Assembly (NCBI GenBank): GCA_002839855.1
Contig: PGYV01000005.1
Location: forward strand, 205,824-269,823
Source of the DNA: Candidatus Goldiibacteriota bacterium HGW-Goldbacteria-1
GTDB lineage: Bacteria; Oederibacteriota; PGYV01
Reading direction: 5' to 3'
DNA: 64,000 bases
In this document: positions 1 to 64,000 of the stretch, piece by piece
Numbering within the stretch: position 1 is the stretch's first letter
How the letters are laid out: every line of letters starts with the position of its first letter
Notes under the pieces: model-generated
Seen by the model: only the letters and a program-made list of their open reading frames with translations
Database searches by the model: none
Told to the model about the DNA's origin: nothing
Made by a program: the position numbers and the translations under genes

Positions 1-3356
<3,356 letters not shown>

Positions 3357-3421
3357 TTATCATTTCTTCATACAAATAATAGTTATCACAACCGCCTCAT
3401 AACCACTAATATATTTCGTTT

Positions 3422-3712
3422 TCATTTTTTACCCGCAGTCTTAACAATGTAATAACCGCCCGTCTTTGGGCTTCCTATAAAAACTATCATTTTTTGCTTT
3501 TTTAACTTCCTCAATCGCTTTTCAAGCGTATCAACGGAAACCCCAAGCGCCGAAGATATCATAGGCACTCTCTGTCCTTCGTTTTTTTCTATATATTTAA
3601 ATACAGATTCAAGATCATTTACTCCGCCATTTACTGGGACATTTACTGGAACATTTACTGGGACATTTACTGGGACATTTACTCCGCCACTTTGATTTAA
3701 ATCCTTTTTATT
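3422..3712 (-). pseudogene. 3' remnant of an AlbA_2/AAA_4-type DNA-binding or helicase-related gene
   Basis: One frame is open between an in-frame TGA at 3715-3713 and a TGA at 3424-3422 but contains no usable start. Its translation begins with a run of GGVN/NVPV units, then a winged-helix-like tail (VFKYIEKNEGQRVPMISSALGVSVDTLEKRLRK is the recognisable stretch, quoted in part: SALGVSVDTLEKRL). It ends in a KKQKMIVFIGSPKTGGYY-type wing. A GGVN(x)n linker followed by a C-terminal winged helix is the usual end of the AlbA_2 (formerly AAA_4) family of putative transcriptional regulators/ATP-dependent DNA helicases. The N-terminal several hundred residues are missing, so this is a decayed gene. 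Upstream, another frame reads VAEIKKFSAEIKRI before a stop; it may be part of the same wreck. Confidence 0.65.
3616..3687. repeat. Six 12-bp tandem units (CATTTACTGGGA type)
   Basis: Six consecutive 12-bp units: two CATTTACTCCGC at the ends and four CATTTACTGGGA/CATTTACTGGAA between them. On the minus strand they encode the NVPV/GGVN linker of the adjoining gene remnant. Being 12 bp they keep the frame, so copy number can change without a frameshift. Confidence 0.85.
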
Positions 3713-3751
3713 TCAGCTGAGAATTTTTTTATCTCGGCAACCCAAAATATA

Positions 3752-4450
3752 TTACTTATTCTCCTCAAAGAATTCCTTTATCTGCTTCTCCCTGTCGGGG
3801 TGTTCTTTGCTGAACCCCCCGTCCTGGTTGCAGCGGAGGCACTTTGATTCAAGTTCCCTTATTTCTTCATACATCTCTTCAATTACTTTTCTTATCGGAT
3901 CAGGAAGGTCGCCGTGCATAAGGTCAGATTCCGGTTTTTCGCCGCCTGAACGCGCTACAACTCCCGGAACACCGACAACGGTGGAGCCGTCCGGCACGTT
4001 ATGAATTACGACAGAACCTGCGCCTATCTTTACATTATTGCCTATATTAATATTGCCCAGCACTTTTGCTCCCGTGCCCACAACAACATCATTTCCAATT
4101 GTGGGATGCCTTTTGCCTTTTTCTTTGCCGGTGCCGCCAAGGGTAACTCCCTGATATAAAAGCACGTCATCGCCTATTATCGCGGTCTCTCCTATTACCA
4201 CACCCATACCGTGGTCAATAAAGAACCTTTTTCCTATTTTTGCTCCCGGGTGGATTTCTATCCCGGTAAAAAACCTGTTAAAAGCGGATATCATCCTTGG
4301 GATAAACGGTATTTTTATACTGTGTAGAAAATGGGCTATCCTGTGGGAGATTATAGCGTGAAGCCCGGGGTACATTAATACCACTTCAAAAACATTCTTT
4401 GCGGCAGGGTCTCTTCTAAAAACTGTCTTTATATCATCCACAAGAAACAT
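3752..4450 (-). CDS. cysE: Serine O-acetyltransferase
   Basis: 232 residues. It makes O-acetylserine from serine and acetyl-CoA, the first step of cysteine synthesis. The N-terminal helices ([23 protein letters not shown], seen as RDPAA and YPGLHA) and [15 protein letters not shown] match the short EpsC/CysE type. Left-handed beta-helix hexapeptide repeats follow ([31 protein letters not shown]). The catalytic histidine lies in IDHGMG, and KRHPT contributes to the active site. After the helix there is a longer, charged tail with a CLRC pair, which is unusual for a feedback-sensitive CysE tail. The ATG follows GGAGGA, and a promoter lies just upstream, so it is probably its own transcript. Confidence 0.95.
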
Positions 4451-4484
4451 ATAAATCCTCCGTATATGGGTTGTATTTATTGTG

Positions 4485-4512
4485 ATTATATCATAAGAAA
4501 GGACCCTTTAAA
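4485..4512 (-). promoter_or_regulatory. Sigma-70-type promoter of cysE
   Basis: On the minus strand TTTAAA (4512-4507), 16-bp spacer, TATAAT (4490-4485). The -10 box is a perfect consensus and lies 34 bp upstream of the cysE ATG. The -35 overlaps the foot of the neighbouring terminator. Confidence 0.6.
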
Positions 4513-4547
4513 TAAAAAAAACCACCGGCTTAAAAGCCGGTGGTTTT
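4513..4547 (-). terminator. Rho-independent terminator after the 4563-5639 lipoprotein gene
   Basis: Perfect 11-bp stem ACCACCGGCTT / AAGCCGGTGGT with a 2-base loop, followed on the minus strand by eight T. It lies just after the lipoprotein stop codon and just before the cysE promoter. Confidence 0.9.
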
Positions 4548-4562
4548 TAGGCAGTTTAACTT

Positions 4563-5639
4563 TTAATAAGCTTCGTATGTCATAACAGTTCTCATCGTCA
4601 TCATTGGCATTCCGGAAAGCGACTGGGTTGCATTAATCTCTATTGGCAGATCCTGCGCGTTATATGTGTAATATATATCCATATTCATGGACATCCCCAT
4701 AAACGACATAACAGAATGTACCTCGGCCGGATTTCCTGCCGCATTATAGGTATAAGTTGTAGTGCCGGTAACAGTATCCGTACTGTCATACGCTGTGGCC
4801 AATGTCATTTTACCTGCCGCGTTATAATCCATAATGGTATACGAATACAACGTACTGCCCATATATGTTTCTGACCTTGTCATAAGGTTGGAAGCATTAT
4901 ATGTATTCACCATCCTTGAAGAGAGCGTTGTCCCCGAATAGCTTTCAATTGTAAGCACAGAACCGGCGGCATTATAAGTCTTTACCTCTGACGTCTGAAT
5001 TACACCCGAAGCATTATAGATATCCGTCCTTATAATATTATTCGCGGCATCATACAGATAAGTCGTGTACTGCATAAGATTACCCGCGCCGTCATAAACA
5101 TCCTGCCTTACAACTTTACCGCCTGAAAGTGTTGGAACTATTTCTTGTATCAAGATGCCCGAATCATCATAAACTAACATATTTGAAGTATTTCCAATAT
5201 AATCAAACCCCACGCTTGACGTGGTCGAAACCGAGCCCGCGCTGTCATACGCTGTTACAGATGCAGCCGTAGGAGTCAATCCGCCCGCCCCATAGGAAAA
5301 CGTCATTGACATCCCTATAACACCCGAATTGGATATATCCATAGTTTTAAGTCTATAACCGCTTCCCGTTGTATTTGTGGCCGTATAAGTGGCTGTTGCG
5401 GATAATGTGTTCGTGGAAGTATGTGTATTAGTCGCCGTATAAGACGCCGTGACAGAACCCGTGCTTGTGGCGGTCGCGGATGCAGCAGGTGAAAGCGTGA
5501 TATTAGAAGTCGGAACCCCTGTCGCCGCTTCGATTACCGGTTCTTCAACAGCAGCCGGCGAAACGTGTTTTGTGCACGAAACAGCTATAAAAGACAAGAC
5601 AATAAAAGAAAACACCCAAAAATTAATGATTTTTTTCAT
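4563..5639 (-). CDS. Secreted lipoprotein with Thr-rich linker and YD-like repeats
   Basis: 358 residues. The start MKKIINFWVFSFIVLSFIAVSC is a lipoprotein signal peptide with the lipid-modified cysteine at residue 22. Residues ~45-95 are a threonine-rich linker (TATSTGS, SYTATNTHTSTNT, TATYTATNT). From ~100 on there are ~20-residue units of the type YDxAGNxxxxxxxxY (VYDGAGNLMQYTTYLYDAAN, TYNAAGSVLTIESY, DYNAAGKMTLATAY). These resemble the YD repeats of RHS/teneurin proteins, which form a carbohydrate-binding beta structure. It has no RHS core or toxin domain and is far too short for an RHS protein. Likely anchored in the outer membrane with the repeats facing out; function unknown. The ATG follows GGGAGGG, and a TATAAT lies ~50 bp upstream without a good -35. 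Confidence 0.85.
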   Translation of the reverse strand: MKKIINFWVFSFIVLSFIAVSCTKHVSPAAVEEPVIEAATGVPTSNITLSPAASATATSTGSVTASYTATNTHTSTNTLSATATYTATNTTGSGYRLKTMDISNSGVIGMSMTFSYGAGGLTPTAASVTAYDSAGSVSTTSSVGFDYIGNTSNMLVYDDSGILIQEIVPTLSGGKVVRQDVYDGAGNLMQYTTYLYDAANNIIRTDIYNASGVIQTSEVKTYNAAGSVLTIESYSGTTLSSRMVNTYNASNLMTRSETYMGSTLYSYTIMDYNAAGKMTLATAYDSTDTVTGTTTYTYNAAGNPAEVHSVMSFMGMSMNMDIYYTYNAQDLPIEINATQSLSGMPMMTMRTVMTYEAY

Positions 5640-5725
5640 ATATAACCCTCCCTGCTTATTGTAATTATTAACCGCCCTCCCGGTTAATAAGGATATTATA
5701 ACAAGTTCATTTTACCATTACCACA

Positions 5726-6979
5726 CTATATTTTCGTTTTTATGAACTTCCCTGCCAGATAAAACGACCCGCCTATTACAACCACTCCCCTTCCTTTTAT
5801 CTTACGCGCAAGGGCAAATGCTTTATCATTGTCCGGTTCAAGATATGATTTTAACCCTGCTTTATCAGCAAGTTTTTTTATTACAGAGGGATCTTCCGCC
5901 CTATCATTATTAATAGCAGTTATGACAAGCTGGACATTTTTGTATTTTTTAACACTCTGCAGGACAGACTTTATATCTTTATCCTTTAACGCAGAAAAGA
6001 TATAAGTAACTTTTCCGGCGAGCATTTTTGCAAGCGCGCTAAACATGGCATCAACCGCTTCCGGGTTGTGTGCCACGCTTACAAAAGTATCTTTTGATAT
6101 CTTCTGCAGCCTGCCCGCAACCCTTACCCTTTCAACCGCCTTAACCGCCTTTTTCATATCAACATTAACATCCATACTTCTTATTATTTCTGCCGCAGCA
6201 AGTGCCATTGCCGCGTTCTGCGCCATTACATCTTCGTGCATTAACAGTTTAATCATAATAGGCCGTTTATTTTTAACATCTTTCAGCTTTGCATTTATCC
6301 CTGAAATATTATGGCTTATATTTTCAACTTTAAAATAATCCTCCGGGAAAAAAGCGATCTGTCCAAAACGTTTCTTAACATGCTTTCTTAAATTATTATC
6401 TTTAAGGTTAAACAGCCCGGCGCCTTTTACAATCTCTTCTTTTTCTTTAAGAATCTTTAAACAGGTATTGCCCAGCAGCTGCGTGTGTTCAAGCGAGACA
6501 GATGTTATTACAGAGAGCAGTTTTGCGGCGTAATTGACGTTTGTCGCGTCATATCTTCCGCCAAGGCCGGCTTCAATAACCGCTATTTCCACCCCGCACT
6601 CCCTGAAGACAAGAAATGCCAGCACAGTCATAAATTCAAAATAAGTAAGATACGTGGAGTTTTTCTTAATGGTTTTTTTCAGCAGATTTACATTTTTTGA
6701 TAAGATATCTTCAGGCGCGGATTTCCCGTTTACGGCAACCCTTTCCCTGAAATTGTTAATATGCGGCGATGTGTATACGCCCGTTTTATATTCCGAAGCC
6801 CTGAATATCGCTTCAATAAACGCGGCAGTTGTGCCTTTGCCGTTGCTGCCGGCTATGTGAATTACCCCAAAAGCGTCCTGCGGATTATCCAGTAATGCCA
6901 GAATATTTTTTATTCTGCCAAGCGAATAATCAAATTTAAATTCATTAAGCGATGAAATATAACCGTCAATATCTGTCAT
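5726..6979 (-). CDS. folC: Folylpolyglutamate synthase / dihydrofolate synthase
   Basis: 417 residues, Mur-ligase fold. It adds glutamate to folates (and possibly makes dihydrofolate from dihydropteroate). P-loop GSNGKGTTAAF near residue 44, followed by TSPHINNFRERV (folate/Mg loop), SVSLEHTQLLGNT and a KEKEEIVKGAG segment. The C-terminal Mur_ligase_C domain carries SVAHNPEA, where most FolC have DGAHNP; the aspartate is replaced by valine/serine, a mild oddity. It lies 16 bp downstream of accD; the accD-folC pair is common in bacteria. No clear ribosome-binding site is visible before the ATG, so translation may depend on accD. Confidence 0.93.
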   Translation of the reverse strand: MTDIDGYISSLNEFKFDYSLGRIKNILALLDNPQDAFGVIHIAGSNGKGTTAAFIEAIFRASEYKTGVYTSPHINNFRERVAVNGKSAPEDILSKNVNLLKKTIKKNSTYLTYFEFMTVLAFLVFRECGVEIAVIEAGLGGRYDATNVNYAAKLLSVITSVSLEHTQLLGNTCLKILKEKEEIVKGAGLFNLKDNNLRKHVKKRFGQIAFFPEDYFKVENISHNISGINAKLKDVKNKRPIMIKLLMHEDVMAQNAAMALAAAEIIRSMDVNVDMKKAVKAVERVRVAGRLQKISKDTFVSVAHNPEAVDAMFSALAKMLAGKVTYIFSALKDKDIKSVLQSVKKYKNVQLVITAINNDRAEDPSVIKKLADKAGLKSYLEPDNDKAFALARKIKGRGVVVIGGSFYLAGKFIKTKI

Positions 6980-6995
6980 TTTATTATAAGGTTAT

Positions 6996-7871
6996 TCAGG
7001 AAACCTTTTTTCCTTTATACCTTCCGGCGCCCGTCATTTTTGAAAGCGCCATGTGAATGGTGTTCTTCATGTCTTTTCTTTCGGTTATTATGTCTATCAT
7101 GCCGTGTTCCAGAAGGAATTCAGAACGCTGGAAACCTTCCGGCAGTTTCTGCCTTATCGTCTGTTCTATTACCCTGGGCCCGGCAAACATTATAAGCGCT
7201 TCGGGCTCCGCTATGTTTATATCCCCAAGCATGGCAAAAGACGCGGTGACGCCGCCGCCTGTGGGGTCTGTCATTACAGATATAAAAGGAAGCCCGGCGT
7301 CTGACAGCCTTGACAGCGCCGCGGATATCTTTGCCATCTGCATAAGCGATATAATACCTTCATGCATCCTTGCACCGCCGCCTGAAGCCGACACTATAAT
7401 CACCGGAAACCTTTTTTCAATTGCTGTCTCGCATAACGACGTAAGCCTTTCTCCCATAACAGAACCTAACGAACCGCCCATAAAGGAGAAATCCGTGACT
7501 CCCAGCGCCACATCCATATCGTTCATCTTTCCCGTTCCGGTTATTACCGATTCTGTAAGCCCGGTTGCTTTCTTTGATTTTTCAAGCTTATCTTTATACT
7601 GCGGAAACGACAGGTAATCCACAGGCGTAACATCTTCAAACATTATATTAAAAGTACCGCTGTCAATAAGCATTTCCACGCGTTCTTTTGCGGTTACCCT
7701 TTTGTGCTGTCCGCATTTGGGGCATACGCTTAAGTTATCCGAGAGTTCTTTTTTAAGCACTATGGAATCGCAGCGGTCGCACTTTACCCACATGCCTTCC
7801 GGTATCTTTGTCTCTTTTTTCTCCACGTTCCTTATAATTGTGTATTTAGGCCTGTGAAACCATGCTGCCAT
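6996..7871 (-). CDS. accD: Acetyl-CoA carboxylase carboxyltransferase subunit beta
   Basis: 291 residues. It transfers the carboxyl group from biotin to acetyl-CoA in fatty-acid synthesis, together with AccA (not in the window). The N-terminal four-cysteine zinc ribbon (CDRCDS...CPKCGQH, residues ~32-54) identifies the beta subunit. The crotonase-type core shows GSLGSVMGERLTSL, ASGGGARMHEGI and DPTGGGVTASFAMLGD. The start is well fixed by AAGGAG six bases before the ATG. It sits between folC and the HD-GYP gene, in the same direction as the trp genes. Confidence 0.97.
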   Translation of the reverse strand: MAAWFHRPKYTIIRNVEKKETKIPEGMWVKCDRCDSIVLKKELSDNLSVCPKCGQHKRVTAKERVEMLIDSGTFNIMFEDVTPVDYLSFPQYKDKLEKSKKATGLTESVITGTGKMNDMDVALGVTDFSFMGGSLGSVMGERLTSLCETAIEKRFPVIIVSASGGGARMHEGIISLMQMAKISAALSRLSDAGLPFISVMTDPTGGGVTASFAMLGDINIAEPEALIMFAGPRVIEQTIRQKLPEGFQRSEFLLEHGMIDIITERKDMKNTIHMALSKMTGAGRYKGKKVS

Positions 7872-7885
7872 TTTAAATTCTCCTT

Positions 7886-9592
7886 TTACTTTTTAACTTT
7901 TTTTGAAAAATACTTTTTAATTGCCTTTATCGCAACCGCCACAATTTCCGGGTCAAACTGCGTGCCGGAACAGTGCTGTATTTCCTGAATGCAGGTTTCA
8001 AGCGGAAGCCCTTTTCTGTACGGCCTGTCTGTCAGCATCGCGTCAAGCGTGTCAGCGATGCTGATTATCCTTGAATGCATGGGTATATCTTCGCCTATAA
8101 GGCCCGCGGGATAACCATTGCCGTCAAACCTTTCGTGATGATGCCTGATTACCGGCAAAATATCCTTAAGCTGAGGTATCGGTTCAAGTATATTTGCGCC
8201 TTCATCAGGGTGTTTTTTGATTTCAAGAAATTCCTGTTCGGTTAATTTTGCGGGCTTTCTAAGTATGCTTTCATCCACGCCTATTTTTCCTATGTCGTGA
8301 AACAGCGCGGCAATTTTCAGTTCTTTTAATTCCGCATCCGGAATACCAAGCGCTTTGCCTATTTCCATACTGTATGTGGTGACGCCGTCAGAATGATGCC
8401 TTGTATAGTTGTCTTTTTTGTCTATAGTTTCCGCAAGGCACTTGATGGTGTTCATAAACATGTCCTGCGTTTCGGTGTAAAGTTTTGCGTTTTCAATTGC
8501 TACCGCCGCCTGATTGGCAAGCGCTTCAAGCAGGTTTTTATCGTCTTCGTTGAAAAAATCCCCGCCTTTTTTGTTGATTACTTCCATTACACCCACAAGT
8601 CTCTGTTTGGTCTTAAGAGGAACCGCAATTATAGATCTTGTCTTAAATGTGGTTTTTTCATCAGCTTTTTTAAAAAACCTTGGGTCATTCTGCGCGTCCG
8701 CTACAAGCACAGAGCGGTCTTCCCTTGCCACCCATCCCGCAATACCTTCGCCTATCGGAACCCTTATGTTTTTTATTGTTTCTTTTTGGGCTCCTGTTGC
8801 TGACGCAAAAACCAGTTCATCCCTTTCAAGCAGAAGAATAGAACCCGCTTCCGCTTGAAGCATATGTGTGGACGCGGCAAGCATTTTATCAAGCAGAATA
8901 TCAAGTTCAAGCGTTGAATTTACGTATTCAGTTATACCCATAAGATGTTCAAGACGTTCAATTTTTTCCTTATTGTCCGTTAAAAGCCCCGCGTTTTTAA
9001 CAATAGCAGAAATGTAAGGCGTAAAGATAAGCAGCGTTTCAAGGTCTCTGTTATCAAACGCCTTCCCTTTCTTTTTATTCAGCATTTCAATAACGCCAAG
9101 TATATCGTGGTCAAATTTAAGAGGCGCGCACATAATATTGCGTGTCTTGTATTTTAAATTTTTGTCAAAACGGGTTGTATGCCTTTTATCAGCTGCAGCG
9201 TCCGGCGTAATCATCGGTTTTCCTGTCTGTGCAACCCAGCCGGCAACGCCTTCGCCTATGGCAAGCTTGAACTTTTTTATCTGGGATGCTTTGCCGCCTT
9301 TGGCAGATGCAAAATACAGGGCGTTTGTATGTTTTTCCACAAGCAGTATGGATCCGGCTTCGCTTGAAGTGGCATCCATAACAGTTGATAAAAATCTGTC
9401 CAATATATCGCTAAGTTTAAAATCCTTGGCTGTTATTTCGGATATTGCCTGCAGAATATTAACCTGCTTCTGCAGGACAATAATTTCCGCGCGCAGACTG
9501 TCAACTTCAGATACACCTTTAGATGCATTGACAGCAGGCTTTTTTGACTTTACACTCTCATACTTGTTTGTTTTCTTCCTGCTTTTTGGCAT
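7886..9592 (-). CDS. GAF-GAF-HD-GYP protein, probable c-di-GMP phosphodiesterase
   Basis: 568 residues from the ATG at 9592, chosen because GAGGA lies five bases upstream; a TTG at 9604 is possible but has no such site. A basic N-terminus and a coiled coil (SLRAEIIVLQKQVNILQAIS) lead into two GAF domains (about 60-200 and 225-370). Each has the pattern AGSILL...GEGVAGWVA / GEGIAGWVA and R(N/S)I(M/I)xxPL. The C-terminal HD-GYP domain has FHDIGK, KKHPDEGA, HHHERFDGNGYP and IADTLDAML. The family degrades c-di-GMP and the GAF pair senses a small ligand. No membrane segment. It stands between trpA and accD, where most genomes have trpA-accD-folC directly. Confidence 0.9.
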   Translation of the reverse strand: MPKSRKKTNKYESVKSKKPAVNASKGVSEVDSLRAEIIVLQKQVNILQAISEITAKDFKLSDILDRFLSTVMDATSSEAGSILLVEKHTNALYFASAKGGKASQIKKFKLAIGEGVAGWVAQTGKPMITPDAAADKRHTTRFDKNLKYKTRNIMCAPLKFDHDILGVIEMLNKKKGKAFDNRDLETLLIFTPYISAIVKNAGLLTDNKEKIERLEHLMGITEYVNSTLELDILLDKMLAASTHMLQAEAGSILLLERDELVFASATGAQKETIKNIRVPIGEGIAGWVAREDRSVLVADAQNDPRFFKKADEKTTFKTRSIIAVPLKTKQRLVGVMEVINKKGGDFFNEDDKNLLEALANQAAVAIENAKLYTETQDMFMNTIKCLAETIDKKDNYTRHHSDGVTTYSMEIGKALGIPDAELKELKIAALFHDIGKIGVDESILRKPAKLTEQEFLEIKKHPDEGANILEPIPQLKDILPVIRHHHERFDGNGYPAGLIGEDIPMHSRIISIADTLDAMLTDRPYRKGLPLETCIQEIQHCSGTQFDPEIVAVAIKAIKKYFSKKVKK

Positions 9593-9624
9593 CCGTTTCC
9601 TCAATTTTTTATCAAACTAAGAAT

Positions 9625-10401
9625 TCAAGCATTTAGGAATTTTTTCACAAACATCTCTGCTTTTTTCAACATCACACTCTTGTTTTTGCCGTATTTTTCA
9701 CAGAGCGAAACAAAAGCGCTTCCAATTATTACTCCGTCTGCTATTTTAAGGATTTCTTTAGCCTGCGATGGTTCTGAAATACCAAAACCGGCAAAAACAG
9801 GCAATTTCGAAAGCTTTTTCAAATACTTAAGCAGTTCAAACCCGACAATACTGCTTTTTGCGCTGCCGGTTACGCCTTTCTGAAGGATATAATACACAAA
9901 ACCGCTGCTTTTTTCCACAATTTTTTTGGCGCGCTCCCTTGTATTTGACGGCGCCGCAAGGTAAACAAGGTTAAAATCATGTTTTTTGGCGTAAGAATAA
10001 AACTTTGGCTCCTCGTCAAACGGCAAATCCGGGATAATTGCCCCGTCTAATCCCGCTTTTAACGCGCTGTCCACAAATTTTTCCGGCCCAAAGTGATATA
10101 TAAGGTTATAGTATGTCATTGCCACTATAGGTATTTCTATCCCTTTTGCCCTTACCCTTTTAACAATTTCAAGGCAGTCCTTTATTGTCACACCCCGGCT
10201 TAACGCCCTTTCCCCGGCTTTTTGAATAACCATCCCGTCCGCGATTGGGTCAGAAAAAGGTATGCCAAGTTCCACCAGCGAAACCCCGCTTCGTGCCAGT
10301 GTTATTATTAAATCTTCTGTTTCTTTTATTCCGGGATCACCCGCCATTAAATAAATAACAATTTTTTTGCCTTTAGACTTTAACATCTCCATCCTGTTCA
10401 T
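9625..10401 (-). CDS. trpA: Tryptophan synthase alpha subunit
   Basis: 258 residues, usual length. It splits indole-3-glycerol phosphate to indole, which passes to TrpB. Catalytic glutamate and aspartate are in VELGIPFSDPIADG (residues ~46-59). MTYYNL and PDLPFDEE follow, and the phosphate-binding loops GFGISEPSQA and GVIIGSAFV are intact. It begins two bases after the trpB stop and is preceded by GGGGG, so it is clearly in the trpB transcript. Confidence 0.96.
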   Translation of the reverse strand: MNRMEMLKSKGKKIVIYLMAGDPGIKETEDLIITLARSGVSLVELGIPFSDPIADGMVIQKAGERALSRGVTIKDCLEIVKRVRAKGIEIPIVAMTYYNLIYHFGPEKFVDSALKAGLDGAIIPDLPFDEEPKFYSYAKKHDFNLVYLAAPSNTRERAKKIVEKSSGFVYYILQKGVTGSAKSSIVGFELLKYLKKLSKLPVFAGFGISEPSQAKEILKIADGVIIGSAFVSLCEKYGKNKSVMLKKAEMFVKKFLNA

Positions 10402-10402
10402 G

Positions 10403-11584
10403 TTATTTACCCCCTTTTATAAGGGAATAGACCGTGTTTATGTCTTTATCACCCCTGCCTGACACATTGACAATGACAATATCTTTTTTCTTAAGCTTCA
10501 TTTTTTCAAGGTACGCGCATGCATGTGAAGATTCAAGCGCGGGAATTATGCCTTCTTCACAGCACATCATCTTAAAACCTTCAAGCGCTTCAATATCTGT
10601 TATTACATCAAACTGTGCCCTGTTTGTTTTTGAAAGATAGCTTAATTCCGGCCCAACACCCGGATAATCCAGCCCTGCTGAAACTGAATGCGTCTCTGTT
10701 ATCTGACCGTGTTCCGTCTGAAGCACATATGTCTTGGCGCCATGCAGAATACCCACTTCATTATTCACAATACTTGCGGCGTGTTTACCTGTTTTTAAAC
10801 CAAGTCCGCCGGCTTCCACACCTATTAATTTTACATTTTTATCATCTATAAACGGATAAAAAAGGCCCATGGCATTTGAACCGCCGCCCACGCACGCCAC
10901 CAGATAATCCGGAAGCCTGCCTTCGGCTTTAAGTATCTGCTTGCGCGCTTCTTTTCCAATAACGGACTGAAAATCCCTGACCATCATGGGATACGGGTGA
11001 AAACCTGAAACAGTGCCTATGATATAAAATGTATTGTCCACATTTTTTAACCAGTCGCGCGTGGCTTCGTTAAGCGCGTCTTTTAAGGTCTTGCTTCCGG
11101 AAGTAACCGGAATTACGCGCGCGCCAAGCAGTTCCATTCTGAAAACATTTAACGACTGCCTTTTTATATCTTCTTCGCCCATATAAACGTCGCATTCACA
11201 GTTGAAAAGCGCGGCCACCGTGGCTGTTGCCACGCCGTGCTGTCCCGCGCCGGTTTCCGCTATTATTCTTTTTTTACCCATCCGTTTTGCCAGCAGTATC
11301 TGACCTATTGTGTTGTTAATCTTGTGCGCGCCGGTGTGATTTAAATCTTCCCGTTTCAGATATATCTTTGCCCCAAAGCGTTTGGAAAGTTTTTCGGCAA
11401 AATACAAAGGCGACGGCCTGCCCACGTAATTTTTTAAGTAGTAATCAAATTCGCGTTTAAACGCCGGATCTTTTTTTGCTTTTTCATAATTTCTTTCAAG
11501 GTCATCCAAAAGCGCCCTTAATGTTTCAGGCGCGAACTTTCCGCCAAAATCTCCAAAAAAACCTTTTTTATCGGGTATTCTCAT
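10403..11584 (-). CDS. trpB: Tryptophan synthase beta subunit
   Basis: 393 residues. It condenses indole with serine using pyridoxal phosphate. The PLP lysine is in [11 protein letters not shown], the catalytic glutamate in ETGAGQHG, and the PLP phosphate loop is [10 protein letters not shown]. The N-terminus ([15 protein letters not shown]) and size fit TrpB1, the partner of TrpA, rather than TrpB2. It follows trpF by 57 bp and has CGGAGC before the ATG. Confidence 0.97.
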
Positions 11585-11641
11585 TTTATGCTCCGTTTTA
11601 TTTTGTATTGTGGTTTTATGACGTGAATTGGGATATGACTT

Positions 11642-12265
11642 TCACCATCGGGCTTTGTTAACGTTTTCAAAAAGCCTCTTTAGCTTTGACGGATCTTTTT
11701 TACCTTTGGTTTTTTCCACGCCTGACGATATATCAAGGCCGTATGGTTTTATTGTCCCCGCTATAGCGTTCACCGTTTCCGGCTTTATGCCGCCCGCTAT
11801 AAAAAAAGGCGCACTGATTTTTTTCAGGATTTTCCAGTCAAACCGCTTTCCTGTTCCGCCGTGAAGCGACGGGTCATATGTGTCAAAAAGAAAACAATCC
11901 ACGTGATTTTTATATTTTTTTACCTGTGATTCTGTATATGATGCATCTTTTGCTTTTACCACTTTTAAAATTTTAGCGTTTTTAATTTTTTTAAGGCAGG
12001 AAAGGCTTACTTCGCCGTGAACCTGGGCTATATCAAGCCCCAGCATAGAAACAGTTTTATTTATTTTAGCGCCGTCGGGTTCCACAAACACTCCGGCTTT
12101 CATGGTAAATGGCTTAAGTTTTTTTATGATTTGACCTGCCTGTTTTTCACTTACTTTTCTTGGGCTTTCAGCAAATATAAAACCGACAATATCCGCACCA
12201 AGCGTTTCAGCAAGAATGGCATCTTTAAGGTTTGTAATTCCGCATATTTTAACTTTCGGTTTCAT
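11642..12265 (-). CDS. trpF: Phosphoribosylanthranilate isomerase
   Basis: 207 residues. Third step of tryptophan synthesis, an Amadori rearrangement in a TIM barrel. KVKICGIT carries the catalytic cysteine. The catalytic aspartate is in FLFDTYDPSLHGGTGKRFDW, and GGIKPETV and GLDISSGVE form the phosphate site. AGAGGT precedes the ATG. The 82-bp gap to trpC and the 57-bp gap to trpB are the loosest joints in the trp cluster; I saw no terminator in either. Confidence 0.95.
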   Translation of the reverse strand: MKPKVKICGITNLKDAILAETLGADIVGFIFAESPRKVSEKQAGQIIKKLKPFTMKAGVFVEPDGAKINKTVSMLGLDIAQVHGEVSLSCLKKIKNAKILKVVKAKDASYTESQVKKYKNHVDCFLFDTYDPSLHGGTGKRFDWKILKKISAPFFIAGGIKPETVNAIAGTIKPYGLDISSGVEKTKGKKDPSKLKRLFENVNKARW

Positions 12266-12347
12266 GTTTACCTCTGGATATATTCAAGTGTACAGAGTTT
12301 CACTAACCCTTTGTACCTTCCGGCCAGACTTTTTTTAACTTCTGACG

Positions 12348-13151
12348 TTAATGGCCGTACTTGTTAAGTATCTGCCCTGCCAGGTCTTTTATCTGTTTTT
12401 CGCCCTTGGCTTTCATAAACATAGTTCCAATAAGGACGCCTTTTATCTTTGCGTCCACCATTATTTCATCCACGTCTTCAGGAGTGTTTATTCCGCTTTC
12501 ACACATTACAAATTTATCTTTAGGCACATATTTCACAAGGGTCTTTACCCTTGCAAGGTTAATCTTAAATGTTTTTAAATCCCTTGCGTTAATACCAATT
12601 ATTTCCGCCCCTGCGGCTGCGGCTTTCTTTATTTCTTCTTTTGAAATACACTCTACAACAGGCGTTACATTTAAAAATCTGGCTTTTCTTATAAAAGAAG
12701 CAAGCTCCCTTTTTTCAAGTATGGCCGCTATAAGCAAAATGGCATCCGCCCTTGCCGCGCGCGTTTCATATATCTGGTATTCATCTATTACAAAGTCTTT
12801 ACGTAAAACAGGCATAGAGCAGTGCTTTTTTGCTTCTTTTATATATTCAAGATTGCCGTCAAAAAACTTTTTATCTGTTACTATGGACAACGCTTTTATT
12901 CCCGCTTTTTCATATGTCTGAACGATATTCTTTATATTAACAGTGCTTTTTATAACACCTTTTGAAGGCGACTTTTTCTTAATCTCCCCCACTATTGTAA
13001 AGTCATTGTTTTCAAAGACGTCCCTGAAATTACGGTTGGCAGGCAGTTTCATTATTTCGGCTAACAGCATGCTCATTGGTATCTTTTTCTTTGCCGCAGC
13101 CACTTCCTGTTTCTTATGTTTTACAATCTTGCTAAGGATGTTTCCGGCCAT
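12348..13151 (-). CDS. trpC: Indole-3-glycerol phosphate synthase
   Basis: 267 residues, single-function form. It converts CdRP to indole-3-glycerol phosphate. Catalytic lysines are seen in VGEIKKKSPSKG and VLRKDFVID; the glutamates lie in VVECISKEE and CESGINTPED; GVLIGTMFM is the phosphate loop. The start has GAGGTGG upstream. It lies 20 bp downstream of trpD. Confidence 0.96.
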   Translation of the reverse strand: MAGNILSKIVKHKKQEVAAAKKKIPMSMLLAEIMKLPANRNFRDVFENNDFTIVGEIKKKSPSKGVIKSTVNIKNIVQTYEKAGIKALSIVTDKKFFDGNLEYIKEAKKHCSMPVLRKDFVIDEYQIYETRAARADAILLIAAILEKRELASFIRKARFLNVTPVVECISKEEIKKAAAAGAEIIGINARDLKTFKINLARVKTLVKYVPKDKFVMCESGINTPEDVDEIMVDAKIKGVLIGTMFMKAKGEKQIKDLAGQILNKYGH

Positions 13152-13171
13152 TTTCCACCTCTTATTTTTTC

Positions 13172-14185
13172 TTATTTATTGCTGTATTCCACAAGCTGCT
13201 TTAACTTATCCGCGGCACGCCCTGAATCTATGGCATCTTTTGCCATTAAAACGCCGTCTTTTATGGATTTTACAGCATCCGCCGTATACAGCGCTATTGC
13301 GCCATTATACACTATTATGCGGTAATACGCGTCTTTTCTTTTGCCTGCAAAAACCTCTGCCATAATTGCCGCGTTCTCTTCGGGGGAGCTGCCAATAACT
13401 TCCTTCTGTGTACACGGCTCTATCCCGAACTCTTCCGGGTTTATGGAATATGTGGTTATTTTCCCGTCCTTTAATTCAGCCACGGAAGTATTGCCCCATA
13501 ATACGGCTTCATCAACATTACCTTCGCCGCATATTACAAGCGAATGTACATTTCCCATATTTTTTAAGACAGCCGCTATTTTCTCTGTAAGCGAACCCGC
13601 GTAAACTCCCATAAGATGGTGCGTATTGCGGGCGGGATTAATAATAGGCCCCAGGACATTAAATATATTTCTTATGCCAATTTCACGCCTTACCGGCGCG
13701 GCGTATTTCATTGCCATATGGCAGCCGGGAGCAAACAGAAAACCGATACCAATATTTTCAATGCTGTTTTTTATATTATCATGGCTTGCGTCCACGTTTA
13801 CGCCAAGCGCCTTTAATACATCCGCGCTGCCGCTTTTGCTGGTTAACGCCCTGTTGCCGTGCTTGGCAACTGTTACGCCGCAGGCTGCAGCCACAACAGA
13901 TACAGCCGTGGAAATGTTAAATGTTTCCGCATAGTCCCCGCCTGTGCCGCAGGTATCAAGAATCACTTCTTTGTCTATTTTAATATAGTGCGCTTTCTCC
14001 CTCATTACCATTGCCGCGGCGGATATTTCTTCCACGGTTTCACCTTTCATTTTTAAAGCGGTTAAAAACGCGGCTATCTGCGCCTCGCTTGATTTTCCCG
14101 TCATCATTATTTCCATAGCTTCTTTCATCTCTTGTGACGTAAGATTTTCCCGCTCCGCGGCTTTCTTAATATATGGCTTTAGCAT
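13172..14185 (-). CDS. trpD: Anthranilate phosphoribosyltransferase
   Basis: 337 residues from the ATG at 14185. The reading frame is open further to 14218, but those 11 residues would come from inside tatD. AAGGAG sits six bases before the inner ATG, so the inner start is preferred. The enzyme joins anthranilate to PRPP. LDTCGTGGDYAETFNIST is the PRPP-diphosphate loop, and KHGNRALTSKSGSADVL and GVNVD are typical. TrpD is separate, not fused to TrpG. trpE and trpG are absent from the window, so the first pathway step must be encoded elsewhere. Confidence 0.96.
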   Translation of the reverse strand: MLKPYIKKAAERENLTSQEMKEAMEIMMTGKSSEAQIAAFLTALKMKGETVEEISAAAMVMREKAHYIKIDKEVILDTCGTGGDYAETFNISTAVSVVAAACGVTVAKHGNRALTSKSGSADVLKALGVNVDASHDNIKNSIENIGIGFLFAPGCHMAMKYAAPVRREIGIRNIFNVLGPIINPARNTHHLMGVYAGSLTEKIAAVLKNMGNVHSLVICGEGNVDEAVLWGNTSVAELKDGKITTYSINPEEFGIEPCTQKEVIGSSPEENAAIMAEVFAGKRKDAYYRIIVYNGAIALYTADAVKSIKDGVLMAKDAIDSGRAADKLKQLVEYSNK

Positions 14186-14196
14186 AATTTCTCCTT

Positions 14197-14952
14197 TTAA
14201 ATCCCAAGCACCCTGCACGCAGTTGCCGTGGTTATACTTATAACTTCCTGAACATCTATATTTTTTATTTCCGCCAGCTTTGCCGCAATAACCGGGATAT
14301 AGGAAGCTTCATTCCTTTGCCCCCGGAATTTTTGCGGTGCAAGCCACGGCGCGTCAGTTTCAAGCACAATATTTTCAATGGGAATCTGTTTTACCGCATC
14401 CCTTAAAGCCGAAGAATTGGGGAATGTGATTACCCCGCCTATCCCAAAAACATACCCTAATTCCATAAATTTCTCTGCCGCTTCATAATCAGCCGAGAAA
14501 CAGTGAATTACTCCGGCTTTCTTTACCCTGTTCGCCCCAAGAATATCAATTACATCGCTGTGCGCGTCCCTGCTGTGAATAATTACCGGCTTTTCAAATT
14601 CCCGCGCAAGCGAGATTAGTTTTTCAAATCCCGCTTTTTGAACCGCCCTGTCCACCGTACTTTTATAATAATCAAGGCCAATTTCGCCCACTGCTGCTAT
14701 CCTGTCATTTGCAGTTAAATAGCCTCTTAATTCATTTATTATTTCTTCATTTAAAACATCCACGTAGTGAGGGTGAAGCCCTATGGCAGCCCATACGCCA
14801 TCTTCTTTAAAAACCGCCACTTTTCTTGTCTCTTCTATTTCCGCGCCGATGTTTAAAAATTTATTTACGCCCGCCTGCCTTGCCCTTTGAAGCATTTCTT
14901 TGCGGTCAGCGTCGTACTTTTCATCGCATATGTGAATGTGGGTATCTATCAT
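14197..14952 (-). CDS. tatD: TatD-family metal-dependent deoxyribonuclease
   Basis: 251 residues, TIM-barrel amidohydrolase fold. Metal ligands appear in order: MIDTHIHI (HxH), VGEIGLDYY (Glu), VIIHSRDAH, VIHCFS and LETDAPWLAP (Asp). Members are 3'-5' exonucleases or quality-control DNases/D-aminoacyl hydrolases. It follows metG by 42 bp, the same pairing as metS-yabD in Bacillus. No strong ribosome-binding site precedes the ATG. Confidence 0.93.
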   Translation of the reverse strand: MIDTHIHICDEKYDADRKEMLQRARQAGVNKFLNIGAEIEETRKVAVFKEDGVWAAIGLHPHYVDVLNEEIINELRGYLTANDRIAAVGEIGLDYYKSTVDRAVQKAGFEKLISLAREFEKPVIIHSRDAHSDVIDILGANRVKKAGVIHCFSADYEAAEKFMELGYVFGIGGVITFPNSSALRDAVKQIPIENIVLETDAPWLAPQKFRGQRNEASYIPVIAAKLAEIKNIDVQEVISITTATACRVLGI

Positions 14953-14994
14953 TTAATATACATCAAAAGTTTAAAAGCCATTACTAAACCGGTT

Positions 14995-16572
14995 TTAACC
15001 CTTGGCCTTTGACTTCAGATTTTTCTCCTTTTCTTCTTCGCTCTGAATACGCGGGAACAGCGGGTCGCCTTTTGCCACTTTTGTCCCCTCTTTTAAAAGA
15101 CCAAACTGCATCTCTTTTTCCAGGTCAAGGGATTTCATATCATATGCCACTCCAAGCTTGACCCAAATTTTCTCCGCGGTTGCCGGCATTACAGGCGCTA
15201 TTGCCAGCGATGTAAGCCTAATGGCTTCTAAAAGCAGATACAGAACATTTACAAGCTGTTCTTTCTGTCCGTTTTTAAACAGGTTCCACGGCGCCGACTG
15301 GTCTATAAGTTTGTTTGACATTCCTATTATTTTCCAGACAGATTTTAAAGCATCTGAAAAATTCATTTTTTCCATCGCGCTTTCATATTTAGCCCACAGT
15401 GCTTTTTCTTCAGACGCCACCAGTTTCATATTATCATCAGCTGCACTTTCGTCATATATACCGGATAGCCCTTCGCTGTATTTTTCCACCATGTTAAGAG
15501 AGCGGTTAATTAAATTGCCAAGGTCATTTGCAAGGTTTGTGTTAAAACTTAACTTTATTGCTTCTTCATTAAAGTCGCCGTCTTCTCCGTTTACAACATC
15601 GGATGCAAAATAATACCTTATGGCTTCCGCGCCGTACTGTTGCGCCATTTCTATCGGGTCAACCACATTGCCGCGCGACTTGCTCATCTTTTCGCCTTTG
15701 TTCAGAAGAAACCCGTGTCCAAAAACTTTTTTTGGCAGTTCAAGTCCGGCGGACATAAGCATTATGGGCCATATGATGCAGTGAAACTTGGTAATGTCCT
15801 TGCCTATTATGTGAATATCAGCCGGCCAGTACTTTTTGAATTTTGCGTCATCAGTGGCAAAACCCGCGGATGTTATGTAATTTATCAGCGCGTCAAACCA
15901 TACATATACCGTCTGCGTCGGGTCTATCGGCAGCGGTATGCCCCAGTTAATGCCCGGCCTTGATACGCTTATATCCCTGAATCCCGATTTCAGCATTGAC
16001 AGAATTTCATTTCTTCTTGTGGCCGGTTCTATAAACAGCGGATTATCTTCAATGTGTTTTAAAAGCCTGTCGGTATATTTTGTGATTTTAATAAAGTAGT
16101 TTTCTTCTGTTATTAGGTCGGCTTTTGTTTTGTGCGTGGGGCAGCAGCTGTCTTCTGTAAGGTCGGTCTTGTTGTAAAAAGCCTCGCACGATTTGCAGTA
16201 CCACCCTTCGTATTTGCCCTTGTAAATATCCCCCGCGTCGTAAATACGCTTAAACAGTTCGGTAACAGATTTGTGGTGGCGTTCTTCGGTGGTCTGAATA
16301 AAATCGGTAATTGATATGTTATACAGCGCGCAAAGTTCTTTATATGCGACAACCATTTCATCACAGTACTCTTTTGGATCCTTATTTAATTCCTTTGCCC
16401 TTGCCTGTACATTTAAACTGTGTTCGTCAGTGCCGGTGCAGAAAGCCACGTCATATCCGCGCATCCTTTTATAGCGCGCCATTATATCCGTCACCACTTT
16501 TTCATACGCGTGCCCCGCGTGCGGCTTTGAATTGGCGTAATCTATAGCGGTAGTTATGTAAAATTTTTTCAT
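14995..16572 (-). CDS. metG: Methionyl-tRNA synthetase
   Basis: 525 residues. Class I synthetase charging tRNA-Met. The HIGH-type motif is HAGH (residues 18-21), KMSKSRGN lies around residue 300, and the connective domain has a CKSC...CCPTH zinc knuckle. It ends in a charged tail without the EMAP/Trbp111-like C-terminal domain that many bacterial MetG carry, so it is the short form and may be monomeric. GGAGGA precedes the ATG. Confidence 0.97.
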   Translation of the reverse strand: MKKFYITTAIDYANSKPHAGHAYEKVVTDIMARYKRMRGYDVAFCTGTDEHSLNVQARAKELNKDPKEYCDEMVVAYKELCALYNISITDFIQTTEERHHKSVTELFKRIYDAGDIYKGKYEGWYCKSCEAFYNKTDLTEDSCCPTHKTKADLITEENYFIKITKYTDRLLKHIEDNPLFIEPATRRNEILSMLKSGFRDISVSRPGINWGIPLPIDPTQTVYVWFDALINYITSAGFATDDAKFKKYWPADIHIIGKDITKFHCIIWPIMLMSAGLELPKKVFGHGFLLNKGEKMSKSRGNVVDPIEMAQQYGAEAIRYYFASDVVNGEDGDFNEEAIKLSFNTNLANDLGNLINRSLNMVEKYSEGLSGIYDESAADDNMKLVASEEKALWAKYESAMEKMNFSDALKSVWKIIGMSNKLIDQSAPWNLFKNGQKEQLVNVLYLLLEAIRLTSLAIAPVMPATAEKIWVKLGVAYDMKSLDLEKEMQFGLLKEGTKVAKGDPLFPRIQSEEEKEKNLKSKAKG

Positions 16573-16605
16573 TAATCCTCCGTTTTTTCCGGTTCACCCC
16601 GTAAA

Positions 16606-16642
16606 TAAAAAAATACCGCCCTGCATTAAAGCGTATTTTTTA
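16606..16642 (-). terminator. Possible AT-rich terminator between ricT and metG
   Basis: Minus-strand hairpin with arms AAAAAATA and TATTTTTT plus a 3-bp CGC/GCG inner stem and one bulged base. The A-run and T-run make it usable in either direction. Weak, since most of the stem is A-T. Confidence 0.35.
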
Positions 16643-16673
16643 TACCGGCCGTATTTTAAGCTGGTTAATTTTT

Positions 16674-17399
16674 TTAGGTTACGTCAGCTTCAGCGTCATC
16701 AAGTTTTTTAATTTCTTTTGTATCCACGCCTGCATCAAAGTACTGGACAACAGGCCTTACCGGCGAATCGTATTTTTCATACGCCAGGCAGCATAAAAGC
16801 CTGCCGCACACGCCGGATATTTTGGTTGGATTAAGCGGAAGCCCCTGTACTTTGGCCATTTTAATAGTTATGGGAGAAAACGATTTAAGGTACTGTTTGC
16901 AGCAGCAGACCCTTCCGCAGATGCCCACTCCGCCTATCTTCTTGGCGTATTCCCTGCGGCTTATCTGCCTTAATTCAATTTTTACGCGCAGCGTCTTAAC
17001 AAGGTCCTTTAAAAGTTCCCTGAAATCAACCCTGTTTTCCGCGACAAAAAAGAAGACCACCTTTTTAAGGTCGTCGGTATAATTCACTTCCGTAAGTTTC
17101 ATCGGAAGCTTTCTGCCTTCTATTCTTTTCGCGCAGAACTCTTTTGCCTTTTCTTCCATGCGGGCTTTCTTCTGCTCGAATATTTCCTGTTTGTCTGTCA
17201 GGTATTTGACAACCCTTCTGACAGGCGCGTAAAGTTTATCCGGCTCTATAAAGAAATTAGAAAGCGACACTTCCGCTTCCCGTTCGCCGTCAATGGTTTC
17301 AACCAGGCATTTTTCGCCTTTTTCAAGGTGAAGTTTGCTTGGATTATAATAGTATATCTTTTCGTCTTCCTTAAACTTTATTCCTACAATTTCAATCAT
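16674..17399 (-). CDS. ricT: PSP1/RicT-family protein
   Basis: 241 residues from the ATG at 17399, chosen because AAGGAAGG precedes it; the frame extends upstream only by running through holB. RicT (YaaT) forms a complex with RicA and RicF that carries Fe-S clusters and helps RNase Y process mRNA in Bacillus. The PSP1 core is very clear: RREYAKKIGGVGICGRVCCC, then LNPTKISGVCGRLLCCLAYE. The cysteine clusters (C-CCC and C...CC) are the conserved ligands. The start overlaps the end of holB by 8 bp, and the tmk-holB-ricT order is the same as in Firmicutes. Confidence 0.93.
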   Translation of the reverse strand: MIEIVGIKFKEDEKIYYYNPSKLHLEKGEKCLVETIDGEREAEVSLSNFFIEPDKLYAPVRRVVKYLTDKQEIFEQKKARMEEKAKEFCAKRIEGRKLPMKLTEVNYTDDLKKVVFFFVAENRVDFRELLKDLVKTLRVKIELRQISRREYAKKIGGVGICGRVCCCKQYLKSFSPITIKMAKVQGLPLNPTKISGVCGRLLCCLAYEKYDSPVRPVVQYFDAGVDTKEIKKLDDAEADVT

Positions 17400-18459
17400 T
17401 GCGTAAACCTTCCTTTCGAATGCCGAAAAACAGCCCTGAAAATAGAAGACCCGTATTGGCGTTTGCCATAAGGTCACGCTGTGCCGACTCTATAAGCCCT
17501 ATTATATTAACAATCTTTTTTTCGCTTAATTCACGGATTTCCGAAGAATTAATGGAATACTTCTGTTTCATTACATCCTTTACGCCGGCTTTTGCCAGCA
17601 GTAAATCCTTATAAATATATGATAATATCTTCAAAATATCAAGGAAAAAAACCCTTGTGTTGCCGTCTTTATCCTCTTTTTTGGCCTTTTTAGCCGTTTC
17701 AAGCTCCTGTACCTTAAGAAATATGCCCTCTATATTGTCTGTTTTCCCGGAAATCGCCCTTGCAATACCCGCGGCAGCAGCCACCTTTTCTTTTATTCCC
17801 TCGTAGTCAAATGCATCCCCAATTTTGCCTTCGCAGAACAGCACTGCCTCTTCAAGTTTTTCCCCTGTCAGTTCCGGTTTGATAATTTTAAGCTTTGCCC
17901 TTATTTCCTGAACAGGAGCCCGTTTAATTTCCACCCTGTGGCATCTGGAAATTATGGTGGGAAGCAGTTTTTCCTGATTATTCACGATAAGGATTATGGC
18001 CGCGTTTTCATTTGGTTCTTCCAGTTCTTTTAAAATTGCGTTGGAAGCCACGTTGTTCATTTTTTCCGCGTCATTCATGATTACAATTTTCTTTTTAAGT
18101 TTTATCGCCCTGTACGCGTTTATTTCCTGAAGTTTATCCAGCACCATGTCTATTACAATATTGGCTTTTTCTGTATTTATATACAGCACATCCGGATGCG
18201 GGTTTAACTGCATGCCGTCCTCGTCAAGCTCTGTAAACACCCTGTCTAAAAGTTTGCAGCTGGAGCACCCGTCACAGCAGTCGGAATCCGGCATGGGATT
18301 TTCGCAGTTTAACGCCTTTGCAAACTGAATCGCGGAATATTTTTTCCCGGTATTTTCCTCGCCCGCAAAGATATACGAAGTGCCTGTTTTAGGGGATTTT
18401 ACATAAGAAAGCAGTGAGGTCTTGGCAAGGCCATTGCCTGCGATATCTTTAATGGCCAT
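17392..18459 (-). CDS. holB: DNA polymerase III delta' subunit
   Basis: 355 residues. AAA+ clamp-loader subunit. The P-loop is degenerate (AGEENTGKK), as expected for delta'. The zinc-binding cysteine cluster is CCDGCSSCKLL. KKIVIMNDAEKMN and SNAILKELEEP are the Walker B-like region and following helix; IISRCHRVEI is the SRC motif. The C-terminal collar domain is helical and poorly conserved. The start overlaps the tmk stop by one base (TAATG). Confidence 0.93.
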   Translation of the reverse strand: MAIKDIAGNGLAKTSLLSYVKSPKTGTSYIFAGEENTGKKYSAIQFAKALNCENPMPDSDCCDGCSSCKLLDRVFTELDEDGMQLNPHPDVLYINTEKANIVIDMVLDKLQEINAYRAIKLKKKIVIMNDAEKMNNVASNAILKELEEPNENAAIILIVNNQEKLLPTIISRCHRVEIKRAPVQEIRAKLKIIKPELTGEKLEEAVLFCEGKIGDAFDYEGIKEKVAAAAGIARAISGKTDNIEGIFLKVQELETAKKAKKEDKDGNTRVFFLDILKILSYIYKDLLLAKAGVKDVMKQKYSINSSEIRELSEKKIVNIIGLIESAQRDLMANANTGLLFSGLFFGIRKEGLRND

Positions 18460-19082
18460 TAATAAGCCCTCTTTTTGCAGAGCAATTTAATGGTTTCATC
18501 AAATATTTTTTCTTTTGACTTGCCGTCTGTCTTTATAAGATAAATGTTTTTATTTTTTGCGGCTTCTGCCAGATAGCCCGCCCTTACTTTTTTATGAAAC
18601 GCCGCCGCTTCAGCGTCTAACCTGTCGTGTTTTTCCCTTTTGCTCATCCTTTTTTTTGCCTCTGCCGCTGACACATCAAAAACCACAGTCATAAATACCT
18701 TTACTCCTTTAGCCACATAATCATTAAGCATTTTTATCTGCTTTTTATCCAGCCCGCGGGCATAACCCTGATATACAAGCGTGGAAAGGCTGAAACGGTC
18801 AAGTAATACAGTAGTTCCGCCGTCTAATAACGGTTTTAATTTTTCCTCTATTATCTGCGCCCTGCTGGCTATGTACAGCAGAAGTTCTGTTTTTTTGGTC
18901 ATTGCCTTATGGGCAGGGTCAAGAATTATGGAGCGTATTTTTTCCGATATCGCGTTGCCGCCCGGCTCTCTTAACAGCACAGTTTTGACATCATTATTCT
19001 GTAAATAATCAAAAACCATCTCTGCCTGGGTGGACTTTCCGCACCCTTCCGGCCCTTCAAAAACTATAAGCTTCCCTTTCAT
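18459..19082 (-). CDS. tmk: Thymidylate kinase
   Basis: 207 residues from the ATG at 19082, picked because AGGAGAG lies just upstream; an in-frame ATG at 19109 would add nine residues. It phosphorylates dTMP to dTDP. P-loop FEGPEGCGKST, LREPGGNAISEKIRS (dTMP-binding), DRFSLSTLVYQGYARG (catalytic DR motif) and the lid SKREKHDRLD. It heads the tmk-holB-ricT unit. Confidence 0.96.
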   Translation of the reverse strand: MKGKLIVFEGPEGCGKSTQAEMVFDYLQNNDVKTVLLREPGGNAISEKIRSIILDPAHKAMTKKTELLLYIASRAQIIEEKLKPLLDGGTTVLLDRFSLSTLVYQGYARGLDKKQIKMLNDYVAKGVKVFMTVVFDVSAAEAKKRMSKREKHDRLDAEAAAFHKKVRAGYLAEAAKNKNIYLIKTDGKSKEKIFDETIKLLCKKRAY

Positions 19083-19123
19083 AAACTCTCCTGTTTCCTG
19101 TTGTTTCATATTTAATATTTAAG

Positions 19124-19152
19124 AGTATATCACGGTTGCCGAATATTTTAAA
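19124..19152 (-). promoter_or_regulatory. Promoter of the tmk-holB-ricT unit
   Basis: Minus-strand TTTAAA (19152-19147), 17-bp spacer, TATACT (19129-19124), 42 bp before the tmk ATG. The -35 box is weak but equals that of cysE. It stands back to back with the plus-strand promoter at 19170-19198. Confidence 0.5.
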
Positions 19153-19169
19153 CCCGTGAAATAATTGGT

Positions 19170-19198
19170 TTGGACGCCGGTTAAAAATGTTATATAAT
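19170..19198 (+). promoter_or_regulatory. Near-consensus sigma-70 promoter of the YvyF-like gene
   Basis: TTGGAC (19170-19175), 17-bp spacer, TATAAT (19193-19198). It is 26 bp upstream of the ATG at 19225. A flagellar sigma-28 type box is not seen. Confidence 0.75.
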
Positions 19199-19224
19199 CA
19201 AAGCATAAAATAATAGGAGTGATT

Positions 19225-19590
19225 ATGGCAATTGTGAACTGTTCAAGGTGCGGTAAGGTTTTCAGCCCGGAAAAGATTACTTATATTTGTCCGGATTGTA
19301 TGGTGCTGGAAGCCAAGGACTTAAAAACAGTTACCGATTACCTTAGAAGCTTTCCCCTTGCCAACGTTATGGAAGTGTCCAACAGGACAGGCGTTGACCC
19401 TATGCAGATACTGCGCTTTGTCAAATCCGGAAGCCTGCGCATGACAGACCCTCCCGAACAGTTAAAATGCAGGTTGTGCGGAAAAGAACTTAAAAAAGGC
19501 ACCCTGTGCCAGGACTGCATGGATAAAGTCTCTGAACTTAAAGAACGCGAGAAGAAACGGGATAAGAATATACATAGGAACAGGAGATAA
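19225..19590 (+). CDS. YvyF-like double zinc-ribbon protein with MerR-type helix
   Basis: 121 residues from the ATG at 19225, which follows AGGAG by five bases; a GTG at 19219 would lie inside that site. Layout: CxxC...CxxC zinc ribbon (CSRCGK...CPDCM, residues 6-28), a short helical domain that ends in TGVDPMQILRFVKSGSLRM (like the winged helix of MerR/excisionase), a second ribbon (CRLCGK...CQDCMDK), and a basic tail. This is the same architecture as the TIGR03826 flagellar operon protein YvyF of Bacillus. No flagellar genes are in the window. It is the only convincing plus-strand gene here. Confidence 0.8.
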   Translation: MAIVNCSRCGKVFSPEKITYICPDCMVLEAKDLKTVTDYLRSFPLANVMEVSNRTGVDPMQILRFVKSGSLRMTDPPEQLKCRLCGKELKKGTLCQDCMDKVSELKEREKKRDKNIHRNRR

Positions 19591-19597
19591 GATAGAC

Positions 19598-19661
19598 GCT
19601 TGGATGCTTTGAAGGACAGAGGAACGGATGGTCGGATACACGGAGGGACGGAAGATCGGGA
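19598..19661. repeat. Decayed 8-bp periodic repeat
   Basis: Eight 8-bp steps that keep the phase while drifting: GCTTGGAT, GCTTTGAA, GGACAGAG, GAACGGAT, GGTCGGAT, ACACGGAG, GGACGGAA, GATCGGGA. The stretch GACAGAGG...ACACGGAGGGACGGAAG recurs at 57171-57202, minus one 8-bp unit. It directly precedes two REP-like palindromes. Confidence 0.7.
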
Positions 19662-19689
19662 AAGACACTATCAAAACTCAAACCAACTA

Positions 19690-19715
19690 CCGCGGGCTAA
19701 AGACCCGCGTCTACC
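19690..19715 (+). repeat. REP-like palindrome 1
   Basis: Stem CGCGGG (19691-19696) / CCCGCG (19704-19709), loop CTAAAGA, then T and CTACC. On the other strand it reads GGTAG followed by the palindrome, the hallmark of REP elements moved by RAYT (TnpA-REP) transposases. Confidence 0.7.
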
Positions 19716-19749
19716 AGTACTAAAACAAGCATAAACCAACTGCAACTGC

Positions 19750-19773
19750 CCCGCCCTAAAGGGCGCGGCTACC
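19750..19773 (+). repeat. REP-like palindrome 2
   Basis: Stem CGCCC (19752-19756) / GGGCG (19761-19765), TAAA loop, followed by CGG and CTACC. Same orientation as palindrome 1, 35 bp further on. Confidence 0.65.
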
Positions 19774-19826
19774 ACTACTAAAAAGACTAAACATAAATAC
19801 AATCCTTATTTCGTTTATCTTTTGTC

Positions 19827-21047
19827 CTAATAAATGATTTCAAACAACGACGGTGAGAGCCAATACCCCAATAATGCACCGCCTACGGCGGCGTATGACG
19901 CGTCTTGCGGGGTTCCCAGTATTAAAACAAGCCCGCCTGCTGCGGCTGCGGTTATGACTGATGCTGTGGAAACAAAGCCATTCTTTAAATGGCGGCGCAT
20001 TGCATCTTTTGACTTTAAATTCTGGTCAAATATAAAACTTTCAACCCCTATTGTTTTATCCGATAAATTATCCTTTATCACGCTTTCTGCCGGGGACACG
20101 GCGCTTCCCTGTTTTTCAGATGTAATAAAAGCGGAAACACGCGCGGATAAAAACAGCTTATTTTTTACAGGGTTCAGCATGATACTTTCATTATAGTTGT
20201 ATGAAGCCGAGATAAAGACATTATCAAAAGCAGATATTTGCACCTGCCCTCCCCACAAACCTTCATAAAAATACTCTTCAGAATACGAACCTGCTATTTT
20301 TAAAGCCAGGTCATTTTCAAACTTAAATAACGCACCAGCGCTGATATGTGAAATTCCCGCGCCAAGCCCCCTGTTATATACATCAGCCATTCCTTCTGCT
20401 GACAATTCTATAAAATCAGCCGGCATAATCCTGTCCCATTTCACACCCGCTTTCAGCGTGTCATAAAAACCATAATATGAAATCACCGGCCCTATCCGTC
20501 CCGTGCGCCCGGTTTCAAACAGTTTCATAAAATTCAAATCCGTCAGATTGCCGGAAAGATTTACAGACGCCATAAGGTCAAACCCGTAAAGATTAATATG
20601 CGCAAAGCCGGCATCATCCGAATTTTCATCAAGTATCCACCCAAGCGAACCTCTGATTACCTGATTGGCGCCCCTTACACCTATAAGATACTGCCTGCTT
20701 TCAGTAATATAACCCGGTTTACCGGCATCCGCCCTAAGATATATCGGAGAAAAGAAAATGCCGCCTTTGTATTCCCTGTTTCTTAAAGGTTCCCAGAAGA
20801 TAAACGCGTTTGTTGGCCCAAGATAATTGTCATAAGCGCTGATTTCATTACCTTTGATGGCTGTAAAATCAGCAAGAAATATCAGATTATTATTTTCAAT
20901 TGATTCATCCGCGGATGCGTATGACGAAAAAATGGGCTGATGAACGTTATCAAACAGAAGATAAGCGTAATTAAAAGGCACGCTTCCCGCGTATGAAACG
21001 CAGGAAAAAAGGGCTATTAAAACTGCAAAACCGGTTATTTTTTTCAT
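19827..21047 (-). CDS. Secreted outer-membrane beta-barrel-like protein, function unknown
   Basis: 406 residues. Signal peptide MKKITGFAVLIALFSCVSYA, cleavage probably after YAG or CVSYA. The mature part has many alternating-hydrophobic strands with aromatic girdle residues (VISYYGFYDTLKAGVKWDRI, NVFISASYNYNESIMLNPVK; each in part). Near the C-terminus there is one helix-like stretch with glycines (VITAAAAGGLVLILGT), and the chain ends in ...FEIIY, an aromatic last residue as in Bam substrates. Not recognised as a named family. No ribosome-binding site precedes the ATG, and a -10 box lies only six bases upstream, so the message may be leaderless. Confidence 0.75.
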   Translation of the reverse strand: MKKITGFAVLIALFSCVSYAGSVPFNYAYLLFDNVHQPIFSSYASADESIENNNLIFLADFTAIKGNEISAYDNYLGPTNAFIFWEPLRNREYKGGIFFSPIYLRADAGKPGYITESRQYLIGVRGANQVIRGSLGWILDENSDDAGFAHINLYGFDLMASVNLSGNLTDLNFMKLFETGRTGRIGPVISYYGFYDTLKAGVKWDRIMPADFIELSAEGMADVYNRGLGAGISHISAGALFKFENDLALKIAGSYSEEYFYEGLWGGQVQISAFDNVFISASYNYNESIMLNPVKNKLFLSARVSAFITSEKQGSAVSPAESVIKDNLSDKTIGVESFIFDQNLKSKDAMRRHLKNGFVSTASVITAAAAGGLVLILGTPQDASYAAVGGALLGYWLSPSLFEIIY

Positions 21048-21053
21048 AAATAG

Positions 21054-21082
21054 ATTTTAACAGGCATAATTTGTTTACACAA
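21054..21082 (-). promoter_or_regulatory. Promoter set for a leaderless mRNA of the 19827-21047 gene
   Basis: Minus-strand TTGTGT (21082-21077), 17-bp spacer, TAAAAT (21059-21054), six bases, ATG at 21047. With a start site ~7 bases after the -10, the transcript would begin at the ATG. Confidence 0.45.
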
Positions 21083-21090
21083 GCATATTT

Positions 21091-21771
21091 CTATTTTACC
21101 GGTTCGCCGCGCCTGTATATTTTTTTTCCTGTCACATTGCCATCCTTATCATATTCTTCCCACAGCCCTTCTTTAAGGCCGTTTTTATACGATCCTTTTT
21201 CCTTAATTTCACCGGTTTTATAAAGGCATTTCCAGTTGCCTTCTTCTTTGTCTTTTAAAAAAATACCTTCTTCTTTTACTTCCCCGCTCTCATAAGTACA
21301 CGACCAGAAACCTTCTTTTTCGCCTAACCTGTATGTGGTCTTTTTTTCAACCAGACCGCTTAAGTAATAATCTTTCCACTCCCCGTCTCTTTTTCCTTTT
21401 GCATACGCCCCTTCTTCTTTTACTTCTCCCGTTTCAAAATAATACTTTGCCGGCCCTGAAAGGATGCCGTCCTGATAAAACAAAACCGCTTTAATCCCGC
21501 CGTTTTCATAATACTGCTGCGATTCTCCGTTTTTCATGCCTTTTCTGTAAACGTGCCTTGCCTTGGGTTTATTACCTTCAAAATACTCCGTAACAAGGCC
21601 TTCTATTAATATTCCGTCCTTTAAAACTTCGCCTTTTTCACCATAAGAATACGTGGCAATAAGTTTTCCATTTTCATAAAAAAGGTCTTTTTGCGCTTCT
21701 GTCTTAAGCGTTATGGATGTACAGGAAGCCAGTAATAAAGCGGCAATAAAAACAACACCAAATTTTTTCAT
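21091..21771 (-). CDS. Lipoprotein with MORN-type (YwqK-like) repeats
   Basis: 226 residues. Lipoprotein signal MKKFGVVFIAALLLASC (Cys17). The rest is a chain of ~22-residue units of the type YxxGxxxxxxxYxxGxxxGxWxxY: YRKGMKNGESQQYYENGGIK, AYAKGKRDGEWKDYYLSG, YRLGEKEGFWSCTYESGEVK, SYKNGLKEGLWEEYDKDG. This is the MORN/YwqK repeat, often annotated as toxin-antitoxin system YwqK antitoxin; with no toxin near and a lipid anchor, that label is doubtful. The likely role is a beta-sheet scaffold at the envelope. First gene downstream of the 21796 lipoprotein, 24 bp apart. Confidence 0.85.
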   Translation of the reverse strand: MKKFGVVFIAALLLASCTSITLKTEAQKDLFYENGKLIATYSYGEKGEVLKDGILIEGLVTEYFEGNKPKARHVYRKGMKNGESQQYYENGGIKAVLFYQDGILSGPAKYYFETGEVKEEGAYAKGKRDGEWKDYYLSGLVEKKTTYRLGEKEGFWSCTYESGEVKEEGIFLKDKEEGNWKCLYKTGEIKEKGSYKNGLKEGLWEEYDKDGNVTGKKIYRRGEPVK

Positions 21772-21795
21772 ATTTCCCCCGATAAAACGTTTTAT

Positions 21796-22308
21796 TTAAA
21801 ATTTAATATTATCAAAAAGCAGCTGCAAAGCTTTGGTCTTGGTTTTTTCAACAAACTGATTGGCCAGCGTTTTTTCAAGGCCTCCCTTGGACACGCACAT
21901 AAAAGTTATTCCGGCGGCAGATAAAGTAGACATAACATCACTTAGTTCCGGTACCACATCCGCTTTTAAAGCCAGTTTGTTATTTGAAACCGCGAGTATA
22001 AAGGAAACATCCGCTTTGACACCTTTGCTTTTTATTAAAGGAACTCCAAACGCGGAGCCGCAGTCGCACTGTTCCGGATTAATGGACATCTTCACGGGAG
22101 CAGTGGTAATAGTCCCGGCTGCGGCATCAGAACCCTGAATATTATAACCAAGCATGGGCATTATTTTAAGCGCGGCTTTAAAAATATAATCAGAACCGCC
22201 GGGAATCTGCTGTTCAAACAGCGTGGGCTGTATCTGCGGTTTTATGTACATTGAAGCACAGGATGTAAGAAAAAGTGATACAGTCACCAATACAAGTATT
22301 TTTTTCAT
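21796..22308 (-). CDS. Small lipoprotein, function unknown
   Basis: 170 residues. Signal MKKILVLVTVSLFLTSC with lipid cysteine at 17, then ASMYIKPQ. The body has an alpha/beta look: a first part with GSDYIFKAALKIMPMLGYNIQ-type residues, a CDCGS patch in the middle (cysteines at ~82 and ~84) and a C-terminal helix (KTLANQFVEKTKTKALQLLFDN). The start (long N-terminal helix, then strand GTITTAP) recalls small lipoproteins with a DUF-type alpha-beta fold, but I cannot name a family. GGAGGA precedes the ATG. Confidence 0.75.
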   Translation of the reverse strand: MKKILVLVTVSLFLTSCASMYIKPQIQPTLFEQQIPGGSDYIFKAALKIMPMLGYNIQGSDAAAGTITTAPVKMSINPEQCDCGSAFGVPLIKSKGVKADVSFILAVSNNKLALKADVVPELSDVMSTLSAAGITFMCVSKGGLEKTLANQFVEKTKTKALQLLFDNIKF

Positions 22309-22377
22309 CTAATCCTCCGGTTATGCTGAATAATTCACCCGTTTATTATATCAGCCAAACACTTTATTATCAATTTA

Positions 22378-23310
22378 TTAAGGTCTTTTTATTAAAAGCG
22401 AATACGCGGCGTTTACCGCTTTTATCATCTCGTCATTTTTTCCGGGGTTTCCATTACTGTCAGGGTGGTGTTTTTTTGCAAGTTTTCTGTAGGCATTTTT
22501 TATTTCATGCTTTGTAGCGCCCTGTTTAAGCCCCAATATCAGATACGCTTTTTTAACAGCTTCATCAAGGTCTTTTTGTACTACCTGCCCGGACTGCTTT
22601 CTGTTATCAGATTCACTTTTAACATTAAGCTGCTTTTTATAGATAAAAAATCCTGAAATAAAAGCCATTCCCAGATAAATGACAGAGTTTGTATGACGGC
22701 CGGCAATTAAAAATATAACCGATGTCACAAGGGCAAATACCGCCGCCACAATATAGTTTTTTCGCAGTAAGAAAAAACCGTAAAGCAATATTGTCGTTGC
22801 CCACATAAGGACAGAGCTGATTTTTAAATTTTTTTCATAGGCGGGATTAATTTCTTTTGCTTTTTCAAGATAGTACTGTGCCCGTTCCCTGTCTTTAAGC
22901 GCGGAATAAACATGATTAAGCTTAATATAGGCGTCGTAACTGTCAGGATTTATAAGTACGGCGCTTTCAAATTCCTTTGCCGCCCTCTGTTTCTCCCCGG
23001 CTTTAAATAACACCACACCAAGGCCGTAATGCGCGTCAAATAAGTTTACGTCCATATTAATAGACTGTATATAATAGTCCTCTGCCGCCTCTAAAAGGCC
23101 CCTTTTCTCGCTGACTAATCCCAGAAGTAATGGCAGCTGCGGGTCATCGGGAAATTCCGCCCACATTGCCGCTAACATAGTTTCCGCCGCCCTGTACTCT
23201 TTTTGCTGTATGAATGCCTTTGCTTTGGATATTTCTTCTGCCGGAGCAGCCGCAAAAGACACACCAAAAGTAATTGATAAGCAGATTATAAGTATTAAAA
23301 ACCTTTTCAA
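22378..23310 (-). CDS. Membrane protein with periplasmic TPRs and a cytoplasmic J domain
   Basis: 310 residues from a TTG start preceded by AAGGAG. Signal/anchor at 1-20, then three to four TPR units (about 25-160; PQLPLLLGLVSEKRGLLEAA, FDAHYGLGVVLFKAGEKQRA). Three hydrophobic segments follow (~165-225: VLMWATTILLYGFFLL, IVAAVFALVTSVIFLIAG, VIYLGMAFISGFFIY). The C-terminus is a J domain (about 245-310) with the essential HPD tripeptide in KKHHPDSNG. J domains switch on Hsp70 (DnaK). The layout would connect envelope-side TPRs to cytosolic chaperone activity. It sits in the lipoprotein island, five bases from its upstream neighbour. Confidence 0.85.
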   Translation of the reverse strand: MKRFLILIICLSITFGVSFAAAPAEEISKAKAFIQQKEYRAAETMLAAMWAEFPDDPQLPLLLGLVSEKRGLLEAAEDYYIQSINMDVNLFDAHYGLGVVLFKAGEKQRAAKEFESAVLINPDSYDAYIKLNHVYSALKDRERAQYYLEKAKEINPAYEKNLKISSVLMWATTILLYGFFLLRKNYIVAAVFALVTSVIFLIAGRHTNSVIYLGMAFISGFFIYKKQLNVKSESDNRKQSGQVVQKDLDEAVKKAYLILGLKQGATKHEIKNAYRKLAKKHHPDSNGNPGKNDEMIKAVNAAYSLLIKRP

Positions 23311-23314
23311 TTGT

Positions 23315-24277
23315 TTACTCCTTGTATTCTTTTCCTATATCTTCATAAAACTTCTTTAATTTACCGTCAAGTCGTTCGTCCTGCGCTTTGAATATATCAT
23401 CCATTGTTACGCCAAGAGTCTTGCTTAATACGCCCATTAAACGGGCGCCCGTCTTCATGTATTTATCCATTTCCGCCTTTATAGCCGCGGCATCTTCGGT
23501 GTTTATGTTTTCTTCCACAAGTTTCTTCAGGCCGCTGTCTTCGCTGTATATAATCCTTAACAGGGCGGTGGCCACCTCTTTAACGGCAGGTAATTTGCTG
23601 TTCATATAAGTTTGAATACCAATAAGTTTTTCAAGAGAATTCCTGCGGATATCCACCGCCGTATTTTCAAGGTCTTTAATCGCGGACGCAACCGCTATTT
23701 CCGGATCAATCTTGGCAAGAGCTTCAAAACCATTCGCGTATTCAGCCGCGTCAGAGCCAAATTTATGCATTGCGTCAATTATCTGCGGTACCGCCTTTTT
23801 TGCCTTTACCGACATTTTACCAAGCGCCAGATAAGCAGCCTGCCTTGCTTTAGAAGAACCTTCATTAAGATATGACGCTATCTTTTCCGCCATCTCTTCT
23901 TCTGCCGGCTGCGCTTTATTTATGAAGTCATTTATAGTGGCTGTAATTGTAAGTTTTGTATTTACCGCAAGCGCTTTTATAAGCGACGGTATAACATAAG
24001 AACCTGCCCCGTTATCCGCAAGCGCCTTAATAATACGCACCTGTGTGTCCGCATCACTTTCTTTCTCAAGCTGCGCGGCTGTCATTAATAGCACTTCTTT
24101 TTTGTCATCAGCGCTTAAGGTTTCAAACTGCTTTTCAGCCATAAGTTTTACATCAGCATCTTGGGAATACAGCCTCTGATGTATTGGTTTTAAGGGTTCC
24201 GGAGTGGTGTCAATGCCGGCGCAGGACACCATTATTAAAGCAATAATAAAAACCTGTATCATATGAATTTTTTTCAC
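23315..24277 (-). CDS. Lipoprotein with HEAT-like repeats
   Basis: 320 residues from a GTG start with GGAGGA upstream. Lipoprotein signal ending IALIMVSC (Cys19). The body is all-helical with HEAT-type units: AQVRIIKALADNGAG-like, SSKARQAAYLALGKMSVKAKKAVPQIIDAM, ADNIRRNSLEKLIG-like. Repeats of this kind act as protein-protein scaffolds. The C-terminal part (SKTLGVTMDDIFKAQDERLDG) is different and may be a separate small domain. Function unknown. Confidence 0.75.
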   Translation of the reverse strand: MKKIHMIQVFIIALIMVSCAGIDTTPEPLKPIHQRLYSQDADVKLMAEKQFETLSADDKKEVLLMTAAQLEKESDADTQVRIIKALADNGAGSYVIPSLIKALAVNTKLTITATINDFINKAQPAEEEMAEKIASYLNEGSSKARQAAYLALGKMSVKAKKAVPQIIDAMHKFGSDAAEYANGFEALAKIDPEIAVASAIKDLENTAVDIRRNSLEKLIGIQTYMNSKLPAVKEVATALLRIIYSEDSGLKKLVEENINTEDAAAIKAEMDKYMKTGARLMGVLSKTLGVTMDDIFKAQDERLDGKLKKFYEDIGKEYKE

Positions 24278-24299
24278 GGTTTCCTCCGACGGAGCCTGT

Positions 24300-24737
24300 T
24301 TATTTTTTAGATCCGGGTTTCTTAAGGCCCATGGCCTGTTTGTACATATTTATCCTTGGGTCAACGGGAGAGCCGCCCGTCTTTTTTGATTTTTGTTCTT
24401 TTTCCGCTTTTTCCCACTTATCCCCCGGGCCCTCTTTAAGAAGCTCCCTTATAACAGCAGAGCGCAGCATCCTGTTTATTTTATCTTTTTCTTCACGTTC
24501 ACGTTTTAATTTTTCTTCCCTTTTTCGTGCCTCGGGCGATAACGTTATATGCCTGTATTCTTCAGGGGTTATTTCCACAAAAGGGGCTTCGCCTATAGGA
24601 TTTTCATCATCCTGTTTCTTTACAGAAATATTCTGTACGGGTTTAACCGCTTCCGGCGCTGCCGCAAGCGCCCCTCCGCATAATCTGCAGAACTTTGAAT
24701 CCTCTTCCACCTGTTTCCCGCAATGCCTGCAGTACAT
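24300..24737 (-). CDS. Zinc-ribbon protein with charged helical tail
   Basis: 145 residues. An N-terminal double CxxC zinc ribbon (YCRHCGKQVEEDSKFCRLCGG, residues 2-22) is followed by a proline/valine-rich linker. A highly charged helix comes next (ARKREEKLKREREEKDKINR), then a lysine-rich end. There is no signal peptide or membrane helix, unlike its neighbours, so it should be cytosolic. The ribbon type (zinc_ribbon_2, YCxxCG) is usually an adaptor. GGAGGA precedes the ATG. Confidence 0.75.
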   Translation of the reverse strand: MYCRHCGKQVEEDSKFCRLCGGALAAAPEAVKPVQNISVKKQDDENPIGEAPFVEITPEEYRHITLSPEARKREEKLKREREEKDKINRMLRSAVIRELLKEGPGDKWEKAEKEQKSKKTGGSPVDPRINMYKQAMGLKKPGSKK

Positions 24738-24796
24738 TATTTCCTCCGGTTACAATATTAAAATTACTGCTCTTTTGTCATGTGCAATATAATCAA

Positions 24797-25348
24797 TTAT
24801 TCAACCCTTGGTATATTAACCTTTCTTGCTTCTATATCATTCAATTTCTCAAGCCGTTTAACCAGTTCATTATACCAAAAAGTACCCGTATCCGTGCAAT
24901 CAAGAATTCCGGTTATAACATCCGTTTCTGTAACTGAATAATCGTTAAGGATTTCTTTCTTTCCGTTTTTATACCGGACAATCATATATGAACCCATATA
25001 TATCAGCTTTGGTTTTTTAATTTCAAAACATCCAAAATCATTGGAAATATTATGAACATCATTCTCTACGTCTCCCACTTCCCCTAAACAATACTCTCCT
25101 TTTTTAATATTCTGGTTAAAAAATATTTTCCCCTTAACGGATGCATATAAGTAAGGGTGTTCCGTAGGCGGTTCGTATTGTTCAATCGTTACCCATTTAA
25201 GATCCGTGTATAGCCCGTCAAGATTTAAGCTGCCATATATAAAAGCTGTATCAGCATCAACCCTCTCCTTTACGCGCGGAGAAGTGGCGCAGCCGTTTAT
25301 AATTATAGCAATAATAAGAACTGTCATAATACAGGTAGTTTTTTTCAT
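24797..25348 (-). CDS. Lipoprotein, function unknown
   Basis: 183 residues. Signal MKKTTCIMTVLIIAIIINGC with lipid cysteine at 20. The mature protein is mostly beta (FIYGSLNLDG, LYASVKGKIFFNQ, YMIVRYKNGKKEIL). It resembles the mature part of the 26676-27377 lipoprotein in layout: a short 'value of a quantity' opening (AFIYGSLNLD versus VLVVGRVLFD), then a predicted sandwich. That suggests the two are distant paralogues. Its ATG overlaps the protease stop codon (ATGA), so the two are translated together. Confidence 0.75.
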   Translation of the reverse strand: MKKTTCIMTVLIIAIIINGCATSPRVKERVDADTAFIYGSLNLDGLYTDLKWVTIEQYEPPTEHPYLYASVKGKIFFNQNIKKGEYCLGEVGDVENDVHNISNDFGCFEIKKPKLIYMGSYMIVRYKNGKKEILNDYSVTETDVITGILDCTDTGTFWYNELVKRLEKLNDIEARKVNIPRVE

Positions 25349-26679
25349 TGGTTTATTTTCGCTCCAAGTTTTTTTGCCAGCGGTGACTCAAGTTCTTCCA
25401 GAATACGCTTGACCTCATAAGCCCCTGCCTTATCCCCGTTTTCAAGGGCTAAAATACCAAGAGTATACTGTGCATCTTCATTGGAAGGGTCAACTTCCAC
25501 GGCTTTTTTTATTTTCTCAATAGCCACATCCCTGTTTCCGCCATCTACAAGAATCGAAGCATGTTTCAAATAAAGATCTGAAGGATTTTTAACTGTTTTT
25601 ATGCCTTTATCAAGTATCTTCAGGGCATCTTCCTGCATATTATTAATCAGATATACCGAAGCAAGGTTATAATAAGCCGCATCATCTTGCGGCGACACCT
25701 TAATTTCTTCATAAAATTCCTTTGCGGCAAGGTCATAATATTCCATTTTCTTATACAAAACACCAAGCGCGTTATGCATATATTCTTTTTTGGGATTTAG
25801 CTTAACCGCAATCTTCATATACTTCTCGGCTTCTGTGTTTCTTTCAAGTTCATAAAACGCGTTTGCGGCAAGCCTGTAAGCGTCGCTCTTCTTTGGCTGT
25901 TTTTTAATTAAGGAAAAGGCGGTTTTTAAAGCATTTTTGTAATCTTCTTTATCTATAAGCCTGTATCCAAAATTTACTGCAGCCCTGTATGTCACAGGCT
26001 CAAAACAATATCCTTTTTCTTTCCATGCCTTAAAATCCATTCCAGCGTTCTTTTTTGTCATCGGTACAAGTTTATCCGAAGGCATTACAAAATTGAGGTT
26101 CTGCCCCTTTTTATACTGCATTGTTGCCACACCAATAACACCGCCATTTTCATTCATCACAGGGCTTCCGGAAGAACCCGGGGAAATTGGAGCGGTAATC
26201 TGATACACATAATCTTCTTTATATTCTTTGTCATCTTCCCTTACCGCGGAAATTATCCCTGTTGATACTGTTTGTTCCAGCCCCATCGGGTTGCCAATAA
26301 CCATAACCGAATCGCCTACATCATGCTTCGCCGGCTGCAGGGCAAGATACTTTGAAGTTGAATTGATACCGCTTACAGTAAAAATGAATAAATCATAATC
26401 TTCATCAGAATTTATCACTTTTAAGAGTTTAAAAGTCTTTCCGTCTTTGGTTTTTATCCCCACGGATTCCGCGTCTTTTACGACATGAAGATTAGTCACA
26501 ATATGCGCTTTATTATTGATAAAAAAACCTGTCCCCGTTGCGGCTTCCCTGCCATTCTTGTCATAATTTATAACCATTACCACGCTTGCCTGTCCCAGCA
26601 GTATCTGCTGCTTTGTCATACTTAAACATATAACGGGCAGTAATAACGATAAAAATATAAGGATATTTTTTTTCATCAA
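25345..26679 (-). CDS. Secreted trypsin-like serine protease with C-terminal TPRs
   Basis: 444 residues. Signal peptide MMKKNILIFLSLLLPVICLS. The protease domain (~25-205) has the DegP-type triad: H65 in VTNLHVV, D96 in DEDYDLFIF and S170 in SPGSSGSPV. GNPMGLEQTVSTG and GVIGVAT are typical. Instead of a PDZ domain it carries five or so TPR units (~225-440; AYRLAANAFYELERNTEAEK, AYYNLASVYLINNMQEDAL). Probably periplasmic, with the TPRs choosing partners. It overlaps the genes on both sides by 4 bp (ATGA), so the lipoprotein-protease-lipoprotein trio is strictly co-translated. Confidence 0.88.
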   Translation of the reverse strand: MMKKNILIFLSLLLPVICLSMTKQQILLGQASVVMVINYDKNGREAATGTGFFINNKAHIVTNLHVVKDAESVGIKTKDGKTFKLLKVINSDEDYDLFIFTVSGINSTSKYLALQPAKHDVGDSVMVIGNPMGLEQTVSTGIISAVREDDKEYKEDYVYQITAPISPGSSGSPVMNENGGVIGVATMQYKKGQNLNFVMPSDKLVPMTKKNAGMDFKAWKEKGYCFEPVTYRAAVNFGYRLIDKEDYKNALKTAFSLIKKQPKKSDAYRLAANAFYELERNTEAEKYMKIAVKLNPKKEYMHNALGVLYKKMEYYDLAAKEFYEEIKVSPQDDAAYYNLASVYLINNMQEDALKILDKGIKTVKNPSDLYLKHASILVDGGNRDVAIEKIKKAVEVDPSNEDAQYTLGILALENGDKAGAYEVKRILEELESPLAKKLGAKINQ

Positions 26680-27377
26680 TAAGGGGCTCCTATTTTTAGT
26701 ATCGCATCTTCGGCAGGCTCTCTTATAAGGGCTTTTCTTAATTTCATATTACCAAAATACCTTCTGAACTTCGGCATTTCTTTATCATAATCATCCCTTA
26801 TAATGATTCTTTTTACATTATAGAAATTATCCCTCTGGTATATTATCGTTCCGATGTATACGGCGCGGTCCCCGGGTTTGATATTAATATGAAAACTGCC
26901 CGGGAATGACAGATATTCATAATTAATCTGTGTGCATTTGTATCCGCAGGAAGACGTATATATGTTCTTATACATAACGCCGGCTTCAATGTAAAAAGCC
27001 TCCGGTTCGCTTACCGCATAAAAAGTATCATCAAGGTACCCCTCTATTCTATAATGTTTTGCTAAACGGCTGAAAATTTCATTTTCTTCCTTAAGCGGTG
27101 TTAATTTTTCATCACAGACAAACATCATAAGGTACCTATAAATTTCCTGCCCTTCAAGCGACTGCGATTCCTCTGTCATGGGCGGGTCAAACAGCACCCT
27201 GCCTACAACAAGCACCTTATCAGACGGCAATTCAGACGCGCTGTAAATTGTCTTTTTAACATTGTTTAAGCCGCAGGATGTTGTAAATACCAACATTAAT
27301 AAAGCCAAAAAAATCAAATTCCCTTTTTTTTCCCGGTGCTTTAGCTTTGTTAAAAAATTATTATTTAAAAGGTCCAT
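26676..27377 (-). CDS. Lipoprotein, function unknown
   Basis: 233 residues. A basic N-terminal stretch of ~18 residues precedes the hydrophobic part LIFLALLMLVFTTSC, with the lipid cysteine near residue 35. The mature part opens DKVLVVGRVLFDPP and is rich in tyrosine and strand-like segments (FHINIKPGDRAVYIGTIIYQ). A CGYKC pair lies in the middle. The opening resembles outer-membrane-stress lipoproteins that carry a small beta-sandwich, but I cannot name a family. It overlaps the OMP gene before it (13 bp) and the protease gene after it (4 bp). Confidence 0.75.
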   Translation of the reverse strand: MDLLNNNFLTKLKHREKKGNLIFLALLMLVFTTSCGLNNVKKTIYSASELPSDKVLVVGRVLFDPPMTEESQSLEGQEIYRYLMMFVCDEKLTPLKEENEIFSRLAKHYRIEGYLDDTFYAVSEPEAFYIEAGVMYKNIYTSSCGYKCTQINYEYLSFPGSFHINIKPGDRAVYIGTIIYQRDNFYNVKRIIIRDDYDKEMPKFRRYFGNMKLRKALIREPAEDAILKIGAPY

Positions 27378-28279
27378 ACCACACCGCCTTTAAAAGAAAT
27401 ACCGTTATTCAGAGCATATTTGGACATGTCTTCCGAATTGCTCCCGGGATCTTTATATTCAACAGGCGTCATAGCAAAATACCCTCCCGAAACATCAACT
27501 GAAAGAGACTCTGTTATATTATAGTAAGCACCGGCATAAACCCTACCCGCAAAACCGATATACGTTTTATCAACCGCGGTTTTTTCAACCTCAACAGTTT
27601 CCCACCAATAAGGTTCATAAGAAGATGAAGGATAATTGTCAAGTTTGTCGTTTATTAACGCTCCCCCAAACCCTACCAAGCAATAAGGAACAAGCGGGAA
27701 ACTTTCAGATATAATTATCTTTATTCTGGCATTCACAATCAGCATATGCTTGGTTGTGGTTATGTTTGTCACGCCCGAAAGCGCCGAACCCGGCTGACCG
27801 TACTCAAGAACTCCGGACGAAGAAGTGGTCATTAAAGAAACCGAACCGTCAGTATGAAATTTTGTATTTATAAAGCCAATATCAATACCGAACGAGTTCA
27901 TATTTCCCTTATAAGTGTTTTTAAACTCTTCATTCAAAACGGATACCGTTTCAAAAAAAGGCATCACCGTCAGTTTTATAAAGCCCAGCCTGTTCACGGG
28001 ACCCTTAAAAACTTCGCCTTCTAAAGCACCGCTTAATTCAGCATCACTTGAATTCCAGTAAATGGCAGATATGCTGTCTTCATTTAAATTATATTTCTTT
28101 CCGTTAATTTTAATAACAAACATGCCTTTTTCATAATCCAGAATTACGCCTTTATACTTCTTCCCGTCATTCATCTTAACTGAATCTTCCGCGTAGTTTA
28201 CTGCCGTCAGGACAATAAAAAACAAACAAAAAAACAATACCACTGATAACTTTCGCACAAACCGCCGCCTCCCGGACAT
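27365..28279 (-). CDS. Outer-membrane beta-barrel-like protein with an N-terminal SH3-like module
   Basis: 304 residues from the ATG at 28279. A TTG at 28315 would add 12 residues that look unlike a signal peptide. RRFVRKLSVVLFFCLFFIVLTAVNYAED is the signal region (quoted in part: VVLFFCLFFIVLTAV). DSVKMNDGKKYKGVIL and FVIKINGKKYNL form a small barrel-like module at ~30-75 that many secreted proteins of this style carry. From ~90 the chain has alternating strands and ends SFKGGVVWTF with a terminal phenylalanine, as expected for an outer-membrane barrel. Unknown function. No ribosome-binding site; see the leaderless promoter. Confidence 0.7.
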   Translation of the reverse strand: MSGRRRFVRKLSVVLFFCLFFIVLTAVNYAEDSVKMNDGKKYKGVILDYEKGMFVIKINGKKYNLNEDSISAIYWNSSDAELSGALEGEVFKGPVNRLGFIKLTVMPFFETVSVLNEEFKNTYKGNMNSFGIDIGFINTKFHTDGSVSLMTTSSSGVLEYGQPGSALSGVTNITTTKHMLIVNARIKIIISESFPLVPYCLVGFGGALINDKLDNYPSSSYEPYWWETVEVEKTAVDKTYIGFAGRVYAGAYYNITESLSVDVSGGYFAMTPVEYKDPGSNSEDMSKYALNNGISFKGGVVWTF

Positions 28280-28286
28280 TTTTTCT

Positions 28287-28315
28287 ATAATAACAACATA
28301 TAAATTATTAGGCAA
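28287..28315 (-). promoter_or_regulatory. Promoter set for a leaderless mRNA of the 27365-28279 gene
   Basis: Minus-strand TTGCCT (28315-28310), 17-bp spacer, TATTAT (28292-28287), seven bases, ATG at 28279. It lies immediately after the RuBisCO-like stop codon. Same geometry as the promoter at 21054-21082. Confidence 0.45.
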
Positions 28316-28318
28316 TAT

Positions 28319-29542
28319 TTATTTACCTGTTTCAAAAGCTTTTTTTGCCGCTTTAAGATTATTTCCTTCCGGCCTGCCGTTATATTCATCCCACGCTTCA
28401 AAAAGCGATCGCATTCCCGCGTAGCCGCCGTCCGGGTGGCCAAATACGCCGCCGCCGCACAGAAACATGAAATCATTATTCCCTATTTTCTTTAAGTTAT
28501 CCGCCAGTTTGCCCGCCCACATGCCGCCGGACGATACAGGAAGCGCGGGTTTTAGCCCTGCCATGGGCGCGGTACACGCCCGCATGGACTGCAACATTTC
28601 TTCATCGCTCTCATATAAATATCCGCCAAGGCCGCCGCACTGTATCTGGTCGGCTCCGCACATTCTGGCAAGCTTTACATATACAACCGGCGAAATGCCG
28701 ATATAAGAACTGCGCAGTGATGCCGCGGCAAAATCCCTGTGCAGGTGTATGGGAAGTTTGGTATGCCTTGCAAGCACGCAGAGATTATTAAACCCGCCGG
28801 TAAACGAATTAAACATTAAAGCCCCTGCTCCGCCTTTTCTGACTATATCGTGGAACTTCATCGTTTTATCAGGGTCATCGGTTATGTTAACCGCGTACAT
28901 GGTGCACTTGCCTGTCTCCCTAAAAGATTTCTTCATGGCAATACCTACCGCTTTAGCCCTGTCTGCAATCCTGTTATATGGGGCGTCAGCCAATAATTCA
29001 TCATCTTTAATAAAATCCGCGCCGGCGCTTGCCGCCTGATAAGCCAGCTCCGCCTGCTGCTTCGTCGTAAGCCCTACGCACGGTTTTGTAATTGCCCCAA
29101 ACAGAGGCCTGCCAAAAGCGCCGGATATTTTACGCGAGCCTTCTATTCCAAACTGCGGCCCCGGAAAAAGATTTACAAAATCATCAGGCATTTCAATATC
29201 AATAAGTTTTACGGCTGTCAGTTCATACATGTCAAATATCTCGCCCGCCACTGTGGTCAACAGCATGGAAATTTTAGGCCCAAAATTCTCCCACGGATAA
29301 GAAATAATAACTTCCGCAGATGTAACTTTCCTGCCGGCAGGATATCTTGTCGGCAATGAATAACTGTCTTTATTACCTGTAATATTAACGCTTTCAACTT
29401 TTGCCCCAAACCTGGCTGCCAGAGCCGCTTCCCCGTCTAAATCTTTCCACGTGCCTGTGGACTGCATTTTGGCCATTAAAGATGCTGTTTTACCCGCATC
29501 ATCAGGTGTTTCAATGTAATACTTTGCTAAAATACGGCTCAT
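28319..29542 (-). CDS. RuBisCO-like protein (form IV), non-canonical active site
   Basis: 407 residues, shorter than true large subunits. The fold is clear: N-terminal domain with MQSTGTW (Thr65-Trp66 region), then the barrel. Against spinach numbering: K175 is kept (K153 in GAITKPCVGL), K177 is cysteine (C155), and the metal-site K201-D203-E204 is kept (K179, D181, E182 in DFIKDDE). H294-R295 is kept (HLHRD) and H298 is lost. H327 is glutamine (Q301), loop-6 K334 is tyrosine (Y308), S379-G380-G381 is kept (SSGG), and G403-G404 is kept. Losing K334 and H327 rules out normal CO2 fixation. Such proteins catalyse enolisation, isomerisation or decarboxylation of sugar phosphates. Its start overlaps the stop of the PAP2 gene upstream by 4 bp, so they are coupled. 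No methionine-salvage or apiose genes are near, so the substrate is unknown. Confidence 0.92.
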   Translation of the reverse strand: MSRILAKYYIETPDDAGKTASLMAKMQSTGTWKDLDGEAALAARFGAKVESVNITGNKDSYSLPTRYPAGRKVTSAEVIISYPWENFGPKISMLLTTVAGEIFDMYELTAVKLIDIEMPDDFVNLFPGPQFGIEGSRKISGAFGRPLFGAITKPCVGLTTKQQAELAYQAASAGADFIKDDELLADAPYNRIADRAKAVGIAMKKSFRETGKCTMYAVNITDDPDKTMKFHDIVRKGGAGALMFNSFTGGFNNLCVLARHTKLPIHLHRDFAAASLRSSYIGISPVVYVKLARMCGADQIQCGGLGGYLYESDEEMLQSMRACTAPMAGLKPALPVSSGGMWAGKLADNLKKIGNNDFMFLCGGGVFGHPDGGYAGMRSLFEAWDEYNGRPEGNNLKAAKKAFETGK

Positions 29543-30972
29543 TTTTCACCGTCATAATAAATTCTTTTACCCGCGTTTATAAACGCTTTTGCGCCGTCTT
29601 TGCCGTAATGATTGACTTCCAGCGCCCCGTTCTTTTTGTCAATTCCTTTAAACATACCTTCATAATAATTACCCGTATTTGACAGTATTACCCTTCCCTT
29701 TGCGGCATTTATAACCAGCATAGAGTTGGGATTAAAAACAGCGCCCTGTTTAATTCTAAGTTTAATATCGCCGTCAGCGGCTTTTAAAAAAACAGAATTA
29801 AATACAGCGCCAGGTTCTGCCGTGAAATTAACATCCCCTTTTGCGGAATAAAGAATCAGGCTGGAATACATTCCCTTTGCGTTAAAGTTTATGTCGCCTT
29901 TTAAGGTTTCTACTTTCAGCGTGTACGACGAATCCGGAAGGGATACTTCTGTATCCGCAACAAGCTCTGTGAACACGCCTTTTTTGGACGCCCTGTAATT
30001 AATTACGCCGCCGCCTTCTTTTTCCTTATAAGTATAATCATCCATAATATCATTGCCTTTAAGCCCGAATCCATTTGAAGCGGATTTTACAACGGCCCTT
30101 TTTTCACCGGCAAGTATATATACGGAACTTTGCTGCGTGTATATATTTACCGTATTATCCGGCGCCACCGCCGAATTGTATATTTTTTCCCTGTAAAAAG
30201 GCGTGGAAAAAAGAAAAGCCGAACCTGCCAGCGCCACTGCCATAACTGCCGCCGCTATGCCCGCAGGTTTTAAAGCACCGCTTCTTTTACGGTTGTAATC
30301 AAAATCACCTGTTTTTATTAAAAAGTCATCCGCAAGCGAAGCCGTCAAAATCACAATGCCGCCCGCCCAGATTACGTCGGATAAAAAGTGCGCTCCCTGC
30401 GCCATCCTTCCAAAACCCATAAGAGCCCCGTAAGAAACGCCCGCAATAAGCACTTTGTTCGCTGTGTTTTTATCACGGTGCCTTAAATAGAAGTACATAA
30501 CCGCGACCATAAACCCGGCAGAGGCGTGTCCGCACGGAAAGGAATGGCCTTTTCCCGGCGTTCCCGGCACAAGCGGTTTTGAATACTGCCACTTGCCGCC
30601 AAATTCAACAACCTCACGCGGCCTGGGATTACCCATATAACCTTTTAAAATAACATTCACAATAAGCCCCGGCCCCACAAGAAAAACAAACAGAAACAAA
30701 AGCGCCGGTTTTCTGTTTTTTCTGAATTGTTCGGAAAAAAATGAAGCGGCAACAGCACCGGCCGCTATTACACCAAGCCCAAGCGGTATTAAAGTGCCGT
30801 ATTTATAAAGCAATAAAACAAAAAAATTACCGCCGAATTTCCATACGCCGGAAGATGAATCATACAGAAACGACTGCACCCGTATATCAATATCAGACAT
30901 CCAGAAAGGAACCGTAACGGCAAGAAGCGATAACAGCATCAAAAGATTTCTTCTAATTTTATTTTCCGGCAA
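29539..30972 (-). CDS. PAP2-family membrane phosphatase with DUF4097-like C-terminal domain
   Basis: 477 residues from a TTG start. The N-terminal half is a six-helix PAP2/LpxE-type phosphatase. Motif 1 is K110-x6-RP in KGYMGNPRPRE, motif 2 is SFPCGH (144-149, Cys replacing the usual Ser), motif 3 is GR-x5-H-x3-D (R189, H195, D199). One more hydrophobic segment near 235-255 follows. The last ~200 residues form a repetitive beta domain (LKVETLKGDINFNA, LILYSAKGDVNFTA, VFLKAADGDIKLRI), like the DUF4097 adhesin/beta-helix fold, placed outside the membrane. PAP2 enzymes remove phosphate from lipids or lipid A. Its ATGA overlap with the RuBisCO-like gene ties the two in one operon. Confidence 0.85.
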   Translation of the reverse strand: MPENKIRRNLLMLLSLLAVTVPFWMSDIDIRVQSFLYDSSSGVWKFGGNFFVLLLYKYGTLIPLGLGVIAAGAVAASFFSEQFRKNRKPALLFLFVFLVGPGLIVNVILKGYMGNPRPREVVEFGGKWQYSKPLVPGTPGKGHSFPCGHASAGFMVAVMYFYLRHRDKNTANKVLIAGVSYGALMGFGRMAQGAHFLSDVIWAGGIVILTASLADDFLIKTGDFDYNRKRSGALKPAGIAAAVMAVALAGSAFLFSTPFYREKIYNSAVAPDNTVNIYTQQSSVYILAGEKRAVVKSASNGFGLKGNDIMDDYTYKEKEGGGVINYRASKKGVFTELVADTEVSLPDSSYTLKVETLKGDINFNAKGMYSSLILYSAKGDVNFTAEPGAVFNSVFLKAADGDIKLRIKQGAVFNPNSMLVINAAKGRVILSNTGNYYEGMFKGIDKKNGALEVNHYGKDGAKAFINAGKRIYYDGEK

Positions 30973-31003
30973 TTGCCACCACCCCGGGGTACAGGCAACA
31001 AGT

Positions 31004-31038
31004 TAAAAAACAGAAAAGTTTATTCCGTTTTAAACTTT
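31004..31038 (-). terminator. Weak terminator after the cupin gene
   Basis: Minus-strand hairpin AAAGTTTA / TAAACTTT with an 8-base loop, followed by TCTG and six T. AT-rich stem, but well placed between the end of the LPS-clpB run (stop 31056) and the PAP2 start at 30972. Confidence 0.4.
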
Positions 31039-31055
31039 ATAACCCGAATTTTATT

Positions 31056-31469
31056 TTATACAAAACCCACTTCAAGATTTTTTTCAAGTTTATGAAATAT
31101 GGATTCCACTTCAAAGTTTTCCATTATTTTAATCTCGCACTTTTCAGACAGTACCCTTACCCCGTGCCATATCTTTTTATTTATGCATATCGGTTTATCC
31201 AGCAAAAACGCTTCTATTTTATCGGGCGTCTTTTCTTCTGCCACCAGCATTATTGCGGTGCCTGACACCGGTTCAAAAGTCTCATAAGATTCCGGATGCG
31301 CTTCAAGGCTGTCTGTCTTCCCGGGTCCCATTACAAGGTATCCTATCCTCCACCCTGTCTGTGCGGGTTCTGACAGCACCACCTGGAATATTTCATTTTC
31401 TTTTTCCTGGCAGATAATTTTTCCGTATTTCGCAAAATCTTTGCCTTTAAGGGGTTTTATCTCTATCAC
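31056..31469 (-). CDS. Cupin-fold protein, ureidoglycolate-lyase-like
   Basis: 137 residues. It opens IEIKPLKGKDFAKYGKII, the usual start of the ureidoglycolate lyase (AllA) family. A beta-barrel follows with HPESYETFEPVSGTAIMLV and a late WHGVRVLS strand (His in both cupin motifs). AllA splits ureidoglycolate to glyoxylate and urea, but no purine-degradation genes are seen, so the substrate is open. Its ATG overlaps the M16 protease stop (ATGA). It is the last gene of the long LPS-clpB run. Confidence 0.6.
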   Translation of the reverse strand: MIEIKPLKGKDFAKYGKIICQEKENEIFQVVLSEPAQTGWRIGYLVMGPGKTDSLEAHPESYETFEPVSGTAIMLVAEEKTPDKIEAFLLDKPICINKKIWHGVRVLSEKCEIKIMENFEVESIFHKLEKNLEVGFV

Positions 31470-34123
31470 TTGCCTGCCTCCCGTTTTTTCTTTACCGCGG
31501 CGCCGACAACAGCTTTAGTCAGGCCGTCCAGTTTAAAATATTTGTCTATGACAGCATTTACCTCTTCTTTTGTGACCGCATTTATTCTGTCCGGGAACGT
31601 CTCCACATTTTCATAACCCAGCCCAAGTATTTCATAAGCCGCGTAGGAATCGGCCCTGCCCATATAGTCCTGCATGCCTATCTTATACATACCGCTGATA
31701 TATGACTTGGCGGTCTTTAATTCTTCATCAGTAATGCCGTTCTTTTTAATATCATTAAGAATTTCAAGAATGGCGTCATACGCCGCCTGCTCGTTTTCCG
31801 GCGATGTGGCCGTGTATATCTTAAAAGCTCCCCGCTCTACTGTCCGGTCAAACATGGAATAAATTGTATAGCACAGGTTTTTTTTATCCCTTACCTCTGA
31901 AAACAACCTGCTGTTCATGCCGCCGCTTAAAACGGAATCCAGCACCCTAAACGGGTAATAATCGCCGGATCCTGTTTTAGGCCCCAAAAAGCCCAGCACC
32001 ATATGTGTCTGATTTTTGTCAAAAGTCTCACGTTTCTCTTTTTTCTGCTCTGTTATTTTTACGGGTATCTTAGCGCTTGGCTGTTTACCTTTTTTCCAGG
32101 AACCAAAAGATTTTTGCACCATATTTTTCGCTTCATCGTACTCTATATTTCCCACCACAGACACCACAAGGGTATTAGGCATAAGCCTGTTCTTGTGCCA
32201 CTCTTTAATCAGCGAAGAACTTATGCGGTTTACGGTTTCAACTTCGCCTGCCACGGAATATCCGTACGGGTGCCATTCATAAAGCGTCTCATTAAATATT
32301 TTCATCGCGTAACCGGCAGGATTATCTTTTCTGCGTTTTATCATGTTCACTATATCCGCTTTTTCTTTCTTAATCTCCGCAAGCGAAAAAGCAGGATTAA
32401 AAACGATATCCGAAAAAAGCGATATAAGCCCTTCAAAGTTTGAATTTAAGGATTCAAGCCCCCATCCAAAACTATCCCTTGAAATATCCTTAATTAAAAC
32501 AGCGCCTAAATTATCAATTTCTTCCGCTATCGCGGATGCGCTTCTTGTTTTAGTCCCTTTCATCATGGTTTCCATCATCAGGTTCGTAATACCCCTGTAA
32601 TACCCTTCCTGCGCGCTTTCATATGGCTGCCCGCCGGTGAACATAAACTTAGCGGAGACAATATCGGTATTTGAAAGTTTTTTATGTATAAAGAGAATGC
32701 CGTTTTTAAGTTTTTCCGACTTTAAGACACCGGCACCTTCTATTTTCGTTTCCGGTATTACAGTTACAGAATCTTTAATCCCTGCCGCGTCAAGCATCCC
32801 GGTAAATTCAGTTTCTGCTTTCGCGGGATAATAAAGCACAATATTGGCATTTTTTATGTCAAGATACCGGCTTGCCATTTTGGGAATATCGCTTTCTATA
32901 ACCCTCTGCAGCCCGTCATAATACGTATAATACATTTCGTGGCTGCCAAGCATCTGATAGTAGCCAAGGTTAACCGCCATATTTTCCACTTTCATATTCT
33001 CTTTTGATTCTTCCCTCATCATGTCCGCTTTCACCCTTGCAAGCACTTCGGGCTTTACAGCTTCTGTCTTTGCCCTTTCAATAAGCGTAAAGAGTTCTTT
33101 CAGTGTCTCCGCGTACTTGCCTTCCCTGACTGTGGCAAAAAACGCAATTACCCCGCCGGACTTTCCCGCAAAGATATCTACGTCTATTTCATCCACCAGC
33201 TGTTTTTCTTCTTTAAGCGTCCTGTACAAAACAGTGCTTTCAGAACCGGCAAGGACACGCGCCAGCACCTCTATAGCCGGCATATCTGAAGAGACAGCCG
33301 TAGGTATCCTGAAAGAAACCGCAAGATACCTGCTTTCAATCTGACCCGAAAACGCATTATATGTAAACGAATCCCTTTCCTGAATCCGGTCTACTCCGTT
33401 ATCTCCGGAACCCGGTTTGGCCGTTAACGATCCAAAAAGGTTTTCCGCGTAAGCCATTGTTTTTTCCGCATCCACATCACCGGCTATTACCACTATGATA
33501 TTTTCAGGTACGTAATGCCTTGAATAAAAATCCACCACTTTTTCCCTGTTAAAATTTTTCAGCCTGTCTTCATATCCTATTACAGGGTCGCGGTAATACT
33601 TTTCAAAAGAATTGTACATAAGCTTCTGCCACGTGAAAACATGGGGATTATCCAGACCCCTGTTAAGCTCTGTTATTACCACTTCCCTTTCTTTATTAAT
33701 TTCTTCTTCAGCGAAAATTGAAGCGGTAAGCGCGTCATACTCTATTTCAAGGGCTTTTTCAACATGTTCCGAAGGAAGCACGATCACATAATTTGTAGCA
33801 TCATAAGTGGTGAATGCATTATTGTATCCGCCAAGCTCTGTTATTTCCTTATCTATCTGCCCCAATCCCCTTTTTTGCGTCCCTTTAAACAGAAGGTGCT
33901 CTATAAAATGCGTCATTCCTTTTTCTGAATCGCTTTCATAAGCAGAACCCGTCTTAACCCAGAAATTACACGCCACTACGGGCGCCGCGTGGTTTTCTTT
34001 TATAATTATTGTAACACCGTTCTGAAGCACTTTTTTTGTTATATCCGTATTTGCCATTATTGCCCCTCTCATCACAAGTATCGATAACACCGCTATGGAT
34101 GCTGTTTTAATTAGCCTGTTCAT
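31466..34123 (-). CDS. Secreted M16-family zinc metalloprotease (two-domain)
   Basis: 885 residues, the length of a two-lobe pitrilysin/PqqL-type protein. Signal peptide about 1-24. The active N-terminal lobe has the inverted zinc motif HFIEH (72-76) and the third ligand E152 in VVITELNRG, exactly 76 residues on. The second lobe (starting ~470) repeats the fold (FMFTGGQPYESAQEGYYRGI) without the zinc motif and should be the non-catalytic half of the clamp. R/Y signatures such as GGMNSRLFSEVRDKKNLCYTIYS (GGMNSRLF...) are intact. It likely degrades short or misfolded peptides in the periplasm. It follows clpB by 26 bp with GGAGG before the ATG. Confidence 0.93.
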   Translation of the reverse strand: MNRLIKTASIAVLSILVMRGAIMANTDITKKVLQNGVTIIIKENHAAPVVACNFWVKTGSAYESDSEKGMTHFIEHLLFKGTQKRGLGQIDKEITELGGYNNAFTTYDATNYVIVLPSEHVEKALEIEYDALTASIFAEEEINKEREVVITELNRGLDNPHVFTWQKLMYNSFEKYYRDPVIGYEDRLKNFNREKVVDFYSRHYVPENIIVVIAGDVDAEKTMAYAENLFGSLTAKPGSGDNGVDRIQERDSFTYNAFSGQIESRYLAVSFRIPTAVSSDMPAIEVLARVLAGSESTVLYRTLKEEKQLVDEIDVDIFAGKSGGVIAFFATVREGKYAETLKELFTLIERAKTEAVKPEVLARVKADMMREESKENMKVENMAVNLGYYQMLGSHEMYYTYYDGLQRVIESDIPKMASRYLDIKNANIVLYYPAKAETEFTGMLDAAGIKDSVTVIPETKIEGAGVLKSEKLKNGILFIHKKLSNTDIVSAKFMFTGGQPYESAQEGYYRGITNLMMETMMKGTKTRSASAIAEEIDNLGAVLIKDISRDSFGWGLESLNSNFEGLISLFSDIVFNPAFSLAEIKKEKADIVNMIKRRKDNPAGYAMKIFNETLYEWHPYGYSVAGEVETVNRISSSLIKEWHKNRLMPNTLVVSVVGNIEYDEAKNMVQKSFGSWKKGKQPSAKIPVKITEQKKEKRETFDKNQTHMVLGFLGPKTGSGDYYPFRVLDSVLSGGMNSRLFSEVRDKKNLCYTIYSMFDRTVERGAFKIYTATSPENEQAAYDAILEILNDIKKNGITDEELKTAKSYISGMYKIGMQDYMGRADSYAAYEILGLGYENVETFPDRINAVTKEEVNAVIDKYFKLDGLTKAVVGAAVKKKREAGK

Positions 34124-34149
34124 TTTTAATACCTCCGCCTCTCAGCGTC

Positions 34150-36732
34150 CTATTTAATCTTTGAAATTAAAAAACCGTCCTTTGCTTCCACAACTATCGT
34201 TTTTCCTTCTGTAAGGCTGCCGGATATTATCAGTTTTGCCAGTTCATTTTCTATCCTTGACCTGATAATCCGCTTTAACGGCCTTGCTCCGTAAACCTCG
34301 TCAAAACCTTCTTCCGCTATCAGTTTAACCGCATTCCCGTCAATTTCAAGCATTATTCCTTTCTCTTTCAGCCTTTTTTTAAGCTCGTCTGCCTGTATCC
34401 TTACTATTCCATATATGTTTTCTTTTGATAACCTGTTAAACACAATTATTTCGTCAAGCCTGTTTATAAATTCAGGCTTAAACCGCCGCCTGACTTCTTC
34501 AAGCACCTCTTTTTTAATACTGTCATTATCGCCGGAAGATGATATTTTTTCGCTGCCTATATTGGAAGTCATAATTATAACCGAATTTTTAAAATCCACC
34601 ACCCTGCCCTGCCCATCAGTTAACCTTCCGTCATCCAGCACCTGCAGCAGGATATCAAATACGTCCGAATGCGCTTTTTCCACTTCATCAAAGAGTATGA
34701 CAGAATAAGGTTTTCTTCTTACCGCTTCTGTAAGCTGCCCGCCTTCTTCGTATCCCACATAACCGGGCGGGGCGCCTATAAGGCGCGATACTTCGTGTTT
34801 TTCCATGTACTCTGACATGTCTATCCTTATCATCGCTTTTTCATCGTCAAACAGAAAACGCGAAAGCGCGCGCGCAAGTTCCGTCTTGCCCACGCCTGTA
34901 GGCCCAAGAAATAAAAAAGTCCCCATAGGGCGCGCCTCTTCGGATATTCCGGCGCGCGCCCGCCTTATGGCATTGGCCACGGCTTCCACCGCGCCGTCCT
35001 GCCCTACAAGGCTTTGTTTAATATTTTCTTCCATCTTCATCAGCTTGCCGGCTTCGCCTTCCAGCATTTTGGATACCGGTATTCCCGTCCACTGCGAAAC
35101 CACTGCCGCTACGTCTTCCTCGTCAACTTCTTCCTTTAACAGGGTTCCTTCTTTGGTTAATTTTGCAAGTTCATTTTCAAGGGCTTTTATTTCTTTGTCC
35201 AGCTGCGCAAGTTCACCGTACCTTATCCTTGCCACCGCTTCAAGGTTTCCTTCGCGTTCAAACTTTTCTTCTTCCTGTTTTTTTATCTCTATATTTTTTT
35301 TTGCGGCGCGCATTTTCTCTATCACTTCTTTTTCCCTGCCCCACCGCGCGCCAAAAGCGTTCTTTTTTTCCTTTAAATCTTCTATGTCTGCCGTAAGTTC
35401 TTTCAGTTTGGCGGCGGTTTCCTTTTCGCCGGGTTCCTTTTTTACCGCTTCTTTTTCAATTTCAAGCCGCCTTAACCTGCGCTCTATGGAATCCATTTCC
35501 GCCGGCATGCTGTCAATTTCCATTTTTATTTTGGACGCGGCTTCATCCATCAAATCTATGGCTTTATCCGGAAGAAACCTTCCCTGAATGTACCTGTTTG
35601 AAAGGTTTGCCGCCGCGACAACCGCCCCGTCTTTTATCCTTACGCCGTGATGCACTTCATATTTTTCCTTAAGCCCCCTAAGGATTGAAATTGTATCATC
35701 CACAGACGGCTCATTTACCATTACAGGCTGAAACCTGCGCTCCAGCGCCGGGTCTTTTTCTATGTACCTGCGGTATTCATCAAGCGTGGTTGCGCCTATT
35801 GCCCTTAATTCACCGCGGGATAATGACGGTTTTAATATATTGGCGGCGTCCATTGCGCCTTCGGTTTTTCCGGCGCCTACCAGCGTGTGAATTTCATCAA
35901 TAAAAAGTATTATTTTACCGCCGGAATCTTTTATTTCCTTTAAAACCGCTTTCAATCGTTCTTCAAATTCACCCCTGTACTTTGCCCCTGCCACCATTGC
36001 ACTTATATCAAGCGCTATAACGCGCTTGTCTTTTAAATTTTCCGGCGCGTCACCCTTCATTATGCGCACCGCCACGCCTTCAGCTACAGCAGTTTTACCC
36101 ACGCCGGCTTCGCCTATTAAAACGGGATTATTTTTTGTGCGCCTTGATAACACCTGCATTACACGCCTGATTTCGGCATCCCTGCCAATGACGGGGTCAA
36201 TTTTTCCGGCCGCCGCAGCCGCCACAAGGTCTGTCCCATACTTTGAAAGCGCCCTGTATTTGTCTTCCGGATTCCGGTCTGTCACCCTTTGCCCACCGCG
36301 GACTTCACGCATGGCTTTTAATATTATGTCATATGACGCACCGTTATTTATTAATACATTACCTGCCGCGGAATTTTTATCATCCGCCATTGCAAGCATA
36401 AAGTGTTCTGTATTTACATACTCATCTTTAAATTCCGCAGCTTTTTTTACAGCTGCCGATGCCATGACATCTGTTTCTTTTGAAATATAAACTTCTGAAA
36501 TGCCGCTGACTTTTGAAAGTTTGTTTATGGCTGTTTCAAGACTGCCTGTTATTTTATATAAATCCGCCCCCGTTTTTTTCAGCACCTGTGCCGCCGCCCC
36601 GCTTTCATCTGCCAGCATTGCTTTTAATATGTGCTCCGGCATCAGCTGCTGGTTCCCGTACTCCGACGCAATTGAATGCGCCTGCCGAAGGGCTTCCTGC
36701 GCTTTTACAGTAAGTTTTTCAAAATCAATCAT
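34150..36732 (-). CDS. clpB: ClpB-type disaggregase
   Basis: 860 residues. Hsp100 chaperone that pulls proteins out of aggregates with DnaK. Clp-N repeat domains (1-145), NBD1 Walker A GEAGVGKT (207-214) and Walker [11 protein letters not shown], a coiled-coil middle domain (~400-530), and NBD2 Walker A GPTGVGKT (~605) and [12 protein letters not shown]. Pore loop tyrosines [14 protein letters not shown] and GYVGYEEGG are present. There is no ClpP-docking IGL loop, so it is ClpB rather than ClpA/C. Its start overlaps the manA stop by one base. No HrcA/CIRCE site is visible, and it appears to be expressed from the LPS run upstream. Confidence 0.96.
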
Positions 36733-37685
36733 TATTTCACCTCCGTAAATATTATCCGCGCCCCTTTACTGAATTTAATTATATAATTGCGGTACGAATA
36801 CGGCAGAAAAATAACATCGCCCCTTTTAAAAACATTACCGCCTTCAAGGCGCATCTCCCCTTCTATCACGGCAGCCACAACGGGTTTTCCGCCTTTTTCC
36901 ATGTAAGATAACTTTCCGGAAGTTTTTACCTCCGTGGACTGAAAATAACAGCATCCCAGAAGTTTTCTTAACGACATGCCGCCGCGCGATTTAAACCTGC
37001 TTTCTTTTAACGCTTTTTCAAGGCCGAATTTAAATGACATAAGGGCTTCTTCAATATGAAGCTGCCTTGGCTTTCCTTTTTCCAGCCTTCCCCAGTCAAA
37101 AAGCCTGTATGTTATATCCGCGTTCTGCTGGACTTCAAAAATAAGCAGCCCCGCGCCTATTGCGTGCACGGTGCCTGCCGGTATTAAAAAACAATCTCCG
37201 GGTTTTACCCGGTATTCCCGAAGCATTTCCGGAATATCGCCGTTTAAAGCCGCGTTTTTTATTTTCTCTTTTGAATAATTCTTTTTAAACCCCACCTGGA
37301 TAACCCCGCCCTTACGCCCCCCTATTATGAACCACATCTCTGTCTTGCCGCAGTTAAGCCCTTTTTTGCGCGCTATCTTATCATCGGGATGTATCTGCAC
37401 AGAAAGTTTGTGGGCAGTGTCTATGAATTTAAACAGCAGCGGAAACCTGCCGCTGTATTTTTTATTTACAGCCGGGCCAAGCAATTCTTCGCCGTGTTTT
37501 TTTACGGTGTCAGTCAGCTTTTTGCCCTTATATTTTCCGTTGGTTATAACGGATGACACGCTGTCTGTTGACGCAAAAAACCAGGCTTCGCCTATCCTTG
37601 CGTCAGGCGCCTTCATAAAATCCTTAAGTGTTTTTCCGCCCCAAATCATATCCTTATAAATCGGCTTAACTTTTATAGGGTACAT
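36732..37685 (-). CDS. manA: Mannose-6-phosphate isomerase, short (Bacillus) type
   Basis: 317 residues from the ATG at 37685, five bases after GGAGAG; an ATG at 37697 would place the start inside the spoIID end. It interconverts mannose-6-P and fructose-6-P. Zinc ligands in QIHPDD, KTEMWFI and GTVHAIG; the sugar-phosphate arginine lies in ADITYRLFDWGR. The second jelly-roll end (FKRGDVIFLPYSYRNY) is present. It supplies mannose units, fitting a run of envelope-polysaccharide genes. Confidence 0.92.
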   Translation of the reverse strand: MYPIKVKPIYKDMIWGGKTLKDFMKAPDARIGEAWFFASTDSVSSVITNGKYKGKKLTDTVKKHGEELLGPAVNKKYSGRFPLLFKFIDTAHKLSVQIHPDDKIARKKGLNCGKTEMWFIIGGRKGGVIQVGFKKNYSKEKIKNAALNGDIPEMLREYRVKPGDCFLIPAGTVHAIGAGLLIFEVQQNADITYRLFDWGRLEKGKPRQLHIEEALMSFKFGLEKALKESRFKSRGGMSLRKLLGCCYFQSTEVKTSGKLSYMEKGGKPVVAAVIEGEMRLEGGNVFKRGDVIFLPYSYRNYIIKFSKGARIIFTEVK

Positions 37686-37686
37686 A

Positions 37687-39711
37687 TTACTCTCCATACA
37701 ATTTTTTAATTACCGAACCCCTGTAATAATGCCTTAAAATTTCCTTATACTTTTTGCCTTTCAGTGACATACCTCTTAAACCGCGCTGGCACATCCCGAC
37801 GGAATGGCCCCAGCCCGCGCCGTAAATATAGATATACCTTATATATCCTTCTTCGTCCAATGCGTATTCCCATTTTATCACATTTGACCTTATTTTGCCC
37901 ATAACGGTGCGAATAGGGTCAAACTTAACTTCCATACTGCCTTTATCACCGGTAATTCTAAGGCGGGTCAACGCGCCGCCGCGCGCCCTTTTTAAAGGCT
38001 CCACTTTTTTTATCCTGCCTATATCTTTTCGTTTGGCAGCATACCGTTCAAAATCTTCCGCGTTTAAATACCTTATCCATCTGAAACTTGTTTCATTCGC
38101 GCCTTCGGCCTTGCAGTAAACATCAGGCATGCTTCTTACATATTCTTCAAGGTCAAAAGGAGAAAGCGGGAATTTCCATTTCCAGTTAAAATCCCCGTCA
38201 TAAACGCCTTTTAAGCTTTTTGACACTTTATAACCCCACACTTCATAGACATCTTCTGTATGACCGCCGCAGCAGTTGGAAAAAAAAGTGCTTATCAGTT
38301 TATCATCAGGGTCATACAGCGCCTCGCCGCGCGTGGCATCAACGGCGGCAACAGTCCTTTCCCTTTCCCCGTTAACGCCTTTATAAACCGCGCAATGCTG
38401 GGTTGCGCAGACATCATAACCGTCTTTTTTATGGCTGTTTAAATGTTTTAAAGTATACGTTCTGGCCGATACTGCCTGCGCTTTAAGCGCTTCTTCCGGC
38501 CAGTCAGAAGGTATTTCCGCGGCAATAAGGCCATAAAGGTATTCTTCCATATTAAGATTATTAACAACATTTATTTTATCAGAACGCAGTATCAGTGAAA
38601 AATCACCCCTGTAGGTGGTGTCTGATTTTTCCGCCCAGTAAAATCCCTGCCCGTAAGCTATATTATAAAAGGCAGCAGTGGCATTTAAACTGTTTGCCTT
38701 TATATCGGCATTCCTGCCTATAAGCGTCTTTGAATTGCCGTCAGCATCCGATATAAATATCCCCTTTTTTTCAATGGATAACTCGTATTCAATAAGTTTG
38801 CTTCCCCTGAAAAGTTCTTCTTTGTCATCGCCTGTTATCATAAAATCGGAACCATGTTTAAAGCTGACCGTTTCAGCGCCGTTAATTATGCCCACACGCA
38901 CCTGTTTAAAATTTTCTGAACCTTTAATACCCCGCTTTTCCGGAGGGTTATAGGTGTCGCGCCCTGTCTTTTTTCTCTGTTTATCAGCATCAATCATCTG
39001 TTTTATGGAAGGCACCAGCTGCGCGTACTGCTGCGCTTTTTCCCTGGCTTCTGTATCTTTTGTATCAACATCAATAACCTTATTCCAATATTTATAAGCG
39101 CTTATAAACTCTTCTTTCTTTTCATGCAGCACCGCTATGCGCCGGTTTAGTTCGGTGTATATTTTGTCTTTATTTATGGCTTCTTTGTAATATTCCAGCG
39201 CTTTATCAATGTCGCCGGTTTTCTCGCAGGCTTCAGCCATTTTAATGTAGGAAATATTTCTATATTTATTTGACTCTATTGCCTGAAGAAACCTTGCTTT
39301 AGCCTCTTCGTATCTTCCGGTTTCTAAAAGCATGCATCCGTGCCAGTAAAGAACTTCCCAGTTGGCCATCTGTTTTTGTTCAAGTACATTAACCATTTCT
39401 TCGCCTTTTGCGGCATCACCCATAAAATAATACATCTTAGCAAGTTCAAAGTGCGCGCGGACTTCGCCGGGGTTTAATTTAAGGATTTCAAGGTATGCTT
39501 CAACCGCTTTCTGATTTTCACCGTATTCTTTATACACAGACGCAAGCGAGTAATAATTTGACCTGTTAGAAGGACTTTCAGCCGATTTTATCACATAATA
39601 CGCTGCAGTCTTTTCAGGATTTGAGCCGTAATAAAAATCCGTCATGCTGTCCGCGTTTAAATTTACGCATACGGACAATAAAATAAGTAACGATAATAAA
39701 ACGCGTGTCAT
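37687..39711 (-). CDS. TPR protein with SpoIID/LytB peptidoglycan-processing domain
   Basis: 674 residues. Signal peptide [20 protein letters not shown]. Residues ~25-240 hold six or so TPR units ([40 protein letters not shown]). A linker with two beta segments leads to the SpoIID domain (~375-670). Its marks are [46 protein letters not shown] and [16 protein letters not shown]. SpoIID cuts glycan strands lacking stem peptides during sporulation; in non-sporulating diderms the domain is linked to cell-wall remodelling. Its start overlaps the lptB stop (ATGA), placing a wall enzyme in the LPS-export operon. Confidence 0.9.
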
Positions 39712-40445
39712 AGAGTAAACTTTTCACCCAGATAAATCTCGCGGGCTTTCTTATCGTGGGCAAGCTGGTCTGCAGGACCGTGAAGAAGTATTTTACCTTC
39801 ATAAAGTATGTAAGCGCGGTCGGTGATTGACAAAGTCTCTCTTACGTTGTGGTCGGTAATTAAAATACCTATATTTTTCTTTTTTAATTCCCTTATTATG
39901 TTCTGTATATCAAATACGGCTATGGGGTCAATTCCCACAAAGGGTTCATCCAGAAGAATAAAACTTGGCGACAGGACAAGCGACCTGGCTATTTCCGTCC
40001 TTCTTCTTTCCCCTCCCGACAGTGTGTACGCTTTCTGCTTTGCAAGGTGCGAGATTTTAAACTCTTCAAGCAGCTGTTCCAGCCTGTGTTTTTTATCCGC
40101 CTGCGGCATATCCATAAATTCAAGCACAGACATAATATTTTCTTCAACCGTTAAACGCCTGAAAATTGACGGTTCCTGCGAAAGATAGCTTATGCCGTTT
40201 AACGCCCTTTTATACATCGGCATTCCGGTTAAATTCATGCGGCCGCCGTCTTTATCATCCAGAAAAATACCGCCCGCATCGGGCTGAATTACGCCAAGGA
40301 CCATATAAAAAGTGGTGGTCTTGCCGGCGCCGTTAGGCCCTAAAAGCCCCACTATTTCGCCCTGCTTTACATCAACACATACGTCATTTACCACGCGTTT
40401 TTTATTATACGTTTTTACAAGGTGTTCAGTTTTAAGGTGTTTCAT
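39708..40445 (-). CDS. lptB: LPS export ABC transporter ATP-binding protein
   Basis: 245 residues. ATPase of LptB2FG, which pulls LPS out of the inner membrane. Walker A GPNGAGKT (36-43), [13 protein letters not shown] signature, Walker [14 protein letters not shown] and H-loop [10 protein letters not shown]. The sequence [21 protein letters not shown] is typical of LptB. LptF and LptG are not in the window. It follows lptA with a 14-bp overlap and has GGGAGGT before its ATG. Confidence 0.96.
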
Positions 40446-41304
40446 TTTGTACCTCCCTGCGCGCTTTTTCAGCGTCTGAATAATATATTTTAGACCAGAT
40501 ATTATCCTGAAGTTTTATCTTTTTTGTATTGGTGTCTATTACCGCCCTGTCAGAAAAAAACAAACTCTTTTTTCTTTTAAAAATAGGTTTACCGGTCAGT
40601 TCAAGTTCTTTTTTCTCATCGTTATATATTACAATATCCGCAAAAGCCACAATGTCCTGAAATTCCATCCTTACGCGGTTAGTGATTTTTTTCGCTTTTA
40701 TCTCATTTATTACCGTATTAAAATCCGCCTCGTCGCAGTAGATGGTGATTGTATTTCCGTCCGCCGTATTTTTTACCGCTTTTACCTTATCAGAAACCGT
40801 TATGATATTTAACCCGTCGGCATAAAACAGTTTCTTTGACGTCAGGTTAAGCCCGTACTCTTTGTAAAAAACCTTTACATTTCCGTCAGCTTCCGCGCTT
40901 TTTTTGTAATCCCTGCTTTTAAGCCTGTCGGCAGAAACACGTGCGCCCGCGGCATTTATTATCACATCACCTGCAAAGACCGCCATTTTATCTTCCACGG
41001 AAAATTTCATATTATCAGCGCTTATGTTAAGTTCTTTTACGCGCGGCTTCTTTTTTACCGGTGGTGCCGCCGTCTTTACCGGCTGAACTTTCGCCGCCGC
41101 AGTCACTTTCACAGGAAGCGCAGATGGTGTTTTATCCGCTGCCGGTGTTAATCCCGGAACAGGGGCTGCATCTTCCCCTGTCTTTTTTGCTTCCTGTATT
41201 CTTTCAGAGACATTTTTAAAATACTCATTTTCATACTTCGCGTCGTCTATCTTAAAACAGCCCGCAAAAACAAAAAGAATAATTACAGCCGCCGCTTTTT
41301 TCAT
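40432..41304 (-). CDS. lptA: LptA/OstA-like protein made as a lipoprotein
   Basis: 290 residues. Signal [16 protein letters not shown] with lipid cysteine at 16. Then a disordered stretch of ~75 residues rich in Ala/Pro/Lys ([13 protein letters not shown]). Then an OstA_N beta-jellyroll ([36 protein letters not shown], in part [19 protein letters not shown]) with two to three repeats. Classical LptA is a free periplasmic protein that bridges the two membranes. A lipid anchor plus long tether is unusual and suggests it stays attached to one membrane. Adjacent to lptC and lptB with 4-14 bp overlaps. Confidence 0.85.
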
Positions 41305-41855
41305 TGCTCTCCCACATCCACCGCTTTTAACCTGACCTGTTTCTTTATCTCCAGATTCTTAAAACCGGCGTCGCTTTCAAGCCCTATGCCCCTTAATACC
41401 GTACCGTCCCTTGTAACCTTTACTGCTTCTTCCGTATACATTTTTTTAAGCCTGTCATCCCAGAATAGTTTCTGCGTTTCTATAACCGCCCCGTCGCCGG
41501 ATATAGCTTTAACATTGCCTGTTATTTCCATAAAATTGGTGTCGGTATTAATAATTGCGCGGTCGCCGTATAATACCGTTTTACTGTTTGCTTCGTCAAG
41601 GTAGTTCATCACAAAACCCTGGGCGTACGCCTTCTTTTTAAGTTCAAATATTTGGGCGCCTTTGGCGTTTACTTCCCATTTCACTTCGCCCTTCTGTGCC
41701 GACTTTAAAGTAAAGTTTTCCATGACAAAATTCGGAACAGAATCTGCTTTATCACCCACAGGCAGGCTGGGTTTTATCTTTTTTTCCCTGCCGCAGCCGG
41801 GAAACAGCGTTGCTATTAAAACCAACATCAGTACTGCCGCCGTTATTTTTTTCAC
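41301..41855 (-). CDS. lptC: LptC-like LPS export protein, lipoprotein form
   Basis: 184 residues from a GTG start. Signal MKKITAAVLMLVLIATLFPGC with lipid cysteine at 21, where E. coli LptC has an uncleaved membrane helix. The body is the LptC/OstA jellyroll: NFVMENFTLKSAQKGEVKWEVNAKGAQIF, seen as VKWEVNAKGAQIFE, then LYGDRAIINTDTNFMEITG and DGTVLRGIGLESD. It hands LPS from the LptB2FG complex to LptA. The start overlaps the lpxL stop (GTGA), and the stop overlaps the lptA start. Confidence 0.88.
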   Translation of the reverse strand: MKKITAAVLMLVLIATLFPGCGREKKIKPSLPVGDKADSVPNFVMENFTLKSAQKGEVKWEVNAKGAQIFELKKKAYAQGFVMNYLDEANSKTVLYGDRAIINTDTNFMEITGNVKAISGDGAVIETQKLFWDDRLKKMYTEEAVKVTRDGTVLRGIGLESDAGFKNLEIKKQVRLKAVDVGEQ

Positions 41856-42769
41856 AGTTTTATACCTTTTTCTTCCATAGATTTTTCCGCAGTCATTCTA
41901 AACCGCCTGTGCACCCAGACCCACTGCTCCGGGTACTTGAAAATAAATTCCGAAATTTCTTTGTTATACTCTTCAGCCAGCTGTTCTGTTGTTTTACCTT
42001 CTGTTTCAATCGGCTTATTAATCTGTATGCCATAGTAATTATCACGCCTTCTGTATATACATACCGTCATAAGCTTAAGCCCCAGTTTCTGCGCAAGCAC
42101 AGCAGGCCCTGACGGGGTCTTTGCCATAACGCCAAGAAACGGGACATAGACGCTTTCCACGCTTGTATCCTGGTCTGACAGTATCCCGAATATCATACCC
42201 TGCCTTAAATATTTAATCATGGAGCGTATGTCGTCATCTTTTAAAAATATCTTTACGCCTGTTTTTGTCCTTGCCGAATTCACGGCAGATTCAATTAAGG
42301 GGTCAAACATACGCTTTGCCGCAGCACCCGCAATATTTCCGTTTAAAGCGGTAAAATGAGCTAAAAGTTCCCAATTGGACAGGTGAAGCGTCACCACAAT
42401 TACGCCTTTTTTTGTCTCTTTGGCTTCGTTAAAATATTCCAGTCCGTGCGTTTCTTTTACCATATTTTTGATTTTATCCGCGGGCCATACGGTGAACTTT
42501 AAAAACTCAAAAAAACCCCTGCCGTAATTACGGATGTTGCGATTTTCCAGTATTCCCTTTTCTTTTTCAGGCATTTTGGCGCCATAAACTATATCCAGAT
42601 TGCGCCTTAATGTGCGCCTGTCTTTATTAAGAAACAAGAAAACAAAAAGCGCAAAATACTCGCATGCTTTCGCGCCGATTCTCCAAGGTATAAAAAACAC
42701 AACAAGCCTGGCCGATTGTATAAAAAGATAAAGCAGAAAATTTCTAAATGCCTTCAGCTTCATCTTCAT
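41852..42769 (-). CDS. LpxL/HtrB-type lipid A acyltransferase
   Basis: 305 residues. N-terminal membrane anchor (NFLLYLFIQSARLVVFFIPW) then the LPLAT fold. The catalytic H-x4-E is in LHLSNWELLAH. RMFDPLIES, LKDDDIRSMIKYLRQG, GILSDQD and VPFLGVMAKTPSGPAVLA are the usual blocks. It adds a secondary acyl chain to lipid A or a related glycolipid. Which of LpxL/LpxM/LpxP it matches cannot be told by eye. It starts inside kdsC (26-bp overlap). Confidence 0.9.
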   Translation of the reverse strand: MKMKLKAFRNFLLYLFIQSARLVVFFIPWRIGAKACEYFALFVFLFLNKDRRTLRRNLDIVYGAKMPEKEKGILENRNIRNYGRGFFEFLKFTVWPADKIKNMVKETHGLEYFNEAKETKKGVIVVTLHLSNWELLAHFTALNGNIAGAAAKRMFDPLIESAVNSARTKTGVKIFLKDDDIRSMIKYLRQGMIFGILSDQDTSVESVYVPFLGVMAKTPSGPAVLAQKLGLKLMTVCIYRRRDNYYGIQINKPIETEGKTTEQLAEEYNKEISEFIFKYPEQWVWVHRRFRMTAEKSMEEKGIKL

Positions 42770-43298
42770 CGTTAAGATACCCTTTTACCGCCGCGTCCCA
42801 AAGGCCGCGCGCTTTAAGAACCATGTCAATTACTTCCCTTACGCAGCCCTGCCCGCCGTTTTTTTTGCATACATAATCAGCTTCTTTTTTTGCCTCGTTT
42901 GCCGAATCCGCGGGTGCCGCAGCAAAACCGCAGCGGCGCATTACAGGTATATCAATTATTTCATCGCCTATAAAACACACTTGCGCATCATCCAGTTTAA
43001 GTTTTTTCTTTAAGTCCTGATAAGGGGAAAGTTTGTTCAGCGCCCCCTGATATACGTGCGTTATTTTTAATTCTTTCGCCCTTATTTCTATTGCTTCTGA
43101 ATGCCTGCCGCTGATTATGGCAAACTGAAGCCCCGCGTGGCGGCCAAGGGAAATTCCCGTGCCGTCCTTTACGTTATACTGCTTGAATTCCGTGTTATTA
43201 CTGCCAATTATTATGCCGCCGTTTGTAAGCACGCCGTCCACATCAAGGCAGATAAGCTTTATCTTTGAAAGTTTCTTATTTTTTTTTAAGGCTGCCAC
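42744..43298 (-). CDS. kdsC: KDO-8-phosphate phosphatase KdsC
   Basis: 184 residues from a GTG start placed right after the kdsD TAA. HAD-superfamily C0 subclass: DVDGVLTNGG (nucleophile D19, acid D21), ISGRHSEAI, K in the helix LSPYQDLKKKLKL and the metal aspartates in FIGDEIIDIPVM. It frees KDO from KDO-8-P. A C-terminal tail of ~25 residues beyond the fold overlaps lpxL. Confidence 0.93.
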   Translation of the reverse strand: MAALKKNKKLSKIKLICLDVDGVLTNGGIIIGSNNTEFKQYNVKDGTGISLGRHAGLQFAIISGRHSEAIEIRAKELKITHVYQGALNKLSPYQDLKKKLKLDDAQVCFIGDEIIDIPVMRRCGFAAAPADSANEAKKEADYVCKKNGGQGCVREVIDMVLKARGLWDAAVKGYLNDEDEAEGI

Positions 43299-44261
43299 TT
43301 AAACAACCCCTGACTTTAATATATCATGAAGGTGAATAATGCCCGCAGGTTTCCCGTCCTTTGACACCGCAAGCAGCACTGTAATTGATTTTTCTTCCAT
43401 CACCGCAAGGGCTTTCATTACAAGGTCTTCTTCGGATATTATTTTAGGATTTTTTACCATTACTTCCGACATTTTCATCATAAACGGGTTGGCCTGTTTT
43501 TCCAGCAGGCGCCTTAAATCGCCGTCTGTAAAAATGCCGGCAAGCTTTCCTTTTACGCCGGTTACCGCCACACAGCCAAACCTTCCCGCGGTCATTACAA
43601 GCAGCCCCTCTTTTAATACCGCTTTTTCATCAATTGACGGAATGCTGTCCCCGGAATGCATTATGTCTTTTACCTTAAGCACAAGCTTTTTTCCAAGCGA
43701 ACCGCCCGGATGAAGCATGGCGAAATCCTCTTTCTTAAAGTTTTTCATGTTTAAAAGCACAACCGCAAGCGCGTCGCCAAGGGCCAGCTGTACCGTGGTG
43801 GAACATGTGGGCGCAAGGTTAAGCGGGCATGCTTCTTCTTCAACAGAAGAGCTAAGCACGCACACGGCTGATTTTGCAAGCGAAGAATTCTTCTTGCCGG
43901 TTATGGCAATTATTGGAATATTAAGCCTGCCTAAAGCGGGAAGAATGTTTATTACCTCTTCGGTTTCGCCGCTCTGCGACAGCATTATGACAACATCGCC
44001 TTTCATAAAAATTCCCATATCCCCGTGAGCGGCCTCTACCGGATGAAGAAAAACAGCAGGCGTGCCCATGGAGGCCATTGTGGCGGATATTTTCTGCCCC
44101 ACAAGGCCGGACTTGCCTATTCCGGATACCACCACTTTTCCTTTACACGCGCCTAATACCTCAACCGCTTTTTTAAAATCTTTTCCAAGCCTTTTCTTTG
44201 CCGATATTATTTCTTTAGCTTCCATCGCCAGTACTTTTTGCGCTTCTTTAATTATGTCCAT
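43299..44261 (-). CDS. kdsD: Arabinose-5-phosphate isomerase KdsD (SIS + two CBS)
   Basis: 320 residues. Makes D-arabinose-5-P from ribulose-5-P, the KDO precursor. The SIS domain (~30-190) has VVSGIGKSGLVGQKISATM, LHPVEAAHGDMG (catalytic His and Glu region) and LSQSGETEEV. Two CBS domains follow (~205-320). It is the first LPS-specific gene of the run, 34 bp after the coiled-coil/Zn-ribbon gene. kdsA, kdsB and waaA are not in the window. Confidence 0.95.
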   Translation of the reverse strand: MDIIKEAQKVLAMEAKEIISAKKRLGKDFKKAVEVLGACKGKVVVSGIGKSGLVGQKISATMASMGTPAVFLHPVEAAHGDMGIFMKGDVVIMLSQSGETEEVINILPALGRLNIPIIAITGKKNSSLAKSAVCVLSSSVEEEACPLNLAPTCSTTVQLALGDALAVVLLNMKNFKKEDFAMLHPGGSLGKKLVLKVKDIMHSGDSIPSIDEKAVLKEGLLVMTAGRFGCVAVTGVKGKLAGIFTDGDLRRLLEKQANPFMMKMSEVMVKNPKIISEEDLVMKALAVMEEKSITVLLAVSKDGKPAGIIHLHDILKSGVV

Positions 44262-44295
44262 GGGAATTTCCCGCCTTGTCGTTATAATTTTTTAA

Positions 44296-45021
44296 TCATT
44301 CAGAAACGTAAAGTATCCTGGCACAATTGCTGCAGTACTCTATCGCCAGTTTCTTTTTAAGTTTACTTACCATCTGCGCGCGTATTGCCATCCTGCATCC
44401 GTCACAGCTGCCGTCACCGCGCGCGTCCCTTGTTACTGACGCCACCGCTACACCACTTTTCGCTTTTCTTATTTTTTCATACCTTTCAAGCCACAGCTTG
44501 TCTACCATTGCCGCCTTTGCTTCACGCGCTGAATTTAAGCCGGTTATTCCCGCTTCTTTGGCTTCTTTTTCCGACTGTATTACTTTTATCTCCGCGTTTA
44601 TTATTTCTTCTTCTTTTTTAAACAGAACTTCCTGTTCTTTTAACCAGATTTTAACCTCTTCTTCTTCCTCGTCAATTCCAAGTATTCTGTCTTCAATTTT
44701 TCTAATTTCGTCCCTTCCCCTTGCTATTTCATCCTGAAGGGCTTTAAAAGAAGCATTGGTTTTTATGGATTCTCCCTGGCCTTCTTTTTTCTTAATATCC
44801 GCTTCAATCGTTTTTATATCAAGGTCAAACTCCGCTTTCTTTTTTTTGAACTCATCAAGGCGGGCTTTTTTTTCATTATATACGGCTTTGTGTTCTTCTA
44901 TCCTTTGTTTCTTGCCTTCTATTTCCGTGTCTATCAGCCTTATCTCTTTTTCTACAGCTAAAATGTCGTTATCCGCCTTTTGCAGGTCTATCAGGGTATT
45001 TAATATTTCGCCTTCTGTCAT
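44296..45021 (-). CDS. Coiled-coil protein with C4 zinc ribbon (COG1579 family)
   Basis: 241 residues. Residues 1-180 form two long antiparallel-type helices full of E/K heptads (LDEFKKKKAEFDLDIKTIEA, SFKALQDEIARGRDEIRKIE). The C-terminal zf-RING_7 ribbon reads CDGCRM...YCSNCARILY. The family is conserved across bacteria, is thought to bind nucleic acid or proteins, and its role is not settled. GGAGG precedes the ATG. It probably leads the long run down to the cupin gene. Confidence 0.9.
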   Translation of the reverse strand: MTEGEILNTLIDLQKADNDILAVEKEIRLIDTEIEGKKQRIEEHKAVYNEKKARLDEFKKKKAEFDLDIKTIEADIKKKEGQGESIKTNASFKALQDEIARGRDEIRKIEDRILGIDEEEEEVKIWLKEQEVLFKKEEEIINAEIKVIQSEKEAKEAGITGLNSAREAKAAMVDKLWLERYEKIRKAKSGVAVASVTRDARGDGSCDGCRMAIRAQMVSKLKKKLAIEYCSNCARILYVSE

Positions 45022-45147
45022 TATAATATCCTCCGCTTTTTTGATTAAAACATTGATTATTTTAACACTTTTAGAGGGTTAATAAAAGGCGAAAGTTAAG
45101 GGTTTTAAAGACATTTTTGCAGATGAATTCACAGTAATAAAACAGCT

Positions 45148-45627
45148 TTATATTTCCAGCATCATTACCCAATCAGTCTTGTTTTGTCTTATCTTTTTAA
45201 AACCCATTCTTTCATAAAGCCTTACAGACGGGTTTTTCATATCCACACTTAATGATAAATTTTTAAACCCTTTGCCGCAGGCTAAAGCAATCAGTTCTTT
45301 TAACAGCAATGTCCCAATACCTTTATTCCTGCAGCTCTCCTTAACCGCCATAGAAATTTCCGGAGTGTTGGAGTCCAAAAAACCATATCCCCTGTCATTG
45401 TCAGGAAAAAGAATATACCACGCAGCGCCTGTAGGTTCATTTTTATCCAAAGAAATTATTCCGCTGCCGTAATCTTTAATATACCTGATATATCTTCTTA
45501 TTTCCGGAATGTTTATCAGTTTTTCAGGCGGCGGTTTCAGCTCGGGACTTTCAAAAAAAACCATCTGATACAACATTTCTTCAAGAAATAAATTGTCTGT
45601 TTCCTTTATTTCCCTGACACTAATCAT
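45148..45627 (-). CDS. GNAT-family N-acetyltransferase
   Basis: 159 residues. GNAT motif A is RNKGIGTLLLKELI (acetyl-CoA pyrophosphate loop), followed by LSLSVDMKNPSVRLYERMGFKKI. An N-terminal MISVREIKETDNLFLEEML fits the family opening. Substrate unknown. It starts 31 bp downstream of the surface-protein gene, so it may share that transcript. Confidence 0.88.
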   Translation of the reverse strand: MISVREIKETDNLFLEEMLYQMVFFESPELKPPPEKLINIPEIRRYIRYIKDYGSGIISLDKNEPTGAAWYILFPDNDRGYGFLDSNTPEISMAVKESCRNKGIGTLLLKELIALACGKGFKNLSLSVDMKNPSVRLYERMGFKKIRQNKTDWVMMLEI

Positions 45628-45658
45628 ATAAGCACCTTTCTTAACAGATAATATTATT

Positions 45659-47053
45659 TCACTTAATTACAAGCACTTTCCCTTTATTTATCTGGCCGGA
45701 TGTCATATTATGCGTGACCCAGTAATAAATCCCCGGCGATACCTGATTTGCGTAATTATTTTTTCCGTCCCAGAAGAAAAACGGCGCATTATGAGAGTTC
45801 CCCGAAAACACGCCTTCCCCGGAAAGTGTGTATATTCTTACCGAAGTATACGGTGCAAGGTTTAAAAATTTCAGCATTCCGCCTTTTGCTTTCGTGCGGT
45901 CAAAAGGGTTTGGATAAACCGCAGGAATACCTTCCGGATAAAACGACATGTTTGAACTTACAGTATGTTTGGCCCCTGAAATTATGGTGTAAAAAGGGTC
46001 ATTGTATTCAACATCAGCGGTATTTATAACCAGATCGCCGTCCTGCCCCTGCCTAAGCATCTCTGCTGTAAATTCAAGCGTATAACTTTCGCCGGGATTC
46101 AATATAAAATCCGGGCCAAAATCCCATACCAGGCTGTTCCCGCTTACCTGAAGCGATGCCGCAGTCTGCGTGTACGAACGAAAAACAAGGACATCAGGCA
46201 ATACATCATAAACCATTATATTGGACACCGGCGCGTAATCATTATTCGCTATTCTTAAGGTATAAATTATGACAGCTCCCGGCGCGGGGTTATCCCCTTT
46301 TGCTTTTAACGTCACATCAAGCGTAACAGGCAGCTTAGGCTGAGTGGGCGTCTGCGTGGGCGTGTAAGTATTTGTAAACGTAAAGGTCTGCGTAAAAGTA
46401 TAAGTATATGTAAACGTTGCGGTAAACGTGTCCGTTTCCGTAAAAGTAGAAGTGTTGGTGGCGGTGTCCGTATAAGTTGCAGTGGCAGTATCAGTCGCTG
46501 TATTGCTGGGAGTCATTGTAGCGGTTTGCGTATTTGTATCTGTAAAAGTCTGTGTCGCTGTTGAAGTATTTGTATTGGTGTAAGTATTTGTATGCGTGGG
46601 AGTATCAGTAAAAGTAAAAGTGGGCGGCGGTGTCCCTGTCACCGTGTCAGAAGCGGTATATGTCTGTGTGGCCGTGTCCGTTGACGTGTTGGTGAATGTA
46701 TGCGTATAAGTTGCAGTAAAAGTGTCCGTGTATGTATATGTCTGCGTCGGAGAGTCTGTCGCGGTGTCAGTATAAGTGCTTGTGGCAGTTTGGGTATCTG
46801 TCGCCGTATTTGTTGATGTTACCGTCACCGTTGATGTACCGCTTGGCGTGGCTGTCGGCGATGCTGTCCGGGTAAGTGTTATAGTTGCGGATATTACTAT
46901 TACGGTTTCTGACATTGTAATAGTACGCGTCGGCGTGACAGTAGAGCTTGACGACGGCGAAGCAGTGGCTGTTATTGTCCGGGTTGCAGTCCTTGTAGCG
47001 CTGGAAGAAGGCGTAGGCGTTAACGTTACCGTAGTCATACACAGTTGTGTCAA
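45659..47053 (-). CDS. C-terminal part of a frameshifted surface protein: Thr-rich linker, DUF11 domain, FlgD/T9SS-like sorting tail
   Basis: 464 residues as an open frame (start TTG at 47053, probably not real). It is best read as the continuation of the 46767-48011 frame after a frameshift near 46946. A ~215-residue Thr-rich linker (TATYTDTATNTST, TFTNTYTPTQTPTQP) is followed by a DUF11-type beta-sandwich (LDVTLKAKGDNPAPGAVIIY...). The last ~90 residues resemble a FlgD-like/por-secretion domain: GIPAVYPNPF, VRIYTLSGEGVF, WDGKNNYANQVSPGIYYW, GKVLVIK. Such tails tether or sort secreted proteins in Fibrobacteres, Bacteroidetes and candidate phyla. It should lie on the cell surface. Confidence 0.8.
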   Translation of the reverse strand: MTQLCMTTVTLTPTPSSSATRTATRTITATASPSSSSTVTPTRTITMSETVIVISATITLTRTASPTATPSGTSTVTVTSTNTATDTQTATSTYTDTATDSPTQTYTYTDTFTATYTHTFTNTSTDTATQTYTASDTVTGTPPPTFTFTDTPTHTNTYTNTNTSTATQTFTDTNTQTATMTPSNTATDTATATYTDTATNTSTFTETDTFTATFTYTYTFTQTFTFTNTYTPTQTPTQPKLPVTLDVTLKAKGDNPAPGAVIIYTLRIANNDYAPVSNIMVYDVLPDVLVFRSYTQTAASLQVSGNSLVWDFGPDFILNPGESYTLEFTAEMLRQGQDGDLVINTADVEYNDPFYTIISGAKHTVSSNMSFYPEGIPAVYPNPFDRTKAKGGMLKFLNLAPYTSVRIYTLSGEGVFSGNSHNAPFFFWDGKNNYANQVSPGIYYWVTHNMTSGQINKGKVLVIK

Positions 47054-48011
47054 ACCAGCACGGGTTCATTTCGTACGTAAAAGTTTTGCATTCATTTGCC
47101 TCAAATCCAAGGGGAAAATATAGGGTAAACCTGTCATTGTCATCATCCCTGAAAAGCTGCCCGTTATTAAGGTCGTCATAATAAAAAGGCCCTCCCATGG
47201 TCCACCCGCACGCCGCGTCAGACGTCCATGTGTCAGTTATCATTACAGAGCCGTTAATGTACCCTCCCATGGAACATACAGTAAGGGTAATACGCACCGG
47301 CCCTCCTAATATCATGTTTGTCGTGTCAGAAAATTTGGTGATTGTAATCGTGGGTGACGGCAGCGGCGCCACGGGATTTAAGGTAAAAGTTTTTCTCATA
47401 TAAAGCATATTCTGCCCCGTGTTCATATCATACTCATTAGCGCCCGAATTCCCTATCGCGTCATAGGAATACGGATCCACAACCGTACCGTCAGCCGGAT
47501 TATAAAGAAGTTTTGCCCACGTCTTGTCTGTCACCATTACCGCGCTTCCCCACGCCGAATCATCAAAATCAGTTTCATACCAGGCATCACCGTCCCCGTC
47601 ATTGGCAGGGGGAATGTTATAATCAAGGGTGGCGCTTAACGCAATACCTCCTTCATTACTTGAAACATACGAGTGCAGCCCGCCCGCGCATTCCACATCA
47701 AGCGCAAACGCCCCCCATATCTGCCCGCCGCCGGTGTCGGTTACGGATAAAGCTATAGAATTTGCCCCCGCGCTGTTTATCCACGCCACAGGCACGCTCA
47801 TGCATACCGGCTCTGAAGTGGAATCCCAATTCACGTAATTAAACGGGCCTACATAATGGCCGTTAAGCCAAACCGAAGTATTGTCATCGCCGTTAACGCA
47901 TAAAGTGGCGTTAACAGGAGTACAGGCAGCGGAAATAATAACAGGCATGGTGATAAAAAAGATTATCAGCAGAGTTATTACCTTTAAAATTAACAAACGT
48001 ATTTTAAACAT
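46767..48011 (-). CDS. N-terminal part of the frameshifted surface protein
   Basis: 414 residues as an open frame. Signal peptide MFKIRLLILKVITLLIIFFITMPVIISA. Residues ~30-205 look like a galactose-binding-type sandwich (NDGDGDAWYETDFDDSAWG). Residues ~220-355 look like a CARDB/DUF11 sandwich ending in DCNPDNNSHCFAVVK, the usual last strand. After that the frame reads HADAYYYNVRNRN..., which is the Thr-rich code in the wrong phase, and stops at 46767. Joining to the +1 frame near 46946 restores one protein of about 780 residues. A promoter and AGGCAGGG precede the ATG. Could be a mutation, a sequencing error or programmed. Confidence 0.75.
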   Translation of the reverse strand: MFKIRLLILKVITLLIIFFITMPVIISAACTPVNATLCVNGDDNTSVWLNGHYVGPFNYVNWDSTSEPVCMSVPVAWINSAGANSIALSVTDTGGGQIWGAFALDVECAGGLHSYVSSNEGGIALSATLDYNIPPANDGDGDAWYETDFDDSAWGSAVMVTDKTWAKLLYNPADGTVVDPYSYDAIGNSGANEYDMNTGQNMLYMRKTFTLNPVAPLPSPTITITKFSDTTNMILGGPVRITLTVCSMGGYINGSVMITDTWTSDAACGWTMGGPFYYDDLNNGQLFRDDDNDRFTLYFPLGFEANECKTFTYEMNPCWFDTTVYDYGNVNAYAFFQRYKDCNPDNNSHCFAVVKLYCHADAYYYNVRNRNSNIRNYNTYPDSIADSHAKRYINGDGNINKYGDRYPNCHKHLY

Positions 48012-48062
48012 TTCCCTGCCTTTTTACGGTTGGTTTATCGATACACCCTAAATTCTTTCAAC

Positions 48063-48091
48063 ATTATACAAATATGCCCTTTATTAATCAA
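48063..48091 (-). promoter_or_regulatory. Promoter of the surface-protein gene
   Basis: Minus-strand TTGATT (48091-48086), 17-bp spacer, TATAAT (48068-48063), 51 bp before the ATG. It follows the acrB terminator immediately. Confidence 0.65.
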
Positions 48092-48104
48092 TAGAAGTTA
48101 AAAC

Positions 48105-48133
48105 AAAAGGGGCGGAAAAATCCGCCCCTTTTT
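48105..48133 (-). terminator. Rho-independent terminator of the efflux operon
   Basis: Perfect 11-bp stem AAAGGGGCGGA / TCCGCCCCTTT, 4-base loop, T-rich on both sides. Lies 20 bp after the acrB stop codon. Confidence 0.9.
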
Positions 48134-48153
48134 ATTAATACCTAAACTTCATA

Positions 48154-51100
48154 TTAACTGTTTAATGTTTTTAACTTCTTTTTCTCCGCCCTTTTTAACA
48201 TCTTATTTTCCACCCATTCATATACCACAGGCACAACAACAAGCGTTAAGAAAGTGGATGTGATAAGCCCGCCGATAACCACAATAGCAAGCGATTCATT
48301 CCCTTTTGCCCCTTCACCCATTGACAGCGCGATGGGAAGCATTCCGAATATCATCGCGAATGATGTCATAAGAATGGGCCTTAAACGGATGGGTGCCGCG
48401 TGCAGCAGCGCTTCCCTTATATTCATTCCCTCTTCACGTTTTTTATTGGTAAAATCAAGAAGCAGAATACCGTTTTTTGCCACAAGTCCTAAAACCATCA
48501 GAAGCCCGATAAACGCAAACATATCCAGCTGATATCCCGTGATAAGAATACCCGCAAAAGCTCCGATTATCGCAAGCGGTATGGATATCATAAGAATAAG
48601 CGGCTGTATAAACGAATTATACAGCGATGCAAGTATCATATACATAAACAATACCGCAAGCAGCATGGCACCGCCCATCTGCGTGACAAGCTCGCCAAAC
48701 TGTTCTCCCTGCCCGCCAAAAGTGTATCTGTAGCCCGCAGGCAGTTTAAGTTCTTCTTTTAACCGTTTCTGTATCTTGCCGTTTACTTCCATAACTGAAT
48801 AACCCGGCGCAAGAGATGCCGTGACAATTACATTTCTCATCTTATTTTCCCTGCGGATTTCAACAGGGCCGGCGTAGTATTTAAAATTACATACAGCGCT
48901 TATCGGAATTTTTTTACCCATCCTGTTGGTAAGCAGCAAATTCCTGATATCATCCGGTATCCTTTTATTGGCTTCGCTCATTTCAATATTTATGTCGTAT
49001 TCTTTCTCCTCTTTGCGGAACTTGGAAATACTGCTGCCCTGTACAAGTGTCCTTAAAGTAGAGCCTATTTCATATACCGACAGCCCAAGCCTTTCAGCCT
49101 TTACCGGATCAACAGAAATTACCATTTCCGGCTTTCCCGGTTTATAGGAAGTATCCGTAGATGCTGTCCCCGGTATCTCTTCTATCATCTTTTTTATCTT
49201 TCCGGAGTATTCAGCAAGAATTTTCAAATCATCGCCGAATACCTTGACAAGAATCGGCGTGTTCATTTCATCGCTTCCGCCCATTCCCTGCGACACGGTA
49301 ACGTTCATGAACGCGTCAATCCTGTTATCTTTGACATATTTCATAACCTTCTGAATAAACTGCTCATTTGTCACTTTTCTGTCTGTTATGGATTTCAGCG
49401 ATATCATTAAAGAACCTGTATTGCTTCCTCCGCCGCTTCCAAAGCCGGTGCCTGTATCGCCGATACTGGCAAAATAGGTCTGCACTTCTTCCTGCTGCAC
49501 AACAAATTTTTCCACAAGAAGCATATATGAATCTATTTTTTCAACAGGCGCACCCGGATATGTCTGCATTCCAAAATTAACTATGTTGTTATTCTGATTC
49601 ATGAAACCCATTTTCATAAAAGGCAAAAGTAAAAAACTTCCGATAAAAAGCAGTACCGTAGTTATTAATACCGCTTTCTTCCTGTCAAGCGCCCAGTGCA
49701 GTATCTCGCCATAAACCCTGTTTCCTTCATCATATATCTGATTCCATTTTTTTGTAATGCCGTCCAGAAATTTCGAAAAACCTTTTTTATCCGCGCTTTC
49801 TTTCTCTTTTTTATACCAGTACGCGGATAACATGGGCGCTGTGGTAAACGCGTCCAGAAGTGATATGGCAAGGGCAAACGCAACAGTAAAACCAAACTGT
49901 TTAAAGAACTGCCCAATAACCCCTGTCAAAAATGATATGGGCAAAAAGACCGCCATAATAGAAAGTGTTGTAGATATAACCGCAAGCGCCACTTCGTTAG
50001 TCCCTTTCTCGGCCGCTTCCCTGGGGGGCATGCCCAATTCTATATGCCTGAAAATATTTTCGCGCACAACTATAGAGTCATCAATAAGAAGCCCAACCGC
50101 AAGCGATAACGACAGAAGTGTAATAACGTTGATGGAAAACCCGGAAAGCGATATCAGGAAGAAAGCGCCGATAATGGAATTCGGAAGTGCAATAGCCGTA
50201 ATAATAGCAGACCTGAAATTACCCAGAAACAGCCACACTATAAGAAGCGCAAGTATGGCGCCTAAGACTATATTTTCCTGCACGCCCGAAACACTTTTCT
50301 TAATGCTTGTGGTTGTGTCAATAATGGTCTTAATTTTAATATCAGCCGGAAGCTCTTTTAACGTTTTGTCTATCTGTTTTGTAACTTTATCCGCCGTCTC
50401 TACGGAGTTTACGCCGCTCTGTTTAAACACAGCCATTAAAACCGCCGGTTTTGTATTAACCCTCAGCTTGCCGGTTACTTTTCCAAGCATCCATTCAACT
50501 TTAGCCACATCTTTTAACCTTACTATCTTGCCTGTATTTGATGTTATAGGCACCAGCGCTATTTCATCAACCGTTTTGAATTCGCCAAGCACCCTTATGG
50601 TCATATTTTTTTCAACACCTTCAATATCACCTACAGGATAACTTAAATTTCTTGTATTAATAGCCGCAGTTATCTGGCCTATGCTTATTCCCTTAGCCTG
50701 CAGTAAGGCCTTATCAATTATTATATTTACCATCTGTTCCCTGCCGCCGAACACATATACGGCTGCCACGCCTTCGGTCTGCTCTATGGCGGGCTTCATT
50801 ACATCATCCATTATTTCCTGAAGCATTGTCTGGTCGCGGTCCGCTTCAATGGAATAGAACGCTATCGGGATGTCGCTGAAAGAAAAACTTTCAATCATCG
50901 GGTCCTGAATGTCATCCGGAAGGTATACCTTTATTGAATCCACTTTCTGCCTGACCTTTGATTCGGCATACTTGACATCAACCCCAAGTTTAAAAGAGGT
51001 TGTTATTACGGCCATATTTTCCCTGGCCACGGAATTTACCTTATCAATCCCTTCCAGCGTCGCAAACTGCTCTTCCATCGGCTTAATTATAAGCGATTCA

Positions 51101-51276
51101 ACTTCCTCTGCCGACGCTCCGGGATAAATTACCGTAACGCTTATTGTCGGAAACTCAATGTTGGGCATAAGCTCCACAGGCAGGTTTATGTAACCTATGA
51201 AACCCAGTGTTATTATTGAAAGAACCATCATAACTACCAGCACAGGCCTTTGGATGGCTAATTTCGCTATATTCAT
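48154..51276 (-). CDS. RND efflux transporter, AcrB/HAE1 type
   Basis: 1040 residues, twelve predicted membrane helices with two large periplasmic loops. N-terminus MNIAKLAIQRPVLVVMM. Proton-relay residues are kept: the aspartate pair in GLLIDDSIVV and the lysine in LVAKNGILLL. It pumps hydrophobic or amphipathic compounds (drugs, bile-like lipids, metabolites) across the envelope with the MFP and TolC proteins encoded beside it. The pump substrate cannot be read from sequence. AAGGAG precedes the ATG. Confidence 0.95.
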   Translation of the reverse strand: MNIAKLAIQRPVLVVMMVLSIITLGFIGYINLPVELMPNIEFPTISVTVIYPGASAEEVESLIIKPMEEQFATLEGIDKVNSVARENMAVITTSFKLGVDVKYAESKVRQKVDSIKVYLPDDIQDPMIESFSFSDIPIAFYSIEADRDQTMLQEIMDDVMKPAIEQTEGVAAVYVFGGREQMVNIIIDKALLQAKGISIGQITAAINTRNLSYPVGDIEGVEKNMTIRVLGEFKTVDEIALVPITSNTGKIVRLKDVAKVEWMLGKVTGKLRVNTKPAVLMAVFKQSGVNSVETADKVTKQIDKTLKELPADIKIKTIIDTTTSIKKSVSGVQENIVLGAILALLIVWLFLGNFRSAIITAIALPNSIIGAFFLISLSGFSINVITLLSLSLAVGLLIDDSIVVRENIFRHIELGMPPREAAEKGTNEVALAVISTTLSIMAVFLPISFLTGVIGQFFKQFGFTVAFALAISLLDAFTTAPMLSAYWYKKEKESADKKGFSKFLDGITKKWNQIYDEGNRVYGEILHWALDRKKAVLITTVLLFIGSFLLLPFMKMGFMNQNNNIVNFGMQTYPGAPVEKIDSYMLLVEKFVVQQEEVQTYFASIGDTGTGFGSGGGSNTGSLMISLKSITDRKVTNEQFIQKVMKYVKDNRIDAFMNVTVSQGMGGSDEMNTPILVKVFGDDLKILAEYSGKIKKMIEEIPGTASTDTSYKPGKPEMVISVDPVKAERLGLSVYEIGSTLRTLVQGSSISKFRKEEKEYDINIEMSEANKRIPDDIRNLLLTNRMGKKIPISAVCNFKYYAGPVEIRRENKMRNVIVTASLAPGYSVMEVNGKIQKRLKEELKLPAGYRYTFGGQGEQFGELVTQMGGAMLLAVLFMYMILASLYNSFIQPLILMISIPLAIIGAFAGILITGYQLDMFAFIGLLMVLGLVAKNGILLLDFTNKKREEGMNIREALLHAAPIRLRPILMTSFAMIFGMLPIALSMGEGAKGNESLAIVVIGGLITSTFLTLVVVPVVYEWVENKMLKRAEKKKLKTLNS

Positions 51277-51320
51277 ACAATTACTCCTTTAGTTGAAATA
51301 TGCTTTCTGAAAAATCCCGG

Positions 51321-52301
51321 TTACTTCTTTACTTCTTCAGCCTTTTCTTTTTTTTCCTGCTTCTTTCCTTTCTTTTCTTCTGCCGGTTTTGGCGGCTCAT
51401 TGCCCGTGCTTATTTTAACCCCGTCTGACAGCCTGAAAGTACCGTCTGTTATTACCTCTGTGCCGTCTGTCAGTCCTTCGCCGGATATCTCTATTAAATC
51501 TTTATCCCTGTATCCCGCCCGCACCGTTGTCTGCTTTGCTTTTCCATCAACAGCCAGATATGCGTAATCCCCGCTTTCCGTCATTATTACGGCTTTTTCG
51601 GGAACCATATACCCTTTAATATCTTCAATAAGAATTTCCCCGTTGACCGACATTCCAAGTTTTAATTTTTTATCAGTATTTGGGGCTTTAACCACAACAG
51701 TGCCGGACATAATATCGCTGTCAATTACCGGCGGTACGGAATACACTTCTCCGTTTACAGAAAGAGATTCATCATCAATAAATGATATTCTTGCCTTCTG
51801 GCCTTTTTTAATTTTTACAAGGTCTTCCTGCCCGACGTTAAATACAAGTTTTACCTTTGAAGGGTCTGCTATTTCCGCCACAGGCATTGCCGGGCTTACC
51901 GCTTCACCCCTGTCTATGCAGTATAACTTTGTGACCATCCCGCCAACAGGCGCTGTAACAGGAGCAAGTTCATACTGGTATCCCACCATATCGCGGTCAA
52001 CATAAACCAGCACATCTCCCTTATTTACATAACTGCCTTCAGACACCGCGTTTCTGGAAAATTTTCCCGGCACTATCGGGAACACTTTAACCTGCGGGTC
52101 TCCTTCTATTACGCCCTGCACCGCAAGATATTTTGATATCTGCTTTTTTTCAAGCTTTACCACGCCGACATTGTAAACAAGCTCTGCCGCCTTTTTTCCG
52201 CCTTTTGCTATGCTCTGGCCTATCCGAAAAACTATAAGCACGGCTATAATTATCAGCACTATCCTTAATGTGTTTTTTAAAACATTTCTTGTCTTTTCCA
52301 T
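51321..52301 (-). CDS. RND efflux membrane-fusion (periplasmic adaptor) protein
   Basis: 326 residues. N-terminal membrane anchor (LKNTLRIVLIIIAVLIVFRIG), no lipobox. Barrel-sandwich hybrid halves: GVIEGDPQVKVFPIVPGKF and YVNKGDVLVYVDRD, then ELAPVTAPVGGMVTKLYCIDRG. There is almost no alpha-helical hairpin between the halves, so this is a short-hairpin adaptor. Beta-barrel and membrane-proximal domains follow. The tail is a lysine/glutamate-rich run (KKGKKQEKKEKAEE). GGAGAA precedes the ATG. Confidence 0.93.
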   Translation of the reverse strand: MEKTRNVLKNTLRIVLIIIAVLIVFRIGQSIAKGGKKAAELVYNVGVVKLEKKQISKYLAVQGVIEGDPQVKVFPIVPGKFSRNAVSEGSYVNKGDVLVYVDRDMVGYQYELAPVTAPVGGMVTKLYCIDRGEAVSPAMPVAEIADPSKVKLVFNVGQEDLVKIKKGQKARISFIDDESLSVNGEVYSVPPVIDSDIMSGTVVVKAPNTDKKLKLGMSVNGEILIEDIKGYMVPEKAVIMTESGDYAYLAVDGKAKQTTVRAGYRDKDLIEISGEGLTDGTEVITDGTFRLSDGVKISTGNEPPKPAEEKKGKKQEKKEKAEEVKK

Positions 52302-52318
52302 TTATTTTCTCCTGTGGT

Positions 52319-53608
52319 TTATTCTATGAAATTTTTAAGTTTCTGCATTGATGTAAGGTAATTATTAAGCGCGTTATAATAATTGGTTTTTGCCCTTAAA
52401 AGCCCTATTTCCGCGTTCATAAGGTCCACACTCTGAATAAGGCCGTTCTTATAGCTCTGCGTGGCTATCCTGAAACCCTCTTCCGCCTGCTTTATAAGAT
52501 CCCCTGCAGCTTCAATTACTTCCGCGCTTTCTTCCATTCCCGTATAAAGCTGGTCAAGCTGTATTTCCAGAAGATTTACGGTATTATCTTTTACCAGCTG
52601 CTGCTTGGCTTCCGCGGCGGCAGCTTCCTTAAACGCATACACATTCTTGAAACCGTTAAAGAACGTCCACTGCACTCCCACCATTACGTCCCACATGCCA
52701 TACCAATAGCTTTTTTCAGTGTGAAAAGCGGAATCCATTGAAGAATAATTGTAATTGGCAGCTACCGCGACATTGGGCAGAAACATTGCGCCCATCAGGT
52801 ATTTTCTGTATTCCGCAATTCTGGTGACTGCCTCTATGGATTCCCTGTCATCGCTTTTATCCCTGAACTTTTTCTTTATATCATCAGCTGTCATTTCAAG
52901 TTTTTTGTAGTCCGGCTCCCCTGTCAGTTCAACTTCTTTATCAAGGGGTATCCCGGCGGTATTTTTCAGCATCTGCATTGAAAGCAGATAGGTGTCTTCG
53001 GCTTTTCTGGCGTCCGGTTTGGAATTGGCGTACTGCACCTGCGCCTGAAGCACTTCAAAATTGGAAGCCTGCCCGCTTTTATACTTTGCCTGCGTTATCT
53101 TAAAGTATTCTTCATTGCTTTTTAAACTCTGTTTTCCAGCGTTCATAAGCTCCTTTGTTATAAGCGCTCCGTAATAAGCGGAGATTACATCAAGGTCAAG
53201 TTTTTCTTTTGCCTTCTTGAAACCAATAACAGAAAGTTTATACGCTTCCTCCGACATTTTAAAACCAAGCATGGTTTTTCCGAATGTAAATACCGGCTGC
53301 TGAAGCGATACCTGCGCCGCGTACCACGGCCGCGAAGTTGAAGGCGGCAGATAATTGTAAACTGCCTGATACCCGCCCGCCAGCGAAACTGTAGGCCCAA
53401 AAGACGCCGCTGCCTGCCCAAGCTGCGCTTCCGCTATCTCTTTATCCAGCTGCGCCATTTTAAATTCCCTGTTGTTGTCAGCGCATAATTTGGCAAAATC
53501 ATCAAAAGATAACTTAAGCACGGCTGTGTCTTCCGCGAATAAACCCGCGCTAAAAGCAGCGGTAAGTAAAATTACAAGAAACAATCTGGTAATATTTTTA
53601 GTTTTCAT
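52319..53608 (-). CDS. TolC-family outer-membrane efflux protein
   Basis: 429 residues. Signal peptide MKTKNITRLFLVILLTAAFSAGLFA. Two OEP repeats with long helices (YFKITQAKYKSGQASNFEVL, FRIATQSYKNGLIQSVDLMN), each with the conserved Y-x-G-x(8-10)-VL/DLM pattern. The trimer would form the outer channel of the pump. AAGGAGG precedes the ATG. Confidence 0.94.
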   Translation of the reverse strand: MKTKNITRLFLVILLTAAFSAGLFAEDTAVLKLSFDDFAKLCADNNREFKMAQLDKEIAEAQLGQAAASFGPTVSLAGGYQAVYNYLPPSTSRPWYAAQVSLQQPVFTFGKTMLGFKMSEEAYKLSVIGFKKAKEKLDLDVISAYYGALITKELMNAGKQSLKSNEEYFKITQAKYKSGQASNFEVLQAQVQYANSKPDARKAEDTYLLSMQMLKNTAGIPLDKEVELTGEPDYKKLEMTADDIKKKFRDKSDDRESIEAVTRIAEYRKYLMGAMFLPNVAVAANYNYSSMDSAFHTEKSYWYGMWDVMVGVQWTFFNGFKNVYAFKEAAAAEAKQQLVKDNTVNLLEIQLDQLYTGMEESAEVIEAAGDLIKQAEEGFRIATQSYKNGLIQSVDLMNAEIGLLRAKTNYYNALNNYLTSMQKLKNFIE

Positions 53609-53619
53609 CCGTGCCTCCT

Positions 53620-54186
53620 TTAGTATAATATTTTCCAGGCAAGGCCTGTTTTTATAGTATGAATTTCTTTTTTATCCACGTCATAAACTGCCGGCCTTTC
53701 AAGGCTTAACCTTAAAACCGCTATATCCGCCACATTCAGGTTTACTCCGACCCCAAAATTATAGTATCCGCCGTTCCAGCTTATGTCCTTATATCCCGGC
53801 GTGGGATTAAGCACAGCCATGTGCATACTGCCCAAAGTCATTCCTGTTTCAAAAAAGACATCAGGAAAAACCGGCCACTGCGGAAATATGTTCGCACGCG
53901 CGCCGATATATAAAGGCGCAAATACCGCGCATGAATTAGAATCCTGTCTGGCTACAAATATGTTATACGCGCCGCCCAGGTAAATATCGCCCCATTTGTA
54001 AATGGAAGCCCCTACTTTCGCGTCAAACACCGGCGTGTCAAATACGCCGTAACTTCCTATTGCCCTGCTGCCCGGGCTTGTTATTGTCCCGTAACTAAGC
54101 CCAAATTCCGTAAAGACCCACTTTTCCGCGCTTGCTGACATTGATACAGCCATTAATAACACAACTGCAGCTAATATTTTCTTCAT
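53620..54186 (-). CDS. Small outer-membrane beta-barrel protein
   Basis: 188 residues from the ATG at 54186 (GGCGGG upstream); the frame extends to 54216 inside marR. Signal peptide KKILAAVVLLMAVSMSASA. Eight or so amphipathic strands with aromatic girdles (FTEFGLSYGTIT, YLGGAYNIFVARQ, GYYNFGVGVNLNVAD), ending in LAWKILY with a terminal tyrosine. Probably an OmpX/OmpW-size barrel. It sits between marR and tolC, so it is under MarR control; role in efflux unknown. Confidence 0.8.
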   Translation of the reverse strand: MKKILAAVVLLMAVSMSASAEKWVFTEFGLSYGTITSPGSRAIGSYGVFDTPVFDAKVGASIYKWGDIYLGGAYNIFVARQDSNSCAVFAPLYIGARANIFPQWPVFPDVFFETGMTLGSMHMAVLNPTPGYKDISWNGGYYNFGVGVNLNVADIAVLRLSLERPAVYDVDKKEIHTIKTGLAWKILY

Positions 54187-54187
54187 T

Positions 54188-54631
54188 TTATTTTCCCGCC
54201 TTTTCAAGATAATCATTCATTTTTTTAAGCATTTTAATTGCCGATTTCTTTTCTTCATCTGTCAGCACCGCCATCAGATTTCCCATCAAGCCGTCCATTT
54301 CCTTTAAGTGCCCCATAACCTCTTTTTTTGTTTTGCCCGAAACAGATATCCACACGGTACGCCTGTCCTTTTCATCGCTCTCCCTTATAAACAGCCCGTT
54401 TTTCACCAGCTTGTTTACCATGCTTGTCATGGTGGGAAGTTTTACGCCTTCGCTTTTTGCCAGATCGCCCATTTTCATTTTACCCTGTTCAAAGACGCGC
54501 CCTAAAACATACATCTGCGCCATGGTGATTTCATGAACGCCTTTCAGGCAGGCCTTTCTGGGAAACTTCTTCTGGGCAAGATGCCCTACTTTGCGGATGT
54601 ATTCTACAAGCTCTCTTGATGTCACATCCAT
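54188..54631 (-). CDS. MarR-family transcriptional regulator of the efflux operon
   Basis: 147 residues. Winged-helix DNA-binding core: QMYVLGRVFEQGKMKMGDLAKSEGVKLPTMTSMVNKL (in part MGDLAKSEGVKLPTMTSMVN) and a wing with RESDEKDRRTVWISVS, including the DxRxxxI/V signature. The N- and C-terminal helices form the dimer. It is the first gene of marR-omp-tolC-acrA-acrB, with a promoter and a palindrome immediately upstream, so it is likely to repress itself and the pump until a ligand binds. Confidence 0.94.
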   Translation of the reverse strand: MDVTSRELVEYIRKVGHLAQKKFPRKACLKGVHEITMAQMYVLGRVFEQGKMKMGDLAKSEGVKLPTMTSMVNKLVKNGLFIRESDEKDRRTVWISVSGKTKKEVMGHLKEMDGLMGNLMAVLTDEEKKSAIKMLKKMNDYLEKAGK

Positions 54632-54654
54632 CTTAGCACCTCTAATATTTTATT

Positions 54655-54667
54655 TAACTAATTGTTA
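54655..54667. promoter_or_regulatory. Likely MarR operator
   Basis: TAACTAATTGTTA, an imperfect palindrome with TTAG-type half sites as in MarR-family operators. It lies ten bases downstream of the -10 box, over the expected start of transcription, where a bound repressor would block the polymerase. Confidence 0.6.
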
Positions 54668-54676
54668 GACGCACTA

Positions 54677-54704
54677 AGTATATTCAAAAAAAGATATTTG
54701 TCAA
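54677..54704 (-). promoter_or_regulatory. Consensus promoter of the marR efflux operon
   Basis: Minus-strand TTGACA (54704-54699), perfect -35; 16-bp spacer with seven T; TATACT (54682-54677). 46 bp before the marR ATG. Confidence 0.85.
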
Positions 54705-54754
54705 CAGGAAAAAAATAATTATTTTATGTTGTTATGTTCAGCCCTCTTTATTTA

Positions 54755-55630
54755 TTAATGGGCTGCCGGTGCTTCTGTTTTTTTATCCGCAAAAGCCGGA
54801 TTAAATACCGCCTTTTCAATTGTGAATTTCACATAGGGAAGCTCTTTTCCGTCCACAATCCACGCCCCTTCCATATAAGAAGGAAGCATATACCCTCCGT
54901 AATCCTTAAACTCCCCGGAATAACCCACCCATTCCCTTGGTACAAGCACTTTATTTTCTTCCCTGTGTCTTACAACCTTTATGGACTTTAAAGAACCATC
55001 AGCGCCAAATACAACCAGCGCCCGTGCCGTCATACCGGCGTCTTTAATAACCGCATACGCGGAATTTACTCCGTCTTTTTCCCATGTGATAACACTCTTA
55101 TCAAATAACACAGTCGGGATAATCAGGCATTCTGTAAGCATGCGCTCTAATGAAGCCTGATTCATAAAGCCGCCGCGTGAATCCTGCAGCGTAAACATTG
55201 ACATCAGTTTAATATGCATCCTGCCATTACCATTAAAATAAGAGTCTGTCGCGCCCATAGTAAAAAGCGGCGCCATGTTTATCACACCCCTCCAGATGAA
55301 TGAAGGTTTTTTAGACGTAAGGTGATATTTCCCGTTTATTTTAAACCACGGCCCGTCCTGCGAAGGCTTAAATTCCCCCGCGTGGGTGACTGACGCTGAA
55401 TCAATCATTGGTTTGCCGGCAATCCCAAGAAACGCCGCAAACTTTTTTACCGGCGCCGGCAGTGTTTTAATATAAGCGGGGCTGACAACGGAGCCGTTAT
55501 AACTTGCGGATAACACCCGTATTTCAGATGCTTTTTTTATAAATACAGATTCATCCGCCGCGCCCGCAACCAGAATTAAAAAAACAGCCGCAATCAGGAC
55601 AATTACGCTTATCGCTGTAAATTTTTTCAT
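54755..55630 (-). CDS. Secreted protein, DUF6544-like
   Basis: 291 residues from the ATG at 55630, which follows GGAGGA; the frame continues upstream to 55771 only through the terminator and the neighbour's end. Signal peptide KKFTAISVIVLIAAVFLILVAGA. The body follows the DUF6544 pattern: THAGEFK, GPWFKINGKYHLTSKKPSFIWRG (in part KKPSFIWRG), DSYFNGNGRMHIKL, a LIIPTVLF block (usually W-x-PTALL), WVGYSGEFKDYGGYMLPS and VDGKELPYVKF. Two-sheet fold similar to LolA-like proteins is possible. Role unknown. Confidence 0.65.
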   Translation of the reverse strand: MKKFTAISVIVLIAAVFLILVAGAADESVFIKKASEIRVLSASYNGSVVSPAYIKTLPAPVKKFAAFLGIAGKPMIDSASVTHAGEFKPSQDGPWFKINGKYHLTSKKPSFIWRGVINMAPLFTMGATDSYFNGNGRMHIKLMSMFTLQDSRGGFMNQASLERMLTECLIIPTVLFDKSVITWEKDGVNSAYAVIKDAGMTARALVVFGADGSLKSIKVVRHREENKVLVPREWVGYSGEFKDYGGYMLPSYMEGAWIVDGKELPYVKFTIEKAVFNPAFADKKTEAPAAH

Positions 55631-55673
55631 ATTATTCCTCCATAATTTATTAACATCAAATATTTTTTTATAA

Positions 55674-55713
55674 TAAAAAAGGCGCGGGATGCTTTGGGCA
55701 CCCCGCGCCTTTG
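55674..55713 (-). terminator. Rho-independent terminator of the GT2 gene
   Basis: Minus-strand stem AAAGGCGCGGG / CCCGCGCCTTT with a 13-base loop containing an inner GTGCCC/GCAT pairing, followed by T-rich sequence. It separates the GT2 gene (stop 55728) from the DUF6544-like gene. Confidence 0.85.
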
Positions 55714-55727
55714 AACTTAAACTTAAA

Positions 55728-56867
55728 TTAACCTTCCAGGTTAATCGCGTTAAACTTTTTCTGGCTGTCAAGTCCGCCCTTAATGAAATTCCACTTGGAC
55801 ATATACTGAATGGTCATCCATGTAAGAAGTTTTGCCCTTGGTTTAATCTTAAACGCGGGGATGAAAAACTTTCCAACAAAGAAAAGCGACAAACCAAAAA
55901 GCACCGCAAGCGGGGTAAAGTTAGCAATAATACCCCCTACAAACGCGGAAACAATTAAAGTGATAAGGAAAGACAGCGACAACAGGTGCATTAAAAGCCA
56001 GTCGCCGATGTAGATAATACCCGGTATCGGGAAAGGTATCGGAATCGAAATGCCGCCAAAATAATCAATGTAAATTTCAAGCACTTTCTTGGAATGCTCC
56101 CTGATTAACAGCGGGTGTCCGTAGCCGTAGCCGTAAAGCTGTTTGTAAAACTGCTGCGGTGTGGCCCTGTGCATGTGGTCAACAATAGCGGACGGCTGAA
56201 AGAAAAGCTTAAAGCCGGCTTTTGATACGCGCAGGTTAAAGTCCACGTCTTCACCGGTAGGTTCGTGCCAGAACGCGTTGCCGATAGCCATAGCCGCTTT
56301 TTTGGAAACAGCCGCGTTGGCGGTTGCAAAAAACGGGCTTGTCTGCGAACCGTTAACTTCATGAGGAAGGTCTTTTTTAACCGGAGGATAATATCCGCCG
56401 TTCTTCATGCCAACACGATTACCTATTGAAAGAAAACCAACCTGCTCGCAGTAATTTTCAGTATCATTTTCAGCGTCTGTCCTAAGCGTATAAACTTCTC
56501 CGCCGACCATTCCAATGGTCTCATCTTTCAGGAAAGGTTCCACCATTTTTTCTATCCAGTCCTTATGCGGCGCGCAGTCCCCGTCCGTAAAAAGGATATA
56601 TTCGCCCTTAGCCACCGCTAACGCGGCGTTTCTGGCATGTCCCGGTGATTTTGAATCGGGAACAAGTTCAAGCCTGATAAATGGATATTTTTCCTGCCAT
56701 TTCTTGATGATTTCCACCGTCTTGTCCGTGGAACCACCGTCAGCAAATACAATTTCCATGCTTTCCCTTGGATAATCGACGTTTAAAAGGTACTGAATTG
56801 TTGTGTCGATTGTCCTCTCCGCGTTTCTTACCGGGGAGATAATCGTTACAAGCGGTTTCTCTGCCAT
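55728..56867 (-). CDS. Family 2 glycosyltransferase with C-terminal membrane helices
   Basis: 379 residues. GT-A fold: VTIISPVRNAERTI, VFADGGSTDKTVEII, NAALAVAKGEYILFTDGDCAPH (DxD in FTDGDCAP), FATANAAVSKKAAMAIG and EDVDFNLRVSKAG. The C-terminal part (~275-340) has two or three membrane helices (LLMHLLSLSFLITLIVSAFVGG, in part). Such processive or lipid-linked transferases build surface polysaccharides or glycolipids. Single-gene unit: GGAGGA before the ATG, terminator after. Confidence 0.92.
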   Translation of the reverse strand: MAEKPLVTIISPVRNAERTIDTTIQYLLNVDYPRESMEIVFADGGSTDKTVEIIKKWQEKYPFIRLELVPDSKSPGHARNAALAVAKGEYILFTDGDCAPHKDWIEKMVEPFLKDETIGMVGGEVYTLRTDAENDTENYCEQVGFLSIGNRVGMKNGGYYPPVKKDLPHEVNGSQTSPFFATANAAVSKKAAMAIGNAFWHEPTGEDVDFNLRVSKAGFKLFFQPSAIVDHMHRATPQQFYKQLYGYGYGHPLLIREHSKKVLEIYIDYFGGISIPIPFPIPGIIYIGDWLLMHLLSLSFLITLIVSAFVGGIIANFTPLAVLFGLSLFFVGKFFIPAFKIKPRAKLLTWMTIQYMSKWNFIKGGLDSQKKFNAINLEG

Positions 56868-56994
56868 TTACTTTCCTCCTGCAGTTCTTTATATAAGAAT
56901 TTAGCGGGCGCCGTATTCCATCCCGCTTGTTAAGTCAGAAAGGGATTATATCAGATATTGTCAAGTTTTCAAGGGGAAAATCGTTAAAGGCAGA

Positions 56995-57082
56995 AGTTTG
57001 GAGGCTTGGAAGTTTGGAGGCTTGGAAGTTTGGAGGCTTGGAGGCTTGGAGGCTTGGAAGCTTGGAGGCTTGGAGGCTTGGA
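56995..57082. repeat. 8-bp tandem repeat array, RGYTTGGA type (11 units)
   Basis: Eleven perfect-phase 8-bp units alternating AGTTTGGA, GGCTTGGA and AGCTTGGA. No gene is supported in the stretch 56868-57378: the long frames seen in all directions arise because an 8-bp repeat without a stop is open in every phase. Confidence 0.95.
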
Positions 57083-57162
57083 AGGTCGGAAGGTCGGAAG
57101 GTCGGAAGGTCGGAAGGTCGGAAGGTCGGAAGGTCGGAAGGTCGGAAGGTCGGAAGGTCGGA
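57083..57162. repeat. 8-bp tandem repeat array, AGGTCGGA (10 identical units)
   Basis: Ten identical AGGTCGGA units directly after the RGYTTGGA block, in the same phase. A decayed tail of five more 8-bp steps (ACACGAGG, GACAGAGG, GTCGGATG, CACGGAGG, GACGGAAG) runs to 57202 and matches the decayed copy at 19598-19661. Identical units suggest recent expansion. Confidence 0.95.
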
Positions 57163-57227
57163 ACACGAGGGACAGAGGGTCGGATGCACGGAGGGACGGA
57201 AGTAAGAACAAGTACAACTTCAAGTGC

Positions 57228-57251
57228 CGCACCCTGAAGGGTGCGCCTACC
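57228..57251 (+). repeat. REP-like palindrome 3
   Basis: Stem GCACCC (57229-57234) / GGGTGC (57239-57244), TGAA loop, then GC and CTACC. Sits 26 bp after the tail of the 8-bp array. Confidence 0.65.
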
Positions 57252-57275
57252 AATACATTTTATTTTTTACGCACT

Positions 57276-57299
57276 GGTAGCCGCGCCTTTTAAGGCGCG
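57276..57299 (-). repeat. REP-like palindrome 4, inverted relative to palindrome 3
   Basis: GGTAG (57276-57280) then stem CGCGCCTT (57282-57289) / AAGGCGCG (57292-57299). Palindromes 3 and 4 face each other 25 bp apart, the layout of a BIME. Confidence 0.7.
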
Positions 57300-57378
57300 T
57301 TGCTTAAATCCAAGACTTAACTGCCGCAGGACAATGCCCTATTCTACCGGGTCCAAACCTAGCTGCCTAGCTGCGTTT

Positions 57379-57816
57379 TTACGTCGGGAACTTGTATCTG
57401 CCAAGTATATTAAGTTTTTCAAGGGCGGATTCATTCATACTGATGCGAATTAAGGGGGTTTTTGAAAAGCTTATATAATGTGACTTACCGGCAATATGCG
57501 ACTGCCTTTCCTCTATTTTTATATCGCTCCACGGAACAAACAGCGGCGGATGGCCAAATCTGAAAAATAAAAGGACAGATAAATGCATCCCCAGGTCATC
57601 CACGCGGATATAAACACTTTTTTTATAACTTGACCTGTTCAGATACAAACTTGTTAAAAACCCTTTAGCCCGTGTTAACATCATTCCTTCAGGCCTTCTA
57701 TAATATTTCGCAATCGTTCCCCACCCGCTAACTAAAGATATCAGGTAGCTGAGAACTATCCAAAAAACTATAAAGGAAGCAAAAACATATTCCGTCGGAA
57801 TCCCGCACGCACGCAT
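57379..57816 (-). CDS. Small membrane protein, conserved style, function unknown
   Basis: 145 residues from the ATG at 57816, which has GGAGGG nine bases upstream; an earlier start at 57852 lacks one. One N-terminal membrane helix (YVFASFIVFWIVLSYLISLVSG), then GWGTIAKYYRRPEG, a YIRVDDLGMHLSVLLFFRFGHPPLFVPWSDI segment (in part RFGHPPLFVPWSDI) and a short C-terminal PH-like end. Proteins with this 'GWxxLAxxYR ... FRFxHPPLFIPWSDI' pattern occur in several phyla as uncharacterised proteins; the soluble half may be a PH-like bacterial domain. Confidence 0.7.
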   Translation of the reverse strand: MRACGIPTEYVFASFIVFWIVLSYLISLVSGWGTIAKYYRRPEGMMLTRAKGFLTSLYLNRSSYKKSVYIRVDDLGMHLSVLLFFRFGHPPLFVPWSDIKIEERQSHIAGKSHYISFSKTPLIRISMNESALEKLNILGRYKFPT

Positions 57817-57933
57817 ATTAAACAACCCTCCGAATTTAAAATAGAAACACAACCATCCCTTCCTGTTAACTGTTACTTTACAGTTTATCCCGGTTAATTA
57901 GAATCGATACATCAGATACTTACTTTCAAGGAT

Positions 57934-58101
57934 TTATACTTTTTTACTTTCTACCTTCAACGTCCGGCACTGTTTACCCTTTTCTTCGTCATAACCTTTA
58001 CGCGCTTTAGCGCTCTTTTCCATCAGCGTGTCAAAGTATTTGCCGGGATTTGTCCCGTAAACTTTTATTTTTCCGGTTTTGCCCACATATATTTTTTTCA
58101 T
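57934..58101 (-). CDS. Very small basic protein
   Basis: 55 residues from the ATG at 58101, seven bases after AGGAGG; the frame upstream of it (to 58170) has no ribosome-binding site. MKKIYVGKTGKIKVYG opens like a short beta-hairpin, followed by a lysine-rich helix (YFDTLMEKSAKARKGYDEEKG). No family recognised. The strong ribosome-binding site and codon use support that it is real. Confidence 0.6.
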   Translation of the reverse strand: MKKIYVGKTGKIKVYGTNPGKYFDTLMEKSAKARKGYDEEKGKQCRTLKVESKKV

Positions 58102-58180
58102 AATTGTTCCTCCTGTTAAAGTAATCGTGTCGGACCTTAAAAACAGAAAGTCAAACCATATCCGCTGCATATTGCTTCAA

Positions 58181-58207
58181 TTGCCTGCCGGATATATCCG
58201 CCGGCAA
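58181..58207. repeat. Palindrome after the ATPase gene
   Basis: TTGCC-TG-CCGGATATATCCG-C-CGGCAA: a long imperfect hairpin directly after the ATPase stop (58212), with no T-run, so a weak terminator or 3' mRNA-stabilising structure. Confidence 0.45.
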
Positions 58208-58211
58208 CTTT

Positions 58212-59429
58212 CTATCCCAGAAAACGTTCTGCCGAAGCACAAAAAAAGTCCTTGCCTTCATTTCTTAAAACACCCGGTTTTTTTATTAACTGCACAAACG
58301 GCACATTCCCAAGCGCCTCCGAAACTCTTCTATGATGCGGTTCAACCGGAGATAGCGACAACTTGCATTCAACCAAAAAAAATGGTTTTAAGTTTTTGGT
58401 AACAAGAAAATCCGTTTCCTTTCCGTCCCTCTGCCTTATGAAATGAAGGTCATATTTGTCGGCTCCACTGTCATTCCATAGGTCCAGTCTTGCTTTCAGT
58501 TCCACAGCTGCAAAATTCTCAAATCTTATGCCTTCATTCTTAACCGATGCAAAATTGTAAAAATAGAACTTTCTTTCTTTTTTAACAAGACGGTTCATAT
58601 TGCCCGTGTACGGGGCCAAGCTGAACAAGGCGTAATTCGCGGTAAGTTCCTTTATATATCCGGAAACAGTACTGAAGTTCAACTCAAGATCCTCTTTAAG
58701 TGAATTCACAGAAAGCGGCGAGCCTATTCTGCCCGGAAGAAGAAAAATAAGTTCAGAAACTTTTTCAAGATCCCTGATACGCGTAAGATCCCTCATGTCC
58801 TGTTTTATTATCCGTTCAAAGTAATAATCATGCCATTTTCTTGAAAATACATCTTCGCCTTTTAAAAGCGGTTCCGGAAAACCTGTATGTTTCATTATAG
58901 AATTTACCGCATCAAGGGAAGGCTTTGACCCGGACAACATTTTTTCCACAGTTTCAGCCGCTGTTTTTTCCGGTAATACAGTTTCGGCCTTTTTACCCGC
59001 AAGTTCCGCGGCAATCATGGGATTAAGAGAAAACACAAAATACCTTCCGGCAAGACTGTCTCCGCTTTTTCTGAAAGTATCAAGTTTTGCGCTGCCCGTA
59101 ACCACAAAGTTAAGGCGTTTTTCATATCTGTCAAACATGCCTTTTAATATATTCTTCCACTTTGGCATTTTATGAATTTCATCCATGCACACCCAGGATT
59201 TCACCCTGCCTGCGGCATGTTCGGCAAGAAAATTCGGATCTATCTTATATTTGTCACGCGTCTTTTTTTCATCCCAATTATAATAGTAATTATCATATTC
59301 CTTCGGTAATACACGCATTGCGATTGTTGTTTTACCGCATTGCCTTGGGCCTATTATAAAACGCATTTGCCTTCCAAAATCAGAAGAAAAAGCGAATTTA
59401 CTTAAAAACCGGTCTTTAAACTCATCCAT
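58212..59429 (-). CDS. AAA_14/DUF4143 ATPase
   Basis: 405 residues from the ATG at 59429, which follows GGAGGT; an earlier GTG/ATG to 59447 lies inside that site. P-loop GPRQCGKTT (27-35), Walker B SWVCMDEIHKM, sensor VVTGSAKLDTFRKSGDSLAGRY. The C-terminal DUF4143 region has a winged helix (LSVNSLKEDLELNFSTVSGY) and a PD-(D/E)xK-like core (LHFIRQRDGKETDFLVTK...FFLVECKLS). These proteins are common in archaea and many bacteria, often as solitary genes; biochemical role unknown, a DNA-related or toxin-like role is suspected. Two 32-bp palindromic modules lie directly upstream. Confidence 0.9.
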   Translation of the reverse strand: MDEFKDRFLSKFAFSSDFGRQMRFIIGPRQCGKTTIAMRVLPKEYDNYYYNWDEKKTRDKYKIDPNFLAEHAAGRVKSWVCMDEIHKMPKWKNILKGMFDRYEKRLNFVVTGSAKLDTFRKSGDSLAGRYFVFSLNPMIAAELAGKKAETVLPEKTAAETVEKMLSGSKPSLDAVNSIMKHTGFPEPLLKGEDVFSRKWHDYYFERIIKQDMRDLTRIRDLEKVSELIFLLPGRIGSPLSVNSLKEDLELNFSTVSGYIKELTANYALFSLAPYTGNMNRLVKKERKFYFYNFASVKNEGIRFENFAAVELKARLDLWNDSGADKYDLHFIRQRDGKETDFLVTKNLKPFFLVECKLSLSPVEPHHRRVSEALGNVPFVQLIKKPGVLRNEGKDFFCASAERFLG

Positions 59430-59448
59430 ATTATTACCTCCTGTCATA

Positions 59449-59480
59449 TGACATTTTTACGTATACCCGTAAATTTGTCA
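59449..59480. promoter_or_regulatory. Operator-like palindromic module 1 of the DUF4143 ATPase
   Basis: 32-bp imperfect palindrome TGACATTTTTACG...CGTAAATTTGTCA with core TATACC on the plus strand. Begins 20 bp before the ATPase ATG. On the minus strand it holds TGACA/TGTCA ends. Confidence 0.7.
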
Positions 59481-59512
59481 AGACATTTTTACGGGTATAC
59501 GTAAATTTGTCA
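59481..59512. promoter_or_regulatory. Operator-like palindromic module 2 of the DUF4143 ATPase
   Basis: Adjacent second module with the same flanks (GACATTTTTACG and CGTAAATTTGTCA) but core GGTATA, the exact reverse complement of the module 1 core. A TTGACA on the minus strand at the junction could be a -35 box, but no convincing -10 follows at 16-18 bp. Confidence 0.7.
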
Positions 59513-59542
59513 CAGGAGCAAGTCCGCTTAAAAATACAAACA

Positions 59543-59567
59543 ACGCGGCTTAAAAGCCGCGGCTACC
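59543..59567 (+). repeat. REP-like palindrome 5
   Basis: Perfect 8-bp stem CGCGGCTT (59544-59551) / AAGCCGCG (59554-59561), AA loop, then G and CTACC. Confidence 0.7.
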
Positions 59568-59614
59568 GGAGCAAAACAAATTAAACCAAACGACGGGCTG
59601 ACAAAAAAACTCCT

Positions 59615-62587
59615 TTAAAACAGCACATCCGCCTTGCTGTACGGGCAGATGTTGAAAAACGCGCAGTAGCGGCAGGTAAAAGCCGCGGGGGTGGCTTCAA
59701 ATTCCTCATTTAATATATGCCCCGCCACTTCATGTATTTTTTCCTCGTATTCCCTTATGGTTTTTTCTTTAAACGCCTTTGTCACAAGCATGGAACTTTT
59801 AAAGAAGTAAAGCCCGGCTTCATCCGGCAGCACGCCGAACATCTTTTCATACGCCAGGCAGTATAATTTCAGCTGCCTTTGAATATCCTGGCTTTTTATC
59901 TTTGATTCCGCTTTTTCTTCATCGCGGACATCGGACGTCTTATAATCCACAATAATTATTTTCCCGTCAATTTCGTCTATCCTGTCCCATCTTCCCCTTA
60001 CGCTTAACTTATCATTTAGTTTAAATTCAAAATCCTTTTCAATATATTTGGGTATTATATTATTCGCGCTTTCTTTTATATAGAAACGCTCTATTGCCTC
60101 TATCGCGGCTTCGTAATTTTTCTGCGCTTCCTGCTGCGTTAAGAAACCCGCCGGTTTCCACATGGCCTCAAATATTCCTTTTAACCCTTCAAGCGTGACC
60201 TCCCTGCCGTCCCTGCGCGCCATAAAGAATTCCGCGGACACCGCGTGCATGGCGGAACCTATCATTACATTCGGCCTGCTTCTAATCGGCATCTTAAAAA
60301 CATGCACCAGTTTGTATTTAAACGGGCATGTTAAATAATCATCTATCTGGTAATTGGAAAGTTTTAATACATCCGGGCTGACCCGCCTTTTCGCCTTCTC
60401 CAATACCGACTGCTTTTTCTCAAAATATTCAAATTTCTTATTCTTGTCGGGGGTTATGGCAAAATCATCCGGAATATCAAAGCCAATCTCCTTTAAAAAT
60501 ATGCTTATCTTTTTGCCGGGCCTGCCTTCATACTGCCTTGCCGCCGTCAGATACAGCGCGTCTTTCGCCCTTGTCACTGCAACATAAAACAACCTGCGCT
60601 CCTCTTCATGAAAATACGTGTCTTCATCCACAATATCGTGCATTATTCCTTCCGGAAACGGCAGCGCGTAATCCGCCCTTTTTCTTCCGGGAAATTTTTC
60701 CTGAATAAGCGCAGCCACAAAGACCACCTTGAATTCCAACCCTTTTGCCCTGTGAATGGACATTACCTGCACGGCATCTTCCTTAACTTCTGATATCATT
60801 TCTTCCTTGGGATTCTCCCCGGACTTTATGCTAAGGTCAATGTAATTTACAAAATTGTGCACCGTATCATATTTTTCATTTACAGAAAATCTCTTCATCA
60901 CTTCAAAAAAACCCGATATATTTGCCACAACAACGTCGGAATCCGGCGTATTTTCCTTAAAAAGAGTGTCAAGAATACGTTTCTGCTTTAAGAATTCAAG
61001 TACTATCTCCCCGGGCGATGTCTTCTCTGCCACCCTTAAAAGATAGTGGTCAATATCCTTTATAAATATCTTTATTTTTACCAGTTCCTTTTCAGGGATG
61101 TTTAATTCCGGATATTTGTCAGTCTCCCTTATCACGTCAATAACAGCGGCATTGTGTTCTTTGGCAAGGTTCCCAAGTTTGGACATAACAAAAGGGTCCA
61201 CATCATAATGTTCGGATATTATTACATCTAGCACGGGGTTAAATTCATACGGCGCGGCAAGCACCCTGCAGAAGTTTATTAAAAACTGCACTTCTTTCTT
61301 ATTATACAGCCCTTCATCACCGGCAAAAGAATACGGAATGCCCTTTCTTTCAAAAGTCTTTAAGAACATCTTCGCGTCATTTTTCGCGCGCACCAGCACG
61401 GCAAAATCACTGTATTTATAAAACCCTTTTTCCACATATTTTTTTATTTCCTGCGCGGCAAAATCCGCTTCTTCGGAATAATTCTCAAACACCCTTATAT
61501 TAAGACGGTCAAGTTTATGCTCCGGGGTGTATTTAGATATCAGGCGCTTGTCTATGTTGTACTTTATCTCCAGCCTGTCTGTATTGTTATTGATAAGTTT
61601 ATGCGCCGCGTCAAGGATAGCCTGGCATGTCCTGTAGTTATTTTTTAATACAACCATCTCCGCGCTTCTGTAATTATCCCTGAAGCCCATGATATTTGAA
61701 ATTGCCGCCCCGCGGAAACGGTATATCATCTGGTCGTCATCACCAACAGCATTAATATTGCCGTGCTCCCCCGCCAGAATTTTTATAAATTCAAACTGGG
61801 CATAATTGGTGTCCTGAAATTCATCTATAAGAATGTATTTATATTTATCCCTGTATTTTTTCAGAACAGATTTTTTTTCCTTCAATAACAGATATGGCAC
61901 AAGTATCAGGTCGCCAAAGTCCATCCTGTTTTTTTCTGTCTTTAATTCTTCATATGCTTTATAAAATCCCGCAAGTTCAAGGTGCTTTGCCGCAACTTCC
62001 CTGTCTTCATCACTTTCCGCTTTCGCGGAGAATCCTGAAGCAAACGCCTTATAATCCTGCCAGGTAATAAGATTATCTTTCAATTTGGAGATAAAACCAA
62101 TAAGCTGCCCTATATATTGTCCCGGATTGTTAAGAGGCTTGTAAATATCAAGGTCAAAACGGTCTATGTTTTCCATTATAAGTATTATGCCGTCGGTATC
62201 CCTTAAAATTTCCCAATCCGGCGCTATACGCAGTTCCGCAAAATTTTCGTTTATTATCATCCTGCCAAAAGAATGAAAAGTGGATATCTGTGTTTCTGTC
62301 ATCCCAAAAGGCACCAGTTTATCCACCCGTTCTTCCATCTCTTTGGCCGCTTTTTCAGAAAAAGTAAGCGCCACAATCTGGGAGGACAGCGCTTTATTTT
62401 CACTGATTAACCAGGCGATCCTTTCGGTTATAACTTTTGTTTTACCGGTACCGGCGCCCGCCACAATTAAAAGAGGGCCTTCCCCAAAATGAATTGCTTT
62501 AGCCTGTTCTTCATCTGAAATAATGCCGGTTGTATCAGTAATTTCAGGCTCTATTTTAACCTCTTCTGTCTTTTTCCTGGCTGTCAA
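59615..62587 (-). CDS. UvrD-type helicase with C-terminal Fe-S PD-(D/E)xK nuclease
   Basis: 990 residues from a TTG start after GGGAGAGG. Superfamily 1A helicase motifs: AGAGTGKT (43-50), LIDEFQDTN, AVGDDDQMIYRFRGA, KNNYRT, VMSIHRAKGLEFKVVF and RRLFYVAVTRAKD. The C-terminal ~230 residues are a Cas4/RecB-type nuclease: SNYQIDDYLTCPFKYKL, IGSAMHAV, GRWDRIDEIDGKIIIVDYKTSD, QLKLYCLAY. Four cysteines (one in YLTCP, three in CRYCAFFNICPY) form the usual 4Fe-4S cluster. This is a single-chain AddAB/RecB-like helicase-nuclease for double-strand-break end processing or DNA repair. No AddB partner is in the window. Confidence 0.93.
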   Translation of the reverse strand: MTARKKTEEVKIEPEITDTTGIISDEEQAKAIHFGEGPLLIVAGAGTGKTKVITERIAWLISENKALSSQIVALTFSEKAAKEMEERVDKLVPFGMTETQISTFHSFGRMIINENFAELRIAPDWEILRDTDGIILIMENIDRFDLDIYKPLNNPGQYIGQLIGFISKLKDNLITWQDYKAFASGFSAKAESDEDREVAAKHLELAGFYKAYEELKTEKNRMDFGDLILVPYLLLKEKKSVLKKYRDKYKYILIDEFQDTNYAQFEFIKILAGEHGNINAVGDDDQMIYRFRGAAISNIMGFRDNYRSAEMVVLKNNYRTCQAILDAAHKLINNNTDRLEIKYNIDKRLISKYTPEHKLDRLNIRVFENYSEEADFAAQEIKKYVEKGFYKYSDFAVLVRAKNDAKMFLKTFERKGIPYSFAGDEGLYNKKEVQFLINFCRVLAAPYEFNPVLDVIISEHYDVDPFVMSKLGNLAKEHNAAVIDVIRETDKYPELNIPEKELVKIKIFIKDIDHYLLRVAEKTSPGEIVLEFLKQKRILDTLFKENTPDSDVVVANISGFFEVMKRFSVNEKYDTVHNFVNYIDLSIKSGENPKEEMISEVKEDAVQVMSIHRAKGLEFKVVFVAALIQEKFPGRKRADYALPFPEGIMHDIVDEDTYFHEEERRLFYVAVTRAKDALYLTAARQYEGRPGKKISIFLKEIGFDIPDDFAITPDKNKKFEYFEKKQSVLEKAKRRVSPDVLKLSNYQIDDYLTCPFKYKLVHVFKMPIRSRPNVMIGSAMHAVSAEFFMARRDGREVTLEGLKGIFEAMWKPAGFLTQQEAQKNYEAAIEAIERFYIKESANNIIPKYIEKDFEFKLNDKLSVRGRWDRIDEIDGKIIIVDYKTSDVRDEEKAESKIKSQDIQRQLKLYCLAYEKMFGVLPDEAGLYFFKSSMLVTKAFKEKTIREYEEKIHEVAGHILNEEFEATPAAFTCRYCAFFNICPYSKADVLF

Positions 62588-62641
62588 TTTATTCCTCTCC
62601 CGCTGTATTTGTTTAAAATTCCCTTGCAGATAAACCAGTAT

Positions 62642-62669
62642 ATAATACTATTGAATTTATATAAAGCAA
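62642..62669 (-). promoter_or_regulatory. Possible promoter of the helicase-nuclease gene
   Basis: Minus-strand TTGCTT (62669-62664), 16-bp spacer, TATTAT (62647-62642), ~55 bp before the TTG start. Confidence 0.5.
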
Positions 62670-62745
62670 TTGTTATGCCGTAAAATCCGAGTGTAAATAA
62701 AGGTTTAAATGATTTAAACTTTGAAAGCGTCAGTTAATGACACCA

Positions 62746-63786
62746 TTACTTGTCAAATGTAAAATTATCCTTTTCAAACAATTCCACACAGGCATCCACG
62801 GCATCGCTGTAATACAGTTTTCCTCTGTTGGTTTTTATCTCATTCAAAGCAGCTTCAGCGCCAAGTGCCGCCCTGTATGGCCTTATCGAAGCCATTGCTT
62901 CCATTACATCTGCCACGCTTATTATCTTTGCTTCTATCATTATTTCATCCTGCTGCAGCCCAAGCGGATAACCGCTGCCATCCATTCTTTCGTGGTGCTG
63001 AAACACTATTTTATCAACAGGAAAAGGAAAATTGATGTTCTTTAAAATGTCATACCCAACCTGCGGATGTGTTTTTATAATACTGAATTCTATTGTGGAC
63101 AGTTTCCCGGGCTTGGATAAAATCTCCGCAGGGACATAAATCTTGCCTATATCATGAATGATGCCGCCGATAAAAATAGCATTTATGGTTTCTTTGGGAA
63201 GGTTTAGTTTTATGGCTATTGCTTTTGCAAGCTGTGCGACCCTGCGCTGATGCCCTGCCGTGTAGGGGTCACGGGTCTCCACTATCTTTTCCATTGCCAG
63301 AATTATTCCGTCTGATATTGTCTTTAATTTTTCATAGCTTTCTTCAAGTTCAAGCCGCCCCTGTCTGCGGTCCAGAATAAACCTGTTTCTTTCAATGGCG
63401 TAAAAAATTGACCTTACAAGAACGCCTGCCTCTGTTTCGCCTTTAACAAGATAGTCCTGCGCCCCTTCTTTGACCGCCTGTAAAGAAAACTCCTTATCTT
63501 CCAAACCGGTTAAGATAACAATGGCTATATCAGGAAATCTCTGCCTGAATTTGATAAGAGTATCCAAACCATTGCTGTCAGGCAGGTTCAAATCAAGAAG
63601 CACCACGTCAAATTCTTCGTTTCCCGCGATTTCCAGCGCTTCATTAAGATAATTGGCATTTTTTACATTGAACACATTCCCGGCTTCATCCCGCAGGGAT
63701 ATCTGAAGGTATTTGGCAAGGCTCTTTTCATCTTCAACAAGAAGAAGTTTTATATCCTGGCTGCCGTTAAAAGAAAATTTTGACAT
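62746..63786 (-). CDS. Response regulator with HD-GYP output (RpfG-like)
   Basis: 346 residues. Receiver domain (12-130) with VEDEK acidic pocket, phosphoacceptor D65 in VVLLDLNLPDSNG and the conserved threonine/lysine region (ILTGLEDKEF, YLVKGE). A short coiled coil leads to the HD-GYP domain (~165-340): GHQRRVAQLA, IHDIGKIYVP, KTHPQVGYDIL, QHHERMDGSGYPLGL and VADVMEAM. Phosphorylation should switch on c-di-GMP hydrolysis. No histidine kinase gene is in the window. GGAGAG precedes the ATG. Confidence 0.94.
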   Translation of the reverse strand: MSKFSFNGSQDIKLLLVEDEKSLAKYLQISLRDEAGNVFNVKNANYLNEALEIAGNEEFDVVLLDLNLPDSNGLDTLIKFRQRFPDIAIVILTGLEDKEFSLQAVKEGAQDYLVKGETEAGVLVRSIFYAIERNRFILDRRQGRLELEESYEKLKTISDGIILAMEKIVETRDPYTAGHQRRVAQLAKAIAIKLNLPKETINAIFIGGIIHDIGKIYVPAEILSKPGKLSTIEFSIIKTHPQVGYDILKNINFPFPVDKIVFQHHERMDGSGYPLGLQQDEIMIEAKIISVADVMEAMASIRPYRAALGAEAALNEIKTNRGKLYYSDAVDACVELFEKDNFTFDK

Positions 63787-63813
63787 TTGCTCTCCCTTTT
63801 CTTACCCGTGCAC

Positions 63814-63842
63814 AGTATAAACTTTTATTCCTATTTTGTCAA
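63814..63842 (-). promoter_or_regulatory. Consensus promoter of the response-regulator gene
   Basis: Minus-strand TTGACA (63842-63837), 17-bp spacer, TATACT (63819-63814). The -35 box begins inside the T-run of the upstream terminator, so the upstream gene's end and this promoter overlap. Confidence 0.85.
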
Positions 63843-63879
63843 AAAAAAAGCCCGGTAACGCTTATATGCGCCCGGGCTA
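63840..63879 (-). terminator. Rho-independent terminator of the gene at the right edge
   Basis: Minus-strand stem AGCCCGG / CCGGGCT (63878-63872 and 63855-63849), with an inner GC/GC pairing, then nine T. 17 bp after the stop codon of the gene beginning beyond the window. Confidence 0.85.
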
Positions 63880-63895
63880 TATACATTATTACCTG

Positions 63896-64000
63896 TCATT
63901 TCATGTAGTTCATAAAGTCAACAAGTTCCGCGGTAATAAGTTTCTTGTAAATCTTACCGTACTCCTGTTTATTGTCCCAGATTACCTCGTCAATTATATG
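63896..64000 (-). CDS. C-terminal end of an unidentified protein, cut by window edge
   Basis: The last 34 codons and a TGA are visible; the frame runs off at base 64000. The translation is helical and charged (IIDEVIWDNKQEYGKIYKKL, then ITAELVDFMNYMK). The terminator 17 bp after the stop supports a real gene end. Family not recognisable from this piece. Confidence 0.7.
   Translation of the reverse strand, partial: HIIDEVIWDNKQEYGKIYKKLITAELVDFMNYMK

Follow-up and report, generated by a model that had tools for sequence, protein, structure and literature searches.

A RuBisCO-like protein with replaced carboxylase residues encoded beside lipopolysaccharide biogenesis genes in Candidatus Goldiibacteriota

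The 64,000-nucleotide stretch of Candidatus Goldiibacteriota bacterium HGW-Goldbacteria-1 analyzed here (the window), which comes from an assembly of 2.86 Mb over 18 contigs, encodes a RuBisCO-like protein (RLP) that we predict to be a carboxylation-dead, Mg-dependent enolase or isomerase that acts on a keto-sugar with a single phosphate and is encoded within an envelope operon. We give this reading a probability of about 0.5. Fixation of CO2 by the window RLP is not plausible.

Identity and active site of the window RLP

The RLP gene (28319..29542, minus strand) encodes 407 amino acids with matches to the Pfam families RuBisCO_large (E 2.4e-55) and RuBisCO_large_N (3.9e-9). The top chains of a phmmer search against the PDB are those of the C. 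tepidum RLP (1tel/1ykw, ~1e-78) and R. palustris RLP2 (2qyg, 2e-74). An AlphaFold model with a mean pLDDT of 90 gave 3nwr, 1tel and 2qyg as the best PDB folds in Foldseek (TM ~0.9), with 3nwr as the top match. The RuBisCO large-chain domains and the fold, together with the replacement of carboxylase residues at positions 60, 123, 177, 327 and 334, identify a form IV RLP. As the preliminary description of this DNA had implied, the protein is not part of a characterized form IV clade. The start of the gene overlaps the stop of the upstream gene for a PAP2 phosphatase by four bases (ATGA, 29539..29542, minus strand); the coordinates and strand of both genes and this overlap had been given correctly. 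No related stretch was found in viral_contigs with patterns derived from the window RLP alone, and none of the literature titles and abstracts retrieved for Goldbacteria with RuBisCO, RLP with apionate or RLP with lipid A concerned this gene.

Residue numbers are those of spinach RuBisCO and were assigned from motifs and from an alignment with form III proteins, in an active-site table of 62 proteins; all codons given here lie on the minus strand. In RuBisCO, K175 is the catalytic lysine, R295 and S379 are part of the site that holds the C5 phosphate, T65 and W66 belong to the P1 phosphate site, and K334, its partner E60, H327 and K177 are tied to CO2 handling. The window RLP keeps K175 (Lys153, 29084..29086), the metal and carbamate site K201/D202/D203/E204 (Lys179-Asp180-Asp181-Glu182, 28997..29008), H294-R295 (His268-Arg269, 28736..28741) and S379-GG, with Ser338 at position 379. 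Lysine 177 is replaced by cysteine (Cys155, 29078..29080), H327 by glutamine (Gln301, 28640..28642) and K334 of loop 6 by tyrosine (Tyr308, 28619..28621). The alignment confirms these kept and changed residues as they were first listed, with K201, D203 and E204 named for the metal site, and adds two further changes, E60 to methionine (Met26, 29465..29467) and N123 to glutamate (Glu101, 29240..29242). Position 123 is also glutamate in the Photo RLPs, and is lysine in MtnW.

Among the aligned orthologues, K175, K201, D203, E204, H294, R295 and S379 are retained throughout. All of them also have C177, Q327 and E123 and have lost K334, position 334 being mostly tyrosine, with serine in one family. 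Other form IV proteins also have Q327 or C177; what is particular to the window clade is the combination of residues. Family f3 of the order (L009-L011) has additional changes, at T65 and W66 of the P1 site and at glycine 403. Members of the clade may therefore not all have one function, or part of the chemistry may be on its way to being lost in that family; the changes fit a substrate without a P1-side phosphate, or a further shift of function there.

We propose that the RLP would act as a cytoplasmic, metal-dependent enzyme in which the carboxylation chemistry has been lost. Metal-assisted enolisation of a keto-sugar, or of a similar compound, would take place with its one phosphate at the R295/S379 side, and K175 and the new Glu123 could serve as the acid/base groups. 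The outcome would be that of an isomerase or tautomerase, neither of a carboxylase nor of a decarboxylase. Metal-assisted enolisation is the known chemistry of the superfamily, with MtnW and DeepYkr as described previously (PMC6302742, PMC5893883).

Distribution and phylogeny of the RLP clade

A survey of genomes for the RLP/PAP2 adjacency, which had been suggested earlier, found a full RLP orthologue adjoining PAP2 in 11 of the 14 genomes of the order, that is, in the window's own and in ten others at 50-92% identity. Eight of the 11 adjoining pairs have the 4-base overlap. With this recurrence, the pairing is not due to chance. Genome G005 has an N-terminal piece of the RLP, following a holA-like gene, at a contig end, and its PAP2 gene is on a separate contig; repeats are present at both contig ends, so misassembly is possible. 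Genomes G007 and G013 have PAP2 at the locus and no RLP. Among the genomes searched, the RLP clade is restricted to the window's order. The dN/dS of the RLP is 0.086-0.087 against congeners, and since the ratio is close to 0.09 the gene very likely specifies a functional protein. The RLP evolves more slowly than PAP2: across the order outside the genus, identities are 50-61% for the RLP versus 32-40% for PAP2.

Trees of 61-62 proteins were built with IQ-TREE with and without the active-site columns, and the RLPs of the order form a single clade in them (support 100/99 and 100/100). With the active-site columns removed, the nearest kin are RLPs from three other bacterial families, L044 (genome G058), L088 (G145) and L148 (G398), at 93/83, so that the joining of the clade to this sister trio is moderately supported. 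Next out are the Photo RLPs; the window clade, the sister trio and the Photo proteins together make up 18 rows with support of 97/86. Within this assemblage the window clade pairs with the trio, and the Photo proteins (1ykw, 2qyg) form a 100/100 group of their own on a separate long branch. The acid-sugar group, which includes OiaX, is a separate clade (100/99), and the MtnW and DeepYkr groups are found elsewhere in the tree, DeepYkr as a separate clade with 100/100. In AU tests, a grouping of the order's clade with OiaX proper was rejected (p-AU 5e-11), and one with the whole acid-sugar superclade was weakly rejected (0.03). The form IV tree that the preliminary description had recommended thus places the window RLP outside OiaX, MtnW and DeepYkr, beside the Photo RLPs.

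The sister trio keeps E60, N123, H327, K334, R295 and S379; among these positions and K177, only K177 differs, being Cys or Asn, with Cys in L088 and L148. Because E60, N123, H327 and K334 are all kept in the three sisters, their changes are assigned to the stem of the order's clade. The simplest reading of the sequences is that C177 would be old in the group and that the four other residues were replaced on that stem. The sister RLPs have as neighbors folK and a transaldolase-family gene (G058), an O-methyltransferase and a SpoU methylase (G145), and glcD (G398), with no PAP2 beside them in the stretches examined; the phyla of G058 and G145 have one genome each in the search set.

Several observations were made on other RLPs. 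GlcD-like FAD oxidases are encoded near RLPs of two different clades (L148:2810-4186 and L120:4553-5980). In two unrelated bacterial families, Photo-like RLPs (L119 of G312 and L121 of G175) have xseA, xseB and the gene for a polyprenyl synthase in their vicinity; in L119 the RLP comes immediately after the synthase. A tie of these two RLPs to isoprenoid metabolism is possible. A separate RLP group near MtnW, from other families of the phylum (L045, L048-L051 and similar), keeps Asn123 and Lys334, unlike MtnW; its member L045 scores 420 bits against the PRK09549 enolase model, for which the cut-off is 409.

The PAP2 neighbor and the lipopolysaccharide genes

The PAP2 gene (29539..30972, minus strand) encodes an LpxF-like lipid phosphatase with a C-terminal, toastrack-like beta domain, as assigned from Pfam (2.7e-20), NCBIfam, structure and alignment. 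In NCBIfam it matches the lipid A 4'-phosphatase LpxF best, at 2.5e-28 across 190 residues. However, the score of 99.5 bits is below the equivalog cut-off of 400, and the beta domain, which resembles extracytoplasmic adhesin/DUF4097 domains, is an addition compared to LpxF. The catalytic motifs are intact in nine homologues (K-RPRP, GH and R-GAH-D), with K110, R117-P118, G148-H149, R189, H195 and D199 invariant. Motif and context suggest that the protein acts like a lipid phosphatase. It is most likely a periplasmic-side phosphatase for a lipid of the lipid A or undecaprenyl type, predicted neither to feed nor to drain the RLP. Other families of the phylum (e.g. f7 and f13) also have PAP2 homologues, and in them an orthologue of the window RLP was not found.

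Both genes are located at the end of a conserved, co-directional series, KdsD-KdsC-LpxL-LptC-LptA-LptB-SpoIID-ManA-(ClpB)-M16-cupin-PAP2-RLP, which several families of the order share from KdsD to the RLP; ClpB is the movable piece. In the window, all on the minus strand, family searches and gene context identify a KdsD-type (KpsF/GutQ family) arabinose-5-phosphate isomerase, a KdsC-family phosphatase and an LpxL-type acyltransferase (41852..44261), the lipopolysaccharide export proteins LptC, LptA and LptB, the last by position and sequence (39708..41855), a TPR and SpoIID-domain protein (37687..39711), the class I mannose-6-phosphate isomerase ManA (36732..37697), a ClpB-type ATPase found at this place in some genomes only (34150..36732), an M16 peptidase (31466..34123) and a small cupin of the ureidoglycolate-lyase (AllA) family (31056..31469), which adjoins PAP2 with or without the RLP. 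A HEAT-repeat-like protein (23315..24277, minus strand) comes after the RLP in most relatives and directly after PAP2 where the RLP is missing; G007 has M16-AllA-PAP2 followed directly by the HEAT-like gene, and G013 has PAP2 followed by HEAT. The M16 and cupin genes share the same kind of overlap as the RLP and PAP2 genes, so the ATGA overlap is ordinary in this operon. The RLP gene probably shares a transcript with these genes, at or near the end of a lipopolysaccharide biogenesis operon; gene order alone is no proof of this.

The preliminary statement that no methionine-salvage, apiose or isoprenoid-shunt genes adjoin the RLP was borne out. The AllA-like cupin was considered as an isoprenoid-shunt methylsulfurylase and rejected: a PDB search returned no relevant chain even at E 10, its only matches are weak ones to ureidoglycolate lyase, and it occurs without the RLP.

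Candidate roles of the RLP

Among the known groups, the Photo RLPs are the nearest structurally characterized relatives and give the closest PDB sequence matches (C. tepidum 1ykw/1tel and R. palustris RLP2 2qyg). They have in common with the window RLP the glutamate at 123, the fold at TM ~0.9 and the 18-row clade. To our knowledge, no function or substrate has been assigned to the Photo RLPs or to several other RLP groups; the C. tepidum protein has stress and sulfur phenotypes. That the window RLP does what the Photo RLPs do is an improbable reading, if less so than the other alternatives considered here. Positions 65, 295, 327, 334, 379 and 381 are Gln, Phe, Ile/Gly/Val, Arg, Gly and Ser in the Photo RLPs versus Thr, Arg, Gln, Tyr, Ser and Gly in the window RLP, which thus has none of the Photo letters Q65, F295, R334, G379 and S381, and the Photo group is on its own long branch. 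The decarboxylation of a 3-oxo acid-sugar phosphate, as by OiaX, is highly unlikely. OiaX is the best NCBIfam match, the acid-sugar RLPs (3nwr type, DUF1537-linked) give the top Foldseek match and share H294-R295, and OiaX proper also has Gln at 327. But the score of 297 bits is far under the curated cut-off of 700, true members scoring 750-791; K334 is kept in OiaX and lost here; both AU tests disfavor the grouping; and the gene setting is not that of OiaX-type RLPs, the DUF1537 kinase (PF07005) that accompanies several RLPs of the acid-sugar superclade being absent from the 14 genomes of the order in searches with working controls. Methylthioadenosine salvage, as by MtnW or DeepYkr, would be favored by the presence of mtnA in 12 of the 14 genomes and by the slight isomerase activity of Photo RLP2 on methylthioribulose-1-P in vitro (PMC5893883). 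Yet RLP2 has no role in that pathway in vivo (PMC5893883), and G007 and G013 have mtnA although they lack the window RLP type. MtnW, the DK-MTP-1-P enolase, shares with the window RLP the carbamate/metal site, the enolase-type superfamily and the absence of K334, but differs in having Lys123 and Pro295 in place of Glu and Arg, and is separate in the tree; the window RLP reaches ~158 bits to 2oek, and 201 and 168 bits against the MtnW equivalog cut-offs of 409 and 513. DeepYkr (R. palustris RLP1, 3qfw) belongs to the same superfamily and has KDDH and Arg334 versus KDDE and Tyr334, so that the window RLP falls outside it by both clade and motif. The better candidate for this pathway is the second RLP of the genome, on contig C15, which is of the DeepYkr type by its best PDB match (3qfw) and by the tree, and we regard participation of the window RLP as very unlikely.

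The preliminary description suggested a common pathway of the two proteins, with a phosphorylated sugar or polyol as the substrate and a phosphate that PAP2 makes or removes; this suggestion is not supported. In its favor is their adjacency, mostly with the 4-base overlap, in 11 of the 14 genomes of the order. Against it, G007 and G013 retain PAP2 at the locus although they have no RLP, PAP2 is an LpxF-like membrane enzyme within a lipopolysaccharide operon with relatives where the RLP orthologue was not found, and the sister RLPs have no PAP2 neighbor; we consider such a pathway very improbable and have rejected it. The RLP might alternatively serve the supply of lipopolysaccharide sugars, in which it would isomerise a pentulose or hexulose phosphate feeding the KdsD/KdsC or ManA steps. 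The conserved block includes KdsC, ManA and KdsD, the last from a family of ribulose-5-phosphate/arabinose-5-phosphate isomerases, and R295 and S379 of the C5-phosphate side are kept. This role is nevertheless unlikely: the G007 operon is complete without the RLP, the sister RLPs are outside lipopolysaccharide operons in the stretches examined, and ribulose-phosphate 3-epimerase (Rpe), encoded in 13 of the 14 genomes, leaves no need for a substitute. For the same reason the RLP was rejected as a replacement of Rpe. A ribulose bisphosphate pathway was likewise rejected, as no convincing phosphoribulokinase was found in the order, where short, weak matches occur in three genomes only. The preferred reading, a carboxylation-dead enolase or isomerase of a monophosphorylated keto-sugar, leaves the PAP2 pairing as one of operon neighborhood.

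At L003:4456-9575 (genome G000, contig C15), the gene for the second, DeepYkr-type RLP is accompanied by genes for the N- and C-terminal halves of a split transketolase and for Amidohydro_2 proteins. Three further genera of the order show the same grouping (G010, G006 and G012; loci L136, L137 and L138). The cluster is a candidate for a new route of methylthio- or deoxy-sugar phosphate salvage.

The window RLP is a conserved, uncharacterized variant within form IV. It might represent a new functional branch, one that began with a near-RuBisCO site as still present in the sister RLPs and in which the joint change of E60, N123, H327 and K334 on a single stem produced an isomerase or tautomerase acting on a sugar phosphate of lipopolysaccharide synthesis, although we hold this full scenario to be unlikely. 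The analysis removes the RLP/PAP2 pathway as a false lead and directs attention to the second RLP of the genome, whose cluster is more telling. Since the sisters keep E60, N123, H327 and K334 and the window clade has none of them, the transition from the chemistry of RuBisCO to that of RLPs would be testable between two close clades.
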